The notes under the pieces: generated by a model | Told to the model about the DNA's origin: nothing | Seen by the model: the letters and a program-made list of their open reading frames with translations, nothing else | Database searches by the model: none | Part shown: positions 1 through 64,000 of the stretch, one piece after another | Position numbering within the stretch: the stretch's first letter is position 1 | Layout of the letters: each line of letters begins with the position of its first letter | Program-made: the position numbers and the translations under genes | Assembly: GCF_009690625.1 (NCBI RefSeq) | Contig: NZ_CP033878.1 | Span: 1,426,001 to 1,490,000, forward strand | Direction of reading: 5' to 3' | Source of the DNA: Halorhabdus sp. CBA1104 | Lineage (GTDB): Archaea; Halobacteriota; Halobacteria; Halobacteriales; Haloarculaceae | DNA: 64,000 nucleotides

Positions 1-287
1 TCCAGCGCATCGAAGAGGGCGGCGAACGCGACGAGTTCGCCGACGACGAGTCCCACATCGTTCGCGGTGTCATCGAAGACGACGGCGACTTGATTCCCAC
101 CGAGGACTTCGACAACGATCTGACGAACCGCTACCCCAACACCGAAGTTGCGGTCGAAGATGTCCCGGAAGCGTTCGTCTTCCACGTCGAAACGGACGGT
201 TCGTTCGACGTCGACACACTCGTGACCGAGGCGACAGACACGCTCCGGTCACGGGCTGAGGCACTGACCGACGCGGTTGCACTGTAA
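1..287 (+). CDS. rpo3: DNA-directed RNA polymerase subunit Rpo3 (subunit D), C-terminal part
   Basis: This reading frame is open from the window edge (first full codon at position 3) and ends with TAA at 285-287. The visible 94 residues end in FHVETDGSFDVDTLVTEA followed by a helix rich in Arg, Glu and Ala, which matches the C-terminal assembly region of archaeal RNA polymerase subunit D (the alpha-subunit counterpart that dimerises with Rpo11). The position directly before tRNA-Leu, L18e, L13, S9, Rpo10 and Rpo6 is the standard haloarchaeal arrangement. The N-terminal part lies outside the window. Identity rests on this C-terminal pattern plus gene order. Confidence 0.88.
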   Translation, partial: QRIEEGGERDEFADDESHIVRGVIEDDGDLIPTEDFDNDLTNRYPNTEVAVEDVPEAFVFHVETDGSFDVDTLVTEATDTLRSRAEALTDAVAL

Positions 288-404
288 CGATGATTCGCCC
301 CCAAAAACCGAAATCGACGGCGCCCGCTGCCCCTCGTGGTGCGAGCGGCGCGACCGTCCGTATCGAAAGCGGTTTGAAGGGGCAGGAAAAATCGAATTAC
401 GCGT

Positions 405-489
405 GCAGGGATAGCCAAGTCTGGCCAACGGCGCAGCGTTCAGGGCGCTGTCCCGTAGGGGTCCGCAGGTTCAAATCCTGCTCCCTGCA
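405..489 (+). tRNA. tRNA-Leu (anticodon CAG)
   Basis: The acceptor stem pairs GCAGGGA (405-411) with TCCCTGC (482-488), with discriminator A. The anticodon stem CAGCG/CGCTG encloses the loop TTCAGGG, giving anticodon CAG, which reads CTG leucine codons. A long variable arm (class II tRNA) and the T arm GCAGG-TTCAAAT-CCTGC are present. No CCA is encoded and no intron is seen. The acceptor pairing extends two more bases outside the tRNA. It lies between rpo3 and the L18e gene, a classic haloarchaeal position, and is probably processed from the operon transcript. Confidence 0.96.
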
Positions 490-507
490 CTTTTCAGGAG
501 GAACGTT

Positions 508-858
508 ATGAGTAAAAGTAATCCGAGACTGCGTAGTCTCATCGCCGACCTGAAGTCGGCCGCCCGCAAGGGCGACGGAGACGTCTGGAGCGACGTCGCC
601 GAGCGCTTAGAAAAACCGCGGCGCACCCACGCGGAAGTCAACCTGGGCCGCATCGAGCGGTACGCCCAGGAAGACGAAACCGTGATCGTGCCCGGGAAAG
701 TGCTTGGCAGCGGCGTCTTGCAGAAAGACGTTACCGTCGCCGCCGTCGACTTCTCGTCGACGGCCGAGCGGAAGATCGACCAGGTTGGCGAAACGCTACA
801 GCTAGAACAGGCACTCGAACAATTTCCCAACGGCTCGAACGTCCGGGTGATTCGATGA
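508..858 (+). CDS. rpl18e: 50S ribosomal protein L18e
   Basis: This 116-residue protein is the archaeal/eukaryotic L18e (relative of bacterial L15), a structural part of the large ribosomal subunit. The start [16 protein letters not shown] and the conserved [15 protein letters not shown] segment around residues 59-73 identify it. The ATG follows a clear Shine-Dalgarno sequence (GGAGG about 8 bases upstream) just after the tRNA. Its TGA overlaps the next ATG in an ATGA arrangement, so L13 is probably translationally coupled. Length is normal for haloarchaea. Confidence 0.97.
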
Positions 859-1292
859 GTATTGCAACGATCGACGCGGATATCGTCGTCGATGCCCGCG
901 ACTGTATCATGGGTCGGGTCGCCAGCCAGGTCGCCGAGCGTGCCATGGATGGCGAGACCATCGCCGTGGTCAACGCCGAACACGCCGTGATCACCGGCGA
1001 CGACCAGGACGTCTTCGAGACGTACAAGAAGCGGACGGATGTCGGCAACGAGCAGGGCCGAGCGTACCCCAAGCGCCCGGATGGCATCCTCAAGCGGGCG
1101 ATTCGCGGGATGGTGCCCCACAAGAAACAGCGTGGTCGCGAGGCCTTCGAGAACGTCCGCGTCTACATGGGCAACCCGTACGACGAGGACCCGCAGGTCC
1201 TCGAAGGGACGTCACTGAATCGACTGTCGAACATCAGATTCGTCCAACTGGGCGATCTCTCGGCACGACTGGGAGCCAAGGTAACATGGTAA
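855..1292 (+). CDS. rpl13: 50S ribosomal protein L13
   Basis: This 145-residue protein is ribosomal protein L13 of the large subunit. It shows the L13 signature [18 protein letters not shown] (residues 16-33) and the [14 protein letters not shown] segment near residues 83-96. It overlaps L18e by four bases and S9 by seven bases (ATGGTAA), which supports coupled translation in one operon. Length and order (L18e-L13-S9) match archaeal genomes. Confidence 0.97.
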
Positions 1293-1684
1293 CGAACACG
1301 TCAGGCAAGAAGAAGACTGCCGTTGCCCGCGCAACCGTCTCGGAAGGCGAGGGCAAGGTTCGAATCAACTCCCAGCCCGTCGAACTATTCGACCCGGAGC
1401 TGGCGCAACTGAAGATGCTGGAGCCGTTCCGAATCGCCGAAGACGGGCTCCGAGCGGCTGTCGATGTCGACGTGACCGTCGAAGGTGGCGGCGTCATGGG
1501 ACAGGCCGACGCCGCACGGACGGCGATCGCTCGCGGGCTGGTTGAACACACCAACGATGCGGAACTTCGGGATGCCTATATGGCATTTGACCGGTCGCTA
1601 CTGGTCAACGACGTTCGCCAGAGCGAACCCAAAAAGTGGGGCGGCCCGGGTGCCCGCGCCCGATACCAAAAATCTTACCGCTGA
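1286..1684 (+). CDS. rps9: 30S ribosomal protein S9
   Basis: This 132-residue protein is ribosomal protein S9 (eukaryotic S16 type) of the small subunit. It starts [18 protein letters not shown] and ends in the conserved basic tail [11 protein letters not shown], whose terminal Arg reaches the P-site tRNA in known ribosome structures. The internal segment [19 protein letters not shown] is also typical. The ATG overlaps the end of the L13 gene. Confidence 0.97.
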
Positions 1685-1698
1685 GGTGAGCGCACGTC

Positions 1699-1893
1699 AT
1701 GATGATACCGGTCCGATGTTTCACCTGTGGCACCGTAATCGCCGGACACTGGGAAGAATTCAAAGAGCGCGCCAGGGAGGGCGACGAGGATCCCGAGGCC
1801 GTGCTAGACGAACTCGGCGTCGAACGGCACTGCTGTCGCCGGATGCTCGTCTCCCACGAGGATCTGGTTGACGTCGTGGCACCCTACCAATGA
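1699..1893 (+). CDS. rpo10: DNA-directed RNA polymerase subunit Rpo10 (subunit N)
   Basis: This 64-residue zinc-binding subunit of archaeal RNA polymerase matches eukaryotic Rpb10. The N-terminal CFTCG (Cys7, Cys10) and the later CCRR pair (Cys45, Cys46) supply the four zinc ligands of the atypical CX2C...CC motif. Two adjacent ATG codons (1699 and 1702) are possible starts. The first is used here because MM before VPVRCFTCG-type sequences is common in haloarchaea. GAGGTGA at 1683-1689 can serve as the ribosome-binding site. The gene overlaps Rpo6 by four bases. Confidence 0.97.
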
Positions 1894-2069
1894 CTGGCGA
1901 CCAAGACTACAACCGCTACGAGAAAGCTCGCGTCCTGGGCGCACGGGCGCTGCAGGTAGCATACGGGGCGCCGGTACTAATCGACACCGAACAGACCCAG
2001 CCGATCCTCATCGCGGCCGAGGAGTACGACGCTGGGGTATTGCCGTTTACAATCAATCGAGGTAACTAA
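1890..2069 (+). CDS. rpo6: DNA-directed RNA polymerase subunit Rpo6 (subunit K)
   Basis: This 59-residue frame starts at the ATG overlapping the Rpo10 stop (ATGA) and ends with TAA at 2067-2069. The sequence begins [20 protein letters not shown] and continues with [10 protein letters not shown] and ends in LPFTINRGN, the core helix-strand pattern of archaeal Rpo6, the omega/Rpb6 counterpart that clamps the largest RNA polymerase subunit. Its size, acidic character and position between Rpo10 and enolase fit archaeal operons. Enolase starts two bases after the stop. Confidence 0.94.
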
Positions 2070-2071
2070 CA

Positions 2072-3277
2072 ATGACGCTTATCACCAACGTAACACTCCG
2101 ACGCGTACTGGACTCGCGAGGCAACCCGACTGTCGAAGCCGACGTCACTACCGAGAGTGGTGGCTTCGGTCGTGCGGCCGCACCGAGTGGCGCAAGCACG
2201 GGCGAACACGAAGCGATCGAACTCCCGCCGAGTGAAGCAATCGCGAACGCACGCGATCTGGCCGTTCCGCGACTGGAAGGCGAAGTCTACGCCGGCAACC
2301 AGCGGGAAGTCGACGCCGCACTCCACGCTGCCGACGGGACCGACGACTTCTCGGAGATTGGGGCCAACTCCGCGGTCTCCATCTCGATGGCCGCTGCGAA
2401 GGCCGGCGCCGACGTGCTGGGCGCACCGCTGTACCAGCATCTCGGTGGGACCTTCCGTGGCGATCAGTTCCCGACTCCGCTCGGTAACGTCGTCGGCGGT
2501 GGCGAACACGCCGAGGAAGCGACGAACATTCAGGAGTACCTCTCGGCTCCTGTCGGCGCGCCTTCCGTGACGGAGGCCGTCTTCGCCAACGCAGAGGTCC
2601 ACGCCGAGATCAGCAACATCCTCGAATCGCGTGGCGTGCCCGTCAACAAGGGCGACGAGGGCGCGTGGGCGCCGCCGATCGGCGACGACGAAGCCTTCGA
2701 GGTTGTCGCGGAAGCGACCGACCGTGTCAGCGAGGAGCGCGGCTTCGAGATCAGCTTCGGGCTGGACATGGCCGCCGCAGAGATGTACGACGCCGAGGCA
2801 GAAGAGTACGTCTACGAGGGCGAACCCAACCGCTCGACGCAAGAGCAGATCGACTACGTCGTCGAGATGGTCGAGGAGTACGACCTGGCCTACGTCGAGG
2901 ACCCGCTCGACGAGAACGACTTCGAGGCCTTCGCCGAGTTGACCGAGCGTGTGGGTGACCAGACGCTCATCTGTGGCGACGACCTGTACGTGACGAACGT
3001 CGAGCGCCTCCAGGAAGGTATCGACCTGGGCTCGTCGAACTCAATCCTCATCAAGCCCAACCAGATCGGGACGCTGACCGACGCCGTTGACGCGATCGAA
3101 CTCGGTTCGAAGAACGGCATCGAGTCGGTCGTCTCCCACCGCTCGGGCGAGACCGAGGACACGACGATTGCCCATCTGGCCGTCGGCGCGGCCGCTCCCT
3201 ACATCAAGACGGGGACGGTGGCCGGCGAGCGGACGGCCAAGCTGAACGAACTCATCAGGATCGAAGAGAACGCATGA
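2072..3277 (+). CDS. eno: Enolase (phosphopyruvate hydratase)
   Basis: This 401-residue cytoplasmic enzyme interconverts 2-phosphoglycerate and phosphoenolpyruvate in glycolysis and gluconeogenesis. Signatures include [10 protein letters not shown] near residue 39, the magnesium-binding [10 protein letters not shown] and CGDDLYVTN segments, the catalytic-lysine segment [10 protein letters not shown] and the substrate-loop sequence [10 protein letters not shown]. It starts two bases after rpo6 and overlaps rps2 by four bases, so glycolysis is tied to the transcription/translation operon here, as in many archaea. Length is normal. Confidence 0.97.
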
Positions 3278-4080
3278 GCGACGACGACGAGACAGACACC
3301 GAAGCAGACGAACCCGAGGCCGCCTCGGAACCCGCCGGAGAGGCCGGTGCGGTCGCCGAGGAAACCACGCCCGAGGCGGAAGCGAGCGAGCCGTCGGGCG
3401 ACGACGAGGTCGGGGAACAGGCAGACGAACAGCCGGCAGACGACAAAGCCCAAGAGGTACCCAGCCAGGACGAGAACGTCATGCCCGACGAGCAGGCCGA
3501 GGCAGACCTGCTGATCCCGGTCGATGACTACCTCTCTGCCGGGGTTCACATCGGGACCCAGCAGAAGACCACGGACATGGACCGGTTCATCCACCGCGTC
3601 CGGACCGACGGTCTGTACGTGCTGGACGTCAGCATGACCGATACGCGCATCCGCAAAGCCGCGGACTTCCTGGCCAACTACGAGCCAGAGCAGATTCTGG
3701 TGGCCTCCTCCCGGCAGTACGGTCGCTTCCCGGCCGAGAAGTTCGCCGACGCCGTCGGCGCTCGCGCCCGGACCGGCCGGTTCATCCCTGGGACACTCAC
3801 CAACCCCGACTACGAGGGCTACATCGAGCCCGACGTCGTGGTCGTCACGGACCCGATCGGTGACGCCCAGGCCGTCAAGGAGGCGATCACGGTCGGCATC
3901 CCCGTGATCGCGATGTGTGACTCCAACAACACGACCAGCAACGTCGATCTGGTCGTCCCGACCAACAACAAGGGGCGGCGCGCGCTGTCGGTCGTCTACT
4001 GGCTGCTGGCCAACGAGACGCTGGACCGTCGCGGTGCCAAACCGGCCTACAGCCTCGACGACTTCGAGAGCGAACTGTAA
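3274..4080 (+). CDS. rps2: 30S ribosomal protein S2
   Basis: This 268-residue small-subunit protein carries the S2 core from about residue 79 ([20 protein letters not shown]) to residue 255, including [11 protein letters not shown] and [14 protein letters not shown]. Before the core lies a roughly 78-residue acidic, low-complexity extension made mostly of Asp, Glu, Ala and Pro, with no predicted fold. Extensions of this kind are known in haloarchaeal S2 and vary in length. The gene overlaps enolase and ends the operon. A T-rich run (4117-4126) follows about 40 bases downstream. Confidence 0.96.
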
Positions 4081-4251
4081 GGTCGATCGTTTCGCAGTCT
4101 CGGATTCGGCGGTATTTCCGTTTTTACAAGAGCAGTACCACCTCGTAGCTGTATCTTTGTCTCGTCATCGCAGTCAGCAACGACGGATGAAGATTGGCCT
4201 CCGGACTACCGTGAGTACAGTCTGAGCGACGCTATAAGGTCATCGTGAAAA

Positions 4252-4452
4252 CTAGCCAAACCAGATTACGATCAGTCCCAAACCGATGAACATTGGGCCA
4301 GTAACATATCGTGTGGTGATAACTTGAAATCGGTCTGGCTCTGGGTCGGCTGCATGTCGGTTCCGGTATCGTGCAAGGCTTCGGGGCTTAGCAGTGCATA
4401 AGAAGCCAAAAAGAAGGAAGATAAATCCAAAAAAATATGTGTGATGGATCAA
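4252..4452 (-). CDS. Small two-helix membrane protein (cassette A, third gene)
   Basis: This frame would encode 66 residues with two hydrophobic segments (residues about 4-20 and 48-65) separated by a charged loop containing AKPRSLARYRNRH and DPEPDRF. The layout and the Pro-rich loop recall short two-helix proteins such as those placed in DUF6199, but that is a guess. The start is a TTG, because an in-frame stop lies just upstream and no in-frame ATG precedes the first helix. It follows the 278-residue gene by 44 bases on the same strand and shares its low G+C content. A two-helix protein also closes cassette B near 17.2 kb. Confidence 0.5.
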   Translation of the reverse strand: MIHHTYFFGFIFLLFGFLCTAKPRSLARYRNRHAADPEPDRFQVITTRYVTGPMFIGLGLIVIWFG

Positions 4453-4496
4453 CCATATCTACAATGTAGATTGATACTACTTAATCCCAGTGAACC

Positions 4497-5333
4497 TTAT
4501 TTACTTTCTGCATAGACTAGATAATTTTCCGTCTCCGCAATGTGATTGACGTACCCGTAATCTTCACAAGGACAATATCCGCCCAGATCAGGGATACGAT
4601 ACGTAGTGCTGACTGTCCCTGTTACCACGTCCATCTCATTCCCAGTCAGATTATCGTTTAGGACATTTACCGTGATACCAAGTCTATCGTCCGAAGCAGT
4701 GGGGAAACTATCTTTTCCAAGATTAGGATCAACATTATACGTCCAGATATACCGTTCTTCACCATCCTCGCTGCTGGGTGTTTGGTGATCGACTTCTATG
4801 AGATCTTCTGGATTACCGTTATCCCATTGGTCAATCAGAAACGAAGCAAATCCAAGCGCAAGACCACTTGGAGGGGAAGTGAATGCACCCACGATAGTGA
4901 GGCCTATTGCGATCGCTTCATCCACAAACGACTCAGATTTTGTACTCCCGTCAGCTCTGGGTCGTGGATCAGCAAGTGGTGTCTTCGACTCGTTATTTGT
5001 ATGAGCCATGAATTCAAATTTTTTCACCACTGGGTCCACATATTTCCCATACATATCTTGGAAGTCCGACTCACATTCTCCAAGTAAAGTACCAGGAAGT
5101 TCTTCAAAATAGCATTCAAGAGTTATCTTCTCGAACGAACCTTCCGAAATCACAGGCGGCGAAGTATGGTCCCCCCGCAACGTCATTGACGATCTGAAGT
5201 CAACGCTGGTGCTGTCCTGTGTATCGTTTAGGCATACGTCCCAGTTATCTGTATCATAGTCTCTAGTATCGAAGGAATAGCTTGGGGTCGCTTTGTCCTC
5301 ATCGACATACGTAACATCATATTCTTCAGACAT
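4497..5333 (-). CDS. Hypothetical acidic protein with internal hydrophobic stretch (cassette A, second gene)
   Basis: I do not recognise this 278-residue protein. It is acidic, has no signal peptide, and looks rich in beta strands at both ends. Residues about 139-167 form a glycine- and alanine-rich hydrophobic stretch (IAIGLTIVGAF...GLALGFASFLI) with a central SPPSG break, long enough to cross or insert into a membrane as a hairpin. Cysteines occur at 34, 74, 87, 254 and 256, the last two as CPC. Its ATG overlaps the stop of the Tat-signal gene by one base (TAATG), so the two are almost certainly co-translated. The local base composition (35-43% G+C on two lines I counted) is far below that of the neighbouring housekeeping genes. 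Confidence 0.75.
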   Translation of the reverse strand: MSEEYDVTYVDEDKATPSYSFDTRDYDTDNWDVCLNDTQDSTSVDFRSSMTLRGDHTSPPVISEGSFEKITLECYFEELPGTLLGECESDFQDMYGKYVDPVVKKFEFMAHTNNESKTPLADPRPRADGSTKSESFVDEAIAIGLTIVGAFTSPPSGLALGFASFLIDQWDNGNPEDLIEVDHQTPSSEDGEERYIWTYNVDPNLGKDSFPTASDDRLGITVNVLNDNLTGNEMDVVTGTVSTTYRIPDLGGYCPCEDYGYVNHIAETENYLVYAESK

Positions 5334-5977
5334 TACTTCTCACCCCCTTTGTTGTCCTTCTTTTTTCGTTTCTTCTTACCCTTTGGTTTCAGATTTTTCA
5401 ATGACGTGCTGGTTGGAACCCCTTTCTCAGAAATGTCCGGGACTTCATCGAACTTTTTGGCCTCTTCTTCTGGTGAGAGCATTTTTCTTATTTTGCCGAC
5501 AGACGCGCCGTTTTCTTTCGCGTTCATTGTGTAGCTAAGGTCTGCAAATCGGTCACTTGGACGGGTTACGATTCCCACAATATGGTGACCGTCAAACTCC
5601 AATTTGCAAATCAATTTCTCTCCATCGCGAGTGTATTGCGGTTCGGTAAGTTCAATATAATACTGCCAGAGCGGTCCGGCTTTTTTGTAGGGACTCAATG
5701 TTCCCGAATCACCCAATTTGATATTGAATCCTCCAAGCTGCAACTTTCCAGAGATCTCGCCCTCTCCATGGTGTTGGATCTGGGCATGTGCTGGTCGCTG
5801 TACTTGATGGGTGCGTGTGTCATACGTTACCCCGACAAACTTTCTCTTCGAATCAGCGGCTACAGTGCCAATACCCGATAATCCAACAAGTCCAGCACCC
5901 ACCGAACCACTCATCTGTTTTAAAACGGAACGCCTACTGAACGGAAGTCGGCCACCAATTTGATTATCAGATATCAC
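5333..5977 (-). CDS. Tat-exported hypothetical protein with polybasic C-terminus (cassette A, first gene)
   Basis: This 214-residue product carries a twin-arginine signal (SRRSVLKQMSGSVGAGLVGL, ending near TVAADS) and should be folded in the cytoplasm and exported. The mature part has FVGVTYDTRTHQVQ, GGFNIKLG and GIVTRPSDRFADLSYTMN, a pattern I associate with a widespread but uncharacterised family of haloarchaeal Tat proteins. The last 18 residues are strongly basic (KGKKKRKKK within them), unusual in a haloarchaeon. An upstream in-frame ATG exists at 6025, but a TATA box at 6001-6010 lies inside that extension and fits leaderless initiation at the GTG at 5977, which is the start used here. 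The downstream partner overlaps by one base. Confidence 0.72.
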   Translation of the reverse strand: MISDNQIGGRLPFSRRSVLKQMSGSVGAGLVGLSGIGTVAADSKRKFVGVTYDTRTHQVQRPAHAQIQHHGEGEISGKLQLGGFNIKLGDSGTLSPYKKAGPLWQYYIELTEPQYTRDGEKLICKLEFDGHHIVGIVTRPSDRFADLSYTMNAKENGASVGKIRKMLSPEEEAKKFDEVPDISEKGVPTSTSLKNLKPKGKKKRKKKDNKGGEK

Positions 5978-6000
5978 AATCAAGTTGACTATCCAGTAAT

Positions 6001-6010
6001 AATAAATATA
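6001..6010 (-). promoter_or_regulatory. TATA box of cassette A
   Basis: On the minus strand these ten bases read TATATTTATT. Their centre is about 28-29 bases upstream of the GTG at 5977, the spacing expected for a leaderless archaeal transcript. This is the only strong TATA-like element before the three-gene cassette. Confidence 0.55.
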
Positions 6011-6025
6011 CCGGATTTTAGTCAA

Positions 6026-6610
6026 TCATTTACTCTGTTACTATGTATACATCATACAGTTCATACCTTGGTTGAAAACCAGAAAGTACCCTTGAAATGG
6101 GTGCTAAGAATAGTAGAGGAGTGTGCTATTCTTGACTATGGATAGTAGGGGTATCTCCGATCAGTCACCTCTGACTGTTAAGACATTGCAAGAGGTTCTA
6201 TAGGTACAAACTAATCGTGCTTCACGGAGGAACATGGTTACCAATTAACCCTACAAAGAGTCTATACCAGCACCAAAAGTGAGGGTCCATCCAGAATAAA
6301 TGAGGCTGTTATGATTTGATTGACTGGAAGCAATTGTAATAAAGAACGACCCCGCTATCGTTCTTCGGTCTGATGCCGGCCCCCTCTCGTCACTGCCATC
6401 AAAAATGACGAACATGAAACGATCCCAGGAGAGCCATGACCTCAGTGCGAGGATTTTTCGATAACTCCCCCGTATCGCAGGGGCACGTCCAGATTTCGAA
6501 CTCAGTCTTGACGACCGACGCTTCGATACGTTCGAACCCACAAACAACTGCCTCAGTGCCGATCTCTCCGGTTACCAAAGACATTACACCGAACCGGACT
6601 GTGTGACAGT
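6026..6610. other. Intergenic stretch between cassette A and the molybdoenzyme gene
   Basis: About 580 bases separate the two divergent genes. The first half stays AT-rich like cassette A. I see no RNA gene, insertion sequence ends or obvious remnant of a known gene. The only candidate coding content is the short minus-strand frame at 6399-6584, listed separately. G+C content rises again from about 6400, which marks the edge of the AT-rich island. Confidence 0.6.
6399..6584 (-). CDS. Possible small protein, unrecognised
   Basis: An ATG-initiated frame of 61 codons begins MSLVTGEIGTEAVVCGFE and includes WTCPCDTGEL, which has a CPC motif but no full zinc-ribbon pattern. The glutamate-rich composition is plausible for a haloarchaeal protein. 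However, third-position G+C is only about 57% by my count and I see no clear promoter or ribosome-binding site. It could equally be chance coding potential at the edge of the AT-rich island. Confidence 0.27.
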   Translation of the reverse strand: MSLVTGEIGTEAVVCGFERIEASVVKTEFEIWTCPCDTGELSKNPRTEVMALLGSFHVRHF

Positions 6611-8200
6611 ATGGCACGCACTCGGACGACGGCCCTCTTTTGGGGGGCGGGAGCCCTCGCCTGGGTCCTCGGGATGGTCGTCGCGCGGCCGTTGGTGGGG
6701 GGCGACCCGACGCTGGTCGTCGCCCAGACGCTGATCGAGGCCGCACCTGGGTCGATCGCGACGTGGGCGATCGAAACGTTCGGAAAATACGCCCAGTGGC
6801 TGCTGGTCGTGGGGGTATCGTTCGGAATCGTCGGCGCTGGTGTAGCGATCGGCGTCGCGATCGATCGGGGTGGGCTCGGCGTCCAGCGGCAGTTGCAGCT
6901 GTCGTATGTAATTGCGCTGGGCGTGTTCGCCGTCACGGCCGGTGGCTTCTACGTGGCTGGTGGCGGGATTTCGAGTCGCTGGCTACTCGCGACAATCCTC
7001 GCGATCGTCCCGCCGGGCGCGGTCTGGTGGGCACAGGTCGGACCGCGAGGGGCAGTCGGAAAGCGACGCGCCATGCGACGGATGAGTGGGGCCGCCGGGA
7101 CAGTGCTCGCGGGCGGTGCCCTCGCCCGCGTCCTCGGCGAGTCGCCATCCGTGGGTGGCGTCCAGCCCGGCGCTGATCTCGATCCAGTAGACGAGAAGAC
7201 GGGGACTGGAAGGACGACGCCAGCACCGACGGGCACACCTGGTGGGGAGGCACTCGAATCACGGAGTAAGACCAACGGCGTCGTCGTGTCCGAGGCAGCG
7301 AGCGACGCCACATTCGGGTTCGACTTCGAGGGGATGCCGGATCGCGTCGGAGCAATCGACAATCACTACGTCGTGGACAAGAATATCTCGGCGCCCACCG
7401 TCAACAGCCAACAGTGGGAGTTGACGATCGAGGGGGCCGTCGAAGAGCCTCGGGTGCTCAGTTACGACGAGTTGACCACACATCCGGCGGCTCGCGACCT
7501 GACGCTGACGATGGTCTGTATCTCGAATACGGTCGGTGGAGACCTGATCAGCACGACCGACTGGACCGGCGTCCCGATCAAGACACTCCTCGAAGAGACA
7601 GGCGTCGAAGCAGACGCCATCGACATTGTCACCCACGCGGCCGACGGCTACTCCGAAGCCCTCCCGTGGTCAGTCGTCTCGGAGCGTGAAGACATCTTCC
7701 TGGCATTTGGCGTGGACGGGAAAACGGTACCCAAACGCCACGGGTTCCCGGCCCGGTTGCTCATTCCCGGTCGGTACGGCATGAAGTCGACCAAGTGGGT
7801 GACGGGCCTCGAGGTCTCGGCAAGCGATCACGAGGCCTACTGGGAAAAACGCGGGTGGGACGAGCGTGCGGTGATCAACACGCTGTCGTACGTGCGCGCG
7901 ATCCAGCGCCGAGGTGCACAGATCGCCGTCGGTGGGATCGCCTACGCCGGGATTCGGGGAGTCGAAGGCGTCGACGTGAGTCTCGACGGCGGTGAGACGT
8001 GGGCCGAGGCTACCCTGGAGTCGGCGCCATCGGCCTCTGCCTGGAACCGGTGGCGCTACGAATTCACACAGCCAAATCCGGAAGCACTGGATGTCCGCGT
8101 CAGAGCAACGGACGGCGACGGAAACCGACAGCGCCGCGGACGATCTAACCCACACCCGGGCGGGTCGACCGGCTGGCATTCTGTGACGCTCTCGCTGTAG
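6611..8200 (+). CDS. Membrane-anchored sulfite oxidase-type molybdopterin oxidoreductase
   Basis: This 529-residue protein has about four hydrophobic helices in residues 5-150, a disordered Thr/Pro/Gly linker to about residue 220, then a molybdopterin domain of the sulfite oxidase/MsrP family. The key segment TLTMVCISNTVGGD near residue 300 contains the cysteine expected to bind molybdenum. HGFPARLLIPGRYGMKS and TKWVTGLEV follow, and a C-terminal Ig-like dimerisation domain ends near residue 505 (GVDVSLDGGETW). The helices and the domain order suggest an extracytoplasmic enzyme held at the membrane. The physiological substrate (sulfite, sulfoxide or other) cannot be told from sequence. The ATG at 6611 opens the first helix. 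Confidence 0.85.
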   Translation: MARTRTTALFWGAGALAWVLGMVVARPLVGGDPTLVVAQTLIEAAPGSIATWAIETFGKYAQWLLVVGVSFGIVGAGVAIGVAIDRGGLGVQRQLQLSYVIALGVFAVTAGGFYVAGGGISSRWLLATILAIVPPGAVWWAQVGPRGAVGKRRAMRRMSGAAGTVLAGGALARVLGESPSVGGVQPGADLDPVDEKTGTGRTTPAPTGTPGGEALESRSKTNGVVVSEAASDATFGFDFEGMPDRVGAIDNHYVVDKNISAPTVNSQQWELTIEGAVEEPRVLSYDELTTHPAARDLTLTMVCISNTVGGDLISTTDWTGVPIKTLLEETGVEADAIDIVTHAADGYSEALPWSVVSEREDIFLAFGVDGKTVPKRHGFPARLLIPGRYGMKSTKWVTGLEVSASDHEAYWEKRGWDERAVINTLSYVRAIQRRGAQIAVGGIAYAGIRGVEGVDVSLDGGETWAEATLESAPSASAWNRWRYEFTQPNPEALDVRVRATDGDGNRQRRGRSNPHPGGSTGWHSVTLSL

Positions 8201-8208
8201 TTGTCGGT

Positions 8209-9438
8209 TCAGACACCGATCATACCGCGAGCGAGCGCGATTCCGGTCCGGGCGTAGGAGGGGCGAGTGACGCGGTCGTGTTCCTCGCGGGTGAGCTTGA
8301 AGTCGAAGACGTCGATGTTCTCCGCGAGGTGATTCCGGGACGTCGACATCGGAATCGTCGCAACGTTCTCGTGTTGGGTCGCCCAGCGGATCGCGACCTG
8401 TGGCCCGGTCTTCCCGTAGCGATCACCGAGGTTCGCCAGCAGCTCGTCACCGATCAGCGCACCGTTCGCCAGCGGGCTGTAGGCCGTCAGCATGACATCG
8501 TTGTCTTGGCAGTAGGAGAGGAGTTCCCGCTGGGGCCACCACGGGTGAAAGAGCACCTGGTCGGTCAGAATGGGCGCGTCCGAAAGTTCCCTGGCGCGGT
8601 CCAAGCGGTCTTTCCCGAAATTGCTGACGCCGATGTTCCGGGTCATGCTACGGTCGACAGCCTCGTTCAGTCCGGTCATGACGTCTTCGAGGTCGGCGAG
8701 CGGGTGTGGCCAGTGAATCAACAGCAAGTCGACGTAGTCGGTCCCCAGTTCTTCGAGACTGTCTTCGACTGAGGTGACAATCGACTCGACGGAACGATGG
8801 GTCGGGTTGACCTTGGTAGTGAGGAAGACGTCTTCGCGATCGACATCGGCCTCCGCGATGGCGCGACCGACGCCGGACTCGTTCTCGTAGATCTGGGCGG
8901 TATCGACGTGTCGATACCCGCTGTCGAGAGCGTTGCTGACCGCGTTGTAGGCGGTACCGGTCTCCATCTGCCAGGTGCCGACGCCGATCGCGGGGACCTC
9001 CGTGTCTGAGACAGTGACGTACTCCATAGATTCGGTAGGGCGGCGATCGTTATGAACGTCCGGCCGACGTGGTAGCGTGACTGTCCGACTACGGCCGCAG
9101 GGCAACAGACGGCCAACGGTCCCGCGGTTCGTAGCGACCCATCGATAGACGCGTTCCCGCGTCGCCGGGTAGCCGGGCACCCGTCCCAGCGCGTCGAACA
9201 GTGCAGCAGGGGCGAGGTCGGTCTCGGCGAACGCGCGTTCGACGGCTTTCCCACAAGAGTAGACGGCGTCGTCGGTCAGCAGGTGTGCACACTCCCGGTA
9301 GTCCGCAGGGAGGCGCTCGCGCTGTGCGGGCGATAGCGCGGAGAAGCCGACGATCGTGACAGTGCCGTGTCGAGCGACAAAGCGGGCCGAGCGGGTACAG
9401 AACCCACAATCGTCGTCGTAGACGAGCGTCGGTTGCAT
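8209..9438 (-). CDS. DCC-family thiol-disulfide oxidoreductase fused in frame to an aldo/keto reductase
   Basis: One uninterrupted frame (409 residues from the ATG at 9438) contains two proteins normally encoded separately. Residues 1-120 start MQPTLVYDDDCGFCTRSARF and match the DCC family (DUF393), thioredoxin-fold proteins with a DxxCxxC motif. From residue 138, MEYVTVSDTEVPAIGVGTWQ begins a full aldo/keto reductase with the catalytic Asp and Tyr in GYRHVDTAQIYENE, the Lys in LTTKVNPTH, and the His in LLLIHWPHP. No stop codon separates them. Either this is a real fusion, or the DCC gene has lost its stop and the reductase also starts independently at the ATG at 9027, where a TATA-like CATAAC lies about 25 bases upstream. 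Convergent with the molybdoenzyme gene, eight bases away. Confidence 0.65.
   Translation of the reverse strand: MQPTLVYDDDCGFCTRSARFVARHGTVTIVGFSALSPAQRERLPADYRECAHLLTDDAVYSCGKAVERAFAETDLAPAALFDALGRVPGYPATRERVYRWVATNRGTVGRLLPCGRSRTVTLPRRPDVHNDRRPTESMEYVTVSDTEVPAIGVGTWQMETGTAYNAVSNALDSGYRHVDTAQIYENESGVGRAIAEADVDREDVFLTTKVNPTHRSVESIVTSVEDSLEELGTDYVDLLLIHWPHPLADLEDVMTGLNEAVDRSMTRNIGVSNFGKDRLDRARELSDAPILTDQVLFHPWWPQRELLSYCQDNDVMLTAYSPLANGALIGDELLANLGDRYGKTGPQVAIRWATQHENVATIPMSTSRNHLAENIDVFDFKLTREEHDRVTRPSYARTGIALARGMIGV
9047..9056 (-). promoter_or_regulatory. Possible internal promoter for the aldo/keto reductase part
   Basis: On the minus strand the bases read TTCATAACGA, centred about 25 bases before the ATG at 9027 that would start a stand-alone aldo/keto reductase. 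The match to the archaeal TATA consensus is modest. It supports, but does not prove, separate expression of the second domain. Confidence 0.3.
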
Positions 9439-9751
9439 AGGGAAGCTACGTGTGCCAGCGGTAAAGAGCCACGTCCCGACAGGAAGGCGACAAGCGATAG
9501 GCGACGAGTAGGCAAGCGGGCGAGGATACAAGCCTAGAAAGTGATGCTCGCGGTGGGTCGGTCCTGCTGGGCTTCGCTGCGAAGGCTTCGATCGCGAAGC
9601 TCCCGCTATCCGGGGCTACCGTCCTCGCGGCCTCGCGAGCGTGGTGCTGTACGTGACGATATGGGGCTACCAGTTTGGCCGCCGGCTCGGTGAGAATATC
9701 GCGAAAACTGACCAGGGCAATCTTCTTCCAGGGAGCCGGCGTTAACTCACT
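9439..9751. other. Intergenic stretch with small palindromes
   Basis: No gene is apparent in these 313 bases. The segment 9571-9600 contains GCTTCG/CGAAG(C) inverted repeats, including the pair GCTTCG-ATCG-CGAAGC at 9585-9600. It resembles the GC-rich hairpin elements seen elsewhere in this window (31120-31140, 61653-61673). Divergent promoters for the flanking genes must lie here, but I could not pick a convincing TATA box for either. Confidence 0.45.
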
Positions 9752-10126
9752 ATGGCCGAAGGAAACACCTTCCTCAATGCGTTGCTCGGGGCAGTCGCGA
9801 CGACGATCTTGGCGTTCGTTCCGTTCTCGCCGTTGCTGGGTGGTGCCGTCGCGGGCTATCTGCAAGGCGGCGACCAGTCCAGCGCGATAACAGTCGGAGC
9901 TCTAGCTGGGTTGTTCGCGGCGATTCCACTCGTGTTCGTCTTCGTGGTGCTGGGCTCGATCATCCCGTTTCTCCCGTCGTTCGGCGTTCCCGGGTCGATA
10001 TCAGCCCTGCTCGGTATCTTCGCGCTTCTGGCTGTCTTCGCCTTGCTCGCCTATTCGGTGGGGATGAGCGCACTCGGTGGTCTCCTCGGCCGATACGTCG
10101 CCACCGAAACTGACGTCGAGATCTAA
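9752..10126 (+). CDS. DUF5518-type small membrane protein
   Basis: This 124-residue protein has four predicted transmembrane helices and the pattern NALLGAVATTILAFVPFSPLLGGAVAGYLQG, split by short loops, that I associate with haloarchaeal DUF5518 proteins. A short Asp/Gln loop (GGDQSSAI) separates helices 1 and 2, and the C-terminus is acidic. Function is unknown. It stands alone between the fusion gene and mevalonate kinase, both of which have their own signals. Confidence 0.75.
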   Translation: MAEGNTFLNALLGAVATTILAFVPFSPLLGGAVAGYLQGGDQSSAITVGALAGLFAAIPLVFVFVVLGSIIPFLPSFGVPGSISALLGIFALLAVFALLAYSVGMSALGGLLGRYVATETDVEI

Positions 10127-10173
10127 GCCACCGGTTCACAACGCCCATTACCGTCCCCCGGAAAACCTCGAAC

Positions 10174-11166
10174 ATGGTTACAGCGAGCGCGCCGGGGAAG
10201 GTGTATCTATTCGGCGAGCACGCCGTCGTCTACGGCGAACCTGCCGTCCCCTGTGCGATCGAGCGCCGAGCCTCGGTGACGGCGACCGAACGAGACGACG
10301 ACGCGTTACGGGTCTACGCAGGGGATCTAACCCTGGACGGATTCACCGTCGAGTACAGCGGCGACGCGGCCGGGCGGCCAGACATCGACGTCGAACAACC
10401 CTTGCTGGACGCCGCAATGGGCTACATCAACGAAGCGATCGAGCAAGCACGGGACGCCGCCGGGCACCCCGAAGCCGGCTTCGACGTCACGATCGATAGT
10501 GCAATCCCACTCGGTGCCGGGTTGGGTTCGTCAGCGGCAGTCGTCGTCGCGGCGATCGACGCCGCTACTCGGGAACTTGGCACCCAACTTGCAGCCGAAG
10601 ACATCGCCGATCGTGCCTATCAGGTCGAGCTCGCGGTCCAAGACGGCGAGGCGTCGCGTGCGGACACCTTCTGTTCGGCGATGGGCGGAGCCGTCCGGGT
10701 CGAAGGTGACGACTGCCGACAGCTCACAGACGTCCCGAATCTACCGTTTGTAATCGGCTACGACGGTGGATCGGGTGACACCGGCGCGCTCGTTTCGGAT
10801 GTCCGCGCGCTGCGCCAAAAGTACGACTTCGCCACAGACACAGTGGGCGCGATCGGGGACCTCGTTCGTCAGGGCGAGGCTGCAATCGCCACAGGGGATC
10901 TGGCGGAACTCGGCCGCCTCATGGACGTCAACCACGGGCTCCTCTCGGCACTCGGTGTCTCGGCCCGCTCGCTGGATTCGATGGTCTGGGCAGCCCGCGA
11001 GGCGGGCGCGCTGGGGGCGAAACTCACCGGGGCTGGCGGCGGTGGCTGTATCGTCGCACTGGACGAGACGGAGGCGACGAAACGGGCACTCGATTACACG
11101 CCTGGGTGTGAGGAGGCATTCCGGGCGGAACTGGACACCGACGGTGTCCGGGTGGAAGACCAATGA
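10174..11166 (+). CDS. mvk: Mevalonate kinase
   Basis: This 330-residue GHMP-family kinase phosphorylates mevalonate in the pathway to archaeal isoprenoid lipids. It has the N-terminal APGKVYLFGEHAVVYGEPAV motif, the ATP-binding IPLGAGLGSSAAVVVA motif near residue 110, and the C-terminal KLTGAGGGGCIVAL motif near residue 288. It is followed by isopentenyl phosphate kinase after 25 bases, an arrangement common in haloarchaea. Start ATG at 10174 immediately precedes the conserved VTASAPGK strand. Confidence 0.96.
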   Translation: MVTASAPGKVYLFGEHAVVYGEPAVPCAIERRASVTATERDDDALRVYAGDLTLDGFTVEYSGDAAGRPDIDVEQPLLDAAMGYINEAIEQARDAAGHPEAGFDVTIDSAIPLGAGLGSSAAVVVAAIDAATRELGTQLAAEDIADRAYQVELAVQDGEASRADTFCSAMGGAVRVEGDDCRQLTDVPNLPFVIGYDGGSGDTGALVSDVRALRQKYDFATDTVGAIGDLVRQGEAAIATGDLAELGRLMDVNHGLLSALGVSARSLDSMVWAAREAGALGAKLTGAGGGGCIVALDETEATKRALDYTPGCEEAFRAELDTDGVRVEDQ

Positions 11167-11191
11167 GTCGAAGAGTGCGGGGGAGCCACAC

Positions 11192-11935
11192 GTGACGACC
11201 ATTCTCAAGCTCGGCGGGAGCGTCATCACGGAGAAGGACACCCCCGAGACCGTCGACGAAGCGGCCCTGACAAGGGCGACCGATGCCATCGCCGACAGCG
11301 GCGTCGAAGACCTCGTGATCGTCCACGGCGGCGGGAGCTTCGGTCACCATCACGCCGACCGCTACGGTGTAAGTGCCACAAGCGGGACCAGCGACGCGGC
11401 GGGCGTCTACGCGATCCACGACGCCATGCGACGACTCGACGACGCGGTCGTCGCGGCGCTGCAGTCGGCCGGCGTCCCGGCGGTCCCGGTCGACCCGTTC
11501 TCGGTCGCCTCCCGGGACGAGGACGGGAAGACGACGCTCCCCACGGACGGCATCGAACGCATTCGTGGCGAGGGGTTCGTCCCGGTGTTGTTCGGTGACG
11601 TAGTCGTCCAAACCGGCGTGGGGGCAACGATCCTGAGCGGCGACGAGATCGCCGTCATGCTCGCCCACTCGCTTTCGGCCGACCGGATCGGCCTTTGTTC
11701 GAGCGTGCCGGGTGTGCTCGACGACTCAGGGACGGTGATCGACCGTATCGACGAATTTGGGGCCGTCGCCGCGGCCGTCGGCGACAGCGAGGCGACCGAC
11801 GTCACCGGCGGCATGGCCGGGAAAGTCCAGGCGCTGCTGGACGTATCCACCCCGGCTTCGATCTTTGGTCCCGATGCGCTGTCGGCGTTTCTGGGTGGCG
11901 AACGCCCGGGGACGCTGATCGGCGGCGGCGAGTGA
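11192..11935 (+). CDS. ipk: Isopentenyl phosphate kinase
   Basis: This 247-residue amino-acid-kinase-fold enzyme makes isopentenyl diphosphate in the archaeal variant of the mevalonate pathway. The start is a GTG at 11192, preceded by GGGGGAG, giving MTTILKLGGSVIT. The frame is open further upstream but overlaps mevalonate kinase in another frame. The segment VIVHGGGSFGHHHADRYG holds the histidine that marks isopentenyl phosphate kinases, and GDVVVQTGVGATILSGDE and VTGGMAGKV follow. It is probably co-transcribed with mvk. Confidence 0.95.
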   Translation: MTTILKLGGSVITEKDTPETVDEAALTRATDAIADSGVEDLVIVHGGGSFGHHHADRYGVSATSGTSDAAGVYAIHDAMRRLDDAVVAALQSAGVPAVPVDPFSVASRDEDGKTTLPTDGIERIRGEGFVPVLFGDVVVQTGVGATILSGDEIAVMLAHSLSADRIGLCSSVPGVLDDSGTVIDRIDEFGAVAAAVGDSEATDVTGGMAGKVQALLDVSTPASIFGPDALSAFLGGERPGTLIGGGE

Positions 11936-11984
11936 CGGGGCGACGCCCGTAATTTACTTCCCTGCGGTTTCCGTTTGCCAGGGT

Positions 11985-13058
11985 ATGACAGCGATCGATC
12001 CGAAGGCGAGTGCCCGCTACTGGGCACGGCTGTTCGGGTACTTCCTAGTCCTCGCGGTGACCGGTGGCGGCCTCACGGGCGGCGGTATCTATCTGCTCGA
12101 CGAGGCTGAAGCATTCCCCGGCGGTCCGGCCGTCGACATCGGCACAGAACTGGCAGCCGGTGGTGTCCTCACGACCCTCGGCATCCTCCTGGTGCTGGCT
12201 GGTTTCTTGACGATTGTCCTCAACGTCGTCGCCGACGGCGTCCGGGCCGGTGTCGAAGCGGCAGGTAGCCCAGCTGAGACGGCTGCAAGCGACGCCGAGA
12301 CAGGGAACGAGCCAGCGACAGACGACGCCAAAACGGTGGAGTTTGCTCCGGGAGAGTCCACGTCGGCCCCCCGCGCCCGCGACGGTCGAGCGCGAGCACC
12401 CTCGTCCCAGCCACGATCCAGTCCGGAAGACGACGAAGCCTGGAAGCGAGAAGTCGAGCGCAAGCTCCAGACCGAAAGCGAGCGAGTGACGGCCGAACGA
12501 AGCGCCCCGCGTCCGGAACAGACGACAGCTGACGACAGTAGCTCGCGAGCAACGAGCCAGCCCGACATGCAGGAACGGGCGGATGCAGGCGAATCAGTCA
12601 CCCGAACCGCCCCGACAGAACCAGACCACGAGGCCGACGAATTACCGGCGGAAACGGAAGGTGGCGATCGGTCCGCCGAAGACGACCCGGAGACGGACAT
12701 ACCAGCCGATAGTACGGATGCTGGAGGGGAGGATACCGACGAGTGGGTCAGTGCCGAGACAGTCCGGGGAGAGCACCCATCCACCGAAGACAGCGAGCAA
12801 TCGGCTGACTCGGTTGCGGAGGCAACGGACGATGGGCACTCTACAGAGACGCCGGCGACTGACGCGCCAGAAAAGCCCAGAGACGCGAGCGACCTCTTTT
12901 CGAGCGACGAGGAGGCAGCCGACACAGGCGACGAATCGTCAGACGACCCCCTCGCCCCAGACGAGATCGACCCCCAACAAACAACGCCGTCAGACTCGTT
13001 CCCCGAGACGGATAAAACGGAGAACGAGGACGACGAAGACACCCAAGAACCACGATAG
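11985..13058 (+). CDS. Two-helix membrane protein with long acidic disordered tail
   Basis: This 357-residue protein has two predicted transmembrane helices (about residues 15-38 and 57-85). The rest, roughly 260 residues, is a low-complexity tail rich in Asp, Glu, Ser, Thr and Ala. One basic segment (DEAWKREVERKLQTESERV, near residues 147-165) could form a helix. No known domain is recognised. It sits between isopentenyl phosphate kinase and RNase J, a slot that often holds a hypothetical membrane protein in haloarchaea. The tail should face the cytoplasm or the outside depending on topology, which I cannot decide. Confidence 0.8.
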   Translation: MTAIDPKASARYWARLFGYFLVLAVTGGGLTGGGIYLLDEAEAFPGGPAVDIGTELAAGGVLTTLGILLVLAGFLTIVLNVVADGVRAGVEAAGSPAETAASDAETGNEPATDDAKTVEFAPGESTSAPRARDGRARAPSSQPRSSPEDDEAWKREVERKLQTESERVTAERSAPRPEQTTADDSSSRATSQPDMQERADAGESVTRTAPTEPDHEADELPAETEGGDRSAEDDPETDIPADSTDAGGEDTDEWVSAETVRGEHPSTEDSEQSADSVAEATDDGHSTETPATDAPEKPRDASDLFSSDEEAADTGDESSDDPLAPDEIDPQQTTPSDSFPETDKTENEDDEDTQEPR

Positions 13059-13362
13059 CGGTCGCCGGTCGAACCCGCACGGTTTTTATCGCCCCGACAC
13101 ATAGACCGATACAACCGAGCGTTCGGCCGCCCGATCGGAACCGGCGGCCGACGGATGGACGTCAGCGCGATCGTCGCGGCGGCGTCGGGCACTCCTTGCC
13201 CACGTCATCGCCTCGACTGCGGGCCATCGAAGAACGGTGGCTCGCGGTCCGATCGGTCCGATCGACCGGACGGCGATCGACACCGCTTACAGACGCGATC
13301 GACAGTGCGGTGCTGTCGGCTGTTGCGGCTTCCGTCGGGTGGCCCCACTCGGAGGAGCAACT
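13059..13362. other. Intergenic stretch before RNase J
   Basis: These 304 bases are GC-rich and hold no convincing gene. A TATA-like GTTTTTATC at 13082-13090 could serve a promoter. If so, the RNase J transcript has a long leader, which agrees with the strong Shine-Dalgarno sequence (GGAGGAG) at 13351-13357 just before its ATG. Confidence 0.45.
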
Positions 13363-14706
13363 ATGGAAATCGAGATTGCCACCATCGGCGGCTACGAAGC
13401 AGTGGGACGACAGATGACTGCGGTGCGAGCGGGCGAGGACGTCGTGATTTTCGACATGGGCCTGAACCTCTCGAAGGTCCTGATCCACGACAACGTCGAG
13501 ACCGAGCGGATGCACAGCTTGGATCTGATCGATATGGGCGCGATCCCCGACGATCGCGTCATGAGCGAGATCGAAGGCGACGTCAAGGCCATCGTGCCGA
13601 CCCACGGTCACCTCGACCACATCGGCGCGATCAGCAAGCTGGCCCACCGCTACGACGCCCCGATCATGGCGACGCCCTTTACGATCGAGCTCGTCAAACA
13701 GCAGATCCAGGGCGAAGAGAAGTTCGGTGTCGAGAACGACCTCGTGAAGATGGACGCCGGCGCGACCACGTCGATCGGCGACGACGGTGTCGAACTCGAA
13801 TTCGTCAACGTCACCCACTCGATCATCGACGCGATCAACCCGGTCCTCCACACGCCCGAGGGCGCAGTCGTCTACGGGCTGGACAAGCGCATGGACCACG
13901 ATCCGGTCGTCGGCGACCCGATCGACATGGATCGGTTCCGGGAGATCGGCGAGGAAGGCGTCCTCTGTTATATCGAGGACTGTACCAACGCCCAGAAGAA
14001 AGGGCGGACGCCGAGTGAATCCGTCGCGCGCCGACACCTCAAAGACGTCATCTACAGCATGGAGGACTACGACGGTGGGATCGTCGCGACGACGTTCTCC
14101 AGCCACATCGCACGCGTAAAGAGTCTCGTCGAGTTCGCCGAAGACATCGGCCGCAAACCAGTTCTGCTGGGCCGATCGATGGAGAAATACTCCGGAACGG
14201 CCGAACGGCTCGACTTCGTGGAATTCCCGGACGATCTGGGGATGTACGGCCACCGGAAATCCGTCGACCGGACGTTCAAGCGAATTATGAGCGAAGGCAA
14301 AGAGAACTTCCTGCCGATCGTCACCGGCCACCAGGGCGAACCGCGCGCGATGCTGACCCGGATGGGTCGTGGCGACACGCCCTACGAGCTCGAAGAAGGC
14401 GACAAGGTCATCTTCTCGGCCCGCGTCATCCCCGAGCCGACCAACGAGGGCCAGCGCTACCAAAGCGAGACGCTCCTCCGGATGCAGGGGGCCCGCATCT
14501 ACGACGAGGTCCACGTCTCGGGCCACCTCAACCGCGAAGGCCACTACGAGATGCTCGATGCCCTCCAGCCCGAGAATCTCATCCCGGCCCACCAAGACAT
14601 GGAAGGGTTCGCGCCGTACGTCGACCTCGCCGAGGGCGAGGGCTACGAGATGGGCGAGGACCTGCACGTGACCCGAAACGGTAACGTGATCACGCTGGTC
14701 GAATAA
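13363..14706 (+). CDS. rnj: Archaeal ribonuclease J
   Basis: This 447-residue metallo-beta-lactamase/beta-CASP nuclease is the archaeal RNase J, a 5'-to-3' exonuclease in RNA decay. The metal-binding motif [12 protein letters not shown] lies near residues 79-90. [13 protein letters not shown] and [10 protein letters not shown] follow, and the C-terminal [13 protein letters not shown] and IPAHQD motifs complete the site. The start at 13363 gives [18 protein letters not shown] and follows GGAGGAG by 5 bases. The frame is open further upstream, but that part is not conserved in character. Four bases separate it from the prenyl synthase gene. Confidence 0.94.
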
Positions 14707-14710
14707 TCAG

Positions 14711-15757
14711 ATGGCGATGACGGATACCGACGACTCGGCCGCGGTGATGGAGGCCATCGAGTGGCGTCGCGGGCAGGTCAACGAGGCCATTCCGGAGAAT
14801 CTCCCGGTCGTCGAGCCAACGAAACTCTACGAGGCTTCACGGTATCTGCTCGACGCCGGCGGCAAACGCCTCCGGCCGACGATCCTGCTGCTCGCAGCGG
14901 AATCACTCGCCGACGTGTCCCCACGGAGTCAGCCCTATCGCAACTTTCCGACGGCCGGCGACAACCTCGACATGATGTCCGCGGCAGTGAGCATCGAGAT
15001 CATCCAGTCGTTTACGCTCATCCACGACGACATCATGGACGACGACGCCATGCGCCGTGGCGTCCCCGCCGTCCACGAAGCGTACGATCTCTCGACGGCG
15101 ATTCTCGCGGGCGATACGCTCTACGCGAAGGCCTTCGAGAACATGCTCGAAACCGGGGCGACCGGGGATCGGTCGGTCCGCGCGTTGTCTGAACTGGCCA
15201 CCACCTGCACGCAGATCTGTGAAGGCCAGTCACTGGACATCGAGTTCGAATCTTACGACGCGGTGACGACCGACGAGTACCTGGAGATGGTCGAACTCAA
15301 GACGGCGGTCCTCTATGCCGCCGCGGCCTCGATCCCCGCAATCCTGATGGGCCAAGAGGACAAAATCGACGCGCTCTACCAGTATGGGCTGAACATCGGA
15401 CGGGGCTTTCAGATCCAGGACGACCTGCTCGATCTGACGACGCCATCCGAAAAACTGGGCAAACAGCGGGGCAGCGACCTCGTGGAGGGAAAACGGACGA
15501 TCATCACTGTCCACGCCCGCCAGCAGGGCGTCGACGTGGACGGGCTCGTCCCCGAAGACGACGTGGAAGCGGTCGAGGAGGAGACTATCGAAGCCGCCGT
15601 CGCGGAACTGGAGGCCGCCGGCAGCATCGACTTCGCGCGTGAGACGGCCGAGGGGCTCATTCAAGACGGCAAGGACAACCTCGACGTGCTGCCAGACAAC
15701 GAGGCACGGAACTTACTCGAAGGGATCGCGGACTTCCTGATCGAACGCGAATACTGA
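14711..15757 (+). CDS. idsA: Polyprenyl (geranylgeranyl/farnesyl) diphosphate synthase
   Basis: This 348-residue trans-prenyltransferase condenses isopentenyl diphosphate with allylic diphosphates to make C15-C20 chains for archaeal lipids. The first Asp-rich motif LIHDDIMDDDAMRRG is near residues 99-113, and the second, QIQDDLLDL, near residues 234-242. GGKRLRP near residue 50 binds substrate. It directly follows RNase J and completes the isoprenoid set with mvk and ipk. Product length is not certain from sequence alone. Confidence 0.94.
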   Translation: MAMTDTDDSAAVMEAIEWRRGQVNEAIPENLPVVEPTKLYEASRYLLDAGGKRLRPTILLLAAESLADVSPRSQPYRNFPTAGDNLDMMSAAVSIEIIQSFTLIHDDIMDDDAMRRGVPAVHEAYDLSTAILAGDTLYAKAFENMLETGATGDRSVRALSELATTCTQICEGQSLDIEFESYDAVTTDEYLEMVELKTAVLYAAAASIPAILMGQEDKIDALYQYGLNIGRGFQIQDDLLDLTTPSEKLGKQRGSDLVEGKRTIITVHARQQGVDVDGLVPEDDVEAVEEETIEAAVAELEAAGSIDFARETAEGLIQDGKDNLDVLPDNEARNLLEGIADFLIEREY

Positions 15758-15943
15758 GGACGCGACCTCCTGGCACTTTTGTCTACGCCGCCCCCACCTC
15801 GATATCGATTGTAAATCGGGAACTGCTGGATGCAGTCAGTGGATTCCAATTTGCCGATCACTACTGGATGAAAGACGACTAGCATCTCGACCTCCATCAA
15901 CACAAATGCAATTACAGGGCACCATACAACCAATTGGTGATGT

Positions 15944-15953
15944 TTTTCTATAT
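15944..15953 (+). promoter_or_regulatory. TATA box of cassette B
   Basis: The sequence TTTTCTATAT lies here, centred about 25 bases upstream of the ATG at 15974. This is the expected spacing for a leaderless haloarchaeal transcript of the three-gene cassette. Confidence 0.5.
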
Positions 15954-15973
15954 GGAAGATGAGATAGAAATTA

Positions 15974-16495
15974 ATGCCTAGAGATGGATTGGCTCCCGCC
16001 ACAACGAACCGTCGCGGTTTTTTGAAAGCGACTGCAGCAACCATCGGTATCAGTTCGATACCGCTTACCGTATCGGCGGAGTCAAAACCCGATCCAGTCG
16101 GTGTCAAAGGAACGTATCGTCGGCCAGTGAAACAGAAGCACATCGAGAACGCTAGGGAGCAAGCACTTCATGCCGCTCCAAATGTGTCGAGTGATACTGA
16201 TCAGGTCGTCCTCGCAGGAGATCCAATCCCGGACAATGGGTATCTGGCTGGATATGCCGTTGTGGTTGCGGATGGTGCACCGATCGAGCAGATTTTTCGC
16301 GTGAGTGAACCACAGCCTCTATCAGAAATAACAGCTAACTCGAAACGAACCATCGGACGGACGACGACCCAGCGTACTGATATCGCCCAATCTGCTTCAT
16401 CGAGAGGGGGCATGCCAAGTGAGTATCGGGAGCAGCAGGAGCGTAACGCACACGAGTCTATCGAGCAATTTCTTGCGGAAAACGGGGGTAAATAA
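15974..16495 (+). CDS. Tat-exported hypothetical protein (cassette B, first gene)
   Basis: This 173-residue protein has a twin-arginine signal (TTNRRGFLKATAATIGISSI, cleavage near VSAES) and should be exported folded. The mature part begins near DPVGVKGTYRRPVKQKHIEN and contains a beta-rich stretch (GYLAGYAVVVADGAPIEQIF), then a polar helix-rich C-terminus ending in FLAENGGK. I do not recognise a family. Like the first gene of cassette A, it opens its mature part with a VGV strand, but overall similarity is weak. The next gene starts two bases after its stop. Base composition is clearly lower in G+C than the flanking idsA and gltX genes. Confidence 0.78.
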   Translation: MPRDGLAPATTNRRGFLKATAATIGISSIPLTVSAESKPDPVGVKGTYRRPVKQKHIENAREQALHAAPNVSSDTDQVVLAGDPIPDNGYLAGYAVVVADGAPIEQIFRVSEPQPLSEITANSKRTIGRTTTQRTDIAQSASSRGGMPSEYREQQERNAHESIEQFLAENGGK

Positions 16496-16497
16496 CA

Positions 16498-17181
16498 ATG
16501 CCCGAACCAGAATGGTCTCGGATTGGAACGACAACTGTGAAAGATACCGTATCTGCCGAATTGGACAATGGAGAAATAAAAGAGGCCGGAAAGGTGGACC
16601 TGTTTGTCGAAATGTGGGGAGTAAAAAACGACAGTCGGGATGACGAAAACTATATCGCCTGTACTCCACGGGCAGGAATCTACCCTGGAACGGCATACTC
16701 TGCAGGATGGGATGGCACCAAGAACAACGAAACGACGTTAACGCAGGACTGGGACGAAAATGAGTCCGGCGGGTACGAAATAACCGATTGGGGACCGACG
16801 ACGCCGAAAACCGGTTCACTGGATTGGTCGATGTCCGCATCGTATACGCCTGGAGGGGCACAAGGAGGAGTCACAGCTTCATACGATGTCCCGTATATTG
16901 CTCGTGAAATAGAGTCCGTCCCCAATGAGACAGTAGCCCACACATATACGTATCCGTCGTCGTGGGCATTCTGGGACGAAGAAGCGGAAAGAAATTTCAT
17001 TGAACTCGAAAATATAGCAGAAGGATGGATCCAAAATCCAGAGGATGAAGAAAGTATGCTATCGGTGAAGTTGTCGCATGAATTTAAAAACAGCTACACC
17101 ATGGGGACTCATCCCTACACGGATATCCCAATATTCCCAGAATTCGAAGCGACAGTTTCTTGTTCGCGTAAGGAATTGTGA
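16498..17181 (+). CDS. Hypothetical beta-rich protein (cassette B, second gene)
   Basis: I do not recognise this 227-residue protein. It is acidic, lacks a signal peptide, and seems to be made of alternating beta strands. An aromatic- and glycine-rich middle, residues about 95-140, includes GSLDWSMSASYTPGGAQGG and VTASYDVPYI. Two cysteines lie at about 55 and 223. The gene starts two bases after the Tat-signal gene, so the products are probably made together. One counted line within it is 40% G+C and another 48%. It occupies the same position as the 278-residue gene of cassette A, but I see no convincing alignment between them. Confidence 0.75.
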   Translation: MPEPEWSRIGTTTVKDTVSAELDNGEIKEAGKVDLFVEMWGVKNDSRDDENYIACTPRAGIYPGTAYSAGWDGTKNNETTLTQDWDENESGGYEITDWGPTTPKTGSLDWSMSASYTPGGAQGGVTASYDVPYIAREIESVPNETVAHTYTYPSSWAFWDEEAERNFIELENIAEGWIQNPEDEESMLSVKLSHEFKNSYTMGTHPYTDIPIFPEFEATVSCSRKEL

Positions 17182-17194
17182 TTTTTCGTAATAT

Positions 17195-17380
17195 ATGACC
17201 TCGATTAGAGACGGAACACCTTGGATACTGCTCGCAATCTATATCGTTTCCATTGGGATCGCTGCTGGAGTGAGTAGCGAAAGCGCTCAACCGATGAACT
17301 ATGTCCCAATGAGTTTTCTCCCCGCAGCGATCGGATTCCTCTTTTTACTCCGCTCTCTTATTGTTGATACATCCGAATGA
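17195..17380 (+). CDS. Small two-helix membrane protein (cassette B, third gene)
   Basis: This 61-residue frame starts with ATG at 17195, 13 bases after the previous stop. It has two hydrophobic segments (about residues 8-26 and 38-55) joined by a short polar loop (SSESAQPMNYVP). The small size, two helices and last place in a three-gene AT-rich set parallel the small membrane gene of cassette A. No family is recognised and its sequence does not obviously match that counterpart. Confidence 0.55.
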   Translation: MTSIRDGTPWILLAIYIVSIGIAAGVSSESAQPMNYVPMSFLPAAIGFLFLLRSLIVDTSE

Positions 17381-17459
17381 AAACCACATTGAGGTGGCCG
17401 AAAAACGTTCTCGTTCGAACCCGACGACGTTTTGACGACCGGCCCGCAATCGCACAGCA

Positions 17460-19208
17460 ATGGACGACGATATTCGCGAGCGCGTCGAGACGGCCGCCGA
17501 GGCCGACGCGCTGTTCAACGCGTTGAAACACGATAGCGACGCCCAGGTCGGGGCCATCATGGGGCCGCTGATGGGCGAGAATCCGGAGTTCCGGGAGTTC
17601 GGCGACGAGATCCCGGGCGTTATCGCCCCCGTCGTCGAGAACGTAAACGACCTCTCGACCGACGACCAACGCGAGCGCCTGGCCGAACTCGCGCCCGAGC
17701 GCCTCGAAGAACTCGATGCCGACGACGAGGAGGACGATTATGCGCTCCCCGATTTGCCGAACGTCGAAGAGTACGAGGAGGTCCGGATGCGGGTCGCCCC
17801 GAACCCGAACGGTCCCTGGCACATCGGCCACGCACGGATGGCTGCCGTCATCGGGACGTACAAGGACCGCTACGACGGCTACTTCGTCTGCCGGTTCGAC
17901 GACACGGATCCCGAAACCAAGCGTCCCGATCTGGACGCTTACGACGGGATTCTCGAAGCGATCGAGTACCTCGGTTTCACACCGAATCGCGTCTTGAAAG
18001 CCAGCGACCGTCTGGAGACGTACTACGCTTACGCGCGCGACCTCATCGATCTGGGCGGAGCCTACACTTGCTCGTGTCCGGCTGAGGACTTCTCCGCGCT
18101 GAAAAACAACGGTGAGTCCTGTCCCCACCGCGAGAAAGACCCGGCGACAGTGCGCGACGAGTTCCAGGGCATGATCGATGGGCTCTACGAGCCTGGCGAG
18201 ATGGTGCTACGGATCAAGACCGACATCGAGCACAAGAATCCAGCCCTGCGAGACTGGGTTGCCTTCCGGCTTATCGATACGCCCCACCCTCGCGAGGAAG
18301 CCGCCGAGTATCGCTGCTGGCCGATGCTCGATTTCCAGAGCGGGATCGACGATCACCTCACGGGCGTGACACACATCATCCGGGGGATCGACCTCCAGGA
18401 TTCGGCAAAGCGCCAGCAGTTCGTCTACGAGTACTTCAACTGGGAGTACCCCGAGGTGATCCACTGGGGCCACGTGCAGGTCGATGACTTCGACGTGCCG
18501 ATGAGCACCTCGACGATCAAGGAACTGATCGCAGACGGCGAGTTAGACGGCTGGGACGACCCGCGTGCGCCGACGATCGCCAGTCTCCGTCGACGCGGCA
18601 TCCGAGGCGAGGCCATCGTCGACGCGATGACCGAACTCGGGACTTCGACCAGCAACGTCGATCTGGCGCTGTCCTCGGTCTACGCCAACAATCGCGAGAT
18701 GATCGACGACGACAGCGACCGGGCCTTTTTCGTCCGTGACGGCGTCGAAGTGGCTCTTTCCGGCGGCCCGGAACGCGGTCAGCCGCCGATGCATCCAAAC
18801 CACGAGGAGCGAGGCAAGCGGACGATCCCGGTCGGTTCGGCGGTCCTGATCGAAGATGAGGACCTGCCACCCGAAGGCGAACGCGTCTGGCTGAAAGGAT
18901 ATGGCTGTGTCCGCCGAACCGACGAGGGGGCCTTCGAGTACACCGACGACGATATTGACGTCGTTCGCGAGGGCGATGTGGACGTAATCCACTGGGTACC
19001 GGCGACGACGAGCGTTCCCGCCCGACTCCGGACACCTGACGGGGACGTGACCGGTCACGTCGAGCCGGGACTGCTCGGCTACGGCGAAGACGAGATGGTC
19101 CAGTTCGTCCGGGTCGGCTTCGCCCGTCTCGATACCGTGCCCGAAGCGACCGAACCAACGGACGTGAGCGAGGACGACGAACTGGTCGCGTACTTCGCGC
19201 ACCCGTAA
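17460..19208 (+). CDS. gltX: Glutamate--tRNA ligase
   Basis: This 582-residue enzyme charges tRNA with glutamate (in archaea often both tRNA-Glu and tRNA-Gln). The class I HIGH motif appears as RVAPNPNGPWHIGHARMA near residues 111-128, and the KMSKS-equivalent region as VPMSTSTIKELI near residue 350. The C-terminal beta-barrel anticodon domain is of the archaeal/eukaryotic type. The ATG at 17460 gives the usual acidic N-terminal helix region. It sits 79 bases after cassette B, which therefore separates it from idsA. Confidence 0.96.
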   Translation: MDDDIRERVETAAEADALFNALKHDSDAQVGAIMGPLMGENPEFREFGDEIPGVIAPVVENVNDLSTDDQRERLAELAPERLEELDADDEEDDYALPDLPNVEEYEEVRMRVAPNPNGPWHIGHARMAAVIGTYKDRYDGYFVCRFDDTDPETKRPDLDAYDGILEAIEYLGFTPNRVLKASDRLETYYAYARDLIDLGGAYTCSCPAEDFSALKNNGESCPHREKDPATVRDEFQGMIDGLYEPGEMVLRIKTDIEHKNPALRDWVAFRLIDTPHPREEAAEYRCWPMLDFQSGIDDHLTGVTHIIRGIDLQDSAKRQQFVYEYFNWEYPEVIHWGHVQVDDFDVPMSTSTIKELIADGELDGWDDPRAPTIASLRRRGIRGEAIVDAMTELGTSTSNVDLALSSVYANNREMIDDDSDRAFFVRDGVEVALSGGPERGQPPMHPNHEERGKRTIPVGSAVLIEDEDLPPEGERVWLKGYGCVRRTDEGAFEYTDDDIDVVREGDVDVIHWVPATTSVPARLRTPDGDVTGHVEPGLLGYGEDEMVQFVRVGFARLDTVPEATEPTDVSEDDELVAYFAHP

Positions 19209-19389
19209 CTCACAGGGAAGGCACCGTCTCGGTCGAAGCAAACGCGGGGCGTCGAGCGATGCTATCGACGGTGATTGTGACAAATGATCGCGCGAATAGT
19301 GCGGCTATTTTATACGCCGTGTCGACGGCGACAGACCGTGAGTTTCAGTCTGCGTTCCAGCATCGGCGTCTCCCCTCGATCGACCGCAC

Positions 19390-19917
19390 TCAGGCGTCTG
19401 CGACCAGCGCTTGGAATCGTTCGCGTACCTTCTCGACTTTCGGTGCAGCGTGCATCTGACAGTAGGCGTCGGTCGGGTTCTTCTCGAAGTAGTCCTGGTG
19501 TTTCTCCTCTGCACGATAGAACTCGTCCAACTCGGTGAGTTCTGTCACGACCTCCTCGTCGTATTCCGCGTCTAAGGCCTCGATGTAGGCGGCGGCCAGC
19601 TCCCGTTGGTCGTCGTCGTGATAGAGGACGATCGAGCGGTACTGTGTCCCCACGTCGGGCCCTTGCCGGTTCAGTTGCGTGGGGTCGTGGGTAGCGAAAA
19701 ACACCTCCAGCAACTCGTCGTAGCTGATCACGGCAGAATCGTATTCGACCTGGACAACTTCGGCGTGGCCGGTGTCACCGGAACAGACTTCCCGGTAGGT
19801 CGGGTTCTCGACGTGGCCGCCGGCATAGCCCGACGTGACCGACTCGATGCCGTCCAGTTCTTTCATCGCGGCTTCAGTACACCAGAAACACCCGCCACCG
19901 AACGTCGCTGTTGCCAT
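19390..19917 (-). CDS. msrA: Peptide-methionine (S)-S-oxide reductase MsrA
   Basis: This 175-residue enzyme repairs methionine-S-sulfoxide in proteins. The active-site motif GGGCFWCTEAAMKELDG is near residues 7-23, with SGYAGGHVENPTY and YDSAVISYDELLEVFF following. A later cysteine in AYCQMHAAPK near residues 150-159 may resolve the disulfide. It lies 83 bases from the trxB start-distal end on the same strand, which fits reduction by the thioredoxin system. Confidence 0.95.
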   Translation of the reverse strand: MATATFGGGCFWCTEAAMKELDGIESVTSGYAGGHVENPTYREVCSGDTGHAEVVQVEYDSAVISYDELLEVFFATHDPTQLNRQGPDVGTQYRSIVLYHDDDQRELAAAYIEALDAEYDEEVVTELTELDEFYRAEEKHQDYFEKNPTDAYCQMHAAPKVEKVRERFQALVADA

Positions 19918-20000
19918 GGCCAGCTGTAGGACCGCGAGGCGTATCAGGGTGACGAGGGCGGCGAATTTGGAGTCAGCTGTTTGCAGCCCGCAACCGAGAA

Positions 20001-21053
20001 TCAGTCGTCAGTTTCGGCCACGCTGGCCTCAGCAGCGGCGGCTTCGGCTTCGTCATCGAGATAGTCGTCGGCATCGAGGGCAGCCTTCGAGCCCATCCCG
20101 CCGGCGGTGATCGCCTGCTGATAGTGATGATCGACGACATCGCCTGCGCCGAAGATGCCCGGGACGGCCGTCTCGGTCTGGCCACCGTCGCGGCCACCTT
20201 GTGTGTGGATGTAGCCCGTCTCGTCGAGTTCGACGTCGGTGTCTGCTAGGTAGTCGGTGTTTGGCGTGTGCCCGATGGCAAGGAAGACAGCACCGACATC
20301 TTGCTCGAAGTGTTCGACCTCGTCGGCGCGGTCGGAATCGAGTTTGTCTTTTGGATGCCCGTCGGGGTGGCGGACCAGCGAGACGCCGTCGATGCCGTCC
20401 TCACGGGACCCGTGGATCTCGACGGCTTCCGTGTTGCGCATGATCTCGACGTCACCAGCATCGACGTGTTCCATGATGCGGTCGACCCAGTAATCCTCGG
20501 CGCGGAACTCCTCGCGACGGTGAGCCAAGTACACCGTGTCGGCGAACTTCGTGAGGAAGGAAGCCTCTTCCATGGCGGCGTCCCCGCCGCCGACGACGAG
20601 CATGTCCTCGTCGCGGAAGAACGCGCCGTCGCAGGTCGCACACGTCGAAACGCCATAGCCCATGAGTTCGTCCTCGCCGGGGATGCCAAGCGTGCGCGCG
20701 CTCGCACCGCTGGCGGCGATGAAGGCGTCACAGGTGTAGACAGTGCCGTCCGTCAGTTCGACGCGGAACGGGCGGGCATCGTCGTCGATCGACTCGACGA
20801 TGCCGTTCTCGACGTCGGCCCCGAAGTTCGTCGCCTGTTCTTTCATGCGGTTGACTAGCTCGGTACCGTTGATCCCGTCGGGGAAGCCGGGGTAGTTGGC
20901 GACGTCGGTCGTCAGCGTCAACTGGCCACCCGGTTCGTCACCCTCCAAGACCAATGGATCGTTGTTCGCGCGACTGGCATAGACGGCCGCCGTCATACCG
21001 GCGATACCCGAGCCGGCGATGATCAACCGGCGGTGTGCAGCTTTCTCAGACAT
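20001..21053 (-). CDS. trxB: Thioredoxin-disulfide reductase
   Basis: This 350-residue flavoprotein transfers electrons from NAD(P)H to thioredoxin-like partners. It has the FAD motif IIAGSGIAGMTAAVYASRA near residue 10, the redox motif CATCDGAFF near residue 138, the nucleotide-binding VVGGGDAAMEEASF near residue 155, and the C-terminal FAD segment GIFGAGDVVDHHYQ. About 25 C-terminal residues beyond the usual end are acidic. The ATG at 21053 precedes the FAD motif at the expected distance. It is upstream of msrA on the same strand. Confidence 0.94.
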   Translation of the reverse strand: MSEKAAHRRLIIAGSGIAGMTAAVYASRANNDPLVLEGDEPGGQLTLTTDVANYPGFPDGINGTELVNRMKEQATNFGADVENGIVESIDDDARPFRVELTDGTVYTCDAFIAASGASARTLGIPGEDELMGYGVSTCATCDGAFFRDEDMLVVGGGDAAMEEASFLTKFADTVYLAHRREEFRAEDYWVDRIMEHVDAGDVEIMRNTEAVEIHGSREDGIDGVSLVRHPDGHPKDKLDSDRADEVEHFEQDVGAVFLAIGHTPNTDYLADTDVELDETGYIHTQGGRDGGQTETAVPGIFGAGDVVDHHYQQAITAGGMGSKAALDADDYLDDEAEAAAAEASVAETDD

Positions 21054-21553
21054 ACCAATTTGTACAGGAGGCCGGCGTTTGTAGCTTGCGCACGCGGCCT
21101 TCCGCTCGGCGCGTCAAGGCGCGTAGATCCCGCAAGTGCCCGTGTTTCGTGCGCCCTCGACAGCCATATCGAGAGTGTGTTGACTGAATTGCGGCGGCAG
21201 AGAGTCCATCGTATCGAGGATAGTGGCGACAGACAGATGCATGACTAAGCTAGTAGATCCGACACAAACGAGGCGAGACGTCTGGCGACGTTTCGGTCGA
21301 CGATGATCGGAGCCGGTGTCGACGCTTCGCAGTGACTGAACTCACGGACGATCGCTCCCCGCACACCTTGTCTCCGACAACCGGCTCTCCGAAGAGCCCG
21401 ATGCAATGCCCCGAGAAGAGTGGGCCGATCTGTGCCGGTTGGAGAGAATCAAAAATACGCACGAAACGGGAGAACAGCATACATATTCACGAAGGAATTA
21501 AATCAGATAACGATCCTGACATTCAGCCGTCGATGATTGCGGTTCGAGTACAC

Positions 21554-21575
21554 ATACCACGGCCGTTCGTGGTAT
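21554..21575. promoter_or_regulatory. Perfect 8-bp inverted repeat upstream of pyk
   Basis: The arms ATACCACG (21554-21561) and CGTGGTAT (21568-21575) are exact inverted copies with a six-base spacer. The repeat lies about 30-60 bases upstream of the likely TATA box, the usual place for an archaeal activator site or upstream operator. I cannot name the regulator. Confidence 0.55.
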
Positions 21576-21584
21576 ATTTTGCCG

Positions 21585-21602
21585 TATCAGATCGCTCTGA
21601 TA
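21585..21602. promoter_or_regulatory. Perfect 7-bp inverted repeat next to the pyk TATA box
   Basis: The arms TATCAGA (21585-21591) and TCTGATA (21596-21602) are exact inverted copies with a four-base spacer. The repeat ends two bases before the TATA-like TTTCATAT (21605-21612), at the position of the TFB-recognition element, so a bound protein could block or assist TFB/TBP. Confidence 0.55.
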
Positions 21603-21637
21603 AGTTTCATATCCCCAGGGGACAGAGGTCCCTAGGT

Positions 21638-21691
21638 ATGGCGAGCACCGTCAGCGGACGGCGGCCGTCACCCTCCACCAGGGGGTACTAA
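21638..21691 (+). CDS. Possible leader peptide upstream of pyk
   Basis: An ATG at 21638 lies about 29 bases after the centre of the TATA-like TTTCATAT and could be the first codon of a leaderless transcript. It opens a 17-codon frame (MASTVSGRRPSPSTRGY) that ends in TAA three bases before the pyk ATG. This layout is what a leader peptide coupled to pyk translation would look like. The peptide is too short for codon statistics, so chance is possible. Confidence 0.3.
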   Translation: MASTVSGRRPSPSTRGY

Positions 21692-21694
21692 CAA

Positions 21695-23449
21695 ATGCGA
21701 AACGCCAAAATCGTCTGTACGCTCGGACCAGCATCGGAGTCGAAAGAAGACATCAAGGACCTGGCCGAGGCCGGCATGTCCGTCGCCCGGCTCAATGCCA
21801 GCCACGGCTCACCCGAACACCGACGGACGATGGTCGAACGGATCCGCGAGGTCGACGCGGAGCTCAATAAGTCCGTCGCCGTCATGCACGACATCCCAGG
21901 GCCGGAGGTCAGGACCGCCCCGATCCGGGAACCGATCGAACTGGAGGGCGGAACGACAGTTCGATTCTACAAAGGCGAGGAAGCCACACCCGAAGAAGTG
22001 GGGCTATCTGTCGATATTTCAGTCGTCGAACCGGGAGACAACGTGCTGCTGGACGACGGCCGCATCGAGACGACCGTCGAGAAAGTCGAGGACGGCGACG
22101 TCTACGCCCACGTCGAGAACGGCGGCGAACTCGGTGCACGCAAAGGCGTCAACGTCCCCGGTGTCGAACTCAGCTTGCCGTTCCCGACCGAGAAAGACCG
22201 GACCGAACTGCAGGTTGCCGCCGAGGAGGAAGTCGATCTGGTGGCAGCGAGTTTCGTCCGAGACGGCGACGACGTCAGGAAGATCAGCGAGTACCTCGAA
22301 CAGCAGGGCACGGAAGTGCCAGTCATCTCGAAGATCGAACGGAAAGGCGCCGTCGAAAACCTGGATAGCATTATCGAGGCGTCCTACGGCGTGATGGTCG
22401 CCCGCGGGGACTTGGGTGTCGAGCTCCCCCTCGAAGAAGTCCCGCTGTACCAGAAGCGAATCATCCGAAAGTGCAACGAAGCGGGCGTCCCGGTCATCAC
22501 GGCGACGGAGATGCTCGATTCGATGAAAGATTCCCGGCGTCCGACGCGAGCAGAAGCCTCCGACGTTGCCAACGCGATTTTCGACGGGACCGACGCAGTC
22601 ATGCTCTCGGGCGAGACGGCGATCGGCGACCACCCGCCCCGCGTCGTCAGGACGATGGGCAATATTGTCGAAGAAGTCGAGCAGAGTGGGGAGTTCGCCC
22701 AACTCCGCCAACAGCGCGTCCCGACATCCGACGAGACGCGGACCGATGCGCTGGCACACGCCGCCCGAACGCTCTCTGAGGACATCGACGCCGAGGCGAT
22801 CGTGGCAGCCAGCGAATCCGGCTACACGGCCCTTCGGGTCGCGAAGTTCAGGCCACCGATCCCGATTATCGCCTCGACGCCCAGCGAGCGGGTCCGGAGA
22901 CAGCTCGCGCTCTCGCGTGGCGTGTACCCGACAACCGCACCGTACACCACCGAAGGAGCCGACGCGATCATCCAGAACGCGGTCCAGTCAGCACTCGAAA
23001 CTGGCATCGCAGAGAACGGCGATACTGTCGTCGTCATCTCGGGGATGATGACCGAACTGGACGGTGTCGACACGTCGAACATGCTGAAGGTCCACGTCGC
23101 AGCCGAGACCGTCTCTTCCGGTGAGTCGATCGTCGACGGACTCGTCACCGGTGAAGTGGTCAAATCCACCGACGGCGATCTCAGTGAGGTCCCCGAGGGA
23201 GCGATTCTGGCACTGTCTGAGTCCTTCGATGGCGAATTCGCAGGCGATCCTGGCAAACTCAGCGGCATTATCGACGGCAGCGACGACCGGCGCGGCCACG
23301 CGGCTGTCGTCGGGCGCGAACTCGACCTCCCGACGGTCAGCCACATGACTGTCCCGGACGATCTGGAAGACGGATCGACGGTCACGCTCGACGCCGAGCG
23401 CGGCGTCCTGTATAAGGGTCCGCTGGGGACGCTCAAAGACGAAAACTGA
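21695..23449 (+). CDS. pyk: Pyruvate kinase
   Basis: This 584-residue enzyme converts PEP and ADP to pyruvate and ATP, the last step of glycolysis. Conserved segments are NAKIVCTLGPASES at the start, ISKIERKGAVEN near residue 210, and MVARGDLGVELPLEEVP near residue 232. ATEMLDSM and MLSGETAIGDHPPRVV follow. Residues about 478-584 form an extra C-terminal domain related to PEP-utilising mobile domains (TGEVVKSTDGDLSEVPEGAIL, SHMTVPDDLEDGSTVTLD). Such a domain is known in some bacterial and haloarchaeal enzymes. The palindrome-rich upstream region points to regulation by carbon supply. Confidence 0.95.
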   Translation: MRNAKIVCTLGPASESKEDIKDLAEAGMSVARLNASHGSPEHRRTMVERIREVDAELNKSVAVMHDIPGPEVRTAPIREPIELEGGTTVRFYKGEEATPEEVGLSVDISVVEPGDNVLLDDGRIETTVEKVEDGDVYAHVENGGELGARKGVNVPGVELSLPFPTEKDRTELQVAAEEEVDLVAASFVRDGDDVRKISEYLEQQGTEVPVISKIERKGAVENLDSIIEASYGVMVARGDLGVELPLEEVPLYQKRIIRKCNEAGVPVITATEMLDSMKDSRRPTRAEASDVANAIFDGTDAVMLSGETAIGDHPPRVVRTMGNIVEEVEQSGEFAQLRQQRVPTSDETRTDALAHAARTLSEDIDAEAIVAASESGYTALRVAKFRPPIPIIASTPSERVRRQLALSRGVYPTTAPYTTEGADAIIQNAVQSALETGIAENGDTVVVISGMMTELDGVDTSNMLKVHVAAETVSSGESIVDGLVTGEVVKSTDGDLSEVPEGAILALSESFDGEFAGDPGKLSGIIDGSDDRRGHAAVVGRELDLPTVSHMTVPDDLEDGSTVTLDAERGVLYKGPLGTLKDEN

Positions 23450-23541
23450 GGCGACACCGAACGAACCGACGACTATACCGCGTTTTTAGCGCTACTCAGT
23501 CATCGGAAGTTCGGCGAGTACTGTCGGCCGGAAATATGTGC

Positions 23542-23548
23542 AATTAAG
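23542..23548 (+). promoter_or_regulatory. TATA box of the ROK kinase gene
   Basis: AATTAAG is centred about 30 bases upstream of the ATG at 23575. This fits a leaderless transcript and argues against the longer frame that begins at 23548, inside the box. Confidence 0.45.
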
Positions 23549-23574
23549 TGTCGGAGTACCATCTATGTGCGCAT

Positions 23575-24549
23575 ATGGCCGCGTATGCAGGGATCGACCT
23601 CGGTGCAAGTTACGTCCGTGCCGTCGTCGGCGACGAAACTGGCGACGAACTCGGAAAACACAAACGGGAAACACCGCAGGGGCCGACAGGCATCGCTGTC
23701 ACGGAAGCGGTCCTGGAGACTCTCAAAGACGCCTGCGGGGACGCCGGCGTCGAGCCTTCGGCCCTCGAAGCGGTCGGCATGGGGACGATCGGTCCACTGA
23801 ATCTCGCAGAAGGGGAAATCGAGAATCCGGCGAACCTGCCGGATACGATCGATCGGATCCCGCTGACCGGACCGATCAGTAACCTCGCCGAAACCGAGGC
23901 CGTCTACCTACACAACGACGCGATCGCCGGCGTGATCGGCGAGCGCTTCCACAGCGAGCGCAATCCCGACGACATGGTCTACCTGACGATCTCGACGGGG
24001 ATCGGCGCCGGGATCGCCTGTGACGGACACATCCTCAGCGGCTGGGATGGCAACGCTGGCGAAGTCGGCCACATGACCCTGGACACCGAGGGTCGGATGG
24101 GCTGTGGCTGTGGCCAGGACGGCCACTGGGAAGCCTACGCCTCCGGACAGAACATCCCCCGGTACGCCCGAGAGTACTACGAGTCCGGCGACTGGGAAAC
24201 GGACATGCCTGTCATGGACGCTGATTTCACCGCCCCGGATCTCTTTGCGTACGCGGGCGAAGACGAGTTCGCCGATGCATTTATCGATCGCCTGGCCCGG
24301 TTCAACGCGATGGGTGTCGCCAATATCGTCCAGGCCTACGCCCCGCTTGTCATCTACATCGGCGGTGGCGTCGCCGAGAACAACCCCGAGCTGGTCGTCG
24401 ACAAGATTCGCCAGCAGTTACCCGAGATGGTATTCGGAAACATCCCCGAGATCAAACTCACGACCCTAGGCGACGACGTCGTTCTGGAGGGGGCACTCGC
24501 CAGCGCACTCACCGAGGGCACCGGCGACCGAAATCAACTCCCCGAGTAA
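23575..24549 (+). CDS. ROK-family sugar kinase (probable glucokinase)
   Basis: This 324-residue protein has the N-terminal phosphate-binding GIDLGASYVRAVVGDE and the ROK signature GWDGNAGEVGHMTLDTEG. A zinc motif reads MGCGCGQDGHWEAYASG near residues 178-194, where the last classical cysteine is replaced by His. YIGGGVAENNPELV lies near residue 261. ROK proteins include glucokinases and fructokinases as well as repressors, but no DNA-binding domain is present here, so a kinase is likely. The gene follows pyk by 125 bases with its own TATA box. Substrate specificity for glucose is an inference. Confidence 0.85.
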   Translation: MAAYAGIDLGASYVRAVVGDETGDELGKHKRETPQGPTGIAVTEAVLETLKDACGDAGVEPSALEAVGMGTIGPLNLAEGEIENPANLPDTIDRIPLTGPISNLAETEAVYLHNDAIAGVIGERFHSERNPDDMVYLTISTGIGAGIACDGHILSGWDGNAGEVGHMTLDTEGRMGCGCGQDGHWEAYASGQNIPRYAREYYESGDWETDMPVMDADFTAPDLFAYAGEDEFADAFIDRLARFNAMGVANIVQAYAPLVIYIGGGVAENNPELVVDKIRQQLPEMVFGNIPEIKLTTLGDDVVLEGALASALTEGTGDRNQLPE

Positions 24550-24692
24550 ATCGCGAGGATTGTCTCGGCGATAAGAGACAGCGACCGTTCTTCTGGCACA
24601 AAACAGTCGAGTCTACACCGTTCATCGATCAGCCCAGATACGTCGAGTGGGACGCCGATTTTCCGACCGCCCAAAAAGCGATGACGTCTCAA

Positions 24693-25775
24693 TTAGAGAT
24701 ACGCGGCATTGGGCAGGATTCCGGCGATCGAGAGGACAGCGACGATAGCCATGACAATCGCAATGGCCATTGCTGGCGGATCGACGTGCGTGCCTGAGTG
24801 GGCGTAAAACAGCCGTTGGGTCAGTTCACCGAACAGCCCAGTAACGGCACCGAAGACGCCGGCCGCGAGCAGTGCAACGACAGGGCTAAACTCGGGGACG
24901 ATTACGGCTGCACCGACCGAGCCAAGGAGCGTGATGTGGTGAGTGACCGGGATTTTCTCGACACCCAGGTTCAAAAAGAGGAGACTCATCGCCGAGATGG
25001 CGTATCCCATGAACACACTGCCGGTCTTGATGTAGATGAAGCCGCCGAGCAACCCACCAACGATTCCGATTGCCGTGACCCCAGTCCACTTGTACTGGTG
25101 GGGAAGCCACGGTTCGGTCGCTACTCGCCCATCGTGTTCGACGGCGCCGTCGTCAGCCTTCGGATGTGGGTCTTCTCGCTCGAACGGCGACATATCGAGA
25201 TGGTCGGACCCACTCGACGTGCCGATTATCGGGTAGCCAAAGACCGGGCGGGCGAGAAACGCCGTCGCGAAGACCGAAAACGCGATGAAGTCGGTAACTG
25301 CGGTCCCATCGACGACGACAACCGCGTACCCGACTTCAGTGATCAGCATCCCGATCGCGCCGAAGATAGCGCCCACCGCGAGGATGTCGGGTTTCGTCCC
25401 GAAGGCGTACAGGATGTTTTTCCCGAAGTGATAGTCCCAGCCGTCCGGTTCCATCTCGGGATACTGCTTGGCTGCGTAGGCGGTCGCTGCGACGCCACCC
25501 GCGAAGGCGATGTGTGGTCCGGTGATCGCACCGAACCCGATCACGCCAGTCACGTCACCCGTGAAGGCGGTTCCCGGGACGGCGTCGAGGCCAAAGACGC
25601 GAGTGACGATGCCGATCCCTTCACCGAGGAAGACCACGAAGCCGGTAAAGATGAACGCGGGAAGTGCGCCGAGTGCGGCACCGAACGCACCGCCGGCAAG
25701 CGCCGTGATAAACAGGAGAGCGAAATCCTCCCAGGAGCCGCCGATCACCGGGACCGCGAGGGCAATGTCAAACAC
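24693..25775 (-). CDS. Membrane protein of the glycerol operon (putative glycerol facilitator)
   Basis: This 360-residue protein has about nine to ten hydrophobic helices and one acidic cytoplasmic-looking loop near residues 198-230 (SPFEREDPHPKADDGAVEHD). The start is the GTG at 25775, two bases after the glpK stop and preceded by GGAGGAAT. The longer frame to 25802 would overlap glpK. A homologous gene next to glpK in Haloferax has been proposed to act as a glycerol uptake facilitator (GlpX there), although it is not an aquaporin-type protein. Tight coupling to glpK supports a role in glycerol entry, but the function is inferred. Confidence 0.78.
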   Translation of the reverse strand: MFDIALAVPVIGGSWEDFALLFITALAGGAFGAALGALPAFIFTGFVVFLGEGIGIVTRVFGLDAVPGTAFTGDVTGVIGFGAITGPHIAFAGGVAATAYAAKQYPEMEPDGWDYHFGKNILYAFGTKPDILAVGAIFGAIGMLITEVGYAVVVVDGTAVTDFIAFSVFATAFLARPVFGYPIIGTSSGSDHLDMSPFEREDPHPKADDGAVEHDGRVATEPWLPHQYKWTGVTAIGIVGGLLGGFIYIKTGSVFMGYAISAMSLLFLNLGVEKIPVTHHITLLGSVGAAVIVPEFSPVVALLAAGVFGAVTGLFGELTQRLFYAHSGTHVDPPAMAIAIVMAIVAVLSIAGILPNAAYL

Positions 25776-25777
25776 GG

Positions 25778-27316
25778 CTATTCCTCCTCGTCTCGTGCCC
25801 ATCCGAGCGAGCGCTCGATGGCGTCATCCCATCGATCGTACATCTGGTCGGACTCGTCGGTATCGACCTCTGGGGAGAACTCACGGTCGACCTGCCAGTT
25901 GTCACGGAGTTCCTCTTGTGTCTCCCAGTAGCCGACGGCGAGTCCGGCGGCGTAGGCTGAGCCCAGCGCAGTCGTCTCGTCGACCTCGGGGCGTGCGATC
26001 TCCGTCTGGATGATGTCGCTCTGGAGTTGACAAAGGAAGTTGTTCTTGACCGCGCCGCCATCGACCCGGAGCGTCGTGGTCTCGACGCCGGAGTCCGCCT
26101 CCATCGCCTCGGCGACGTCCCGCGTGAGGTAGCCGATAGATTCCAGCGTCGCCCGGACAATGTGTTCCTTGCGCGTCCCGCGGGTCATCCCCACGATCGT
26201 CCCGCGAGCCCGCCCGTCCCAGTGGGGGGCTCCCAGGCCGGTGAAGGCCGGGACCATGTACACGCCATCGGTCGAGTCGACCGAGCTGGCAAGCTCGGCG
26301 GTCTGGGCGGCGTTATTGATCAGATCGACATCCTCCAGCCACTCGATGGCCGCGCCGGTGACGAAGATCGACCCCTCCAGTGCGTACTGGACGGGTTCGC
26401 CGGACATCTGGAAACCGATCGTGGTGAGGAGCCCATGTTCGGACTCGACGGCTTCGGAACCCGTGTTCATCAGGTAGAACGAGCCCGTTCCGTAGGTGTT
26501 CTTGGCGTCGCCTTCGTCGAAGCAAGTCTGGCCGAACAGGGCCGCCTGCTGGTCGCCCAGCGCGCCCGCCACGGGGATTGCCTCACCGAGGAAGCCGTCC
26601 GGATCCGTGTGCCCGTAGTAGTTCTCGTCCGAAGAGGGGCGTACCTCGGGCAACATCGGCTCGGGGACGCCAAACTCCTCGAGGAGTTCCGTATCCCACT
26701 CGAGGTCGTGGATGTTGAAAAGCATCGTCCGGGACGCGTTGGTCACGTCGGTAATGTGATTGCCAGTGAGATTGTAGATGAGCCACGAATCGGGCGTGCC
26801 CATCAGTAGTTCACCGGCTGCTGCCCGGTCTCGAACGTCCTCTGCGCGCGTACTCTGTAGTTTGAGCGGCTCGGCGTTGTCGAGAAGCCATTCGGTCTTC
26901 GTCGCCGAGAAGTACGCGTCGGCTTCGAGACCTGTCTTCGAACGGATCCACTCGACTTTCTCGGCCTCCTGTAGTTCCTCTATGCGATCGGTTGTCCGTC
27001 GGTCCTGCCAGACGATCGCGTTGTGGATTGGCCGGCCCGATGCCTCGTCCCAGACGATAGTCGTTTCACGCTGGTTGGTAATCCCGATGCCCTCGAGTTG
27101 CTCGGGCGAGATGTCTGCGTCCGCAAGCCCGTCCAAGACGACATCCTTGGTATTCTCCCAAATCTCGAGTGGATCGTGTTCGACCCAGCCAGGTTCGGGA
27201 TATAGCTGTTCGTGCGTCTGGTACGCGTTGGAAACAACTGCACCACTGTGGTCGAAGACCATGAACCGGGTCCCGGTCGTTCCCTGATCGATCGCGCCGA
27301 TGTACGTTTCTGTCAT
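25778..27316 (-). CDS. glpK: Glycerol kinase
   Basis: This 512-residue FGGY-family kinase makes glycerol 3-phosphate from glycerol and ATP, the committed step of glycerol use. It has GAIDQGTTGTRFMVFDHSGA at the N-terminus, NQRETTIVWDEASGRPIHNA near residues 81-100, and GALGDQQAALFGQ and GTGSFYLMNTG mid-protein. MVPAFTGLGAPHWD and LRVDGGAVKNNFL lie in the C-terminal half. It is divergent from glpABC and followed by its membrane partner two bases after the stop. The ATG at 27316 gives the expected MTETYIGAIDQG start. Confidence 0.97.
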   Translation of the reverse strand: MTETYIGAIDQGTTGTRFMVFDHSGAVVSNAYQTHEQLYPEPGWVEHDPLEIWENTKDVVLDGLADADISPEQLEGIGITNQRETTIVWDEASGRPIHNAIVWQDRRTTDRIEELQEAEKVEWIRSKTGLEADAYFSATKTEWLLDNAEPLKLQSTRAEDVRDRAAAGELLMGTPDSWLIYNLTGNHITDVTNASRTMLFNIHDLEWDTELLEEFGVPEPMLPEVRPSSDENYYGHTDPDGFLGEAIPVAGALGDQQAALFGQTCFDEGDAKNTYGTGSFYLMNTGSEAVESEHGLLTTIGFQMSGEPVQYALEGSIFVTGAAIEWLEDVDLINNAAQTAELASSVDSTDGVYMVPAFTGLGAPHWDGRARGTIVGMTRGTRKEHIVRATLESIGYLTRDVAEAMEADSGVETTTLRVDGGAVKNNFLCQLQSDIIQTEIARPEVDETTALGSAYAAGLAVGYWETQEELRDNWQVDREFSPEVDTDESDQMYDRWDDAIERSLGWARDEEE

Positions 27317-27377
27317 GAGTTGCTAACTTATTTGAGGTTATTTCAACACGATACCGTACCAGTAGCGTTCTCATTAT

Positions 27378-27392
27378 ATGATTATAAATCAT
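27378..27392. promoter_or_regulatory. Perfect palindrome in the divergent glpK-glpA promoter region
   Basis: The arms ATGATT (27378-27383) and AATCAT (27387-27392) are exact inverted copies around ATA. The repeat overlaps TATA-like sequence (TTATAAAT) between the two divergent operons, where a glycerol-responsive regulator such as haloarchaeal GlpR could act on both. The regulator gene is not in this window. Confidence 0.45.
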
Positions 27393-27530
27393 TGGGGTGA
27401 CGTGGTAGGTTGCCGTATATCCAGCATTTACGGAGCCTTTCCAATGTTTATCGAATATATCTACTGTCGACCAGACACCCAGTCACGTGAGAACAGTAAA
27501 GTGATCTCGGTCCGTGGGTTGGGATATCGT

Positions 27531-29276
27531 ATGACATCTACGCCACACGTGGTCGTCGTCGGTGGCGGTTCGACAGGTGTCGGGATCGCCCGCGACGCGG
27601 CGATGCGTGGGTTCGACGTAACTCTCCTCGAGAAGGGCAACCTCACCCACGGCACGACCGGCCGGATGCACGGGTTGTTGCACAGCGGTGGCCGATACGC
27701 TGTCTCCGATCAGGAGAGCGCACGCGAGTGTATCGAGGAGAACATGATCCTCCGGGACATCGCGACCCACTGCGTCGAAGATACCGGCGGCCTGTTCGTC
27801 AAACGCCCCGAAGACACCGAGGAGTACTATCGAGAGAAACTCGAGGGCTTACGGGAGTGTTCGATCCCGGCGACGGAACTGACGGCGGCCGAAGCACGGG
27901 CACAGGAACCGTATCTCGCGAAAGACATCGAGAAGGCGATCGAGGTACCCGACGCCGCGATCGATCCGTTCCGACTCTGTGTGGCCAACGCCAAGAGTGC
28001 TCAGAACCACGGCGCCCGCATCGAGACATTCTCGGAAGTAACCGACCTGCTAGTCGAGGACGGCGAAGTCGTCGGCGTCGAAGTCACCCACGAGAGTGGC
28101 ACAGGCAAGCACGTCCACGGGGTCGAAGGGACCGTCGAGGAGATCCGAGCCGATCACGTCGTCAACGCGGCTGGGGCCTGGACGGGCGAGCTCGCGGCCA
28201 TGGCGGATCTGGACGTGGAAGTCCGGCCCTCGAAAGGCGTCATGACGATCATGAACGTCCGGCAGGTCGACACCGTGATCAACCGGTGTAAGCCCAAGGG
28301 CGATGCCGATATCGTCGTCCCCCACGAGACGACGGCGATCCTCGGGACGACCGACGAGGAAGTCAGCGATCCCGCCCAGTACCCCGAAGAGCAGTGGGAA
28401 GTCGACCTGATGATCGAAGAACTCGGGAAACTCGTCCCGATCCTCGAAGAGGCACGAACCATCCGGTCGTTCTGGGGGGTGCGACCGTTGTACGAACCGC
28501 CCGACACCGGTACCGACGACCCGACGGACATCACTCGCCAGTTCTTCCTGCTCGATCACGACGAGCGCGACGGTCGACCGGGGCTGACGACCATCGTCGG
28601 TGGAAAGCTGACGACCTACCGCCTCATGGCCGAGCAACTGGTCGACCACCTCGCCGAGAAATGTGGGGTGGACACGGCCTGCCGGACAGCCCAAGAGCCA
28701 CTTCCCGGAAGCGAAGACGCGGGTGCCATCGAGGCCGCGATGAACGAGTTCGGCCTGCGGTCGCCGGTCGGCAAGCGCAGCGCCGAACGCCTCGGCTCCC
28801 GGACCGAGGAGGTGCTGGACACCGACGATCCGAACCCGGTCGTCTGTGGCTGTGAGGCCGTGACGCGCGCCGAGATACGGGACGCAATCGACGAGTCCGG
28901 AAGTAACCTCAACGCGGTCCGAATCCGAACCCGGGCCTCGATGGGGAACTGCCAGGGCGGGTTCTGTGCCCACCGACTGGCGAACGAACTCTACGATGAA
29001 TACGACGAACGACAGGCCCGGACGGCCTTGGACGAGCTCTACCAGGAACGCTGGAAGGGTCAACGCCACGCCCTCTGGGGTGAGCAACTCGGCCAGGCGA
29101 TGATCACCTACGCCATGCACGCGACCACCATGAACCGCGACCACGACCCGGCGAGTGAAGACCAGGCCCTGGATTTCGGAGCGTTCGACACTGGCCCCGG
29201 CGTGCCGGGTGACGCCGACGACGCCGGGCCAGGTGAGGTCGCCACCGACGGCGGAGGTGATCACTGTGGCGATTGA
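27531..29276 (+). CDS. glpA: Anaerobic-type glycerol-3-phosphate dehydrogenase subunit A
   Basis: This 581-residue flavoprotein oxidises glycerol 3-phosphate to dihydroxyacetone phosphate as part of the membrane-associated GlpABC complex. The FAD motif [20 protein letters not shown] opens the protein, and [18 protein letters not shown] follows. The C-terminal BFD-like iron-sulfur domain is visible as [17 protein letters not shown] and [13 protein letters not shown], near residues 440-485. The ATG at 27531 is used because it places the FAD motif at residue 7. The frame is open further upstream through the promoter region. It overlaps glpB by 11 bases. Confidence 0.95.
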
Positions 29277-30543
29277 GCAAGACGTCCTCGTCATCGGCGG
29301 CGGCATTGCCGGCCTCTCGACGGCCCTCGGGGCGGCCCGTGAGGGGGCCGACGTCCGCCTGCTCAGCGAGTCCGAAACCACCCTCAGACACGCCAGCGGA
29401 CTCCTCGACGTCATGGGATACACACCGGACGGCGACGGACCGCTCGTCGATCCGTTCGACGCGATAGGGGAATTGCCGGCCCGGCATCCGTACGCGACCG
29501 TCGGCGAGTCGGCGGTCCGTGACGGGCTGGCGATGGTCGACGACATCCTGGGTGAGACGTACCGGGGCGAGCATACTGACGACAACGCCCTCGTCCCGAC
29601 CTACGGCGGCACGATCAAACCGACGGCCCGGTATCCGGACAGCGTCGCGCCGGGGCTGGCCAGCGACGATCGGGCGATGCTGCTGGTCGGGTTCGAGCGG
29701 GTGACCGCCTTCGACGCAGCCACGGCCGCGGCCCACCTCGATAACACGGGCCTTCCGGCCGAAACGAGCGCGGCGACGGTCGAGTTCCCCGTAATCGTCA
29801 GAGATGACGCGAAAGTGACGCGTTACGCCCATCTTCTCGACGAGAACCCCGAACTCACCCACGAAGGACGAACTGTAACAGTCCGCGAGGCAGTGGCCGA
29901 GGCGGTCAAACCACACTGTGAGAGCGTCGAGCGGGTCGGCTTCCCGGCCGTGCTGGGTGAGGACCACCCTAACGCAGTACGACGAGAATTGACCGAGCGT
30001 CTGGATACTCGCGTGTTCGAACTCCCGATGGGGCCGCCGAGCCTCCTGGGAAAGCGCCTCGAATCGCGACTGTATGGCGCCCTGGACGAAGCCGGTGGCC
30101 ACTTCGAGATCGGCAGTCCGGTGGTAGACGCCGAGACCGACGACGGCGTAGTCTCTTCGGTCTTCCTGGACCGCTCCGGACAGAAGATCCCCTACGCGGC
30201 CGAGCAGTTCGTCCTCGCGACCGGAGGGGTCGCCGGCCAGGGGATCGAAGCCGACCGTGAAGCGGTCGCCGAGCCGCTGTTTGGCTGTCACGTCCCGCAC
30301 CCGACAGATCGCTACGAGTGGTTCGACGAAGCAGCGTTCGGCGATCACCCCTTCGCCCGGTTTGGCGTCGCCGTCGACGAGCAGCTTCGCCCAACCGACG
30401 CCGACGGGACAGCGGAGTTTCCGAATCTGCGGGCCGCTGGCGCGGTGATCGAGGGGTACGATTACGCGGCCGAGAAGTCCGGCAGCGGCGTCTCGATCGC
30501 AACGGGCTACGAGGCCGGTCGACGTGCGGCAACGGAGGTCTAA
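29266..30543 (+). CDS. glpB: Anaerobic-type glycerol-3-phosphate dehydrogenase subunit B
   Basis: This 425-residue FAD-binding subunit of GlpABC starts at a GTG (29266) inside the end of glpA, preceded by GGAGGTGA, giving [20 protein letters not shown]. Further marks are [11 protein letters not shown] near residue 41 and [13 protein letters not shown] in the C-terminal half. [20 protein letters not shown] closes the FAD site. In the family, GlpB takes electrons from GlpA and hands them to the iron-sulfur subunit GlpC. The downstream glpC starts three bases after the stop. Confidence 0.94.
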
Positions 30544-30546
30544 TCC

Positions 30547-31914
30547 ATGAGTGATGCAGAACAACCCGACGACGGGACAGCGCCGATCGAATCGACAGAC
30601 GACCGCGGCGAGTACGAACCGACCGAGGTCTTCCCGCGTAGCGAGGAGATGGATCTACGCTCCGGGGCAGACAACTGCACGAAAGTCGGCGCCTGCGACG
30701 CCGAGTGCCCCGTCGCAGAAGTCGACGACGACTTCGCTGGACCACAGTTCCAGGGGCCCGAACAGTGGCGTCTCGCTACGAAAGGCGACACCGAACTCGA
30801 CGACTCGCTGACGAAGTGTTCCAACTGCCTCCGGTGTGACACTGGCTGTCCGTCGGGCGTCCCGCTGGGACAGATGCACAACACCGCCCGCGGCAAGTAC
30901 GTCCAGGAAGACCAGTCCCTCTCGATCAAGAAGATCCGCAACCGCATCCTCGCCAACTACCGAACCTCGGCCTGGCTGGCCTCGAAACTACCCAGAACGT
31001 CGAACTTCATGATGAACTTCGGCCCCGTCCGCTGGGTGATGGAGAAAGCCCTGAAGATTCCGAGCGAGCGGGAGTTTCCCGCCTTTGCGACCGAGACCTT
31101 CAGAGAGTGGTGGGAAGAGCGAGGCGGTGAAACCGCCTCGAAGAAGCGAGCGCAGGAGGCGCGAGCAGAGCGAGGCGGCCCAACGGTTCACAACGAAGAC
31201 AAACGGGTGGCGTACTTCCACGGCTGTTACTCGAATTACAACACCACCCAGGTCGCAAAGGCAATGGTCCGGACCTACGAGTCTCTGGGCTACGAGATCA
31301 CCGTCCCGAAACAGAAGTGTTCGGGGACGCCGATGTTCGCCAATGGCCGACTGGACGACGCCCGACGCCACGCGAAAGTCAACGTCGAGCACCTCGGGAA
31401 CGCGATCGAGGAGGGCTACGACATCGTCTGTACGTGTTCGTCGTGTTCGCTAGCGCTCCGGCAGGAGTACCCAGAACTGTTCGATCTGGACGGCATTCAC
31501 GAAGTGGCTGCCCACACCTACGACGCCCTGGAGTACCTCCGCATCCACGAAGATCTCGATTCGAAACTCGAAGACGCGAGCGTCGAGGGCTTCCCGGACG
31601 TCGCCTACCACGCCCCCTGTCACTCACGTAACCAGGGCCTGGCTCGACAAGCACTGGAGTTGTTCGAGTCGGTCGATGGCATCGAGGTGACCGACGTCGG
31701 CGACTCCTGTTCGGGGATCTCGGGCACCTATGGCTGGAAGAGCGAAAAGTACGAGACGTCGATGGAGATCGGCGAGGAAATGTTCGAACACATGGAGGAC
31801 GCCGACGCCGAACACGGCATGACCGAGTGTCCGACCTGTGCGATGCAGATGGAACACGGGACCGGCTACGACATCAAACACCCGATCGAAGTGCTCGATG
31901 CGGCCCTCCAGTGA
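30547..31914 (+). CDS. glpC: Anaerobic-type glycerol-3-phosphate dehydrogenase iron-sulfur subunit C
   Basis: This 455-residue subunit passes electrons from GlpAB to the quinone pool. The N-terminal ferredoxin part has NCTKVGACDAECPVAE, in which only three of the four expected cysteines are present, and CSNCLRCDTGCPSGVP, which is complete. Two CCG domains follow (CTCSSCSLAL near residue 299 and the CHS/CSGISGTYG/CPTCAMQ motifs near 360-430). Between them and the ferredoxin part, codons at 31118-31178 encode a charged stretch (ERGGETASKKRAQEARAERG) that contains a perfect DNA hairpin and may be an inserted element. Confidence 0.94.
   Translation: MSDAEQPDDGTAPIESTDDRGEYEPTEVFPRSEEMDLRSGADNCTKVGACDAECPVAEVDDDFAGPQFQGPEQWRLATKGDTELDDSLTKCSNCLRCDTGCPSGVPLGQMHNTARGKYVQEDQSLSIKKIRNRILANYRTSAWLASKLPRTSNFMMNFGPVRWVMEKALKIPSEREFPAFATETFREWWEERGGETASKKRAQEARAERGGPTVHNEDKRVAYFHGCYSNYNTTQVAKAMVRTYESLGYEITVPKQKCSGTPMFANGRLDDARRHAKVNVEHLGNAIEEGYDIVCTCSSCSLALRQEYPELFDLDGIHEVAAHTYDALEYLRIHEDLDSKLEDASVEGFPDVAYHAPCHSRNQGLARQALELFESVDGIEVTDVGDSCSGISGTYGWKSEKYETSMEIGEEMFEHMEDADAEHGMTECPTCAMQMEHGTGYDIKHPIEVLDAALQ
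31120..31140. repeat. Perfect 9-bp hairpin inside glpC
   Basis: The arms CGAGGCGGT (31120-31128) and ACCGCCTCG (31132-31140) are exact inverted copies around GAA. The hairpin falls in the charged, low-complexity linker of GlpC. The same design (9-bp arms, 3-base loop) recurs at 61653-61673. Confidence 0.5.
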
Positions 31915-31982
31915 GCAAATCGAACACTGACGGTCTGGCCGAGCGGGCCACACCGCAGTAGAATCGACGGGAAACCCGCCGC

Positions 31983-32432
31983 TTACTCGCCTTTGACGAA
32001 CGTGACCGGACAGGACGCATCGAGCATGATGTCCTGAGCGACGCTGCCAAACACTGCTTTCCCACTGGGCGAGCGTTTGCTTCCGCCGACGACGATCCGA
32101 TCGGCCCCGATCTCGGCCGCGTGGTCGACAATCTCGGTCGCGTGATCGCCCTTTCGGCCGCGGATATCGTACTCGATGCCCGCCGAGTCGAGGACGTTTG
32201 TCAGTTCTTTTATCGTTCCGTGGCGACGGGCGACCTCGGAGGGGTCGGCCGTCGCTTGCTCATCGAAGTCGAGCCGATCGACCACGTCGTCGAACTCACT
32301 CGGCGTGAACACGTGAACGAGGTCGACGGTCGCATCACTCGGCCCGGCGACTTCGACGACGGCTTCGGCGAGTTCATCGGCACGATCGCTATCTTTCGGC
32401 CCGACGGCCAGTAGAACGGTTTCGAGCGTCAT
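31983..32432 (-). CDS. Universal stress protein (UspA family)
   Basis: This 149-residue protein has the single UspA fold. The start MTLETVLLAVGPKDSDRA carries the first strand, and the ATP-binding pattern GX2GX9G is seen in VVGGSKRSPSGKAVFGSVAQD near residues 116-136. The end CPVTFVKGE is typical. Such proteins are numerous in haloarchaea and their individual roles are mostly unknown. It is convergent with glpC and downstream of ppc on the same strand. Confidence 0.9.
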   Translation of the reverse strand: MTLETVLLAVGPKDSDRADELAEAVVEVAGPSDATVDLVHVFTPSEFDDVVDRLDFDEQATADPSEVARRHGTIKELTNVLDSAGIEYDIRGRKGDHATEIVDHAAEIGADRIVVGGSKRSPSGKAVFGSVAQDIMLDASCPVTFVKGE

Positions 32433-32509
32433 GGCTATAGATACGAGCCGGATGATAAGAAACTACGTGTTCTCGTGACAACCCACCCAGAACGAGTACC
32501 GAGACAGGA

Positions 32510-35206
32510 CTACCCGGTGTTCTTCATGCCGGCAGCGATACCGTGGACGGTCAAACGTAGCGTACGGCGCTCGGTCTCAGTTAAGTGCGACTGGGCGAGC
32601 AAACGGATCTGAAGGAGATTCAGCGGGTCGACATAGGGATTACGGCGCTCGAGGTTCTCTTGGAGCCAACTTCGGTTGAGCAGCGTTTGCTGGCCGGAGA
32701 TCTCCTGAATGAGTGAGACTGACTCCTCGTATTCCTGGCGGATACGGGGGAAGATGCGCTCACGGATATCGTCGTCAGCCAGGTTGGCGTACTCGGTCGC
32801 AATCTCCATGTCGGACTTGGCCAAGGCCATCCCGGCGTGGTCGATGATCGTCCCGAAGTACGGCCACTCCTCGTACATTTGCTGGAGGGTCTCCATGTCG
32901 CCGCCGTCGTCGAGGTATCCCTGGATGCCCGTGGCAACGGAGTACCAGCCGGGAACGATACAGCGAGCCTGCGTCCAGGAGAACACCCACGGGATGGCCC
33001 GGAGGTCTTCGACTGAACGATCTTCGCTCCGGGAGGCCGGCCGCGATCCCATGTTGAGGTTTTCGATGACCGTGATCGGGGTCGCCTGCTCGAAGTACTC
33101 GACGAAGCCGTCGGTCTCTAAGAGATCGCGATACTCCGTGCTAGCGTAGTCAGCTGCCGTCTGGAAGGCGTCGATCCATTCGTCCGGAATGTCCTCGACA
33201 GGGTTCTCCATGGCGTTGTGTCGGGCCAGGATCTGGGCGTTGAGCATCTGTTCGAGGTTGCGTTCGGCGACCTCCGGATTCCCGTACTTCTCGGCGATGG
33301 CCTCGCCCTGCTCGGTGAACTTGATCTGGCCGTTGACTGTCTCGTTGGGCAACGCGAGCATCGCTTCGTGCATCGGCACGCCGCCACGAGAGATCGAACC
33401 GCCACGACCGTGGAACAACCGCAGGTCGACGTCGAAATCGTCACAGATGTCTGCCATCCGCTTTTGGTTACGGTACAGCTCCCAGTTGGCAGCCAGGTAG
33501 CCGTTCTCCTTCGAGGAATCTGAGTACCCCAGCAGAATCTCCTGAATGTTGTCCCGAGCGTCGAGGGCCTGGCTGTAGGCCTCGTTCTCGAAGAGCGTGC
33601 TCAGCATCTCCCGGACTCGCGTCAGCGCGTACTCGCTTTCGAACAGCGGCACGATATCGAACCCACAGTACCCTGGCAGGTCGACGATGCCGGCCTGATC
33701 GCCCAGGAAGAGGACTTCGAGGGCGTGAGAGGCTTCTTCGAACCAGCTGATCGCGTAGGTATCGATCGCGTCGACGCCGTATTCCCGCTGCCAGTCGGCC
33801 GCCTCGGAGAACAGCGTCAGGACTTTTTCAGACTCCTCGGAGAGGCCGTCGGTGTCTTCGATGTCGATAACCTGATCGTCCTGCAAAATTGCCTCAGTTA
33901 GGAACTCGACACGCTCGTCTTCGTCCATCGACTCGTAGTCGATTCCCTCCCGATCGAGGGTCTCACTCAGCGCGTTCGTGTGTTTCCCGCGGTGATCACG
34001 CAGGTCGAGACTCGCAAGCGTGAACCCGAAGGTCTCGACCTTCCGGATCAGCGGCTCGACGTGCGCCTCGACGATATCCTCGGCGTTGTTTGCCCGAAGG
34101 CTCTCGGCGATGAGTTCTAGATCGCGGATGAGTTGGCCATCGGCGTCGTACTCGCCGGACCGAACGTCATCGACCCGAAGCACACTCTCGCGCATGAGCT
34201 TCAGTTTCTGGCGGTAGGGCTCGTCCGGGTAGCGCTCGTCGATCTCGTCGGCGACGCCCGGGAGGTGTTCTTTGTGGGTCTCCAGACTCTCCTCGAAGGC
34301 TTCGCTCATCTCCAGGTTCTCGACGTCCTGGCTCAACACACCGGAGAGGCTTTTGAGGTCGTCCCGATACAGATCGAGTACGACGCTGCGCTGGCGGTCG
34401 AGCGTCTCCTTCGTGACCTCGGGCGTGACGAATGGGTTCCCGTCACGGTCACTGCCGGCCCACGACCGGAACTCGTACAGTTTTGGCACGTCGACCTCGC
34501 CGTCGTAGGTTTCTGCCAAAGCATGTTCGAGTTCGTCGTAGACCTCACTGATGACGTCGAAGAGGCTGTTTTCGAGATACCACTGAATGTTCAGCGTCTC
34601 GTCAGTGACGTCGGGACGTCGATCACGAACCTGGGGCGTCTGCCAGAGACTCGTCACTTCGGCGCTGAGTTCCCGTTTGATCCGTCGCTGTTCCCGCTCC
34701 GTGAAACTGATCTCGTCCAAGTCCTGGATGATCTTCCCGACCGACCAGAGCTTGGCTTTGATCGTCTTGCGACGCGCTTCGGTCGGATGGGCGGTGAACG
34801 TCGGCTCGATGATGACGTCGTCGAGAATTTCCTCGACAGTGTCGGGATCGACGTCCTCGGCCGCCAACTGTTCGACAGCTTTCCCGACCGTATCCGAGAG
34901 CTCGCCGTTCTGGACGCCCTCTCTGACCTCGCGGACGCGTTCGCGCTCCTCGGCCAAGTTGACCAGTTCGAAGTAAGTCGTGAACGCTCGGGCGACGACA
35001 TCTTGCATCTCCGGAGACAACCGATCGAGTTCGTCGTGGATTGGCTCACGGGACTCAGCCTCCCCACGCCGGTACCCGATGGCGTTGTTCCGGATCGTCT
35101 CGACGACATCGAATGCGTCACTCGAGCTTTGACTTTCGATGACAGTTCCCAGAAGTTCCCCCAGTTCACGGACGTCCTGGTTGAGGTCTCTGGCGTGCAA
35201 AGTCAT
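32510..35206 (-). CDS. ppc: Phosphoenolpyruvate carboxylase
   Basis: This 898-residue bacterial-type enzyme carboxylates PEP to oxaloacetate, refilling the TCA cycle. The catalytic histidine lies in EPTFTAHPTEARRKT near residue 140. The PEP/bicarbonate loop is FHGRGGSISRGG near residue 590, and LASLDLRDH and WVFSWTQARCIVPGWY follow the family pattern. The C-terminus MKNTG matches the invariant NTG end. The neighbouring por operon on the opposite strand uses the same PEP/pyruvate branch point. Confidence 0.96.
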   Translation of the reverse strand: MTLHARDLNQDVRELGELLGTVIESQSSSDAFDVVETIRNNAIGYRRGEAESREPIHDELDRLSPEMQDVVARAFTTYFELVNLAEERERVREVREGVQNGELSDTVGKAVEQLAAEDVDPDTVEEILDDVIIEPTFTAHPTEARRKTIKAKLWSVGKIIQDLDEISFTEREQRRIKRELSAEVTSLWQTPQVRDRRPDVTDETLNIQWYLENSLFDVISEVYDELEHALAETYDGEVDVPKLYEFRSWAGSDRDGNPFVTPEVTKETLDRQRSVVLDLYRDDLKSLSGVLSQDVENLEMSEAFEESLETHKEHLPGVADEIDERYPDEPYRQKLKLMRESVLRVDDVRSGEYDADGQLIRDLELIAESLRANNAEDIVEAHVEPLIRKVETFGFTLASLDLRDHRGKHTNALSETLDREGIDYESMDEDERVEFLTEAILQDDQVIDIEDTDGLSEESEKVLTLFSEAADWQREYGVDAIDTYAISWFEEASHALEVLFLGDQAGIVDLPGYCGFDIVPLFESEYALTRVREMLSTLFENEAYSQALDARDNIQEILLGYSDSSKENGYLAANWELYRNQKRMADICDDFDVDLRLFHGRGGSISRGGVPMHEAMLALPNETVNGQIKFTEQGEAIAEKYGNPEVAERNLEQMLNAQILARHNAMENPVEDIPDEWIDAFQTAADYASTEYRDLLETDGFVEYFEQATPITVIENLNMGSRPASRSEDRSVEDLRAIPWVFSWTQARCIVPGWYSVATGIQGYLDDGGDMETLQQMYEEWPYFGTIIDHAGMALAKSDMEIATEYANLADDDIRERIFPRIRQEYEESVSLIQEISGQQTLLNRSWLQENLERRNPYVDPLNLLQIRLLAQSHLTETERRTLRLTVHGIAAGMKNTG

Positions 35207-35778
35207 ACCACCCCGTGATAGTCCGAGCGGTATAACACTAGCGGAATTGGAAGAATGTAAGATAGGGCCTGATTAATGATTCGTGAAGCCCCTTTCTTGC
35301 GATTTGGCTACCAGATTTACCACGATCTATGAGGTTCATATATAGAAAAATATATTTGTCGTCCGAATATTCATGCCGCCACGCTGGTGGTAAGGAGTGA
35401 TCTGAGACAGGGAGGTACCGACGCCGTGGCCACACGGCATACCCCCTATATCGCGGGATCGACGATTGGCAAAGGCCAGTACGGCGATCGTCGTGAAAAT
35501 ATCGCAAAACCCACAGAGGGCGGCAGGAATGCAGATATTTACTGTAATGATTGTTCGTTTGAAAAACCCCGACTTCGTTACATTCGTTGCGATAAAATCG
35601 TGAAAAACCAATTCTCGCCCCCTTAAACACCCCGAATTATGGGGGTAGGGTTTAGTTATTGTTTGTTACATACTACAGAAGTAGGTGGACTCTCTGATGA
35701 CCGATGACGCAATTGGACGCGACAAAGGGGGTCAGCCAGGAGCCCACCGCGAACTGAATGCGCACTTAGGTGATTACG
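35207..35778. other. AT-rich intergenic region between ppc and por
   Basis: About 570 bases separate divergent ppc and porG. Much of it is lower in G+C than the neighbouring genes. Frames on the minus strand (for example one starting TTG at 35611) lack good start signals and look like chance. The notable content is the nested inverted repeat at 35624-35654. I see no RNA gene or transposon ends. Confidence 0.5.
35624..35654. promoter_or_regulatory. Nested inverted repeat upstream of the por operon
   Basis: Inner arms ACCCC (35629-35633) and GGGGT (35642-35646) flank eight bases, and outer arms TAAAC (35624-35628) and GTTTA (35650-35654) are also exact inverted copies, offset by three bases on the right. 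The element lies about 125 bases upstream of porG and could be an operator or an RNA hairpin in a leader. Confidence 0.4.
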
Positions 35779-36318
35779 ATGGATGAAATACGGATTCACG
35801 GACGTGGCGGCCAGGGTTCGGTAACGCTGGCGCAACTGTTGGCACAGGCAGCTCACGAAGAGGGGACGTGGGCACAGGCGTTCCCGGCGTTCGGTGTCGA
35901 ACGCCGAGGGGCACCCGTCGAGGCGTTCACTCGCTTCGACGAAGAAAAGATCACGGACCGGAGTCAGGTCGACGAGCCGGACTACGTGATCGTCCAGGAC
36001 ACGAGTCTGCTGGAGTACGTCGACGTCACCGAGGGGCTCGCGGATGGCGGTCTGGTGTTGATCAACACCAGCGACGACCCCGAGGACGTCGACATCGAGA
36101 CTGACGCCGAGGTCGTGACGGTCGACGCGACGGAGATCGCCTTAGAGCACCTCGGCAAGCCGATCATGAACACCGCGCTGCTTGGCGCGTTCGCCGGAGC
36201 GACCGGCCTGCTGTCCCAGGATAGTCTCGAAGCAGTCATTACGCGGAAATTCGGCGGCGAGATCGGCGAGCAGAACGTCGCCGCGACCAACGACGCCTTC
36301 ACGGAGGTATCAGCATGA
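35779..36318 (+). CDS. porG: Pyruvate:ferredoxin oxidoreductase gamma subunit
   Basis: This 179-residue subunit carries MDEIRIHGRGGQGSVTLAQL at the start, the hallmark of the gamma domain of 2-oxoacid:ferredoxin oxidoreductases, followed by FGVERRGAPVEAF and a Rossmann-like fold. It is the first of four genes in the order gamma-delta-alpha-beta, each overlapping or within one base of the next, typical of the four-subunit enzyme of thermophiles and methanogens. AGGTGA (35768-35773) precedes the ATG. The substrate could be another 2-oxoacid, but pyruvate is favoured by the operon type. Confidence 0.93.
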   Translation: MDEIRIHGRGGQGSVTLAQLLAQAAHEEGTWAQAFPAFGVERRGAPVEAFTRFDEEKITDRSQVDEPDYVIVQDTSLLEYVDVTEGLADGGLVLINTSDDPEDVDIETDAEVVTVDATEIALEHLGKPIMNTALLGAFAGATGLLSQDSLEAVITRKFGGEIGEQNVAATNDAFTEVSA

Positions 36319-36608
36319 GCCAATCAGACGACCCATACGAGAACCTCACGATCACGACCGGTGCCGTCGTCGAACCGAACACCTCCCGAGTGAACAAGAC
36401 GGGCTCGTGGCGGCAGTTCAAGCCCGTCATCGATGTCGACGCCTGTATCGCCTGCGGACAGTGTGATACGTACTGTCCCGACCAGGCGGCAAAGCCGGTC
36501 GAAGGCGAGGACTACTACGGATTCGACCTCGATTACTGCAAGGGCTGTGGGATCTGTGAGGAAGTCTGCCCGACTGACGCCATCGAGATGGTTCGGGAGG
36601 TGAAGTGA
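36315..36608 (+). CDS. porD: Pyruvate:ferredoxin oxidoreductase delta subunit
   Basis: This 97-residue ferredoxin-like subunit holds two [4Fe-4S] clusters, seen as CIACGQCDTYCPDQAAKP near residues 52-69 and CKGCGICEEVCPTDAIEM near 77-94. The first 45 residues include GSWRQFKPVIDVDACIAC, the conserved lead into the clusters. It passes electrons from the thiamine site to the external ferredoxin. It overlaps porG by four bases and porA starts one base after its stop. Confidence 0.95.
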   Translation: MSQSDDPYENLTITTGAVVEPNTSRVNKTGSWRQFKPVIDVDACIACGQCDTYCPDQAAKPVEGEDYYGFDLDYCKGCGICEEVCPTDAIEMVREVK

Positions 36609-36609
36609 G

Positions 36610-37836
36610 ATGGCCAAAGCAGAACAGAACCCCTCTGACGAGCAGGAGGTCATGAAGGGTACCTCGGCCGTGGCGAAAGGTGTCATGGCCGCAGACCCCG
36701 ACGTCGTCTCGGCGTACCCGATCACGCCCCAGACAGGGGTCGTCGAGAAGCTCTCGGAACTGGTTGCCGACGGCCAACTCGACAGCGAGTTCATCAAGGT
36801 CGACAGCGAATTCAACGCCGCTTCGACGTGTATTGGCGCGTCGGCCGCTGGCGCACGAGCCTTCTCGGCGACGTCCAGTCAGGGCCTGAAACTGATGAGC
36901 GAACCGCTGTTTACGGCGGCTGGCATGCGCCTGCCGATCGTGATGGCGGTCGCCAACCGGTCGCTGTCGGCCCCGCTGTCGATCTGGGCCGACCACACCG
37001 ACGCCTTCGCCGAGCGGGACGGCGGCATGCTGCAGTTCCACGCCGAGGACGTCCAGGAAGCCATCGACCACGTGCTGATGGGCTTTCGGGTCGCCGAGCA
37101 GGTCAACCTGCCCGTCCTCTCGAACTTCGACGGGTTCATCCTGACCCACGTTCAGGAACCCGCGGACATCCCCAGCGAAGAGGAGGTCAGCGAGTTCCTG
37201 CCCCCGCGTGACCCCGAGTTCACCCTCGACCCGTCGGATCCGAAGACGATGGGTGCTTTCGCCCGGCCCGAACACTGGACGGAAACACGGTACGCGATCC
37301 AGGAAGCGATGATGGAGTCGAAAGACGTCTGGGCCCAGACCGTCCAGGAGTTCAAGGAGGTCTTTGGCCGGGACTACACCGAGTACAACGGGATGCTCGA
37401 CACCTACCACGGCGATGCTGATTACCTGCTCGTGGCGCTGGGCTCGATCTGCGGGACGATCCGCGGTGTCATCGACGAGTACCGCGCCGAGGGTGTCGAC
37501 GTCGGCCTCGTCCGACCACGCGTCCACCGCCCGTTCCCGACCGAAGAGCTGCGAGAGGCCTTGGGCGATGCCGAAGCCGTCGGCGTCCTGACCAAGGAGA
37601 TGTCGCCCGGCTACGAGAGTGCGCTGGCCGGCGAGATCAAGGGCACGCTGTATCACGCCGAGAACCAGCCCCCGATCAAGAGCTTCGTCATCGGCATGGC
37701 TGGCCGAGACGTCAACGCCCCGGAGATCGGGACGATGATCGAGGAAACCATGGAAGCATCGGCCCCGATGACCTTCGAAGAGCAGGAATCGTGGCCCCAG
37801 CTGCGTGAGGAAATCCTCAACGGAGGCGATCAGTAA
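36610..37836 (+). CDS. porA: Pyruvate:ferredoxin oxidoreductase alpha subunit
   Basis: This 408-residue subunit binds the substrate side of the thiamine pyrophosphate active site. Its N-terminal domain shows GTSAVAKGVMAADPDVVSAY and PITPQTGVVEKLSELV near residues 35-55. SATSSQGLKLMSEPLFTAAG and the VMAVANRSLSAPLSIWADHT stretch follow, and a C-terminal transketolase-like domain includes LLVALGSICGTIRGVIDEY. The order and lengths match the four-subunit enzyme. Its TAA overlaps the porB ATG. Confidence 0.94.
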   Translation: MAKAEQNPSDEQEVMKGTSAVAKGVMAADPDVVSAYPITPQTGVVEKLSELVADGQLDSEFIKVDSEFNAASTCIGASAAGARAFSATSSQGLKLMSEPLFTAAGMRLPIVMAVANRSLSAPLSIWADHTDAFAERDGGMLQFHAEDVQEAIDHVLMGFRVAEQVNLPVLSNFDGFILTHVQEPADIPSEEEVSEFLPPRDPEFTLDPSDPKTMGAFARPEHWTETRYAIQEAMMESKDVWAQTVQEFKEVFGRDYTEYNGMLDTYHGDADYLLVALGSICGTIRGVIDEYRAEGVDVGLVRPRVHRPFPTEELREALGDAEAVGVLTKEMSPGYESALAGEIKGTLYHAENQPPIKSFVIGMAGRDVNAPEIGTMIEETMEASAPMTFEEQESWPQLREEILNGGDQ

Positions 37837-38792
37837 TGAGTTCAGACCTGCAAGATCAGGACTTCACCGACGAGGTGGAACACGGCGAGGAACTGTGGAA
37901 CCCGGGCCATCGCGCCTGTGCCGGGTGTGGTCCCGCCCTGGCGATGAAATACATCACCGAGGCGGCCGGACCGAATACGATCGTCACGAACGCCACGGGG
38001 TGTATGGAGGTCGTCTCGACGCCGTTCCCCGAGAGTTCCTGGGGGACGAGCTACATCCACAACATCTTCGAAAACGCTGCCTCGGTGGCCGCCGGCGTCG
38101 AGGCCGCCTACCAGTCGTTCGACCGCCGGGATCCCGATCACCTCGATGTCAGCGACGAGGACGACCTCAACATCATCGCGATCGGTGGCGACGGTGCCAC
38201 GGCCGACATTGGCTTCCGTGCCCTGTCTGGCATGATGGAACGTGGGCACGACGTCACCTACATCATGTACGACAACGAGGCGTACATGAACACGGGCGTC
38301 CAGCGCTCCAGTCAGACGCCACTGGGCGCGTCGACGACGACCTCGCCGGCGGGGACAGAGAGCATCGGGAACGACACCAACAAGAAGGACATGGCTTCGA
38401 TCGCGGCCGACCACGGCGTCGAGTACGTCGCGACGGCCTCGATTTCGAACCCCCACGACTTCAAGCAGAAAGTCGAGAAGGCCCTTGAGATCGACGGGCC
38501 GAAGTTCCTGCACGTCTACTCGCCGTGTCCGGTCGGGTGGAGCTACGAGTCCTCGAAGACGGTCGAACTCGCCGAGCTAGCCGTCGAAACGGGGCTGTTC
38601 CCGGTCTTCGAGATGGAGAACGGCGAGATCACTAACGTCAACAAGATCAGCGACCGCAAGCCCGTCCGGGAGTGGCTCGAAACCCAGGGTCGCTTCAAGC
38701 ACCTCTTCGAAGGCGAAGAGGGAGAGGAAACGATCGAAGCACTCCAAGAGTGGATCGACGGTCGGGCCGAAGACCTCGGTCTCGACGCCTGA
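37836..38792 (+). CDS. porB: Pyruvate:ferredoxin oxidoreductase beta subunit
   Basis: This 318-residue subunit binds thiamine pyrophosphate, seen in GGDGATADIGFRALSG near residue 115 and YDNEAYMNTGVQRSSQTP near residue 144. The N-terminal GHRACAGCGPALAMKYITEA and the NATGCMEVVSTPFPESSW segment carry cysteines that bind an iron-sulfur cluster in the family, and a later cysteine is in YSPCPVGWSYE. It ends the por operon. A T-rich run follows at 38817-38828. Confidence 0.94.
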   Translation: MSSDLQDQDFTDEVEHGEELWNPGHRACAGCGPALAMKYITEAAGPNTIVTNATGCMEVVSTPFPESSWGTSYIHNIFENAASVAAGVEAAYQSFDRRDPDHLDVSDEDDLNIIAIGGDGATADIGFRALSGMMERGHDVTYIMYDNEAYMNTGVQRSSQTPLGASTTTSPAGTESIGNDTNKKDMASIAADHGVEYVATASISNPHDFKQKVEKALEIDGPKFLHVYSPCPVGWSYESSKTVELAELAVETGLFPVFEMENGEITNVNKISDRKPVREWLETQGRFKHLFEGEEGEETIEALQEWIDGRAEDLGLDA

Positions 38793-38816
38793 GCTGACCC
38801 CCAATCAGTCGCGTCT

Positions 38817-38828
38817 ATTTTCCTTTTT
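38817..38828 (+). terminator. Probable T-rich terminator after por
   Basis: The run ATTTTCCTTTTT about 25 bases after the porB stop is the kind of oligo-T tract that ends archaeal transcripts. No hairpin is needed for this class of terminator. Confidence 0.4.
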
Positions 38829-38938
38829 GTCGTCTCCGGAGAGCGTCCCGACCCACTCGTGTATCGCGCTGGCCACCACGGCTCCACCGGCACGGACGGG
38901 CGCCTGCCACTATCAGTATGTGAAACGGTGGTAGAAGA

Positions 38939-38946
38939 ATATATAT
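38939..38946 (+). promoter_or_regulatory. TATA box of the transducer gene
   Basis: ATATATAT is centred about 27 bases before the ATG at 38970, which fits a leaderless transcript. Confidence 0.55.
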
Positions 38947-38969
38947 GCATCATCTTTTAAGATACGTGT

Positions 38970-40439
38970 ATGGTTGATGCTCACACGCGGAAGCTTCGTG
39001 CTGTGGTTTCATTCCAGCTCCTGCACGTGATTTGGCAGGCTGTACTTCCCGTGGTTGCCCCGCCGTCACTGTACCCAATCCTGGCCGGTGGTGGGTTCGT
39101 CCTCGCGAGTATGGTACTCGGCTATGCGTTTCTCGACCAGCGGCGACGGATCGAATCGCTCTCGAAGACACGCGAGACGTTACGCTCGCGAGTAACAGAA
39201 CTCGAAGACGAGCGGACGAGCCTCGAAGAGCAACTCGCCGATGCCCGGACGGAACTCGAAGCGCTTCGTTCGAGAGGCGAGCGGGGACCCCAGTCTGGAG
39301 TCACGGCGCTGACCCCGGATGGTGGCGTCGCCGCCACGAGCGTCGACTCCATCGAGGATATCGACGAGTACCTATCTCAGAGTGCAACAACGGCCAAAGC
39401 GGCCAGCGATGGAGATCTCACGGTTCGGCTCGACGCCGAGACGCCTTCGGAGGCACTCAACGAACTCGCAACCGAGTTCAACGCGATGGCGGCCGCCTTC
39501 GAGCAAACGATCGAAACAGCGGGGGACTTCAGTGGTGATGTCTCGGGATCGAGCGAACAGGTGACGACGGCGACAGAAGCCGTCCGGGAGGCCAGCGAAA
39601 GCATGGCCGACAGCGTCCAGCAACTCGCCGACGCTTTCCACGAGCAGCACGGACAGATCAACCAGATCTCCGACGAGATGAGCGAGATGTCCGCGACGAT
39701 CGAAGAGATTGCGGCCTCATCAGACGAAGTCGCCGAGAAGGCAGACCAGACCGAACAGCGAACCGTCGAAGGAATCGAGGCCGCCCGCGACGTCAGCGAT
39801 GCGATGGACGAGGTCGACGAGCAGACCGAATCCGTCGTCGGGACCGTCGAGACGCTCGACGATCAGATGGGTGAAGTCGGACAGATCGTCGACTTGATCG
39901 ACGATATCGCCGAACAGACGAACATCCTTGCGCTGAACGCCTCGATCGAGGCCGCCCACGCATCGAGCGGCGATAACAACGGATTCACGGTCGTTGCCGA
40001 CGAGGTCAAGAGCCTCGCCGAAGAGACCAAAGACGCGACCAACGAGATCGAAGATCTCATCAACGACATCCAGGCCCAGACCACCCAGGCAGTCGAGGAA
40101 ATCCAGACGATGCGTGAGACGGTCGGGGAGGGCCAAGAGACGATGGACGAGGGCCTCCAAGCGCTAGAATCGATTCTCGACTACGTCCAAGACACCTCCA
40201 GCGGGGTCAAAGAGATTTCGAGTGCCACTGACGATCAGGCAGCCTCCTCCGAAGAAGTCGCCAGTATCGCCGACAGTGCGGCCGAAGTCAGTCGCGAGAA
40301 CATGCAGGAAGCCGAGAACGTCGCTGCCATCGCCCAAGAGCAGACCCTCGCCCTCGGCGAGATGTACGTCAACGCGAAGATGCTGACCATGCGAGCCCAG
40401 CAGCTCTCGGCGCTGTTCGAGCGCTACACCACCGAGTAA
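38970..40439 (+). CDS. Methyl-accepting chemotaxis transducer (Htr type)
   Basis: This 489-residue protein has two close hydrophobic helices (residues about 9-26 and 30-50), almost no extracellular loop, a short coiled coil to about residue 90, and a HAMP-like region (residues about 130-180, ASDGDLTVRLDAE). The long methyl-accepting signalling domain has its hairpin tip in IAEQTNILALNASIEAAHAS near residue 310. With no sensor domain outside the membrane, it probably senses signals in the cytoplasm or through the membrane. It is the first of a group that includes CheC and a bactofilin-like gene. Confidence 0.92.
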   Translation: MVDAHTRKLRAVVSFQLLHVIWQAVLPVVAPPSLYPILAGGGFVLASMVLGYAFLDQRRRIESLSKTRETLRSRVTELEDERTSLEEQLADARTELEALRSRGERGPQSGVTALTPDGGVAATSVDSIEDIDEYLSQSATTAKAASDGDLTVRLDAETPSEALNELATEFNAMAAAFEQTIETAGDFSGDVSGSSEQVTTATEAVREASESMADSVQQLADAFHEQHGQINQISDEMSEMSATIEEIAASSDEVAEKADQTEQRTVEGIEAARDVSDAMDEVDEQTESVVGTVETLDDQMGEVGQIVDLIDDIAEQTNILALNASIEAAHASSGDNNGFTVVADEVKSLAEETKDATNEIEDLINDIQAQTTQAVEEIQTMRETVGEGQETMDEGLQALESILDYVQDTSSGVKEISSATDDQAASSEEVASIADSAAEVSRENMQEAENVAAIAQEQTLALGEMYVNAKMLTMRAQQLSALFERYTTE

Positions 40440-40570
40440 CGACGGGCTTCCCGGGAGGATCGCTTCTTTGTCTTGATCGGAATCACTCATCACCGGCTAG
40501 CTGCTAATAGAGTTGCAGTAATATGTGCGGAGTGTTCACACGCCAGGGGCGTGGATACCTATCGCCATCG

Positions 40571-41587
40571 TCACTCGGTCGGCGACGATTCAGGGGCAGT
40601 GTCTTCGACGTCGCTCGGCGTAGGGCCAGCGGTATCGGGAGACTGTGCGTCCGCCGGGAGAGTCTCCTCGGCCGCTAAGCGTTCGGCTGCGCTGGCCATC
40701 GCCTGGGCAGTCTGGTCGACGTCATCGAGCACGTCTGTGGCGTGCAGTTCCATTTCGCCACGAGCACGGATCGTCCCTTCGACGGTGGCATTCTCGTGAA
40801 GTTCGACGTTCTCGGCTGCAATGTCTCCCCAGATGTGGACACCAGGGCCGATCCGGACCGTCCCGCTGCGGGTCGTGACGTCACCTTTGATTTCGGTTGC
40901 CCGACCAACGGTCACGTCCTCGCGCGCCCGGAGGCTGCCAAAGACGGTCGTGTCCCGGCCGACCGTGAGCGACTCAGCGCGGAGATTGCCGTGCAATCGA
41001 CAGTCGTCACCGATCAAGGCGGGTGCCGAAACCCGCCAGGCGTCGTCGCTGACGTGGGCGTTTCGCGGAACGATCAGCGGGTCGTGTTCGGAGTCGGAAC
41101 CGACGACTGATTCGAGGGTCTCTTGGGCAGCCTCCTGTTCACCCATCCGGAGCAAATGCGAGAGGTAGACAAACAGGAAGACGATCGTCGGCATCGGGTT
41201 CCGGATGACGATCCAGCCGTTTGCCTCGAAGCCGTCTTCGATCTCGACGTCGTCGCCGATATCCAGATCACCGGCAACTTTCAACTCGCCACCGATATGC
41301 ACCCGCTCGCCGAGATAGGCATCCCCGCCGACCAAGACATCTGCCTCGACGTCAGACCACACGTCGAGTCGGCAGTCACTTGCGGCCTCGATGTGGCCGC
41401 CAAACCGGACACGCTCGCCAGCGACGACCGTCTCGCCGCGAACGCCGAACTCGACCGTACTCTGGCCGCCGACGATCACGTCGCCGTCGGTGACGAGATC
41501 GTGCTCCTCGACGGTCGTCCCGTCGGGGATCGCGAGTTCTTCGAGCGGCGTCGATCGAAGCACACATCTAGAAGAGAAATCAGGCAT
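40571..41587 (-). CDS. Bactofilin/halofilin-like polymer-forming protein with internal hydrophobic segment
   Basis: This 338-residue protein has two blocks of short beta-helix repeats (residues about 20-125 and 165-285, e.g. DVLVGGDAYLGERVHIGGEL and RAREDVTVGRATEIKGDV), as in bactofilins and the archaeal halofilins that shape cells. Between them, residues about 128-147 (IVIRNPMPTIVFLFVYLSHL) form a hydrophobic segment that could anchor the polymer to the membrane. The C-terminus is acidic and disordered. The ATG at 41587 is used because the upstream part of the open frame reaches into the divergent gene. Cell-shape function is inferred from the fold. Confidence 0.75.
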   Translation of the reverse strand: MPDFSSRCVLRSTPLEELAIPDGTTVEEHDLVTDGDVIVGGQSTVEFGVRGETVVAGERVRFGGHIEAASDCRLDVWSDVEADVLVGGDAYLGERVHIGGELKVAGDLDIGDDVEIEDGFEANGWIVIRNPMPTIVFLFVYLSHLLRMGEQEAAQETLESVVGSDSEHDPLIVPRNAHVSDDAWRVSAPALIGDDCRLHGNLRAESLTVGRDTTVFGSLRAREDVTVGRATEIKGDVTTRSGTVRIGPGVHIWGDIAAENVELHENATVEGTIRARGEMELHATDVLDDVDQTAQAMASAAERLAAEETLPADAQSPDTAGPTPSDVEDTAPESSPTE

Positions 41588-41686
41588 CTTAAACCCCAAG
41601 CCCGCGTCTGACGGTCGTCTGACGGAGACAACGAGAGTCGAGAGGTACTCCGCGATGCTTTTATCCACGAACACGTAGAGTCGACC

Positions 41687-41884
41687 ATGACCGCCCTGTC
41701 TTTCGACGATCACGGCGTCGACGTCGTCTACGAGGGGACCGACTTTCGTCTAGAGAAAGCCCTGATCGAAGACGCCGTCGGCAAGGCCTATCCTGACGTG
41801 ACCGACCACGAAGTGTTGCAACTCGTCGATCCGGAACCGGCACTTTCGGGTGAGCCACAGCGTATCGCCGAGATTATCGACTAA
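41687..41884 (+). CDS. DUF5800-like small protein
   Basis: This 65-residue acidic protein reads MTALSFDDHGVDVVYEGTDF and ends in SGEPQRIAEIID. I associate this pattern with the haloarchaeal family DUF5800, of unknown function. It is divergent from the bactofilin-like gene and lies 74 bases before cheC on the same strand. Confidence 0.8.
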   Translation: MTALSFDDHGVDVVYEGTDFRLEKALIEDAVGKAYPDVTDHEVLQLVDPEPALSGEPQRIAEIID

Positions 41885-41958
41885 CGGAGATGAGAGAATC
41901 TGCGCCCATCACGGACCAAACCACTAAGTAGCAGTTGCGAGTGATTTACGACGAAGAG

Positions 41959-42597
41959 ATGCCGTTGCTCATCGATATCAGGAAGCTGCGAGTGATCAAC
42001 CAACTGATCAAAGCGGGGGCGGAAAATGCGGCGACATCCCTCGGTTCGCTGGCAGGTGTCGACGCCACCGTCGAGATCAAGAGCCTCTCGTTCGTCGAGC
42101 CACCGGACATCGGCGCCCAAATCGGCACTGAAACGGTCTACAGCGCCAGTATTCGGCTCAAAGAGCCACCTTACGGCATCTTCCTGATGACCTTCTACGA
42201 GGAGACGGCTGCCGAAATGGCCACGTTGCTGACTGGGACAACCGTCGACGGCGAGTTCAACCAGTTACAACAGAGTGCTCTCCAAGAAGTCTGTAACATC
42301 CTCACCTCCGGGTTCGTCGACGGGATCGCAAACACCCTCGGGACGACCATCGACATGAGTACGCCGACACTGAAGCAGGCCTGTGGTGACGAACTCGCCG
42401 ATGAGATGCTCTCTCACGTTCGCGTCGATTCGGTCTCGATCGTCCTCGACAGTATCGTCGACGTCACTGACCAGGCCGAGGAGTTCAAGATCCGCCTCTT
42501 CTTGATTCCCGACCCCGGCGCATTCGTCAATCTACTCGATCACCTCTCGGTCGGTGAGATCGACGACGACGATACGGAAGCCGATCCAGTGTTTTGA
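41959..42597 (+). CDS. Chemotaxis protein CheC-like (CheY-P phosphatase family)
   Basis: This 212-residue protein matches haloarchaeal CheC. It starts MPLLIDIRKLRVINQLIKAG, has GAENAATSLGSLAGVDATVE in the first half and the phosphatase-type helix SALQEVCNILTSGFVDGIAN near residues 105-124. The fold is two CheC repeats with beta strands that close the domain. The ATG at 41959 is chosen over the GTG-like start eight codons upstream because it begins the conserved first strand. In the family, CheC dephosphorylates CheY and interacts with CheD. The nearby transducer supports a chemotaxis role. Confidence 0.85.
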   Translation: MPLLIDIRKLRVINQLIKAGAENAATSLGSLAGVDATVEIKSLSFVEPPDIGAQIGTETVYSASIRLKEPPYGIFLMTFYEETAAEMATLLTGTTVDGEFNQLQQSALQEVCNILTSGFVDGIANTLGTTIDMSTPTLKQACGDELADEMLSHVRVDSVSIVLDSIVDVTDQAEEFKIRLFLIPDPGAFVNLLDHLSVGEIDDDDTEADPVF

Positions 42598-42623
42598 AAG
42601 GTCGCCACCCCCGATTCGTGCCT

Positions 42624-43076
42624 ATGGCACTGACAGACGCGCTGGTCGCCGGATTACACGTCACGTTCGCTGGACTGTGGACGGGGAGCGTGCTGTTCGT
42701 CACGTTCGCCGTCGTGCCAACCGCACTGGACGGTCGAATCGATAGCCAACCACTCTCGGCGATCACCGATCGGTTCAAACTGATTACGCGAGCGAGCGTG
42801 CTCGTGACGTTGCTGACTGGTGCCCACCAGGCCACAACGGGCTACACTGTCGACAGTCTGCTGTCCTCGCCTCGCGGGCACCTGGTCGTGACAATGGTCG
42901 TGCTCTGGCTGGTACTCGCTGGCCTCTCTGAGGTCGGTGCAGCAAAGTTGACCAACGGAACCCAACAACGGAAAGTCCGGACGCCGGCCACACAGGCACG
43001 CCCGTTCTTCCTCGCCGCCTCGCTCGTCGCTATCCTCCTCTTGCTCGATGCCGGCGCACTGGGCGCGCCGTGGTGA
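42624..43076 (+). CDS. Four-helix membrane protein, CopD-like
   Basis: This 150-residue protein has four predicted transmembrane helices and begins MALTDALVAGLHVTFAGLWT, with the pattern LHVTFAGLWTGSVLFVTFAV recalling CopD-type and related haloarchaeal transporter-like proteins. A conserved-looking His (residue 12) and a second His in GAHQATTGY might bind a metal or haem. It follows cheC by 26 bases. The function is unknown. Confidence 0.7.
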   Translation: MALTDALVAGLHVTFAGLWTGSVLFVTFAVVPTALDGRIDSQPLSAITDRFKLITRASVLVTLLTGAHQATTGYTVDSLLSSPRGHLVVTMVVLWLVLAGLSEVGAAKLTNGTQQRKVRTPATQARPFFLAASLVAILLLLDAGALGAPW

Positions 43077-43141
43077 CCGAGACGGAGACAAGAGACGACC
43101 GATCACAGCAGACGGGGCCACACGAAGAGCGGCCCTCGCTC

Positions 43142-44713
43142 TCAGATGTCTTCTGTCGGGGCCGCCGGTGCGTTGCGTTTGACCCCGTCGATAGCGTTCC
43201 AGGCTCCCGAGCGGTCGGCATATCCTTCGCCACTGTCGGCGATGATGTTCCCGTTACGGTGGCGAAGCCGCCAGCGCCACTCACCGCCCGCATCCTCGTA
43301 GACTTCGAACGCGGCGGGCGTCACGTCGAGGACGTCCGCATCCGGCGCGTAGTTCTCGACGCGCTCGACGGCATCCGCGGCCTCACTGCGCTCGGTGTAG
43401 CCCTCGCCGCTGTCGGCGACGATCCGGTCGTTTGTCGATGAGAGTCGCCAGCGATACTCGGCGGCGTTGTCCTCGTAAATCTCGAAGTCGAGGCTGTCGA
43501 GATCTTCCTGGATGCGATCGACCGCACGGCGGGCGTCGTGGTATCGCGAGTAGCCCTCGCCACCGTCGGCGAGGATGTTGCCGTTGCGATGAACCAGTCG
43601 CCAGCGATATTCGCCGGCGTTGTCCTGGTAGATCTCGAAGGCAGTCGGATCGAACCGGAGATACTGGGCCGGCCCGACGTACTCCCTAACGCTGTCGATT
43701 GCCCGGGCAAGGTTTGCCCGTGAGTCATACCCCTCACCGCCGTCGGCGAGGATGTGTCCGTTGTCGTGTCGAAGCCGCCAGCGATATTCGGAGGCGTTGT
43801 CCTCGTATGCCTCGAAAGTGGCCTGACTTTCGCGGTCTTCGGGCGGCTCGAAGGGGTCGTCTTCGGCCGGGAGTTGTGCTTCCTCTTCGATGAGCGTGAC
43901 AGTCGCTCCGAGTGCGTCCCGACGGATACTGGCGAGACCATTCTGGGCGTTATGCTTTTGTGTGTACCCCTCGCCCGAGGTTGCGGTAATGTTGCCGTTA
44001 CGGTGGCGAAGCCGCCAGCGCCACTCACCGCCGGCGTCCTCGTAGAGTTCGAACCGGGCCTGACTCTCACGAAGCGTTCGGAGTTGTGCAGCCAGGTCCG
44101 CCTCGTCGGCTAAGGTGGCCGAAAGCTCGGCCCGGAGTGTCTCCAGTTCGCGAGCGAGGTCTTCCTCGTCAGCTTCGGCATCCGCAATGTGACCACGCAA
44201 GTCGTCGATGACTGATGCCAGATCGGACTCGTCGGCAATCGTGTCGTCGAGTTGATCCTGGAGTTTCGAGACATCTTCCTCCGCGCGAGTGGTGAGCAAC
44301 GGCGCGAAGACGCCACCGAACGTCATCAAGAGCAAGCCCAGTGCATAGACGACAATGATCGGACTGGACCGTGGTCGCCAGTTGTCCGGATACGCGACGA
44401 GAAACCAGATAATTCCCCCAACAGTCACCAAAACACCGGCAAGCACCAGCAGGGAGCTGTACTCTCGCAGCGGCAGCCGGACGATCGATCCGGCGAGCAA
44501 CAGTGACAGCCCCAGTGCGGCGATGACGATTGCCCAACCCCGGATCGAGCTGGCTGGTTCGCTCGGGATCAACAGCAGGATGCCGAGAACGCCGAGCAAT
44601 GCCCCGAGAACGAATATCCAATAGCCCATCACTTCGTCTTCGGTGGCTGGGTCACCGATCCGCTCGCGATACCACGTGACGAGCAGCTCGTTGCTCGATA
44701 AATCAGTTGCCAT
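43142..44713 (-). CDS. Membrane protein with coiled coil and five DUF1508 repeats
   Basis: This 523-residue protein has four predicted helices (residues about 30-138), a heptad-like coiled coil (about 144-217, DLASVIDDLRGHIADAEADE), then five DUF1508/YegP-like repeats. Each repeat is about 50 residues and shaped [FE]xYEDxxxEWRWRLxHxNGxI followed by GEGYxxR. The repeats begin near residues 220, 295, 358, 407 and 464. DUF1508 units elsewhere occur as one to three copies in small proteins, and their role is unknown. The ATG at 44713 is preferred to a GTG five codons upstream. The architecture suggests a membrane-anchored binding or scaffolding protein. Confidence 0.88.
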   Translation of the reverse strand: MATDLSSNELLVTWYRERIGDPATEDEVMGYWIFVLGALLGVLGILLLIPSEPASSIRGWAIVIAALGLSLLLAGSIVRLPLREYSSLLVLAGVLVTVGGIIWFLVAYPDNWRPRSSPIIVVYALGLLLMTFGGVFAPLLTTRAEEDVSKLQDQLDDTIADESDLASVIDDLRGHIADAEADEEDLARELETLRAELSATLADEADLAAQLRTLRESQARFELYEDAGGEWRWRLRHRNGNITATSGEGYTQKHNAQNGLASIRRDALGATVTLIEEEAQLPAEDDPFEPPEDRESQATFEAYEDNASEYRWRLRHDNGHILADGGEGYDSRANLARAIDSVREYVGPAQYLRFDPTAFEIYQDNAGEYRWRLVHRNGNILADGGEGYSRYHDARRAVDRIQEDLDSLDFEIYEDNAAEYRWRLSSTNDRIVADSGEGYTERSEAADAVERVENYAPDADVLDVTPAAFEVYEDAGGEWRWRLRHRNGNIIADSGEGYADRSGAWNAIDGVKRNAPAAPTEDI

Positions 44714-44907
44714 AGTATGTTCGTTCACTTATACAGACAGACAATACTTATAGATTGGTGCAGAACCATTACCAATACCGATTCGGGGCGACGATCACAG
44801 CCGAAGGAGAACTTCTCGATAGACACGCCCAGTGCACGGACGAGGTGCGCCGAGTCAGATCACAACGCAGGTGGGGCACTGAGCGATTTGAGGGTCCACG
44901 GACGGCG

Positions 44908-45822
44908 TCAGGTGGCTTCGAAGAGGTCAGTCGAGAGATACCGCTCGCCGGTGTCCGGGAGGACCGTCGCGACGACTGCGTCGTCGGGATAGTCCTCGGC
45001 GACGTGTTTCGCTGCGTAGGCAGCGGCCCCGGCGGAGATACCGACGGCAAGCCCTTCCGCACTGGCGAGGCGGCGTGCCTCGGCGAGCGAATCCTCGCGT
45101 TCGACAGTCACGACTTCATCGAGAAGGTCGGTCCGGAGAATTTCGGGGACGAATCCGGCCCCGATGCCCTGGATCCCGTGACTCCCCGGCTCGCCACCGG
45201 AGAGGACGGCCGAATCAGCGGGCTCGACCCCGACGATGTCTACGTCGGCCTCGACATCTTCGGTGAGGTACTCGGCAACGCCCGTAATCGTCCCACCAGT
45301 GCCGATTCCGGCCACGAAGGCGTCGAGTTCGCCATCGGTATCCGCCCACAGTTCCGGTCCCGTCGTCTCGCGGTGAGCGCCCGGATTGGCCGGGTTCTGG
45401 AACTGCTGGGGAATGAAGGTGTCGTCGTATTCCGCAGCGAGTTCCTCGGCCCGTTCGATAGCACCGTTCATGCCACCGTCGGCGTCGGTCAGTTCGAGAT
45501 CCGCTCCGAGACCAGCCAGCAGTTGCCGACGCTCCTCGCTCATCGATGCAGGCATGGCGAGGACGAGATCGTACCCCTTGGCCGCACAGACGCTGGCAAG
45601 CCCGATCCCGGTATTGCCGCTGGTGGGCTCGATGATAACGGTATCGTCGGTAACCTCACCGGCTTCCTCGGCGGCTTCGATCATCGCTCGACCGATCCGA
45701 TCTTTGATCGAATACGGATTGAACGATTCGACCTTCGCGAGGACCGTCGTTCCCGTCCCGTCGTCGAGTCTCAGTAACGGCGTCTCGCCGATCAGTGCAG
45801 TGATATCGTCTACGACGTCCAT
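44908..45822 (-). CDS. cysK: Cysteine synthase A (O-acetylserine sulfhydrylase)
   Basis: This 304-residue PLP enzyme makes cysteine from O-acetylserine and sulfide. The PLP lysine lies in [18 protein letters not shown] near residue 41. [20 protein letters not shown] near residues 65-84 binds PLP phosphate and substrate, [15 protein letters not shown] near 169 grips the cofactor, and [11 protein letters not shown] is present near 221. It stands alone, divergent from its neighbours. Specificity for O-acetylserine over O-phosphoserine is inferred. Confidence 0.92.
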
Positions 45823-45944
45823 CGTAGTCGTTAGTTTTGCAGATCAATATTTAAGGCCGTCCGAAACTCCCAGCAGACGGGAATACTAGTCGGGAATGTG
45901 CGTATCGAGAGACCTGCCGTGACCGATCTACTCACCGCCGACAA

Positions 45945-46583
45945 TCACAGTTCGGCGACTAATTCGTCCATCAACTTCGACTGGGCAGCTGCGAGGTGTT
46001 CGGTGAACGTCGAAGAGTCGATGCCCAGTTCGTCGGCAACGTCCGTCGCGTTTGCCTCGCGTGGGTACGAGAAATAGCCCATCCGATAGGCCGTTTCGAG
46101 GACCTCTTGCTGGCGGTCGGTCAGCCGGTTGCGGTTGATCGGAACGACATCAGCACTCCCCTCCTCGTCGCTCTCGACTTGCAGGAGGTAGCGGATTCGT
46201 ACTGAGCCGTACCGCTCACGAAGGTCTGTAACGAGGTCTCGCAGGTCTTGGATCGCCGTAAGATGCAACGAGAGCACGAGCGAGCCATCCTGGGCGCGGA
46301 TCTCGGAAATCGGATGGCTGCTCTCTTCGACGAATTCACAGACACAATCGAGCGGTTCGTGGCGGAACCGATAGACACTGGCCGACCGATACTCGAACAG
46401 TTGCGAGAGCCGATCGTCAGCCAGTGCCGTCTCACCGCTCGCAGTGAATTCTTCGGTAATCGCGTCCCCGTCCTGGCCCGCCCGTGAGACCGATGTAAGT
46501 GGTCCCTCCGCTCGCTCGGAAAACTCGGCGACCGGACAGGTCTCCGGTGAGAGAACTTCGACTTCGGCGCGCATTCCCGGCAT
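45945..46583 (-). CDS. Bat-type helix-turn-helix transcriptional regulator
   Basis: This 212-residue protein ends in the bacterio-opsin-activator HTH (HTH_10), seen as LTDRQQEVLETAYRMGYFSY and ATDVADELGIDSSTFTEHL near residues 153-205. The N-terminal part resembles the GAF/HTH-associated domain of the same family. The ATG at 46583 (MPGMRAEVEVLSPETCPVAE) is used. The open frame continues upstream to 46838, but that part would overlap the divergent gene at 46772. Many such proteins occur in haloarchaea. The target genes are unknown, although the divergent nucleotidyltransferase gene is the nearest candidate. Confidence 0.85.
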   Translation of the reverse strand: MPGMRAEVEVLSPETCPVAEFSERAEGPLTSVSRAGQDGDAITEEFTASGETALADDRLSQLFEYRSASVYRFRHEPLDCVCEFVEESSHPISEIRAQDGSLVLSLHLTAIQDLRDLVTDLRERYGSVRIRYLLQVESDEEGSADVVPINRNRLTDRQQEVLETAYRMGYFSYPREANATDVADELGIDSSTFTEHLAAAQSKLMDELVAEL

Positions 46584-46771
46584 CAGTACGTACAACTCTG
46601 GCCGGACAGGGCATAACCGAACGGGCCATTCCCATCGACTGAAAACGGTATCATGGACCCCTAAAGGGGCAATATCGACCGATTGTTCTGTTTCGGCCCC
46701 TCGGTGTCGGGCGGTCGAGACAGGTAGCCAAATGGAAAAGAACTTGGCACGGGGACTGCGATGCCCAGGGT

Positions 46772-47740
46772 ATGAAAGCCGTCGTACTCGCCGGTGGGTA
46801 TGCGACGCGATTGTGGCCGGTGACCCGAAATCGACCAAAAATGTTGCTCCCGATCGGGGAGACGACCGTCATCGACCGGATTCTCGACGAACTGGAGTCC
46901 GACGACCGGATCGACGACGTGTTCGTCAGTACCAACGAGCGCTTTGCGGACGATTTCCTCGACCACATCGCGGACACAGACCTCCAGAAACCGACGTTGT
47001 CGGTCGAACAAACAGTCGAAGAGGACGAAAAATTCGGTGTGATCGGCGCGCTCGCCCAGTTGGTCGAGCGGGAAGGCCTAGAGGGCGAAGATCTCCTGGT
47101 TGTCGCCGGAGACAACCTGATCAGCTTCGATCTGAGTGACTTCCTCGATACGTTCGAGCAGCGCGAACAGCCAACGCTTGCAGCCTACGACGTTGGCTCC
47201 CGGGAGCGAGCCAAATCCTACGGACTGATCAACGTCGAAGACGACCGCGTCGTCGACTTCCAGGAAAAGCCGGACGACCCCGACAGTACGCTCGTCTCGA
47301 TCGCGTGTTATGCCTTCCCCGCAGAAGACGTCAGGTTCGAGGAGTACCTCGAAGGAGGCAACAATCCGGACGAGCCCGGCTGGTTCATCGAGTGGCTGGT
47401 CGACCGTGGTGAGGTCTACTCGTTTGCGTTCGATGGGGCCTGGTTCGACATCGGCACGCCCGAAAGCTATCTCGAAGCGATCCGCTGGACGCTGGAAGGT
47501 GACAGCGTCATCGCCGACAGCGCGACAGTCGTCGACTCGACGATCGGTGACAACGTCCACGTCCTTCCCGGCGCGACCGTCGAAGATTCGACGGTCTCGG
47601 AGTCGATCATCTTCTCTGATGCCACTGTCAAAGACTGTGAGATCCACGACACGATCATCGATCGGGGGACCCACGTCGAGCACCTCGATCTGGCTGGCGC
47701 GCTCATCGGTGCTCACACCCAGATCACCAACGGCGCCTGA
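46772..47740 (+). CDS. Sugar nucleotidyltransferase (glucose-1-phosphate thymidylyl/uridylyl type)
   Basis: This 322-residue protein starts MKAVVLAGGYATRLWPVTRN with the nucleotide-binding pattern and a RPKMLLPIG segment, and contains VVAGDNLISFDLSDF near residue 111. AWFDIGTPESYLEAI precedes a short left-handed beta-helix (SATVVDSTIGDNVHVLPGAT and following repeats). It should make a nucleotide sugar for glycan or polysaccharide synthesis. The exact sugar and nucleotide cannot be assigned. It is divergent from the HTH regulator, 188 bases away. Confidence 0.88.
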   Translation: MKAVVLAGGYATRLWPVTRNRPKMLLPIGETTVIDRILDELESDDRIDDVFVSTNERFADDFLDHIADTDLQKPTLSVEQTVEEDEKFGVIGALAQLVEREGLEGEDLLVVAGDNLISFDLSDFLDTFEQREQPTLAAYDVGSRERAKSYGLINVEDDRVVDFQEKPDDPDSTLVSIACYAFPAEDVRFEEYLEGGNNPDEPGWFIEWLVDRGEVYSFAFDGAWFDIGTPESYLEAIRWTLEGDSVIADSATVVDSTIGDNVHVLPGATVEDSTVSESIIFSDATVKDCEIHDTIIDRGTHVEHLDLAGALIGAHTQITNGA

Positions 47741-47788
47741 GAGTCTCCCGCGTGGGATCGATGCGGTTTAGGAGTCGATGGCGACTGG

Positions 47789-48508
47789 CTAGGCTAACCA
47801 GGCGTCGTCGATCCGAAGGTGTCCCCGGGTCCCGTCCCAGACAGTCTCGGCGTCGAGTTCGATCGGCCGATCCATGTGTGGCCCATCGGTCACCAGCGTT
47901 TCGAACTCGCCGCCTTCGCCCAGGACGTGGACGCCGTACTCGTCGTTGCGTGCGAGCAACTCATCGAGTGCAGCCGCATCGAGTTGTCGACCGAGCCACG
48001 AGTCGTCCAGGCCGGCGGCGGCGACCTGAATGATGCGGATTTCGAAGCCAGCGTCGAGCATATCCCTGGCGAGCGTCTCGGGCTCGCGCTTCCAGAGAGG
48101 AGCAAAGAGATCGGCATCGAGTCGCTCACACAGGCCTTCGATACGGGAGGTCTGGAACTCGCTTTCGACCGCCCCGGCGACGACTCCGCCCACGCCACCC
48201 GAGAGTTCGGCGTCGAGTTCACGGACGGCCGCTTCCAGTGGTTCGAGTTCGGCATCGCCTTGCGCTGTGGCGTCGGTGGCATCCTCGGCTTCGAAAGCGT
48301 CCGGGTGGACATCGACGAGCGGAATGCCGACGCTGTCCGCAGCCAGCGTAGCCAGCTCCGTCGCTGGAACGTGATACATGTAAGAGTCGCCCTGCGGGTG
48401 GACCGTTACGAGTCGCTCGACGGGTAGATCCTGCTGTAGGGCCTGATAGAGTGCCCACGAAGAGTCTTTGCCGCCGGAAAAGAGGCTAAGCCACGCGCCG
48501 TCAGTCAT
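47789..48508 (-). CDS. Diphthine--ammonia ligase-like ATP pyrophosphatase (Dph6 family)
   Basis: This 239-residue protein starts MTDGAWLSLFSGGKDSSWAL with the PP-loop SGGKDS that binds ATP. TVHPQGDSYMYHVPAT and the C-terminal DDSWLGRQLDAAALDEL and HVLGEGGEFETLVTDGPHM segments match the Dph6 family. In eukaryotes and archaea these enzymes perform the last amidation of diphthamide on elongation factor 2. The ATG at 48508 is chosen by the family start. The open frame continues upstream with no conserved content. Confidence 0.9.
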   Translation of the reverse strand: MTDGAWLSLFSGGKDSSWALYQALQQDLPVERLVTVHPQGDSYMYHVPATELATLAADSVGIPLVDVHPDAFEAEDATDATAQGDAELEPLEAAVRELDAELSGGVGGVVAGAVESEFQTSRIEGLCERLDADLFAPLWKREPETLARDMLDAGFEIRIIQVAAAGLDDSWLGRQLDAAALDELLARNDEYGVHVLGEGGEFETLVTDGPHMDRPIELDAETVWDGTRGHLRIDDAWLA

Positions 48509-48849
48509 ACACCAGCGTCGCGCGCGACCGGATTTAGACTTGCCGGTCGGGACGAGCGGTAGACCGTGATCGTCACCGTGCCACACGCCGAAACGTGCCG
48601 AGTGCCGCCAAGCGATTCGTACACCGGCCGCCGGTGGGCAGCGTCGAGAGACTGTGCGCACCCGCTTGCCTCACAGGTCGGTACGCGTGATTCGATCGTC
48701 CCAACTGCTCGATTGGCAGCCACCAATAAGGCGAGCTAACCCCGCACTGAAGTGAACGTGCGGGCCTGCAGTGGATCGCCGAGAGATGGGTAGTTCTCGT
48801 AGACGCCGGGGACGTAAAGGCTATGCCCGCGGCGTTCGCGGTCAATAGT
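48509..48849. other. Intergenic region between dph6-like gene and GH2-like gene
   Basis: About 340 bases separate the divergent genes. A minus-strand frame (48505-48726, TTG start) overlaps the dph6-like ATG in an ATGA arrangement, but its codon bias is weak and no family is recognised, so it is not called as a gene. GTAAAGG at 48814-48820 is a weak TATA candidate for the GH2-like gene. Nothing else stands out. Confidence 0.45.
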
Positions 48850-50706
48850 ATGTTGCGAGAGTGGCGTGCTGGGACGGTCGAGCCGGGCGGCGAGAAGCCC
48901 GAGGCGGACGACTGGCCCGCCGTCGATGTTCCGGGGAAGCCTAGCGAATTCGCCGGCGCCGACGCAGTAGCCTACCAGACGACGTTTCCAGATCCCCGTG
49001 GAGACGAGGGAGAGCACGCACTGTTGGTGCTCGAAGGCGTCTACGCACACGCCCGAGTATGGCTCAACGACGCGTTTCTGGGCGAACACGACGCCTACTT
49101 CGAACCCTGTCGGCTCCGGCTCGATGCGGACCTCCAGGCTGAAAACGAACTGATCGTCGAGTGTCGGCGACCGGACGACCGGTTTGGCGGGAGCTACGAG
49201 AGCGACCGTGTTCCGGATGCCGAGTCCGTCCCTGGCATCTGGTGGAACGCAGACATCGAGACCTACGGCGACAGCCGAATTCTGGACCTCTCGGCGCGCC
49301 CGCGAGTCGACGAAGAGGGCGCTCGCTTCGAAGTCCGGACGACGGTCCTGGCCGAAACGGCACTCGAAGACAGCGTGACGTTCTCGGTCAAGCCGGAAGG
49401 CAGTCGCCGGGGGCGCGGGATGATGCAACGGACTGGAGTCACGGCTGCACCCGGCGAGCGAACGACCGTCGAACACACGATCGAGATTCGCGATCCGGCC
49501 CTGTGGTGGCCCCACGAATTGGGCGACCAGTCTCGGTACGTTCTCCGGGCGAAACTCGACGACGAGCGCACAGTCACGACGGGACTCTGTTCGGTGGAGT
49601 ACGACGAGGAGGCCGGCCTGAAAGTCAACGGCGTGCCGGTGAGTGCCCGCGGAATCAACCTGCTGGCTGCCGATCCCGCAGACGTACAGCGAGCGGTCGA
49701 CCTCAATGCCACAGTCGTTCGCGCCCAGGCACACGTCCCCAGCCCAGCAGTCTACGAAGCAGCCGACGACGCCGGCGTGCTGGTCTGGCAGGACCTGCCC
49801 TTGACCGGGCCAGGGCCGTTCGACGTCGAACGAGGCCGAGATCTGGCGAGAGGACTCGTTGCTGCAAACGACCACCATCCGAGTCTGGCCGCCCTCGGCG
49901 TCCACGACGATCCCGTCTCGCTGGCCGAGGATGGCCTCGGGTCGGGGATCGTCGATCGACTGCGGCTTCGCTGGCGGCTGTGGCGTGCCGAATACGACCG
50001 CGAGGCGGCAGATGCCGTCGCCAGCGCAGTCCCTGACTGGCTGGTGACGATCCCCGTGATCGGCCAGCCGGGGATCGACGCAGACGCGACGGCTCTGTTC
50101 CCCGGTTGGGAATACGGCACAGCGGCGGACATCGACCGGTTGCTGGATCGGTATCCGGCGATCGGTGACGTCGTTGCCGATTACGGGGCCGGCTCGCTCG
50201 GTAGTGCGGAGTCTGCCAAAGACGTCCCTGGATTCGACCACGAGCGCCACGATCAGCGGGTGGACGGTGATCGAGACGCTTCCCACACATACCAACGGGA
50301 CGTGCTCAAGACCGTCACCGAATCGCTCCGCCTCCACGATGCAGACTTGTTGATCGCTAGCGGATTGCGGGATCTCGCTGGTGCCGGGATGGGCGTCATC
50401 ACTGACGAGGGAGAACCAAAAGCTGGATACGATACCCTCGAAACGGCATTCGAGCCGGTGCAAGCGATCGTGGACGCGCCGACGGCAGGCACCGAGACAG
50501 AGCTAGTCGTTCGTAACGACCTCCCCGAAGATGTCTCGGGCCGGGTAGCCTGGGAGACAGGCGACGTTAGCGGTGAGGAAGAATTTGCCGTCGAAGGAAA
50601 CGAGATGACGGTCGTCGAATCGATCACGGTTCCGGCGGACGCAGCCCGTATCGAAACCTCTCTGGCTACCCCTGAGCGATCCGTGTCGAACACGTACCAC
50701 TTATAA
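48850..50706 (+). CDS. Glycoside hydrolase family 2-like protein with altered catalytic motifs
   Basis: This 618-residue protein has the order of GH2 enzymes: an N-terminal sugar-binding jelly roll (to about residue 150, with EGVYAHARVWLNDAFLGEHD), an Ig-like domain (about 155-255), then a barrel starting at KVNGVPVSARGINLL. GH2 enzymes use two glutamates, in NHPSxxxWSxGNE and in a SExG-type motif. Here the matching places read HHPSLAALGVHDDP (about 342-355) and VVADYGAGSLG (about 441-451), with Asp instead of Glu in both. The C-terminal part adds another strand-rich domain. The protein may be catalytically weak, altered in chemistry or a non-catalytic carbohydrate-binding protein. No signal peptide is visible. 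The first ATG codon at 48850 is preferred to 48823. Confidence 0.8.
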   Translation: MLREWRAGTVEPGGEKPEADDWPAVDVPGKPSEFAGADAVAYQTTFPDPRGDEGEHALLVLEGVYAHARVWLNDAFLGEHDAYFEPCRLRLDADLQAENELIVECRRPDDRFGGSYESDRVPDAESVPGIWWNADIETYGDSRILDLSARPRVDEEGARFEVRTTVLAETALEDSVTFSVKPEGSRRGRGMMQRTGVTAAPGERTTVEHTIEIRDPALWWPHELGDQSRYVLRAKLDDERTVTTGLCSVEYDEEAGLKVNGVPVSARGINLLAADPADVQRAVDLNATVVRAQAHVPSPAVYEAADDAGVLVWQDLPLTGPGPFDVERGRDLARGLVAANDHHPSLAALGVHDDPVSLAEDGLGSGIVDRLRLRWRLWRAEYDREAADAVASAVPDWLVTIPVIGQPGIDADATALFPGWEYGTAADIDRLLDRYPAIGDVVADYGAGSLGSAESAKDVPGFDHERHDQRVDGDRDASHTYQRDVLKTVTESLRLHDADLLIASGLRDLAGAGMGVITDEGEPKAGYDTLETAFEPVQAIVDAPTAGTETELVVRNDLPEDVSGRVAWETGDVSGEEEFAVEGNEMTVVESITVPADAARIETSLATPERSVSNTYHL

Positions 50707-50823
50707 AAAACTATGGTACTGTTTCACATCCGTGAGTACGAGGGCCAAGTCTATGATATGCCCCGGCATGCCCCAAAGTGACCGGAATCTTTAAACCCTG
50801 GCCTCTTGTAGTAGCAGTTACCT

Positions 50824-50840
50824 GAACGCTTCAAGCGTTC
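50824..50840. repeat. Perfect 8-bp dyad upstream of the coiled-coil gene
   Basis: The arms GAACGCTT (50824-50831) and AAGCGTTC (50833-50840) are exact inverted copies around one C. The dyad lies about 110 bases before the next start codon, downstream of a TATA-like TTTAAA at 50790-50795, so it may act as an operator or form a hairpin in the leader. Confidence 0.45.
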
Positions 50841-50952
50841 GGCAGTACCGTGCGACGCCCAGAATGACAGGGAACCTACTTATCAGGAGTCAGCACGCCT
50901 GGAGTCGCGAGACTGTCGAACGCCGAAGCGGGAACGGCACAGAGAGTTAACT

Positions 50953-51843
50953 ATGACAGATTCGATAGACCAATCCAAGAACGTATCAGTAACAGACGAG
51001 GAACTCCAGAACAAGTCGAAAGGCGAGCTCATCAAGCTCGCTGGACAGCTACGGGATCGGCGGAACGATCTCAACCAGATGGCCTCCGAGCGGGCCTCCG
51101 AGCGTGACGACCTCAACGCAAAGACCCGCGAGAAAGTCGACGAGGCCCAGGAACATCGCGAGAAGCGCGACGAGCTCAACGAGCAGGTCCAAGAGCACAA
51201 GGAAAGCCGCAACGAGCTCAACGCCAAGGCAAACGAGCTGTTCGACGAAGTCGAGCAGAAAAAAGAGGACCTCGAGCTCGACGAGGGCAAAAGCGTCGAC
51301 CAACTCGAAGAGGAAATCGAGGATCTCGAATTCAAACAGCAGACGGAAGTACTCAGTACCGAAGACGAGCGCGAGCTGATCGAGAAGATCGAGGAAAAGC
51401 GGGAGCAGCTCGCCGACCGGAAGGAAAAACTCGACCAGACTGGTGACGTCGATGAGATCAAAGCCGAGGCCCAGGAGATCCGCTCTGAGGCCAGCCAGCA
51501 CCACCAGAAGGTGACCGAACTGGCTGATGAGGCCCAGGAACACCACAATCAGATGATCGAGGCCTATCGCGAGGCCGACGAGGTCCGCGACGAGGCCGAC
51601 GAGATGCACGAGAAGTTCGTCGAGGCCCAGGAAGCTGCCGACCAGCACCACGAGGACTTCGTTCGTGTCCAAAAGCGCCTGCGCGAACTCGACGAGAAAG
51701 AGGAAGAAGAGGAACGGTCGCGCCGCGAAGAAGAGAAAGAAGCTGCCCGCGAAGAAGCCGAGGAGATCTACCAGCAGTTCAAGGACGGCGAAACCCTGGA
51801 GACCGAAGACCTGATGAAACTCCAGAAGACCGGCCTGCTGTAA
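50953..51843 (+). CDS. Long coiled-coil protein (COG1340-type)
   Basis: This 296-residue protein is almost entirely alpha-helical and heptad-rich, very high in Glu, Lys, Gln, Arg and Asp, with repeats such as RDDLNAKTREKVDEAQEHRE and RNELNAKANELFDEVEQ. It matches the pattern of archaeal coiled-coil proteins in COG1340, of unknown function and sometimes annotated by misleading phosphatase names. A region around residues 125-165 (IEDLEFKQQTEVLSTEDERE) interrupts the coil and is the best-conserved part in such proteins. It is probably a scaffold. It is alone and has its own upstream region with a dyad. Confidence 0.85.
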   Translation: MTDSIDQSKNVSVTDEELQNKSKGELIKLAGQLRDRRNDLNQMASERASERDDLNAKTREKVDEAQEHREKRDELNEQVQEHKESRNELNAKANELFDEVEQKKEDLELDEGKSVDQLEEEIEDLEFKQQTEVLSTEDERELIEKIEEKREQLADRKEKLDQTGDVDEIKAEAQEIRSEASQHHQKVTELADEAQEHHNQMIEAYREADEVRDEADEMHEKFVEAQEAADQHHEDFVRVQKRLRELDEKEEEEERSRREEEKEAAREEAEEIYQQFKDGETLETEDLMKLQKTGLL

Positions 51844-51930
51844 TCGCGTCAGAGACGATAGTTCTGCGGCCGGCGTCTGTGAGGGAGCGAGTGACGAGGA
51901 TTTTTATGGAATCGCAGCCACCACTCGATT

Positions 51931-53073
51931 GTGAGCACCCTGGTGGTGTGTCTGGACCGCGGTGGGGACCTCGCGACAGCCACCGAACCGCCCGTCGTCG
52001 GGTACGAAGCTGTCGAATCGTTAGTCACTGAGTTCGGTGTCGAGGACCCGGAAGACAGTCGAGTGAACTGTCTGCTCGAAGGGCTCCGGGTTGTCCAACG
52101 ACTAGAAGACGACGGCGAGGAGGCGACCGTCGCGGTCGTCTCCGCCGGCCCCGACGCCGTGGGCCTGGATCGGACGGTCGCTCGACAGACGGACGAACTG
52201 CTGGAGACGTACGATCCAGACTCGGCGATCGTCGTGACCGACAGTGCCGAAGATCAGCGACTGGTCCCGATCATCGAAAGCCGAGTGACCGTCGATGCCG
52301 TCGATCGGGTTGTCGTCCGACAGGCACGGGACATCGAATCGACGTATTACCTGCTCAAGCAGTTTCTGGCCGACGAAGAGCTCCGCGAGACGGTTCTCGT
52401 GCCGGTCGGTGCTGCACTGTTGGCGTTGCCAATCTTGCTGGTCGTTCTCAACAGCGTCACGATGACTGTCGGAGCGATCGCGGCGGCGGTCGGCCTGCTG
52501 TTGCTGTATAAGGGGCTTGGCATCGACGAGTACGTCGCCAACGTCCCGCGTCAGGTACACAACGCCCTGTATTCGGGACAGGTATCGTTAGTGACCTACG
52601 TCGTCGCGGCGGGGCTGGGGCTGATCGGGATATTCGTCGGTGTGCTTGGCGTGTCGGCCACCGCTTCGGACGCCGAAGTGATCTTGGCGATGCGGTTCGG
52701 ATTCGACAGTGTCCCGTGGCTGACAGCCGCAGCGCTGGCAGCCAGTACTGGTCGGTTGCTCGATGAACTGATCCGCCACGAAGGCGTCCGGAGTGCGTAC
52801 CTGAACCTCCCCTTTGGCGTCGTCGCTGTCGGCCTCGTCGTCAGGGGTGTGACCGGGTACTTCCTCGAGCGAGCAGCCGTCTTTGCCTCAGTGACGATCT
52901 CGTCGTTCGACCTCGGGCCGATAGTCGTCGAGGGATTCACCCTCTCACCGAGCGCTCGCCTCGCGATGTTCCTGCTAGCCGGGATCTTCGTCAGCCTCGT
53001 CGGCGTCCGGTTTGCAGCCTACGTCAGCGGTGCAGGCGTTGAAGAGGAACTCGCCAACGAGGGCCAGCCCTGA
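51931..53073 (+). CDS. DUF373 family membrane protein
   Basis: This 380-residue protein starts with GTG at 51931 (MSTLVVCLDRGGDLATATEP). Residues 1-150 form a soluble domain with the DUF373 pattern DPEDSRVNCLLEGLRVVQRL and VVDRVVVRQARDIESTYYLLK. Five to six transmembrane helices follow to the C-terminus. DUF373 is widespread in archaea and its role is unknown. The TTTTTATG at 51901-51908 is a TATA-like element about 26 bases upstream of the GTG, which supports that start. Confidence 0.9.
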   Translation: MSTLVVCLDRGGDLATATEPPVVGYEAVESLVTEFGVEDPEDSRVNCLLEGLRVVQRLEDDGEEATVAVVSAGPDAVGLDRTVARQTDELLETYDPDSAIVVTDSAEDQRLVPIIESRVTVDAVDRVVVRQARDIESTYYLLKQFLADEELRETVLVPVGAALLALPILLVVLNSVTMTVGAIAAAVGLLLLYKGLGIDEYVANVPRQVHNALYSGQVSLVTYVVAAGLGLIGIFVGVLGVSATASDAEVILAMRFGFDSVPWLTAAALAASTGRLLDELIRHEGVRSAYLNLPFGVVAVGLVVRGVTGYFLERAAVFASVTISSFDLGPIVVEGFTLSPSARLAMFLLAGIFVSLVGVRFAAYVSGAGVEEELANEGQP

Positions 53074-53111
53074 AACGCGGTTCTCAAGTGACCGGACCCG
53101 AACGGACGTGC

Positions 53112-53525
53112 ATGGACGAAATCGTTCACGCACACGGGCACGAACACGTCACGGCGACCCATCAGAGTACCCTAGAGTTCACCAGCGACGACTACTTGAC
53201 GCCTGCAGGAGACTGTATTCTCGGTATCGAGGCCGATCGTGTCCCTACCGATTTCGACCCGGAATTCGTCGCGGCCTGCCGGGACCCTGAAGCGACGATC
53301 ACGGCAACGATCGAAACGGACGAGTACCGGCACGTCATCGAGGGGAGCGGACACCCGGACCTCCACTTCGAGAACGAGCGAAGCATGGTGATCCGCACCA
53401 GCGACTACGTCGACGACCGGACAGTCATGGTCGGGGCCGACGGCGCTGCTACCGACGTCGATCGTGACCTGATCGACGCACTGGCGGAAGGCGCGTCAGT
53501 AACGCTAACACTCAGTGTCGAATGA
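53112..53525 (+). CDS. DUF371 family protein
   Basis: This 137-residue protein starts MDEIVHAHGHEHVTATHQST, with the histidine-rich AHGHEHVTATH element typical of archaeal DUF371, then a compact beta-rich body containing GDCILGIEADRVP and GSGHPDLHFENERSMVIRTS. Function is unknown. The ATG at 53112 is preferred to a start eight codons earlier because it begins the conserved element. It lies 38 bases after the DUF373 gene and may share its transcript. Confidence 0.88.
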   Translation: MDEIVHAHGHEHVTATHQSTLEFTSDDYLTPAGDCILGIEADRVPTDFDPEFVAACRDPEATITATIETDEYRHVIEGSGHPDLHFENERSMVIRTSDYVDDRTVMVGADGAATDVDRDLIDALAEGASVTLTLSVE

Positions 53526-53631
53526 ATTGATTACTCGACTGGAGTAGAGCCCGTTGGACGACGTGCACTGAAGGCGATAGCAGTGAGAAGCGTTCCGGCC
53601 GTTTTTGGAAGTGCGACGCGAAAACCGGCAT

Positions 53632-54501
53632 ATGAGTAAGGACCCGGAACCGGATCGAAACATCAGCGGGGGCGCCGCTGGCGGCGGCGCGGAAGTATCG
53701 TGTAGCGGCGAACGTACGGATACCCGTGGGGCAGCGGTCGTCGATCGGCTCGGGGACCGCTACTGGGAGAAGACCTACGGCGGGCGGGATGCCTTCGAGT
53801 GTCTCGTTCGGACGATCCTGAGTCAGAACACCAGTGACGCGGCGAGCCAGCCCGCCCACGACGCCCTGCTGGAACGATACGGTGACAGCGAGGCGCCACG
53901 CCTCACAGAAGCATCGAACGCCCAACGGAGTGAGTCCCGAGACGACGGGACCGATCTGGTAGCGGCACTCGCCGACGCCGACCAGGCGTCTCTCGCAGAG
54001 ACGATCTCCGGGGCCGGACTCCACAATCAGAAATCGGCTCGGATCATCGATATCGCCCAGCGGATCCGGTCGGAATATGGTGGGGAGGCCGCGTTCGACG
54101 CGTTCCTCAGAGGCGAGCCGGCCGAATCAGTCAGAGAGACGCTACTCGATATGACCGGCGTCGGGCCGAAAACCGCTGATTGCGTGTTGCTGTTTGCGGG
54201 CGGCCGGGATGGGGTCTTTCCCGTCGATACACACGTCCACCGGATCTATCGCCGCCTGGGGATCGCCCCAGCTGGGGCCGACCACGAACGGGTCCGTGAA
54301 ATCCTCGAACGTGACGTGCCCGACCAGCACTGTGGGTTCGGCCATACGGCGAGCATCCAGTTCGGTCGCGAGTACTGCTCGGCGCGCAAGCCTGCCTGTC
54401 TCGACGGGCCCGAAGCCTGCCCGCTGTACGACCTGTGTGATAGGGTCGGAGTCGATCCAGCTGCGAGCGAGGTCGTCGACCCAGCCGAGGCCAACCAGTA
54501 A
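53632..54501 (+). CDS. nth: Endonuclease III (DNA glycosylase/AP lyase)
   Basis: This 289-residue protein is a HhH-GPD base-excision repair glycosylase for oxidised pyrimidines. The helix-hairpin-helix plus catalytic Lys is MTGVGPKTADCVLLFA near residue 174, and the catalytic Asp is in FPVDTHVHRIYRRLG near residue 197. An iron-sulfur cluster motif ends the protein, but its spacing is C-x6-C-x6-C-x5-C (CSARKPAC, LDGPEAC, PLYDLC), four residues longer in the middle than the common C-x6-C-x2-C-x5-C. The first 50 residues are an acidic, glycine-rich extension. A low-complexity insert occurs near residues 85-105. Confidence 0.92.
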   Translation: MSKDPEPDRNISGGAAGGGAEVSCSGERTDTRGAAVVDRLGDRYWEKTYGGRDAFECLVRTILSQNTSDAASQPAHDALLERYGDSEAPRLTEASNAQRSESRDDGTDLVAALADADQASLAETISGAGLHNQKSARIIDIAQRIRSEYGGEAAFDAFLRGEPAESVRETLLDMTGVGPKTADCVLLFAGGRDGVFPVDTHVHRIYRRLGIAPAGADHERVREILERDVPDQHCGFGHTASIQFGREYCSARKPACLDGPEACPLYDLCDRVGVDPAASEVVDPAEANQ

Positions 54502-54524
54502 CTGCCGGCCAGCCAACGACCCTA

Positions 54525-54534
54525 ATTTTTTATT
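54525..54534 (+). promoter_or_regulatory. TATA box of the DUF6602-like gene
   Basis: ATTTTTTATT is centred about 27 bases before the ATG at 54557, fitting a leaderless transcript. The same T-run could also help terminate the upstream nth transcript. Confidence 0.45.
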
Positions 54535-54556
54535 AGTATTGATCGTAGACTACGGC

Positions 54557-55261
54557 ATGGCGCCGTTCGACGAGTATTTTCGTGCCGTCTCGACAGAATT
54601 GGTCGATGCCTACGAGGCGGCCGACGGTTTCGAACACCAACGGGATGCCAGAGCTGCGTTCCTCGAGACGTTCCTCGAAGCGGTCTATCCAACAGCGTAC
54701 ATCAACGAAGGCGGCGAAATCGTCGACGCGAGCGGTGAGCAGAGCAACCGGGCCGGGATTGTCCTCTACGATCAACACCTCCCGGTTCTGTCCGTCAGCG
54801 GCCACGATCGGTATTTGAGTGCCGGCGTCCACGCACATATCGACGTCAAGGCAGACCTCTTTGGCGAAATCGATCACGCACTGAGCAAGGTCGACTCGAT
54901 CAAGCGACTCGACACCGATCGGATGCCCATCGATAGAGACCTCGAACAGCGAGACCACCACTTCACCGCCGTCGTTGCCTACGACGGTCCAGACCCGGAC
55001 GTCTTCAAAGCGGCCGTCCTCAAACACTACGCCAACCGAACTGGCCTCAGCAGTTGCGCGGACCTGATTTGTGTCCTCGGCGAGTACGTGATGCTCACCA
55101 CCTACCGCGGCCAAGATCCGGGACTGACCTTCCTCCAGACCGAGCAAGACAGTCTGATGGTGGGGTTCGTCAACCTGGCTGGGGCCGTCTCCACAAACTA
55201 CTGGCGACGCCGGCCGCTCATCGCGGCGTACATGAACCGCACAGAAGCCGAACAGTTCTAA
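54557..55261 (+). CDS. DUF6602-like protein (possible nuclease-fold)
   Basis: This 234-residue protein contains GGEIVDASGEQSNRAGIVLY near residues 53-72, reminiscent of the strand-turn-strand core of DUF6602 proteins, which are thought to have a restriction-nuclease-like fold. Further segments are AHIDVKADLFGEIDHALSKV near residues 96-115 and the C-terminal YWRRRPLIAAYMN. A Glu/Gln-rich nuclease signature is not complete, so activity is uncertain. It follows nth, has its own TATA box and is convergent with an aldo/keto reductase gene. Confidence 0.6.
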   Translation: MAPFDEYFRAVSTELVDAYEAADGFEHQRDARAAFLETFLEAVYPTAYINEGGEIVDASGEQSNRAGIVLYDQHLPVLSVSGHDRYLSAGVHAHIDVKADLFGEIDHALSKVDSIKRLDTDRMPIDRDLEQRDHHFTAVVAYDGPDPDVFKAAVLKHYANRTGLSSCADLICVLGEYVMLTTYRGQDPGLTFLQTEQDSLMVGFVNLAGAVSTNYWRRRPLIAAYMNRTEAEQF

Positions 55262-55273
55262 CTGGCCCGGGCG

Positions 55274-56248
55274 TCAGTTCATCGCCGTGTCGATGCGTTC
55301 GAACTGCTCGTCGGTGAGTGCGACCTCGACAGCGCCAAGATTCTCCTCAAGCTGGTCGGGCGTACGAGCACCGATGATCGGGACGATCGTCAGATCCTCG
55401 TGAGCCAACAGCCAGGCCAGTGAGATCTGTGCCGGCGAGGCATCGGTCTCGTCGGCGACGGCCCGGATCTCTTCGAGGACGTCCCAAGCCTCCTCTCGGA
55501 GGTACCAGTCTGCGAAGTGATCGTCGATGTCCCCGCGCGAACCGTCCGGCGCACGAACCTCGCCATCGCCGACACGCTCGTACTTGCCAGTCAGGAAGCC
55601 GCCGTGCAGCGGCGAGTACGGGCAGACTGCCAGGTTCTGGTCGGCACAGACATCCAGGTACTCCGCGACTGGCTCGCGGTGGACCGCCGAGTACTGTGGC
55701 TGCGTGACGGTGACGGCTTCGTAGTTGTTGACGTCGGCTTTCCAGAGACCCTTGGTGAGTTTCCAGGCGTCGGCCGTCGAGAGGCCGACGTAGTTGACTT
55801 TGCCCTCGCCGATCAGATCGTCGATCGTTCGTAGCGTCTTCTCGATTGGTGTCTCGTCGTCGAAGCGGTGGAGATACAGGATATCCAGGTAGTCCGTATC
55901 GAGTTTCTCGAGAGAGCCTTCGACCTCGGCCCGGACGTTCTTCGCCGAGAGGTTCTCCTGGAATCGAGAGACGTCCGACCAGTAGCACTTCGAGGCGATC
56001 ACGAAGTCCTCCCGGTCGCGCTCTGCGAGCCACTCGCCGATCCAGCGCTCGCTGTCGCCCCCGCCGTAGCCGTTTGCGGTGTCGATGAAGTTCCCACCCA
56101 ACTCCGCGTAAGCGTCGAGCAGTTCGTGGGCTTCCTCCCGGCCCGTCTCGACGACGCCCGTCTCCTCGTGTTCCATCCCGAACCGCCACGTCCCCAGAGC
56201 GATCGGTGATACCTCGAGTCCAGTTGTGCCGAGTCTGACGTACTCCAT
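55274..56248 (-). CDS. Aldo/keto reductase
   Basis: This 324-residue NADPH-dependent oxidoreductase has MEYVRLGTTGLEVSPIALGT at the start, the catalytic tetrad in NFIDTANGYGGGDSERWIGE (Asp, Tyr), VIASKCYWSD (Lys) and YLDILYLHRFD (His), and a C-terminal IGARTPDQLEENLGAVE that binds the cofactor. It is of the YajO/Tas-type clade common in haloarchaea. It differs in sequence from the reductase part of the fusion gene near 8.5 kb. The substrate is unknown. Confidence 0.92.
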   Translation of the reverse strand: MEYVRLGTTGLEVSPIALGTWRFGMEHEETGVVETGREEAHELLDAYAELGGNFIDTANGYGGGDSERWIGEWLAERDREDFVIASKCYWSDVSRFQENLSAKNVRAEVEGSLEKLDTDYLDILYLHRFDDETPIEKTLRTIDDLIGEGKVNYVGLSTADAWKLTKGLWKADVNNYEAVTVTQPQYSAVHREPVAEYLDVCADQNLAVCPYSPLHGGFLTGKYERVGDGEVRAPDGSRGDIDDHFADWYLREEAWDVLEEIRAVADETDASPAQISLAWLLAHEDLTIVPIIGARTPDQLEENLGAVEVALTDEQFERIDTAMN

Positions 56249-56358
56249 ATCTATTGGCTAGTGCGCCGCCCCTTTTAACCCTGATGTGATAATTCGTATC
56301 AACTGCGATCGGTCGGGGCACCGTGGCTCCGAACGCGATGCCGAAACGCCAGGGGACG

Positions 56359-56817
56359 TTACTGGGCCGGTCGAACGGCCAAAACGAGCATCGCGACCGT
56401 GATGAGCACGAACGCGATCAGCGAGAGATTCGGGATCGAGAATCCGTATATTTCGTACAGAACGGTCCCGCAGCCACCGCCGCCCAGCGTACACTGACTA
56501 CCAGTGGCGGCCGACAGTTGCAACAGAGAGTGGTAGGCGGCGATCGCGCCACCGGCCACCGACAGTGGGAGGACGGTCCGGTAGACTGCACGGCGCCCGT
56601 CGACGACAGCCATCCCGAGGACGACCACCAGCGGGTACATCAGGATCCGTTGATACCAGCAGAGTCGACACGGGACCAATCCGAGCCCGAGACTGAGATA
56701 CAGACTGCCAGTCGTTGCGACGAGGGCAACCAGCGTGGCAAACAGCAACAGCGGCCGAGGACGCTCACTGACCCACGCTCGACTCGCCGACGCCAGACGG
56801 GGCGTCTCATCGTGCAT
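56359..56817 (-). CDS. dsbB: Disulfide bond formation protein B (DsbB family)
   Basis: This 152-residue protein has four predicted helices. The first Cys pair is in VPCRLCWYQRILMYP near residues 49-63, and a second loop holds two cysteines (SQCTLGGGGCGTVLYEIYG, near 108-126), as in DsbB, which reoxidises thiol oxidoreductases and passes electrons to quinones. The first 20 residues form a cytoplasmic, partly basic N-terminus. The DCC-family domain near 9.4 kb and thioredoxin reductase are other redox genes in the window, but no DsbA gene is adjacent. Confidence 0.9.
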   Translation of the reverse strand: MHDETPRLASASRAWVSERPRPLLLFATLVALVATTGSLYLSLGLGLVPCRLCWYQRILMYPLVVVLGMAVVDGRRAVYRTVLPLSVAGGAIAAYHSLLQLSAATGSQCTLGGGGCGTVLYEIYGFSIPNLSLIAFVLITVAMLVLAVRPAQ

Positions 56818-56878
56818 GGTAGCCGAAATTTTCGGTGCGTACCTAAATCAACCGCTTCGAAGCCATGGGCGGACCAAA

Positions 56879-58798
56879 TCAGACAAACCGGAAGGTTTCG
56901 AGATTCTTGGGCGCGAACGTCCGCATGTTGTACTCGTGGTAGAGTGCCGAAGAGAGGTCCTGGACGGACGATTCGTCACCGTGGACACAGAGAATCTTCT
57001 CCGGGCGGGGGTTCATCGTCTTCACGAAGTTCTCCAAGCCCTGCCGGTCTGCGTGCCCGGAGAAGCCATCGACTGTTTCGACGTTCATCTTCAGTTTCAG
57101 AGTGTTGGCACGGCCGTTTCCGTTGCCGAGTGGAATCTCGTCCCAACCGTTCTGGATACGCTGCCCCAGGGTACCCTGGGCCTGGTACCCGACGAACGCA
57201 AGCGTCGAGTCCGGATCGGGACCGAGGTGCTCGATCCAGGACATGATCGGACCGCCTTCCATCATCCCCGACGTCGAGAGAATGATCGACGGGCCTTCGT
57301 CGACGACGTCCTGGCGCTCGTCTTCCCCGCCGTCGATGTGGTTGAACTGGTCGGCCAGGAAGGGGTTCTCGTCCTCGTGGAAGATCCGGTCCCGAAGGTC
57401 ATCACGGAGATACTCCGGATAGGTGCTGTGAATGGCCGTCGCCTCCCAGATCATGCCATCGAGGTGGACTGGCATCTCCGGAATGTCGCCTTCACGCATC
57501 GCCTCTTCTAAGACGAGCATGAGTTCCTGGGAGCGACCGACGGCGAATGCCGGAATTAAGATTTTCCCACCTCGGTCGTAGGTGTTCTGGATGACCTGTT
57601 GGAGTTTCTTCTCGGAATCAGCCTGGTCGGTCTGATAGTCGTTGCGACCGCCGTAGGTCGACTCCAGCACCAGCGTCTCGACGCGCGGGAACTCGTTTAC
57701 AGCCCCGTTGAACAGCCGGGTGTCCTCGTAGTGGATGTCCCCCGAGAAGGCGACGTTGTACAGTCCCTCACCGATGTGGAAGTGTGCGACCGACGAACCG
57801 AGAATGTGTCCGGCGTTGTGCAGGGTGAGTTTGATGTCCGGCGAGATGTCAGTGACGTCGCCGTACTCGATCGGGATGGTGTGTTTGATCGCCTCCCGAA
57901 CCATCTCCGAATCGTAGGGCGGCGCGCGTCCCTCTTTGGCCGCGACATCGAGATAGTCGAGTGTCAACAAGCCCATCAGATCGCGAGTCGGTTCAGTCGT
58001 ATAGATCGGCCCGTCGTAGCCGTATTTGAACAGGAGCGGGATGAGCGCAGAGTGATCGAGGTGGGCGTGGGTGAGGACGACCGCATCCAGCGAACTGGCA
58101 CCCGAACCGAGCGCCTCAGGCACCTGAAGGTACGGCACTTCGCCCTCGGCCCCGGGTTTGTCGCCACAGTCGATCAGCACGCGCGTTTCGGGGGTCGACA
58201 GGATAAACGAAGCACGACCGACCTCTCGACAACAGCCAAGCGTGGTGATCCGAACCCACTCGTCGTCGGACATCTCTTCGCGGTGGATCTGCCGGCCGAC
58301 GCGTTCGAGGATATCCCGTCGTTCGTCCCGCTCCTGGGTGAGGAAGCTCCGGACGTTCGAAACTGTCGACGACTCGATGGGCGGCGTGCGGACGACATCG
58401 GGCGTCCAGCCGACCTCTCTGGTTATCTCCCGGAGAGTCGCGCCGTGGCGGCCGATCACCATGCCTGGCTTCTCGGCTTCGACGATGACCTCGCCAGTGT
58501 CCTCGTGGAAATCCAGGTCGGTGACCGTTGCCTCCTCGGGGATCACCGACATGATCTCCTCTCTGGCCTCCGGTGGCGGGGTCAAGACGTCAGGGTCGGG
58601 CCGAACAGTAATCCGTTTGCGGAGTTTCGAAGCCAGTCGGCGGATCAAATCACCGTTGTCCGCGAACGTCTTCGGATCCCGCGTGTATACGATCAGTTTC
58701 GGCCCTTCGTAGGTGACGTCCGTGATCGAGATGTTGTTCGGTACTTCGCTTTCGATCGTCTCCTTGGCGTCTTCGAGTTGCTGATCTACGTTGCTCAT
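56879..58798 (-). CDS. fttA: Transcription termination factor FttA (aCPSF1), KH-beta-CASP ribonuclease
   Basis: This 639-residue protein is the archaeal CPSF73-like ribonuclease that ends transcription. The N-terminal KH region contains ETGEVIVEAEKPGMVIGRHG and GATLREITREVGWTPDV near residues 100-140. The metallo-beta-lactamase core carries LTHAHLDHSALIPLL near residue 240, and the beta-CASP part has STYGGRNDYQ and GKILIPAFAVGRSQE. The C-terminal segment holds GFSGHADRQGL and CVHGDE. The ATG at 58798 is the family start. The frame is open upstream but poorly conserved. No partner subunits are next to it. Confidence 0.95.
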   Translation of the reverse strand: MSNVDQQLEDAKETIESEVPNNISITDVTYEGPKLIVYTRDPKTFADNGDLIRRLASKLRKRITVRPDPDVLTPPPEAREEIMSVIPEEATVTDLDFHEDTGEVIVEAEKPGMVIGRHGATLREITREVGWTPDVVRTPPIESSTVSNVRSFLTQERDERRDILERVGRQIHREEMSDDEWVRITTLGCCREVGRASFILSTPETRVLIDCGDKPGAEGEVPYLQVPEALGSGASSLDAVVLTHAHLDHSALIPLLFKYGYDGPIYTTEPTRDLMGLLTLDYLDVAAKEGRAPPYDSEMVREAIKHTIPIEYGDVTDISPDIKLTLHNAGHILGSSVAHFHIGEGLYNVAFSGDIHYEDTRLFNGAVNEFPRVETLVLESTYGGRNDYQTDQADSEKKLQQVIQNTYDRGGKILIPAFAVGRSQELMLVLEEAMREGDIPEMPVHLDGMIWEATAIHSTYPEYLRDDLRDRIFHEDENPFLADQFNHIDGGEDERQDVVDEGPSIILSTSGMMEGGPIMSWIEHLGPDPDSTLAFVGYQAQGTLGQRIQNGWDEIPLGNGNGRANTLKLKMNVETVDGFSGHADRQGLENFVKTMNPRPEKILCVHGDESSVQDLSSALYHEYNMRTFAPKNLETFRFV

Positions 58799-59152
58799 AG
58801 CTGCAAAAAGTCCGCACTGCCTTGCCCGCCGATACGCCGACAGGACGATGCCCACGGCCCGGAAGGCAACTGCCGTCGGTATGCGGGACGGCGACTGATT
58901 AATAGTGTCATGATGCGATAGTGCTGCGCTCGCGATCGTGCTAGTCCGGACCCATCTGAGTAACCAAGAGAGCCCGGAAAACCGATCTCGCCTCAAAATA
59001 TTCCCCTCGGATTATAAAAACCTTCGGAAAAGACAGGACAGAGCCGACGACCTGGCTGGGAATGGGAAATCACAGCGAGTCTGTGCGCCGTCTCAGCCGA
59101 CAACTGACCGCGATTCCAATGGCTCTTGGCACTGGCTGGCCTACCGGCCCCT

Positions 59153-59971
59153 ATGCGTGTCGAGCAACTCGGGGACGGGGAGCCGGAACTGGCGATCGTC
59201 GCAGCGGTCCACGGGGACGAGCCCTGTGGCGTCCGCGCAGTCGACCGCCTCGTGGCCGACGAGTCGACCGTCGAACGCCCGGTCCGAGTAATCGTCGCCA
59301 ACGAGAGCGCCCTCGAAGAAAACGTTCGCTACGTCGATACCGACCTCAACCGAGCGTTCGACGAGGAAACACCGGGTGACGCCCACGAACGTGAACTGGC
59401 CAGCGAGCTGGCTGACGCTGTCCGTGGCTGTACAGTCCTCTCGATCCACTCGACGCGATCGGCCGCAAAGCCGTTCGCGATCACGTCAGGGCTCGACGAG
59501 ATCGCCCGCCGAATCGTCCCTCATCTCTCGGTCCGGGCGCTGGTCGAGACCGGCGTCAACGCCGAAGGGCGGCTGTTCGCCGCCGAGGCCGATATCATCG
59601 AAGTCGAAGCCGGCTACCAGGGCTCGGAAGAAGCCGCAGAGAACGCCTATCGGCTCGCCCGGGAGTTCCTCACGACGACAGGCGCACTGGCAGGCGACAC
59701 GATCGCCCACGATCTGGAAGTCTACGAGCAGGGGAAGCCAGTCGAGAAGCCCCCAGCCGACGAGTACGAGGTCTTCGCCGAGAACTTCGTCCACGTCGAC
59801 GCCGGCGAAACCTACGCGGCGGTCGACGGCGAAGGGATCGCAGCCGAGGACGGGTTCGACCCGATCTTGTTTTCGGCGTACGGGTACGAACACATCTTCG
59901 GATATCGCGGCGCATTCGCGGGGACGCTCCGAACCACCGAGGACGGGACCGCGACGCTGACGGCCGACTGA
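59153..59971 (+). CDS. Succinylglutamate desuccinylase/aspartoacylase family protein
   Basis: This 272-residue zinc-dependent M14-type enzyme starts MRVEQLGDGEPELAIVAAVH. The zinc site is in AAVHGDEPCGVRAVDRL (His and Glu near residues 19-22) and a later His in VLSIHSTRSAAKPFA near residue 100. The acid/base Glu is probably in DIIEVEAGYQGSEE near residue 150. Family members deacylate N-acyl amino acids. The substrate is unknown. The ATG at 59153 is preferred to a start 9 codons upstream. Confidence 0.85.
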   Translation: MRVEQLGDGEPELAIVAAVHGDEPCGVRAVDRLVADESTVERPVRVIVANESALEENVRYVDTDLNRAFDEETPGDAHERELASELADAVRGCTVLSIHSTRSAAKPFAITSGLDEIARRIVPHLSVRALVETGVNAEGRLFAAEADIIEVEAGYQGSEEAAENAYRLAREFLTTTGALAGDTIAHDLEVYEQGKPVEKPPADEYEVFAENFVHVDAGETYAAVDGEGIAAEDGFDPILFSAYGYEHIFGYRGAFAGTLRTTEDGTATLTAD

Positions 59972-60181
59972 AGGGCGGTTTCCGGTCGGTACACCTTGCG
60001 TCCCGAACACGGCGGGTTTATGCCGTCGCTCGCGGACACACAGGTATGAGCGGCGAGCAGGCTTCGATCACAGAGGTGTCCATCTGTAACTGGGGCACCG
60101 ACCGGCATCGGGGAATGATGCCGTATCACGGATAAACGCTCGCTCGAAACAATCAGGCCGATTCGAACCAAGTTACGACAA

Positions 60182-61633
60182 ATGTCCGAACAAGAACTCG
60201 GTATCACGACGAGCAAAGAACACGAAACAGGCGAGTGGTACGCAGAACTGGTCCAGAAGGCCAAACTGGCCGATTACGCCCCGATGGGCGGGTTCATCGT
60301 TACCCGCCCGCGCGGGTACGCCATCTGGGAGCGCCTCCAGAACCACCTCGACGGCTGGTTCAAAGAGACTGGCGTACAGAACGCCTACTTCCCGATGTTC
60401 ATCCCGGAGTCATATCTCGAAAAGGAGAAAGACATCGTCGAAGGATTCGACCCCGAAGTGGCGTGGGTCACCGAGGGCGGCTACGACGAACTCGAAGAGC
60501 AACTGGCCGTCCGACCGACCAGCGAGAGTATCATTACCCCATTTCTCTCCCAGTGGACGCGCTCTCACCGCGATCTCCCGATCCGCATCAACCAGTGGTG
60601 TAGCGTCGTTCGGTGGGAAGCCACCGAGACCAAACCGTTCTTTCGCACCAAGGAATTCCTCTGGCAGGAAGGCCACACCGCCCACCACGACCAGGACGGT
60701 GCGTGGGAGGAGATGGAAACACGCCTCGACCAGTACGAGCGCCTCTACGAGGACGTGCTGGCGATGCCCGTCCTGACCGGCCGCAAGCCCGAACACGACA
60801 AGTTCCCGGGGGCACACACCACGATGTCCGTCGAGGCGCTGATGCCCGACGGCAAGTCCGTTCAGGGCGGGACCTCCCACTATCTGGGCACCTCCTTCGC
60901 CGAGGCCTACGACGTCACGTACATCGACGAAGACGAAGACGAACGGACCGCCCACACGACCTCCTGGGGGCTGTCCTGGCGGGCACTTGGCGCGCTGTTC
61001 ATGACTCACAGCGACGATCAGGGACTCGTCCTCCCACCCGCGCTCGCGGATCCCCAGGTCGCGATCGTTCCGATCTGGGACGACGAGACCAAAGACGAGG
61101 TGCTCGAATACGCCGAGGGTGTCGCCGCCGACCTCGAAGACGCTGGTCTCCGGGTCGAACTCGACGACCGCGAGCACCGCAACCCCGGCTTCAAGTACAA
61201 CGAGTGGGAGCTGTACGGCGTCCCGCTCCGTCTGGAAATCGGCTCCTACGAGGTCGAAGACGAGGAAGTCACGCTCGTCCACCGGCCCGACGGCGAGGAA
61301 CTCACTGCCGACCGCGATGGCGTCGCCGAGACCGTCGAGGACAACCTGGAGACGGTCTTCGCGAAGCTGTACGCCAGCGCCGAGGAAACCCTGGAGGGTG
61401 AGATCCGTGAGGCCGAATCCCGCGAGGAGATCCTGGGCACGATTGGCCAACACGGCGGGTACGTCAAGTGTGGCTGGTGTGGCGACGAAGACTGTGAGGA
61501 ACCCATCAAGGACGCGATCGCCGCCGAGATCGTGATGGTTCCGAAGGATCGGGACGAAGAACCGATCCACGACGACTGTGCGATCTGTGGCGAGGAGGCC
61601 AAAGAGACTGCCTACTTCGCGAAAACCTACTAA
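60182..61633 (+). CDS. proS: Proline--tRNA ligase
   Basis: This 483-residue class II aminoacyl-tRNA synthetase is of the archaeal/eukaryotic type. The motifs are VTRPRGYAIWERLQNHLDGW near residues 40-60, then RPTSESIITPFLSQWT and SVVRWEATETKPFFRTKEFL (motif 2) near residues 111-160. Motif 3 is near THTTSWGLSWRALGA. The C-terminal zinc-type segment has CGWCGDEDCEEP and CAICGEEAKE. It ends MAKTY-like with the conserved YFAKTY. T-rich and hairpin elements follow. Confidence 0.96.
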   Translation: MSEQELGITTSKEHETGEWYAELVQKAKLADYAPMGGFIVTRPRGYAIWERLQNHLDGWFKETGVQNAYFPMFIPESYLEKEKDIVEGFDPEVAWVTEGGYDELEEQLAVRPTSESIITPFLSQWTRSHRDLPIRINQWCSVVRWEATETKPFFRTKEFLWQEGHTAHHDQDGAWEEMETRLDQYERLYEDVLAMPVLTGRKPEHDKFPGAHTTMSVEALMPDGKSVQGGTSHYLGTSFAEAYDVTYIDEDEDERTAHTTSWGLSWRALGALFMTHSDDQGLVLPPALADPQVAIVPIWDDETKDEVLEYAEGVAADLEDAGLRVELDDREHRNPGFKYNEWELYGVPLRLEIGSYEVEDEEVTLVHRPDGEELTADRDGVAETVEDNLETVFAKLYASAEETLEGEIREAESREEILGTIGQHGGYVKCGWCGDEDCEEPIKDAIAAEIVMVPKDRDEEPIHDDCAICGEEAKETAYFAKTY

Positions 61634-61639
61634 ACCATC

Positions 61640-61644
61640 TTTTT
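61640..61644 (+). terminator. Probable T-run terminator after proS
   Basis: CTTTTTC lies six bases after the proS TAA. A perfect hairpin follows at 61653-61673, which could stabilise the 3' end. Confidence 0.35.
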
Positions 61645-61652
61645 CCCGCTCG

Positions 61653-61673
61653 GGTTCGCGCAAAGCGCGAACC
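61653..61673. repeat. Perfect 9-bp hairpin after proS
   Basis: The arms GGTTCGCGC (61653-61661) and GCGCGAACC (61665-61673) are exact inverted copies around AAA. The same design (9-bp arms, 3-base loop, GC-rich) occurs inside glpC at 31120-31140, suggesting a family of short palindromic elements in this genome. Confidence 0.55.
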
Positions 61674-61891
61674 TCTCGCGGCAAAAACATGGGTGAAAAA
61701 GGCCGACGGCTCGACCGCCGGTCTCGCCGTCGGTGAACCGCGCTCACTCCGTTCGCGCGGACAACCGTCCGCATATACGTTCTTTTCCTGTCATAGAAAT
61801 ATTCACAGCCGATTACCTGCAGTGCACTCCGAATAGTCAAATGTTGCGGTCGATATAGTTACGGAAGCAGTGCAAGATATAGAGCATACAT

Positions 61892-62464
61892 TCAGCAGGG
61901 GTTCGCACCTGCTATCCAAAACGCGATTCGAGTATTCCAAAATAGATGGATGAGCATTCCAAATAAGATAGCCGCGACAATATTCAGAGTGTCTTGGCGG
62001 CTTAATGACCGACTTCCGTATTTAAACACTACTGTCGCTATGACTGCGCCTGTCGTCATATGCATCAGAATCGGCATGAGAGCAGTCACATTGAGAGTAA
62101 ATGATAGAATTATCTTGCTCAATGATTCCACAATTCCTACTGTTAGCCCACCCAGCAAGCCGAATTTCAAAGGGTTTGATCGTGCCCTCCATGTTTGTGA
62201 TTTTCTACTAGCAATATAAAGCACAAGTATTGAACCAAGTAGTTTGGAGGTTATCGGTTCTTGAACTGCTGCGATTATTGGTTGTAAACAAACACGAAGG
62301 TACTCTTCAGTTTCTGGAGGATAAGATTCCTTCAGGGCAATTAGAACCAGATTGTTTACTACAGACATCAAGATCGTTGCTATCGCAAAGGGGAGGAGAT
62401 ATACCGAGGTGAATTCTGCAGCGTTCCCGATAGAATTCCCTACAGATGATCGTCGCTCCCACAT
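61892..62464 (-). CDS. PrsW-like membrane protein in an AT-rich segment
   Basis: This 190-residue protein has about six predicted helices and a start MWERRSSVGNSIGNAAEF. Three segments recall the PrsW family of intramembrane glutamic proteases: GLLGGLTVGIVESLSKIIL (Glu near 113), PILMHMTTGAVIATVV (His near 135), and GMLIHLFWNTRIAF (HxxxN near 172-176). The usual EE pair is ES here. The gene's base composition is about 42% G+C on one counted line, much lower than neighbours, so acquisition is likely. PrsW membership is tentative and activity unproven. Confidence 0.5.
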   Translation of the reverse strand: MWERRSSVGNSIGNAAEFTSVYLLPFAIATILMSVVNNLVLIALKESYPPETEEYLRVCLQPIIAAVQEPITSKLLGSILVLYIASRKSQTWRARSNPLKFGLLGGLTVGIVESLSKIILSFTLNVTALMPILMHMTTGAVIATVVFKYGSRSLSRQDTLNIVAAILFGMLIHLFWNTRIAFWIAGANPC

Positions 62465-62676
62465 ATTGTCTAACTCCCAAGAATCCGAGTCATTTCAATA
62501 TTCTACGGATGTGGTATAATCATTGTGCTGAGTATGCGCCTTCCATCTTGCAGGGGTGTCTTGCCAAGACTCAAACAAGCAGACTATATGGGGATATTTA
62601 TGACACGCTGAGTGCCTAGCTTAACGACTGAAACAAATCCCCTACTGTCAGCCGTCAGCTCCACTCAAAACGACGG

Positions 62677-63588
62677 TCACTCGACAACCTCGACGTCGAA
62701 CATGCTTCGCCAGCGGTAGCGTCGTCCGCCCCAGACGAACGTCCGTCGTGCCAGTGCATACACGAACAGCGGGAGGTTACCCACGGTGGCCGGGACCGCC
62801 AGAAGGAACGTCCAGCGCCGGATGCCGAAGGCTGCGTACACCGCTCCGTACGTCGCTGTCAGCCCACCGATCGTCAGTAGCGGAGCAACGACGAGTGCAG
62901 CGACGATTGCGAACAGTGCACCGAGGTTGAACGCCGTCAGCCCTGGCGCGTGAAACCGGGTCAGTGAGATAAACCGGACGTACCGCTCCAGGGACTCCCG
63001 CGTGGTTCCGCCGGCGGGCACCACACGGACGCGCTTGACCGTCGTCACGTCCAGATGCTCCCCGAGCGTGCCATCGTCACTGACCGTCCGGGTCAGATCC
63101 GTCCGGAACGCCGCCACGTCCAGATCATCGCACTCGAAAATCACGCCACCACCCCAGGCGACGTCACCGAGCCACGTCATCAGAGTGCCACCGAAGGCAT
63201 TGGTCGGTTCGAGCAACACCGAAAGCGGGTCCCGCCCGCGGAAGAAGGGGACTTCAGAGACGGGACCGTTCGCGTCGTAGTCGGCCGAGAGCCGCTCGAG
63301 CCAGCCGTCCGGGTGCTCGAAGTCGTCGTCGGTCCAGACGATCCGATCATTGTGCGCTCGCTCCATGCCGACGTCGATCGCGTTGGCCTTCCCGGAACAC
63401 CCGGCTGGTTCGCCGGCCGGAATTACCGATACGGACGCGGGAATGTCCGTTCGCTCTGAGACTGGGTCGCTCTCGTAATCACAGAGAATGAGGAGTTCGT
63501 CGCCGTCCTGAAGTTGGTTTGCCACTTGCCCGCAGGCCGGCGTCCAGGTCGTCGTCGGCAACAACACCGAAATAGGCGGCCGCTCCAT
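62677..63588 (-). CDS. Membrane glycosyltransferase family 2 protein
   Basis: This 303-residue protein starts MERPPISVLLPTTTWTPACG and has a GT2-like N-terminal domain (RIVWTDDDFEHPDGWLERLS near residues 83-102 holds the Asp-rich motif). At least two C-terminal helices follow (about residues 218-275). The segment SEVPFFRGRDPLSVLLEP and the later TTRESLERYVRFISLTRFHA resemble ceramide glucosyltransferase-type GT2 enzymes. It should add a sugar to a lipid or polymer at the membrane. The acceptor is unknown. Confidence 0.8.
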   Translation of the reverse strand: MERPPISVLLPTTTWTPACGQVANQLQDGDELLILCDYESDPVSERTDIPASVSVIPAGEPAGCSGKANAIDVGMERAHNDRIVWTDDDFEHPDGWLERLSADYDANGPVSEVPFFRGRDPLSVLLEPTNAFGGTLMTWLGDVAWGGGVIFECDDLDVAAFRTDLTRTVSDDGTLGEHLDVTTVKRVRVVPAGGTTRESLERYVRFISLTRFHAPGLTAFNLGALFAIVAALVVAPLLTIGGLTATYGAVYAAFGIRRWTFLLAVPATVGNLPLFVYALARRTFVWGGRRYRWRSMFDVEVVE

Positions 63589-63652
63589 ACTCGAGCCACG
63601 ACGACCGTATTGCAGTAGCTACCGGAACCGTCAGGTGCTGCCGGTTGCGCTC

Positions 63653-64000
63653 CTACGCCAGCAGCGTCTCGATCGCACCGGTCAGGACAGTCGCCGCCCG
63701 TTGAATCGAATGCCGATCGACGTACTCTCGGGGCGAGTGAGCGACCGGCCCCTCGTCGTCGCTCAGTTCACCCGGACCGAAGACGACAGTCGGTGCAAGG
63801 TCGGCGAACTGCGCGGCTTCGGTCGCTGCACCGAACGGGCGAACCTTGCCCTCGCTGGCTTCCTGTAGTACCTCGACGATCCGTGCCCCCGTGTCCGTCT
63901 CGAAGGCCTCCGGGAATGGCGTCTCGGGACGAACCAGTTCGACGTCAACGCCGATCTCGACAGGGAGGGATTCGACGAGGTGTCCCTCCAGGGCCGCCGG
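63653..64000 (-). CDS. M20 family metallopeptidase, C-terminal part
   Basis: The minus-strand frame is open from the window edge to a TAG at 63653-63655, giving 115 residues of a C-terminus. It reads FGAATEAAQFADLAPTVVFG and then GPVAHSPREYVD, a pattern of the M20/ArgE/DapE family in which the Glu/His near HSPREYV helps bind the second zinc. Family members include acetylornithine deacetylase and succinyl-diaminopimelate desuccinylase. The rest lies outside the window, so substrate cannot be judged. Confidence 0.82.
   Translation of the reverse strand, partial: PAALEGHLVESLPVEIGVDVELVRPETPFPEAFETDTGARIVEVLQEASEGKVRPFGAATEAAQFADLAPTVVFGPGELSDDEGPVAHSPREYVDRHSIQRAATVLTGAIETLLA

Follow-up and report, generated by a model that had tools for sequence, protein, structure and literature searches.

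A leaderless-type mini-ORF may hand ribosomes to the pyruvate kinase gene of Halorhabdus, downstream of a promoter carrying two candidate operators

Coupling between a very small frame and the gene that follows it has been described in mycobacteria, where leaderless small ORFs are coupled to their downstream genes (Shell et al. 2015, PMC4633059). The accessible part of that work suggests that the linkage between the two frames is under more selection than the encoded peptide. Among the literature matched here, this is the nearest published case to the arrangement that we describe upstream of the pyruvate kinase gene (pyk) of a haloarchaeon. In Haloferax volcanii, translational coupling has been studied in overlapping gene pairs, and 13 of the 14 pairs considered in H. 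volcanii and E. coli are reported to be strictly coupled (PMC6728339). According to the sections available of a further study, coupling requires an overlap or a very short distance and falls steeply with distance, and coupled genes most frequently overlap by 4 nt or by 1 nt (PMC10666635). An SD motif situated within the upstream frame has been proposed to help reinitiation in H. volcanii, an SD motif in a 5′-UTR is reported not to drive initiation, and replacement of the SD of one 5′-UTR did not lower translation (PMC3986360, as far as its available text goes). A plain leader can be translated in this organism, and coupling is therefore no necessity. Small frames upstream of haloarchaeal genes have also been considered in H. 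volcanii, where, in the available text of the report, uORFs were sought in 5′-UTRs of 150–250 nt as low-isoelectric-point proteins (PMC4983044).

Archaeal sugar metabolism is known to be regulated at pyruvate kinase. The regulator GfcR activates the genes for pyruvate kinase and GAPDH I in H. volcanii (PMC11519228, available part), and TrmB-type regulators of Thermococcales activate from a position upstream of the TATA box (PMC10817205). Repression of pykA by TrmB is reported, in the accessible sections of the latter source, for Halobacterium salinarum and as absent in Haloarcula hispanica (PMC10817205).

The pyk gene considered here belongs to a Halorhabdus strain with a genome of 2.63 Mb in a single contig. 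In the window (the whole stretch of 64,000 nucleotides that was analysed) it runs from 21695 to 23449 on the forward strand and encodes a protein of 584 amino acids, which TIGR01064 identifies as pyruvate kinase with 526 bits, in agreement with the name that the gene had been given in the original prediction. The C-terminal end of the product is a PEP-utiliser mobile domain. The next long ORF upstream begins at 21053 and lies on the opposite strand. We consider it probable that a leaderless mini-ORF is coupled to pyk by termination–reinitiation and that the promoter ahead of both contains two candidate operators. Transcription from a core promoter with the sequence TTTCATAT would begin at or adjoining an ATG at 21638. 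Ribosomes would start at this ATG in the manner of leaderless mRNAs in haloarchaea and read through 17 codons, passing the SD-like AGGGGG inside the frame or pausing there; they would terminate at the TAA at 21689 and reinitiate at the pyk ATG three bases past it. The mini-ORF peptide itself would be without function, and the frame would be kept for the ribosomes that it brings to the start of pyk. Two dyads, both 5′ of the core promoter, would serve as binding sites for one or more transcription factors.

The predicted leaderless-type mini-ORF (21638–21691, forward strand) comprises 17 codons (MASTVSGRRPSPSTRGY) and a TAA at 21689–21691, which is followed by CAA and then by the pyk ATG at 21695; the stop thus begins at −6 relative to the pyk start, and the 17-codon frame ending three bases before pyk is as it had been predicted. 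The SD-like AGGGGG lies inside the frame at 21680–21685 on the same strand, 9 bases 5′ of the pyk ATG. The mini-ORF and pyk share sequence features of coupled pairs: location on the same strand, a stop only a few bases from the next start, and an SD-like motif inside the upstream frame, the last being customary in such pairs but no requirement. Seven Halorhabdus genomes were compared, the host included and among the others Halorhabdus salina and H. amylolytica. The ATG is kept in 7/7 and the full mini-ORF in 6/7. In the remaining genome (G005) the ATG is kept, and with a leader that is 5 bases shorter than in most of its genus-mates the frame runs on for 275 bases within pyk. The sole sampled member of another genus (L017, genus g6) is without the frame. 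Since one relative has the frame broken and another lacks it, the mini-ORF is not indispensable. In five in-frame genus members of the seven, variable sites fall on codon positions 1, 2 and 3 in the ratio 8:3:3, and at this level the peptide gives no sign of selection. On comparison of the leader across relatives, which the original prediction had called for, the placement of ATG and stop is kept, but the peptide is not conserved. The linkage between the mini-ORF and pyk is conserved more than the peptide, both within the genus and among wider relatives.

The possibility of leader-peptide control had been raised for this frame at the outset. A classical attenuator or peptide sensor, in which ribosomes stalling within the mini-ORF upon an amino acid or metabolite signal set pyk expression, would account for a short frame that ends adjoining pyk, and a small hairpin is predicted over the SD-like stretch in some members of the genus. 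It would, however, call for regulatory codons that are conserved, together with a terminator or alternative hairpins of the RNA, and the data point elsewhere: the peptides differ between genera, no third-position bias is seen in the five of the seven genus genomes that were compared, and the fold of the leader RNA is not better than that of shuffled sequences (z from −0.86 to +1.20 for the six distinct leaders of the seven genomes). A simple scan with a bacterial terminator consensus returned 0 terminator-like sites where 2.7 were expected in 3.5 kb. Attenuation by the peptide is very improbable, and control in this sense lacks support; ribosome hand-over is the preferred role of the frame.

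Beyond the genus, 127 unique pyk upstreams were assembled from 59 copies of the same GTDB family and 80 of 254 loci, minus 12 duplicates. The family was taken as Haloarculaceae, and the same GTDB family includes Haloarculaceae archaeon H-GB1-1 (G021). Simple sequence patterns define three classes: a leaderless-type class (n = 50) with a T-run about 30 bases 5′ of the pyk ATG; an operon class (n = 14), in which pyk is preceded by a frame with an aldehyde-dehydrogenase-like tail, suggesting from this tail that the upstream gene is aldehyde-dehydrogenase-like; and a third class (n = 63) that is neither. The A+T profile, the codon-2 counts, the set of 41 leaders and the palindrome counts reported below stem from an earlier sorting with 67 upstreams in the third class, four of which were later reassigned to the operon class after the upstream-gene tail at one locus (L195) proved to be no mini-ORF. 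Owing to kinship among the sequences, all counts exceed the number of independent events.

A mini-ORF was scored when an ATG opened a frame of 8–25 codons with a stop beginning in the interval from −8 to +9 about the start of pyk. Such a frame is present in 49 of the 63 unique upstreams of the third class, whereas 500 rounds of shuffling the 90-base leaders of these 63 upstreams gave a mean of 6.3 (sd 2.2, maximum 14). Once similar leaders were removed, mini-ORFs of 10–24 codons were left in 26/38, compared with a shuffle mean of 3.6 and a maximum of 10; the other 12 of the 38 distinct leaders are without an ATG mini-ORF, and 3 of these 12 have a GTG frame. The leaderless-type pyk genes have a mini-ORF in 2/50 (shuffle mean 3.5) and the operon-class genes in 1/14 (shuffle mean 0.3), this single instance being the tail of the upstream gene. 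Within Haloarculaceae the frame occurs in at least one copy in 11 of 21 sampled genera, that is, 13 scored genera minus one with operon tails (g4) and one of leaderless type (g11), with one genus (g8) doubtful.

The position of the stop is not fixed. Seven kinds of offset were seen among the 49 mini-ORFs (+5 in 24, −4 in eight, −6 and +1 in seven each, and +8, −5 and −8 in one each), which do not amount to seven proven origins, the sequences being related. The stops fall in different frames, and the peptides differ between genera. A stop at +5 begins with the last base of pyk codon 2 and is completed by the two bases after it, so that codon 2 must end in T. Codon 2 is CGT in 24/24 genes with a stop at +5, as opposed to 1/43 other genes of the class in the earlier sorting and 0/50 leaderless-type genes. 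An SD-like stretch (GGAG, GAGG or GGGGG) goes with 47/49 of the mini-ORF pyk genes and with 4/50 of the leaderless-type ones. What is conserved, then, is the start of the frame, at a leaderless distance from the TATA box, and its stop at the pyk start, a combination that fits a hand-over of ribosomes.

The core promoter that would set this distance is probably located at 21598–21612 on the forward strand, where a BRE region, TGATAAG, is followed by TTTCATAT (21605–21612), probably the TATA box; the element is kept in relatives. The sequence TGATAAGTTTCATATCCC is invariant across the seven genus genomes and has equivalents such as CAAGCTTCTTATCCC in other genera. These share (C)AAGCTTCTTATCCC or a similar element about 70–90 bases 5′ of pyk, the Halorhabdus version of which, AAGTTTCATATCCC, contains TTTCATAT. 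A different TATA-like box, abutting dyad 1, had been proposed originally. It is made up of that dyad's right arm with the bases following it and is probably not the TATA box, TTTCATAT being conserved instead; a second, weaker promoter may exist at this site.

The predicted transcript start lies at 21636–21639 on the forward strand, at or adjoining the mini-ORF ATG. It was placed by the distance from TATA box to ATG, which is approximately that of leaderless-type pyk genes in other families. When 27 leaders (one later judged false) were aligned on the mini-ORF ATG, A+T content peaked at about −30 to −24 and at −11/−10; in the 50 leaderless-type pyk genes, each placed on its own ATG, the peaks lie at −30 to −26 and at −11/−10. 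The first peak of this control arises partly by construction, the class having been chosen by its T-run, but the second does not. A 'WW' element at −10 has been proposed for haloarchaea (PMC4983044, available part). Between the TATA box and the mini-ORF (21615–21636), GGGGACAGAG..CTAG is conserved in the genus, with 22/30 columns invariant in the covering segment. The same interval holds an imperfect dyad, CCAGGGGAC/GTCCCTAGG, in the host, which is not a dyad in the relatives.

An ATG chosen solely by its distance from a TATA-like match was found in 21/41 distinct leaders, and the frame that it opens has its stop within the scored range in 19 of these 21. Shuffling only the interval between this ATG and pyk (1000 times) gave a mean of 9.2, with sd 1.75 and a maximum of 14. 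These numbers bear on the simplest alternative, namely that a GC-rich leader happens to contain the mini-ORF as an open frame and that the nearness of the mini-ORF ATG to the transcript start is incidental. GC-rich DNA is indeed rich in open frames, one of which, 119 codons long, passes through the dyads in the host. The G005 genome and L017 live without the mini-ORF, and a frame with its stop in the scored range precedes the GAPDH gene in 4/7 genus genomes (ATG at −35, stop at +1); its ATG, however, is no more than about 9 bases away from where a TATA-like ATTTACT begins. Chance would nonetheless have to produce both excesses over shuffled sequence (49/63 against 6.3 and 19/21 against 9.2), several stop placements, the use of CGT at codon 2 and a near absence of the frame in leaderless-type and operon pyk genes, and we therefore give this explanation little credence. 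In the part of the host genome that was scanned (464 kb, 324 ORFs taken as genes) the arrangement was found 2 times, compared with 0–3 times when the TATA windows were displaced; pyk is therefore an exception there.

Overall, we favour a coupled mini-ORF, and we lean, somewhat less firmly, towards a device not previously described in archaea: a leaderless mini-ORF without conserved product, present across much of Haloarculaceae at the final glycolytic step, with a stop that has shifted its place about the start of pyk between lineages, which would make pyk synthesis dependent on leaderless initiation and reinitiation. The literature titles matched contain no mini-ORF at a haloarchaeal pyk, most subscription journals lying outside their coverage. 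Compared with the published cases, as far as their accessible parts describe them, likenesses and differences are both apparent. The mycobacterial small ORFs are bacterial and come with transcript starts and ribosome profiling; the present case concerns an archaeal gene of central metabolism, and its transcript start is one that we infer (PMC4633059). The coupled class in mycobacteria is defined by the RTGA tetramer. At pyk this corresponds to a stop at +1, which 7/49 mini-ORFs have, while the rest are up to 8 bases off and Halorhabdus is at −6. With regard to the 5′-end by which mycobacterial small ORFs are judged leaderless, the distance of the pyk mini-ORF from its TATA box and its A+T profile are like those of leaderless-type pyk genes. 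The overlapping pairs of H. volcanii resemble the pyk arrangement in having overlapping or near frames on the same strand, the first of which carries an SD-like motif in its 3′ end; they differ in that both members are ordinary genes with mostly 4-nt or 1-nt overlaps, whereas the upstream frame at pyk is a mini-ORF of about 10–24 codons with no conserved product (PMC6728339, PMC10666635). Unlike the usual 4 or 1 nt, mini-ORF and pyk most often overlap by 8 nt (stop at +5), and in Halorhabdus 3 nt separate them. The H. volcanii uORFs are likewise small frames upstream of haloarchaeal genes; unlike their leaders, the pyk leader is about 57 nt long, and its frame begins at or near the 5′ end.

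The pyk upstreams offer a natural case, replicated across the phylogeny, in which to ask how leadered mRNAs are translated in haloarchaea, where an SD motif is reported to be ineffective in 5′-UTRs and yet is frequent within upstream frames. In many lineages a leadered pyk appears to have become the second of two frames in a leaderless mini-operon. Very short frames are easily missed in annotation, and similar devices may therefore be overlooked.

The two dyads, neither of which has a strand assigned, are candidate sites of one or more transcription factors, judging from their sequences. Dyad 1, ATACCACG-N6-CGTGGTAT (21554–21575), a candidate operator centred about 73 bp 5′ of the mini-ORF ATG, has exact arms of 8 bp at 21554–21561 and 21568–21575 with a 6-base spacer. 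Dyad 2, TATCAGA-TCGC-TCTGATA (21585–21602), a candidate operator at −53 to −36 from the mini-ORF ATG, has arms of 7 bp at 21585–21591 and 21596–21602 with a 4-base spacer. It abuts or overlaps the BRE, its right arm running into it. Both repeats are 100% complementary, just as first reported, and rare in shuffled sequence: only 0.43% of 3000 dinucleotide shuffles held at least two perfect dyads (arms of at least 7, spacer 3–6) in 141 bases, and the density in the whole window leads one to expect 0.12 perfect dyads per 141 bp. With TTTCATAT as the TATA box, the two dyads are placed 5′ of the core promoter; given this position, a factor bound to them would more likely be an activator than a repressor. 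A regulated promoter, as originally envisaged, is likely, but with both dyads upstream of the probable TATA box rather than of the box first chosen.

Conservation sets the two dyads apart. Dyad 2 is found 5′ of pyk in 7/7 genus genomes (six exact, one mismatch in G004) and, with its spacer included and up to 2 mismatches allowed, it occurs in one place per genus genome, at pyk. With a free spacer, two further places appear in the host genome, both with 2 mismatches. Outside the genus, matches at 2 mismatches occur in 10/384 genomes of the class, compared with 3/391 for a reversed control, and are treated as near chance. The perfect 8-bp arms of dyad 1 are confined to the host among the seven genus genomes; its inner 6-bp arms, TACCAC-N8-GTGGTA, are exact in 4/7 and one pair short in 3, and no compensating changes were seen in these inner arms in the three imperfect genomes. 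At up to 3 mismatches dyad 1 has 73 places in the host genome, as against 49 for a reversed control; among the matches listed one is perfect (pyk), one has 1 mismatch and six have 2. The original prediction was to fall if close relatives conserved neither the dyads nor the leader, and it has come through, with dyad 2 and the ATG in 7/7 and the mini-ORF in 6/7; for the dyads, this holds for dyad 2 and not for the perfect arms of dyad 1.

It is doubtful, yet a real possibility, that dyad 2 is no operator at all, its right arm being the BRE region and the palindrome incidental. The right arm resembles the sequence that precedes the TATA box in some relatives, for example TCTGATAAGCTTCTTAT in one locus from another genus (L069), where the left arm is missing; the left arm is seen in the genus only. 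Within the genus, however, left arm and spacer are near-invariant in seven species while the DNA just upstream diverges: in an ungapped alignment, 40/45 columns are invariant in the stretch that starts at GTATATTTTGCC, takes in dyad 2 and TTTCATAT and ends with CCC, as opposed to 1/44 further upstream (seven genomes). Perfect dyads of that size are, moreover, rare by chance. We accordingly retain dyad 2 as a candidate operator.

As regards possible regulators, the host encodes a GfcR equivalog (NF045507, 329.8 bits against a cut-off of 300; locus L168) as well as six proteins with a TrmB sugar-binding domain. A first GfcR candidate, at C1:2430626, was dropped, as by eye it resembles a uracil phosphoribosyltransferase. 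The dyads could be the operator of GfcR as an activator of sugar catabolism, with the leader adding nothing. Beyond the presence of the equivalog, this explanation can draw on the activation of pyruvate kinase by GfcR in H. volcanii (PMC11519228) and on the location of both dyads 5′ of the TATA box, the side from which TrmB-type regulators activate in Thermococcales (PMC10817205), as stated in the accessible text of both. Neither dyad, however, precedes GAPDH, the other named target of GfcR, where a CACG-N9-CGTG pair is found instead. The host has no other place for dyad 2 with fewer than 2 mismatches, and the mini-ORF would be left unexplained. From the sequence evidence at hand we judge this reading unlikely, and keep to a coupled mini-ORF behind candidate operators of one or more factors. 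The original prediction had proposed a search for the same dyads before other glycolytic genes; the GAPDH upstreams of the genus are without them, and the nearest places elsewhere in the host genome have 1 mismatch for dyad 1 and 2 mismatches for dyad 2.

The GAPDH upstreams of all seven Halorhabdus genomes (L138–L144, about 150 bp each) have features of their own, a conserved CACG-N9-CGTG pair and a nearly invariant ATCGAAAAACATTTACTCAAT, which are possibly the operator and the core promoter of gap.

The consensus of TrmB is TACT-N7-8-GAGTA. The dyads are like a TrmB-type pyk site in being palindromes shortly upstream of the pyk TATA box, and differ from this consensus in sequence. It occurs in full in 7/50 leaderless-type pyk promoters and in 0/67 upstreams that were neither leaderless-type nor operon in the earlier sorting, the host pyk included. 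A palindrome ACTCG-N4-CGAGT is present in 27/50 leaderless-type pyk promoters, at about −56 to −43 and mostly centred near −49, versus 1/67 of the others; in sequence it is similar to the TrmB consensus. Operators seem to have been rewired between the leaderless-type and the mini-ORF groups. The promoter design of pyk thus differs within haloarchaea: one design is leaderless-type, often with ACTCG-N4-CGAGT, the other leadered and apparently coupled, with other candidate operators.

Two further loci are worth recording. The pyk product of Salinigranum salinum (L077) is 69% identical to the Halorhabdus protein, and its gene has a mini-ORF ending TGAGATG at the pyk start. Salinigranum is placed in a family other than Haloarculaceae, and it is possible that this pyk was acquired by gene transfer together with its leader. 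Finally, at position 15098 of another locus (L206, forward strand; about G000:C1:425098), a mini-ORF encoding MVAGRRRAR precedes an ORF of 329 aa; its stop overlaps the next ATG as ATGA, and it lies at a near-leaderless distance from an A+T stretch.
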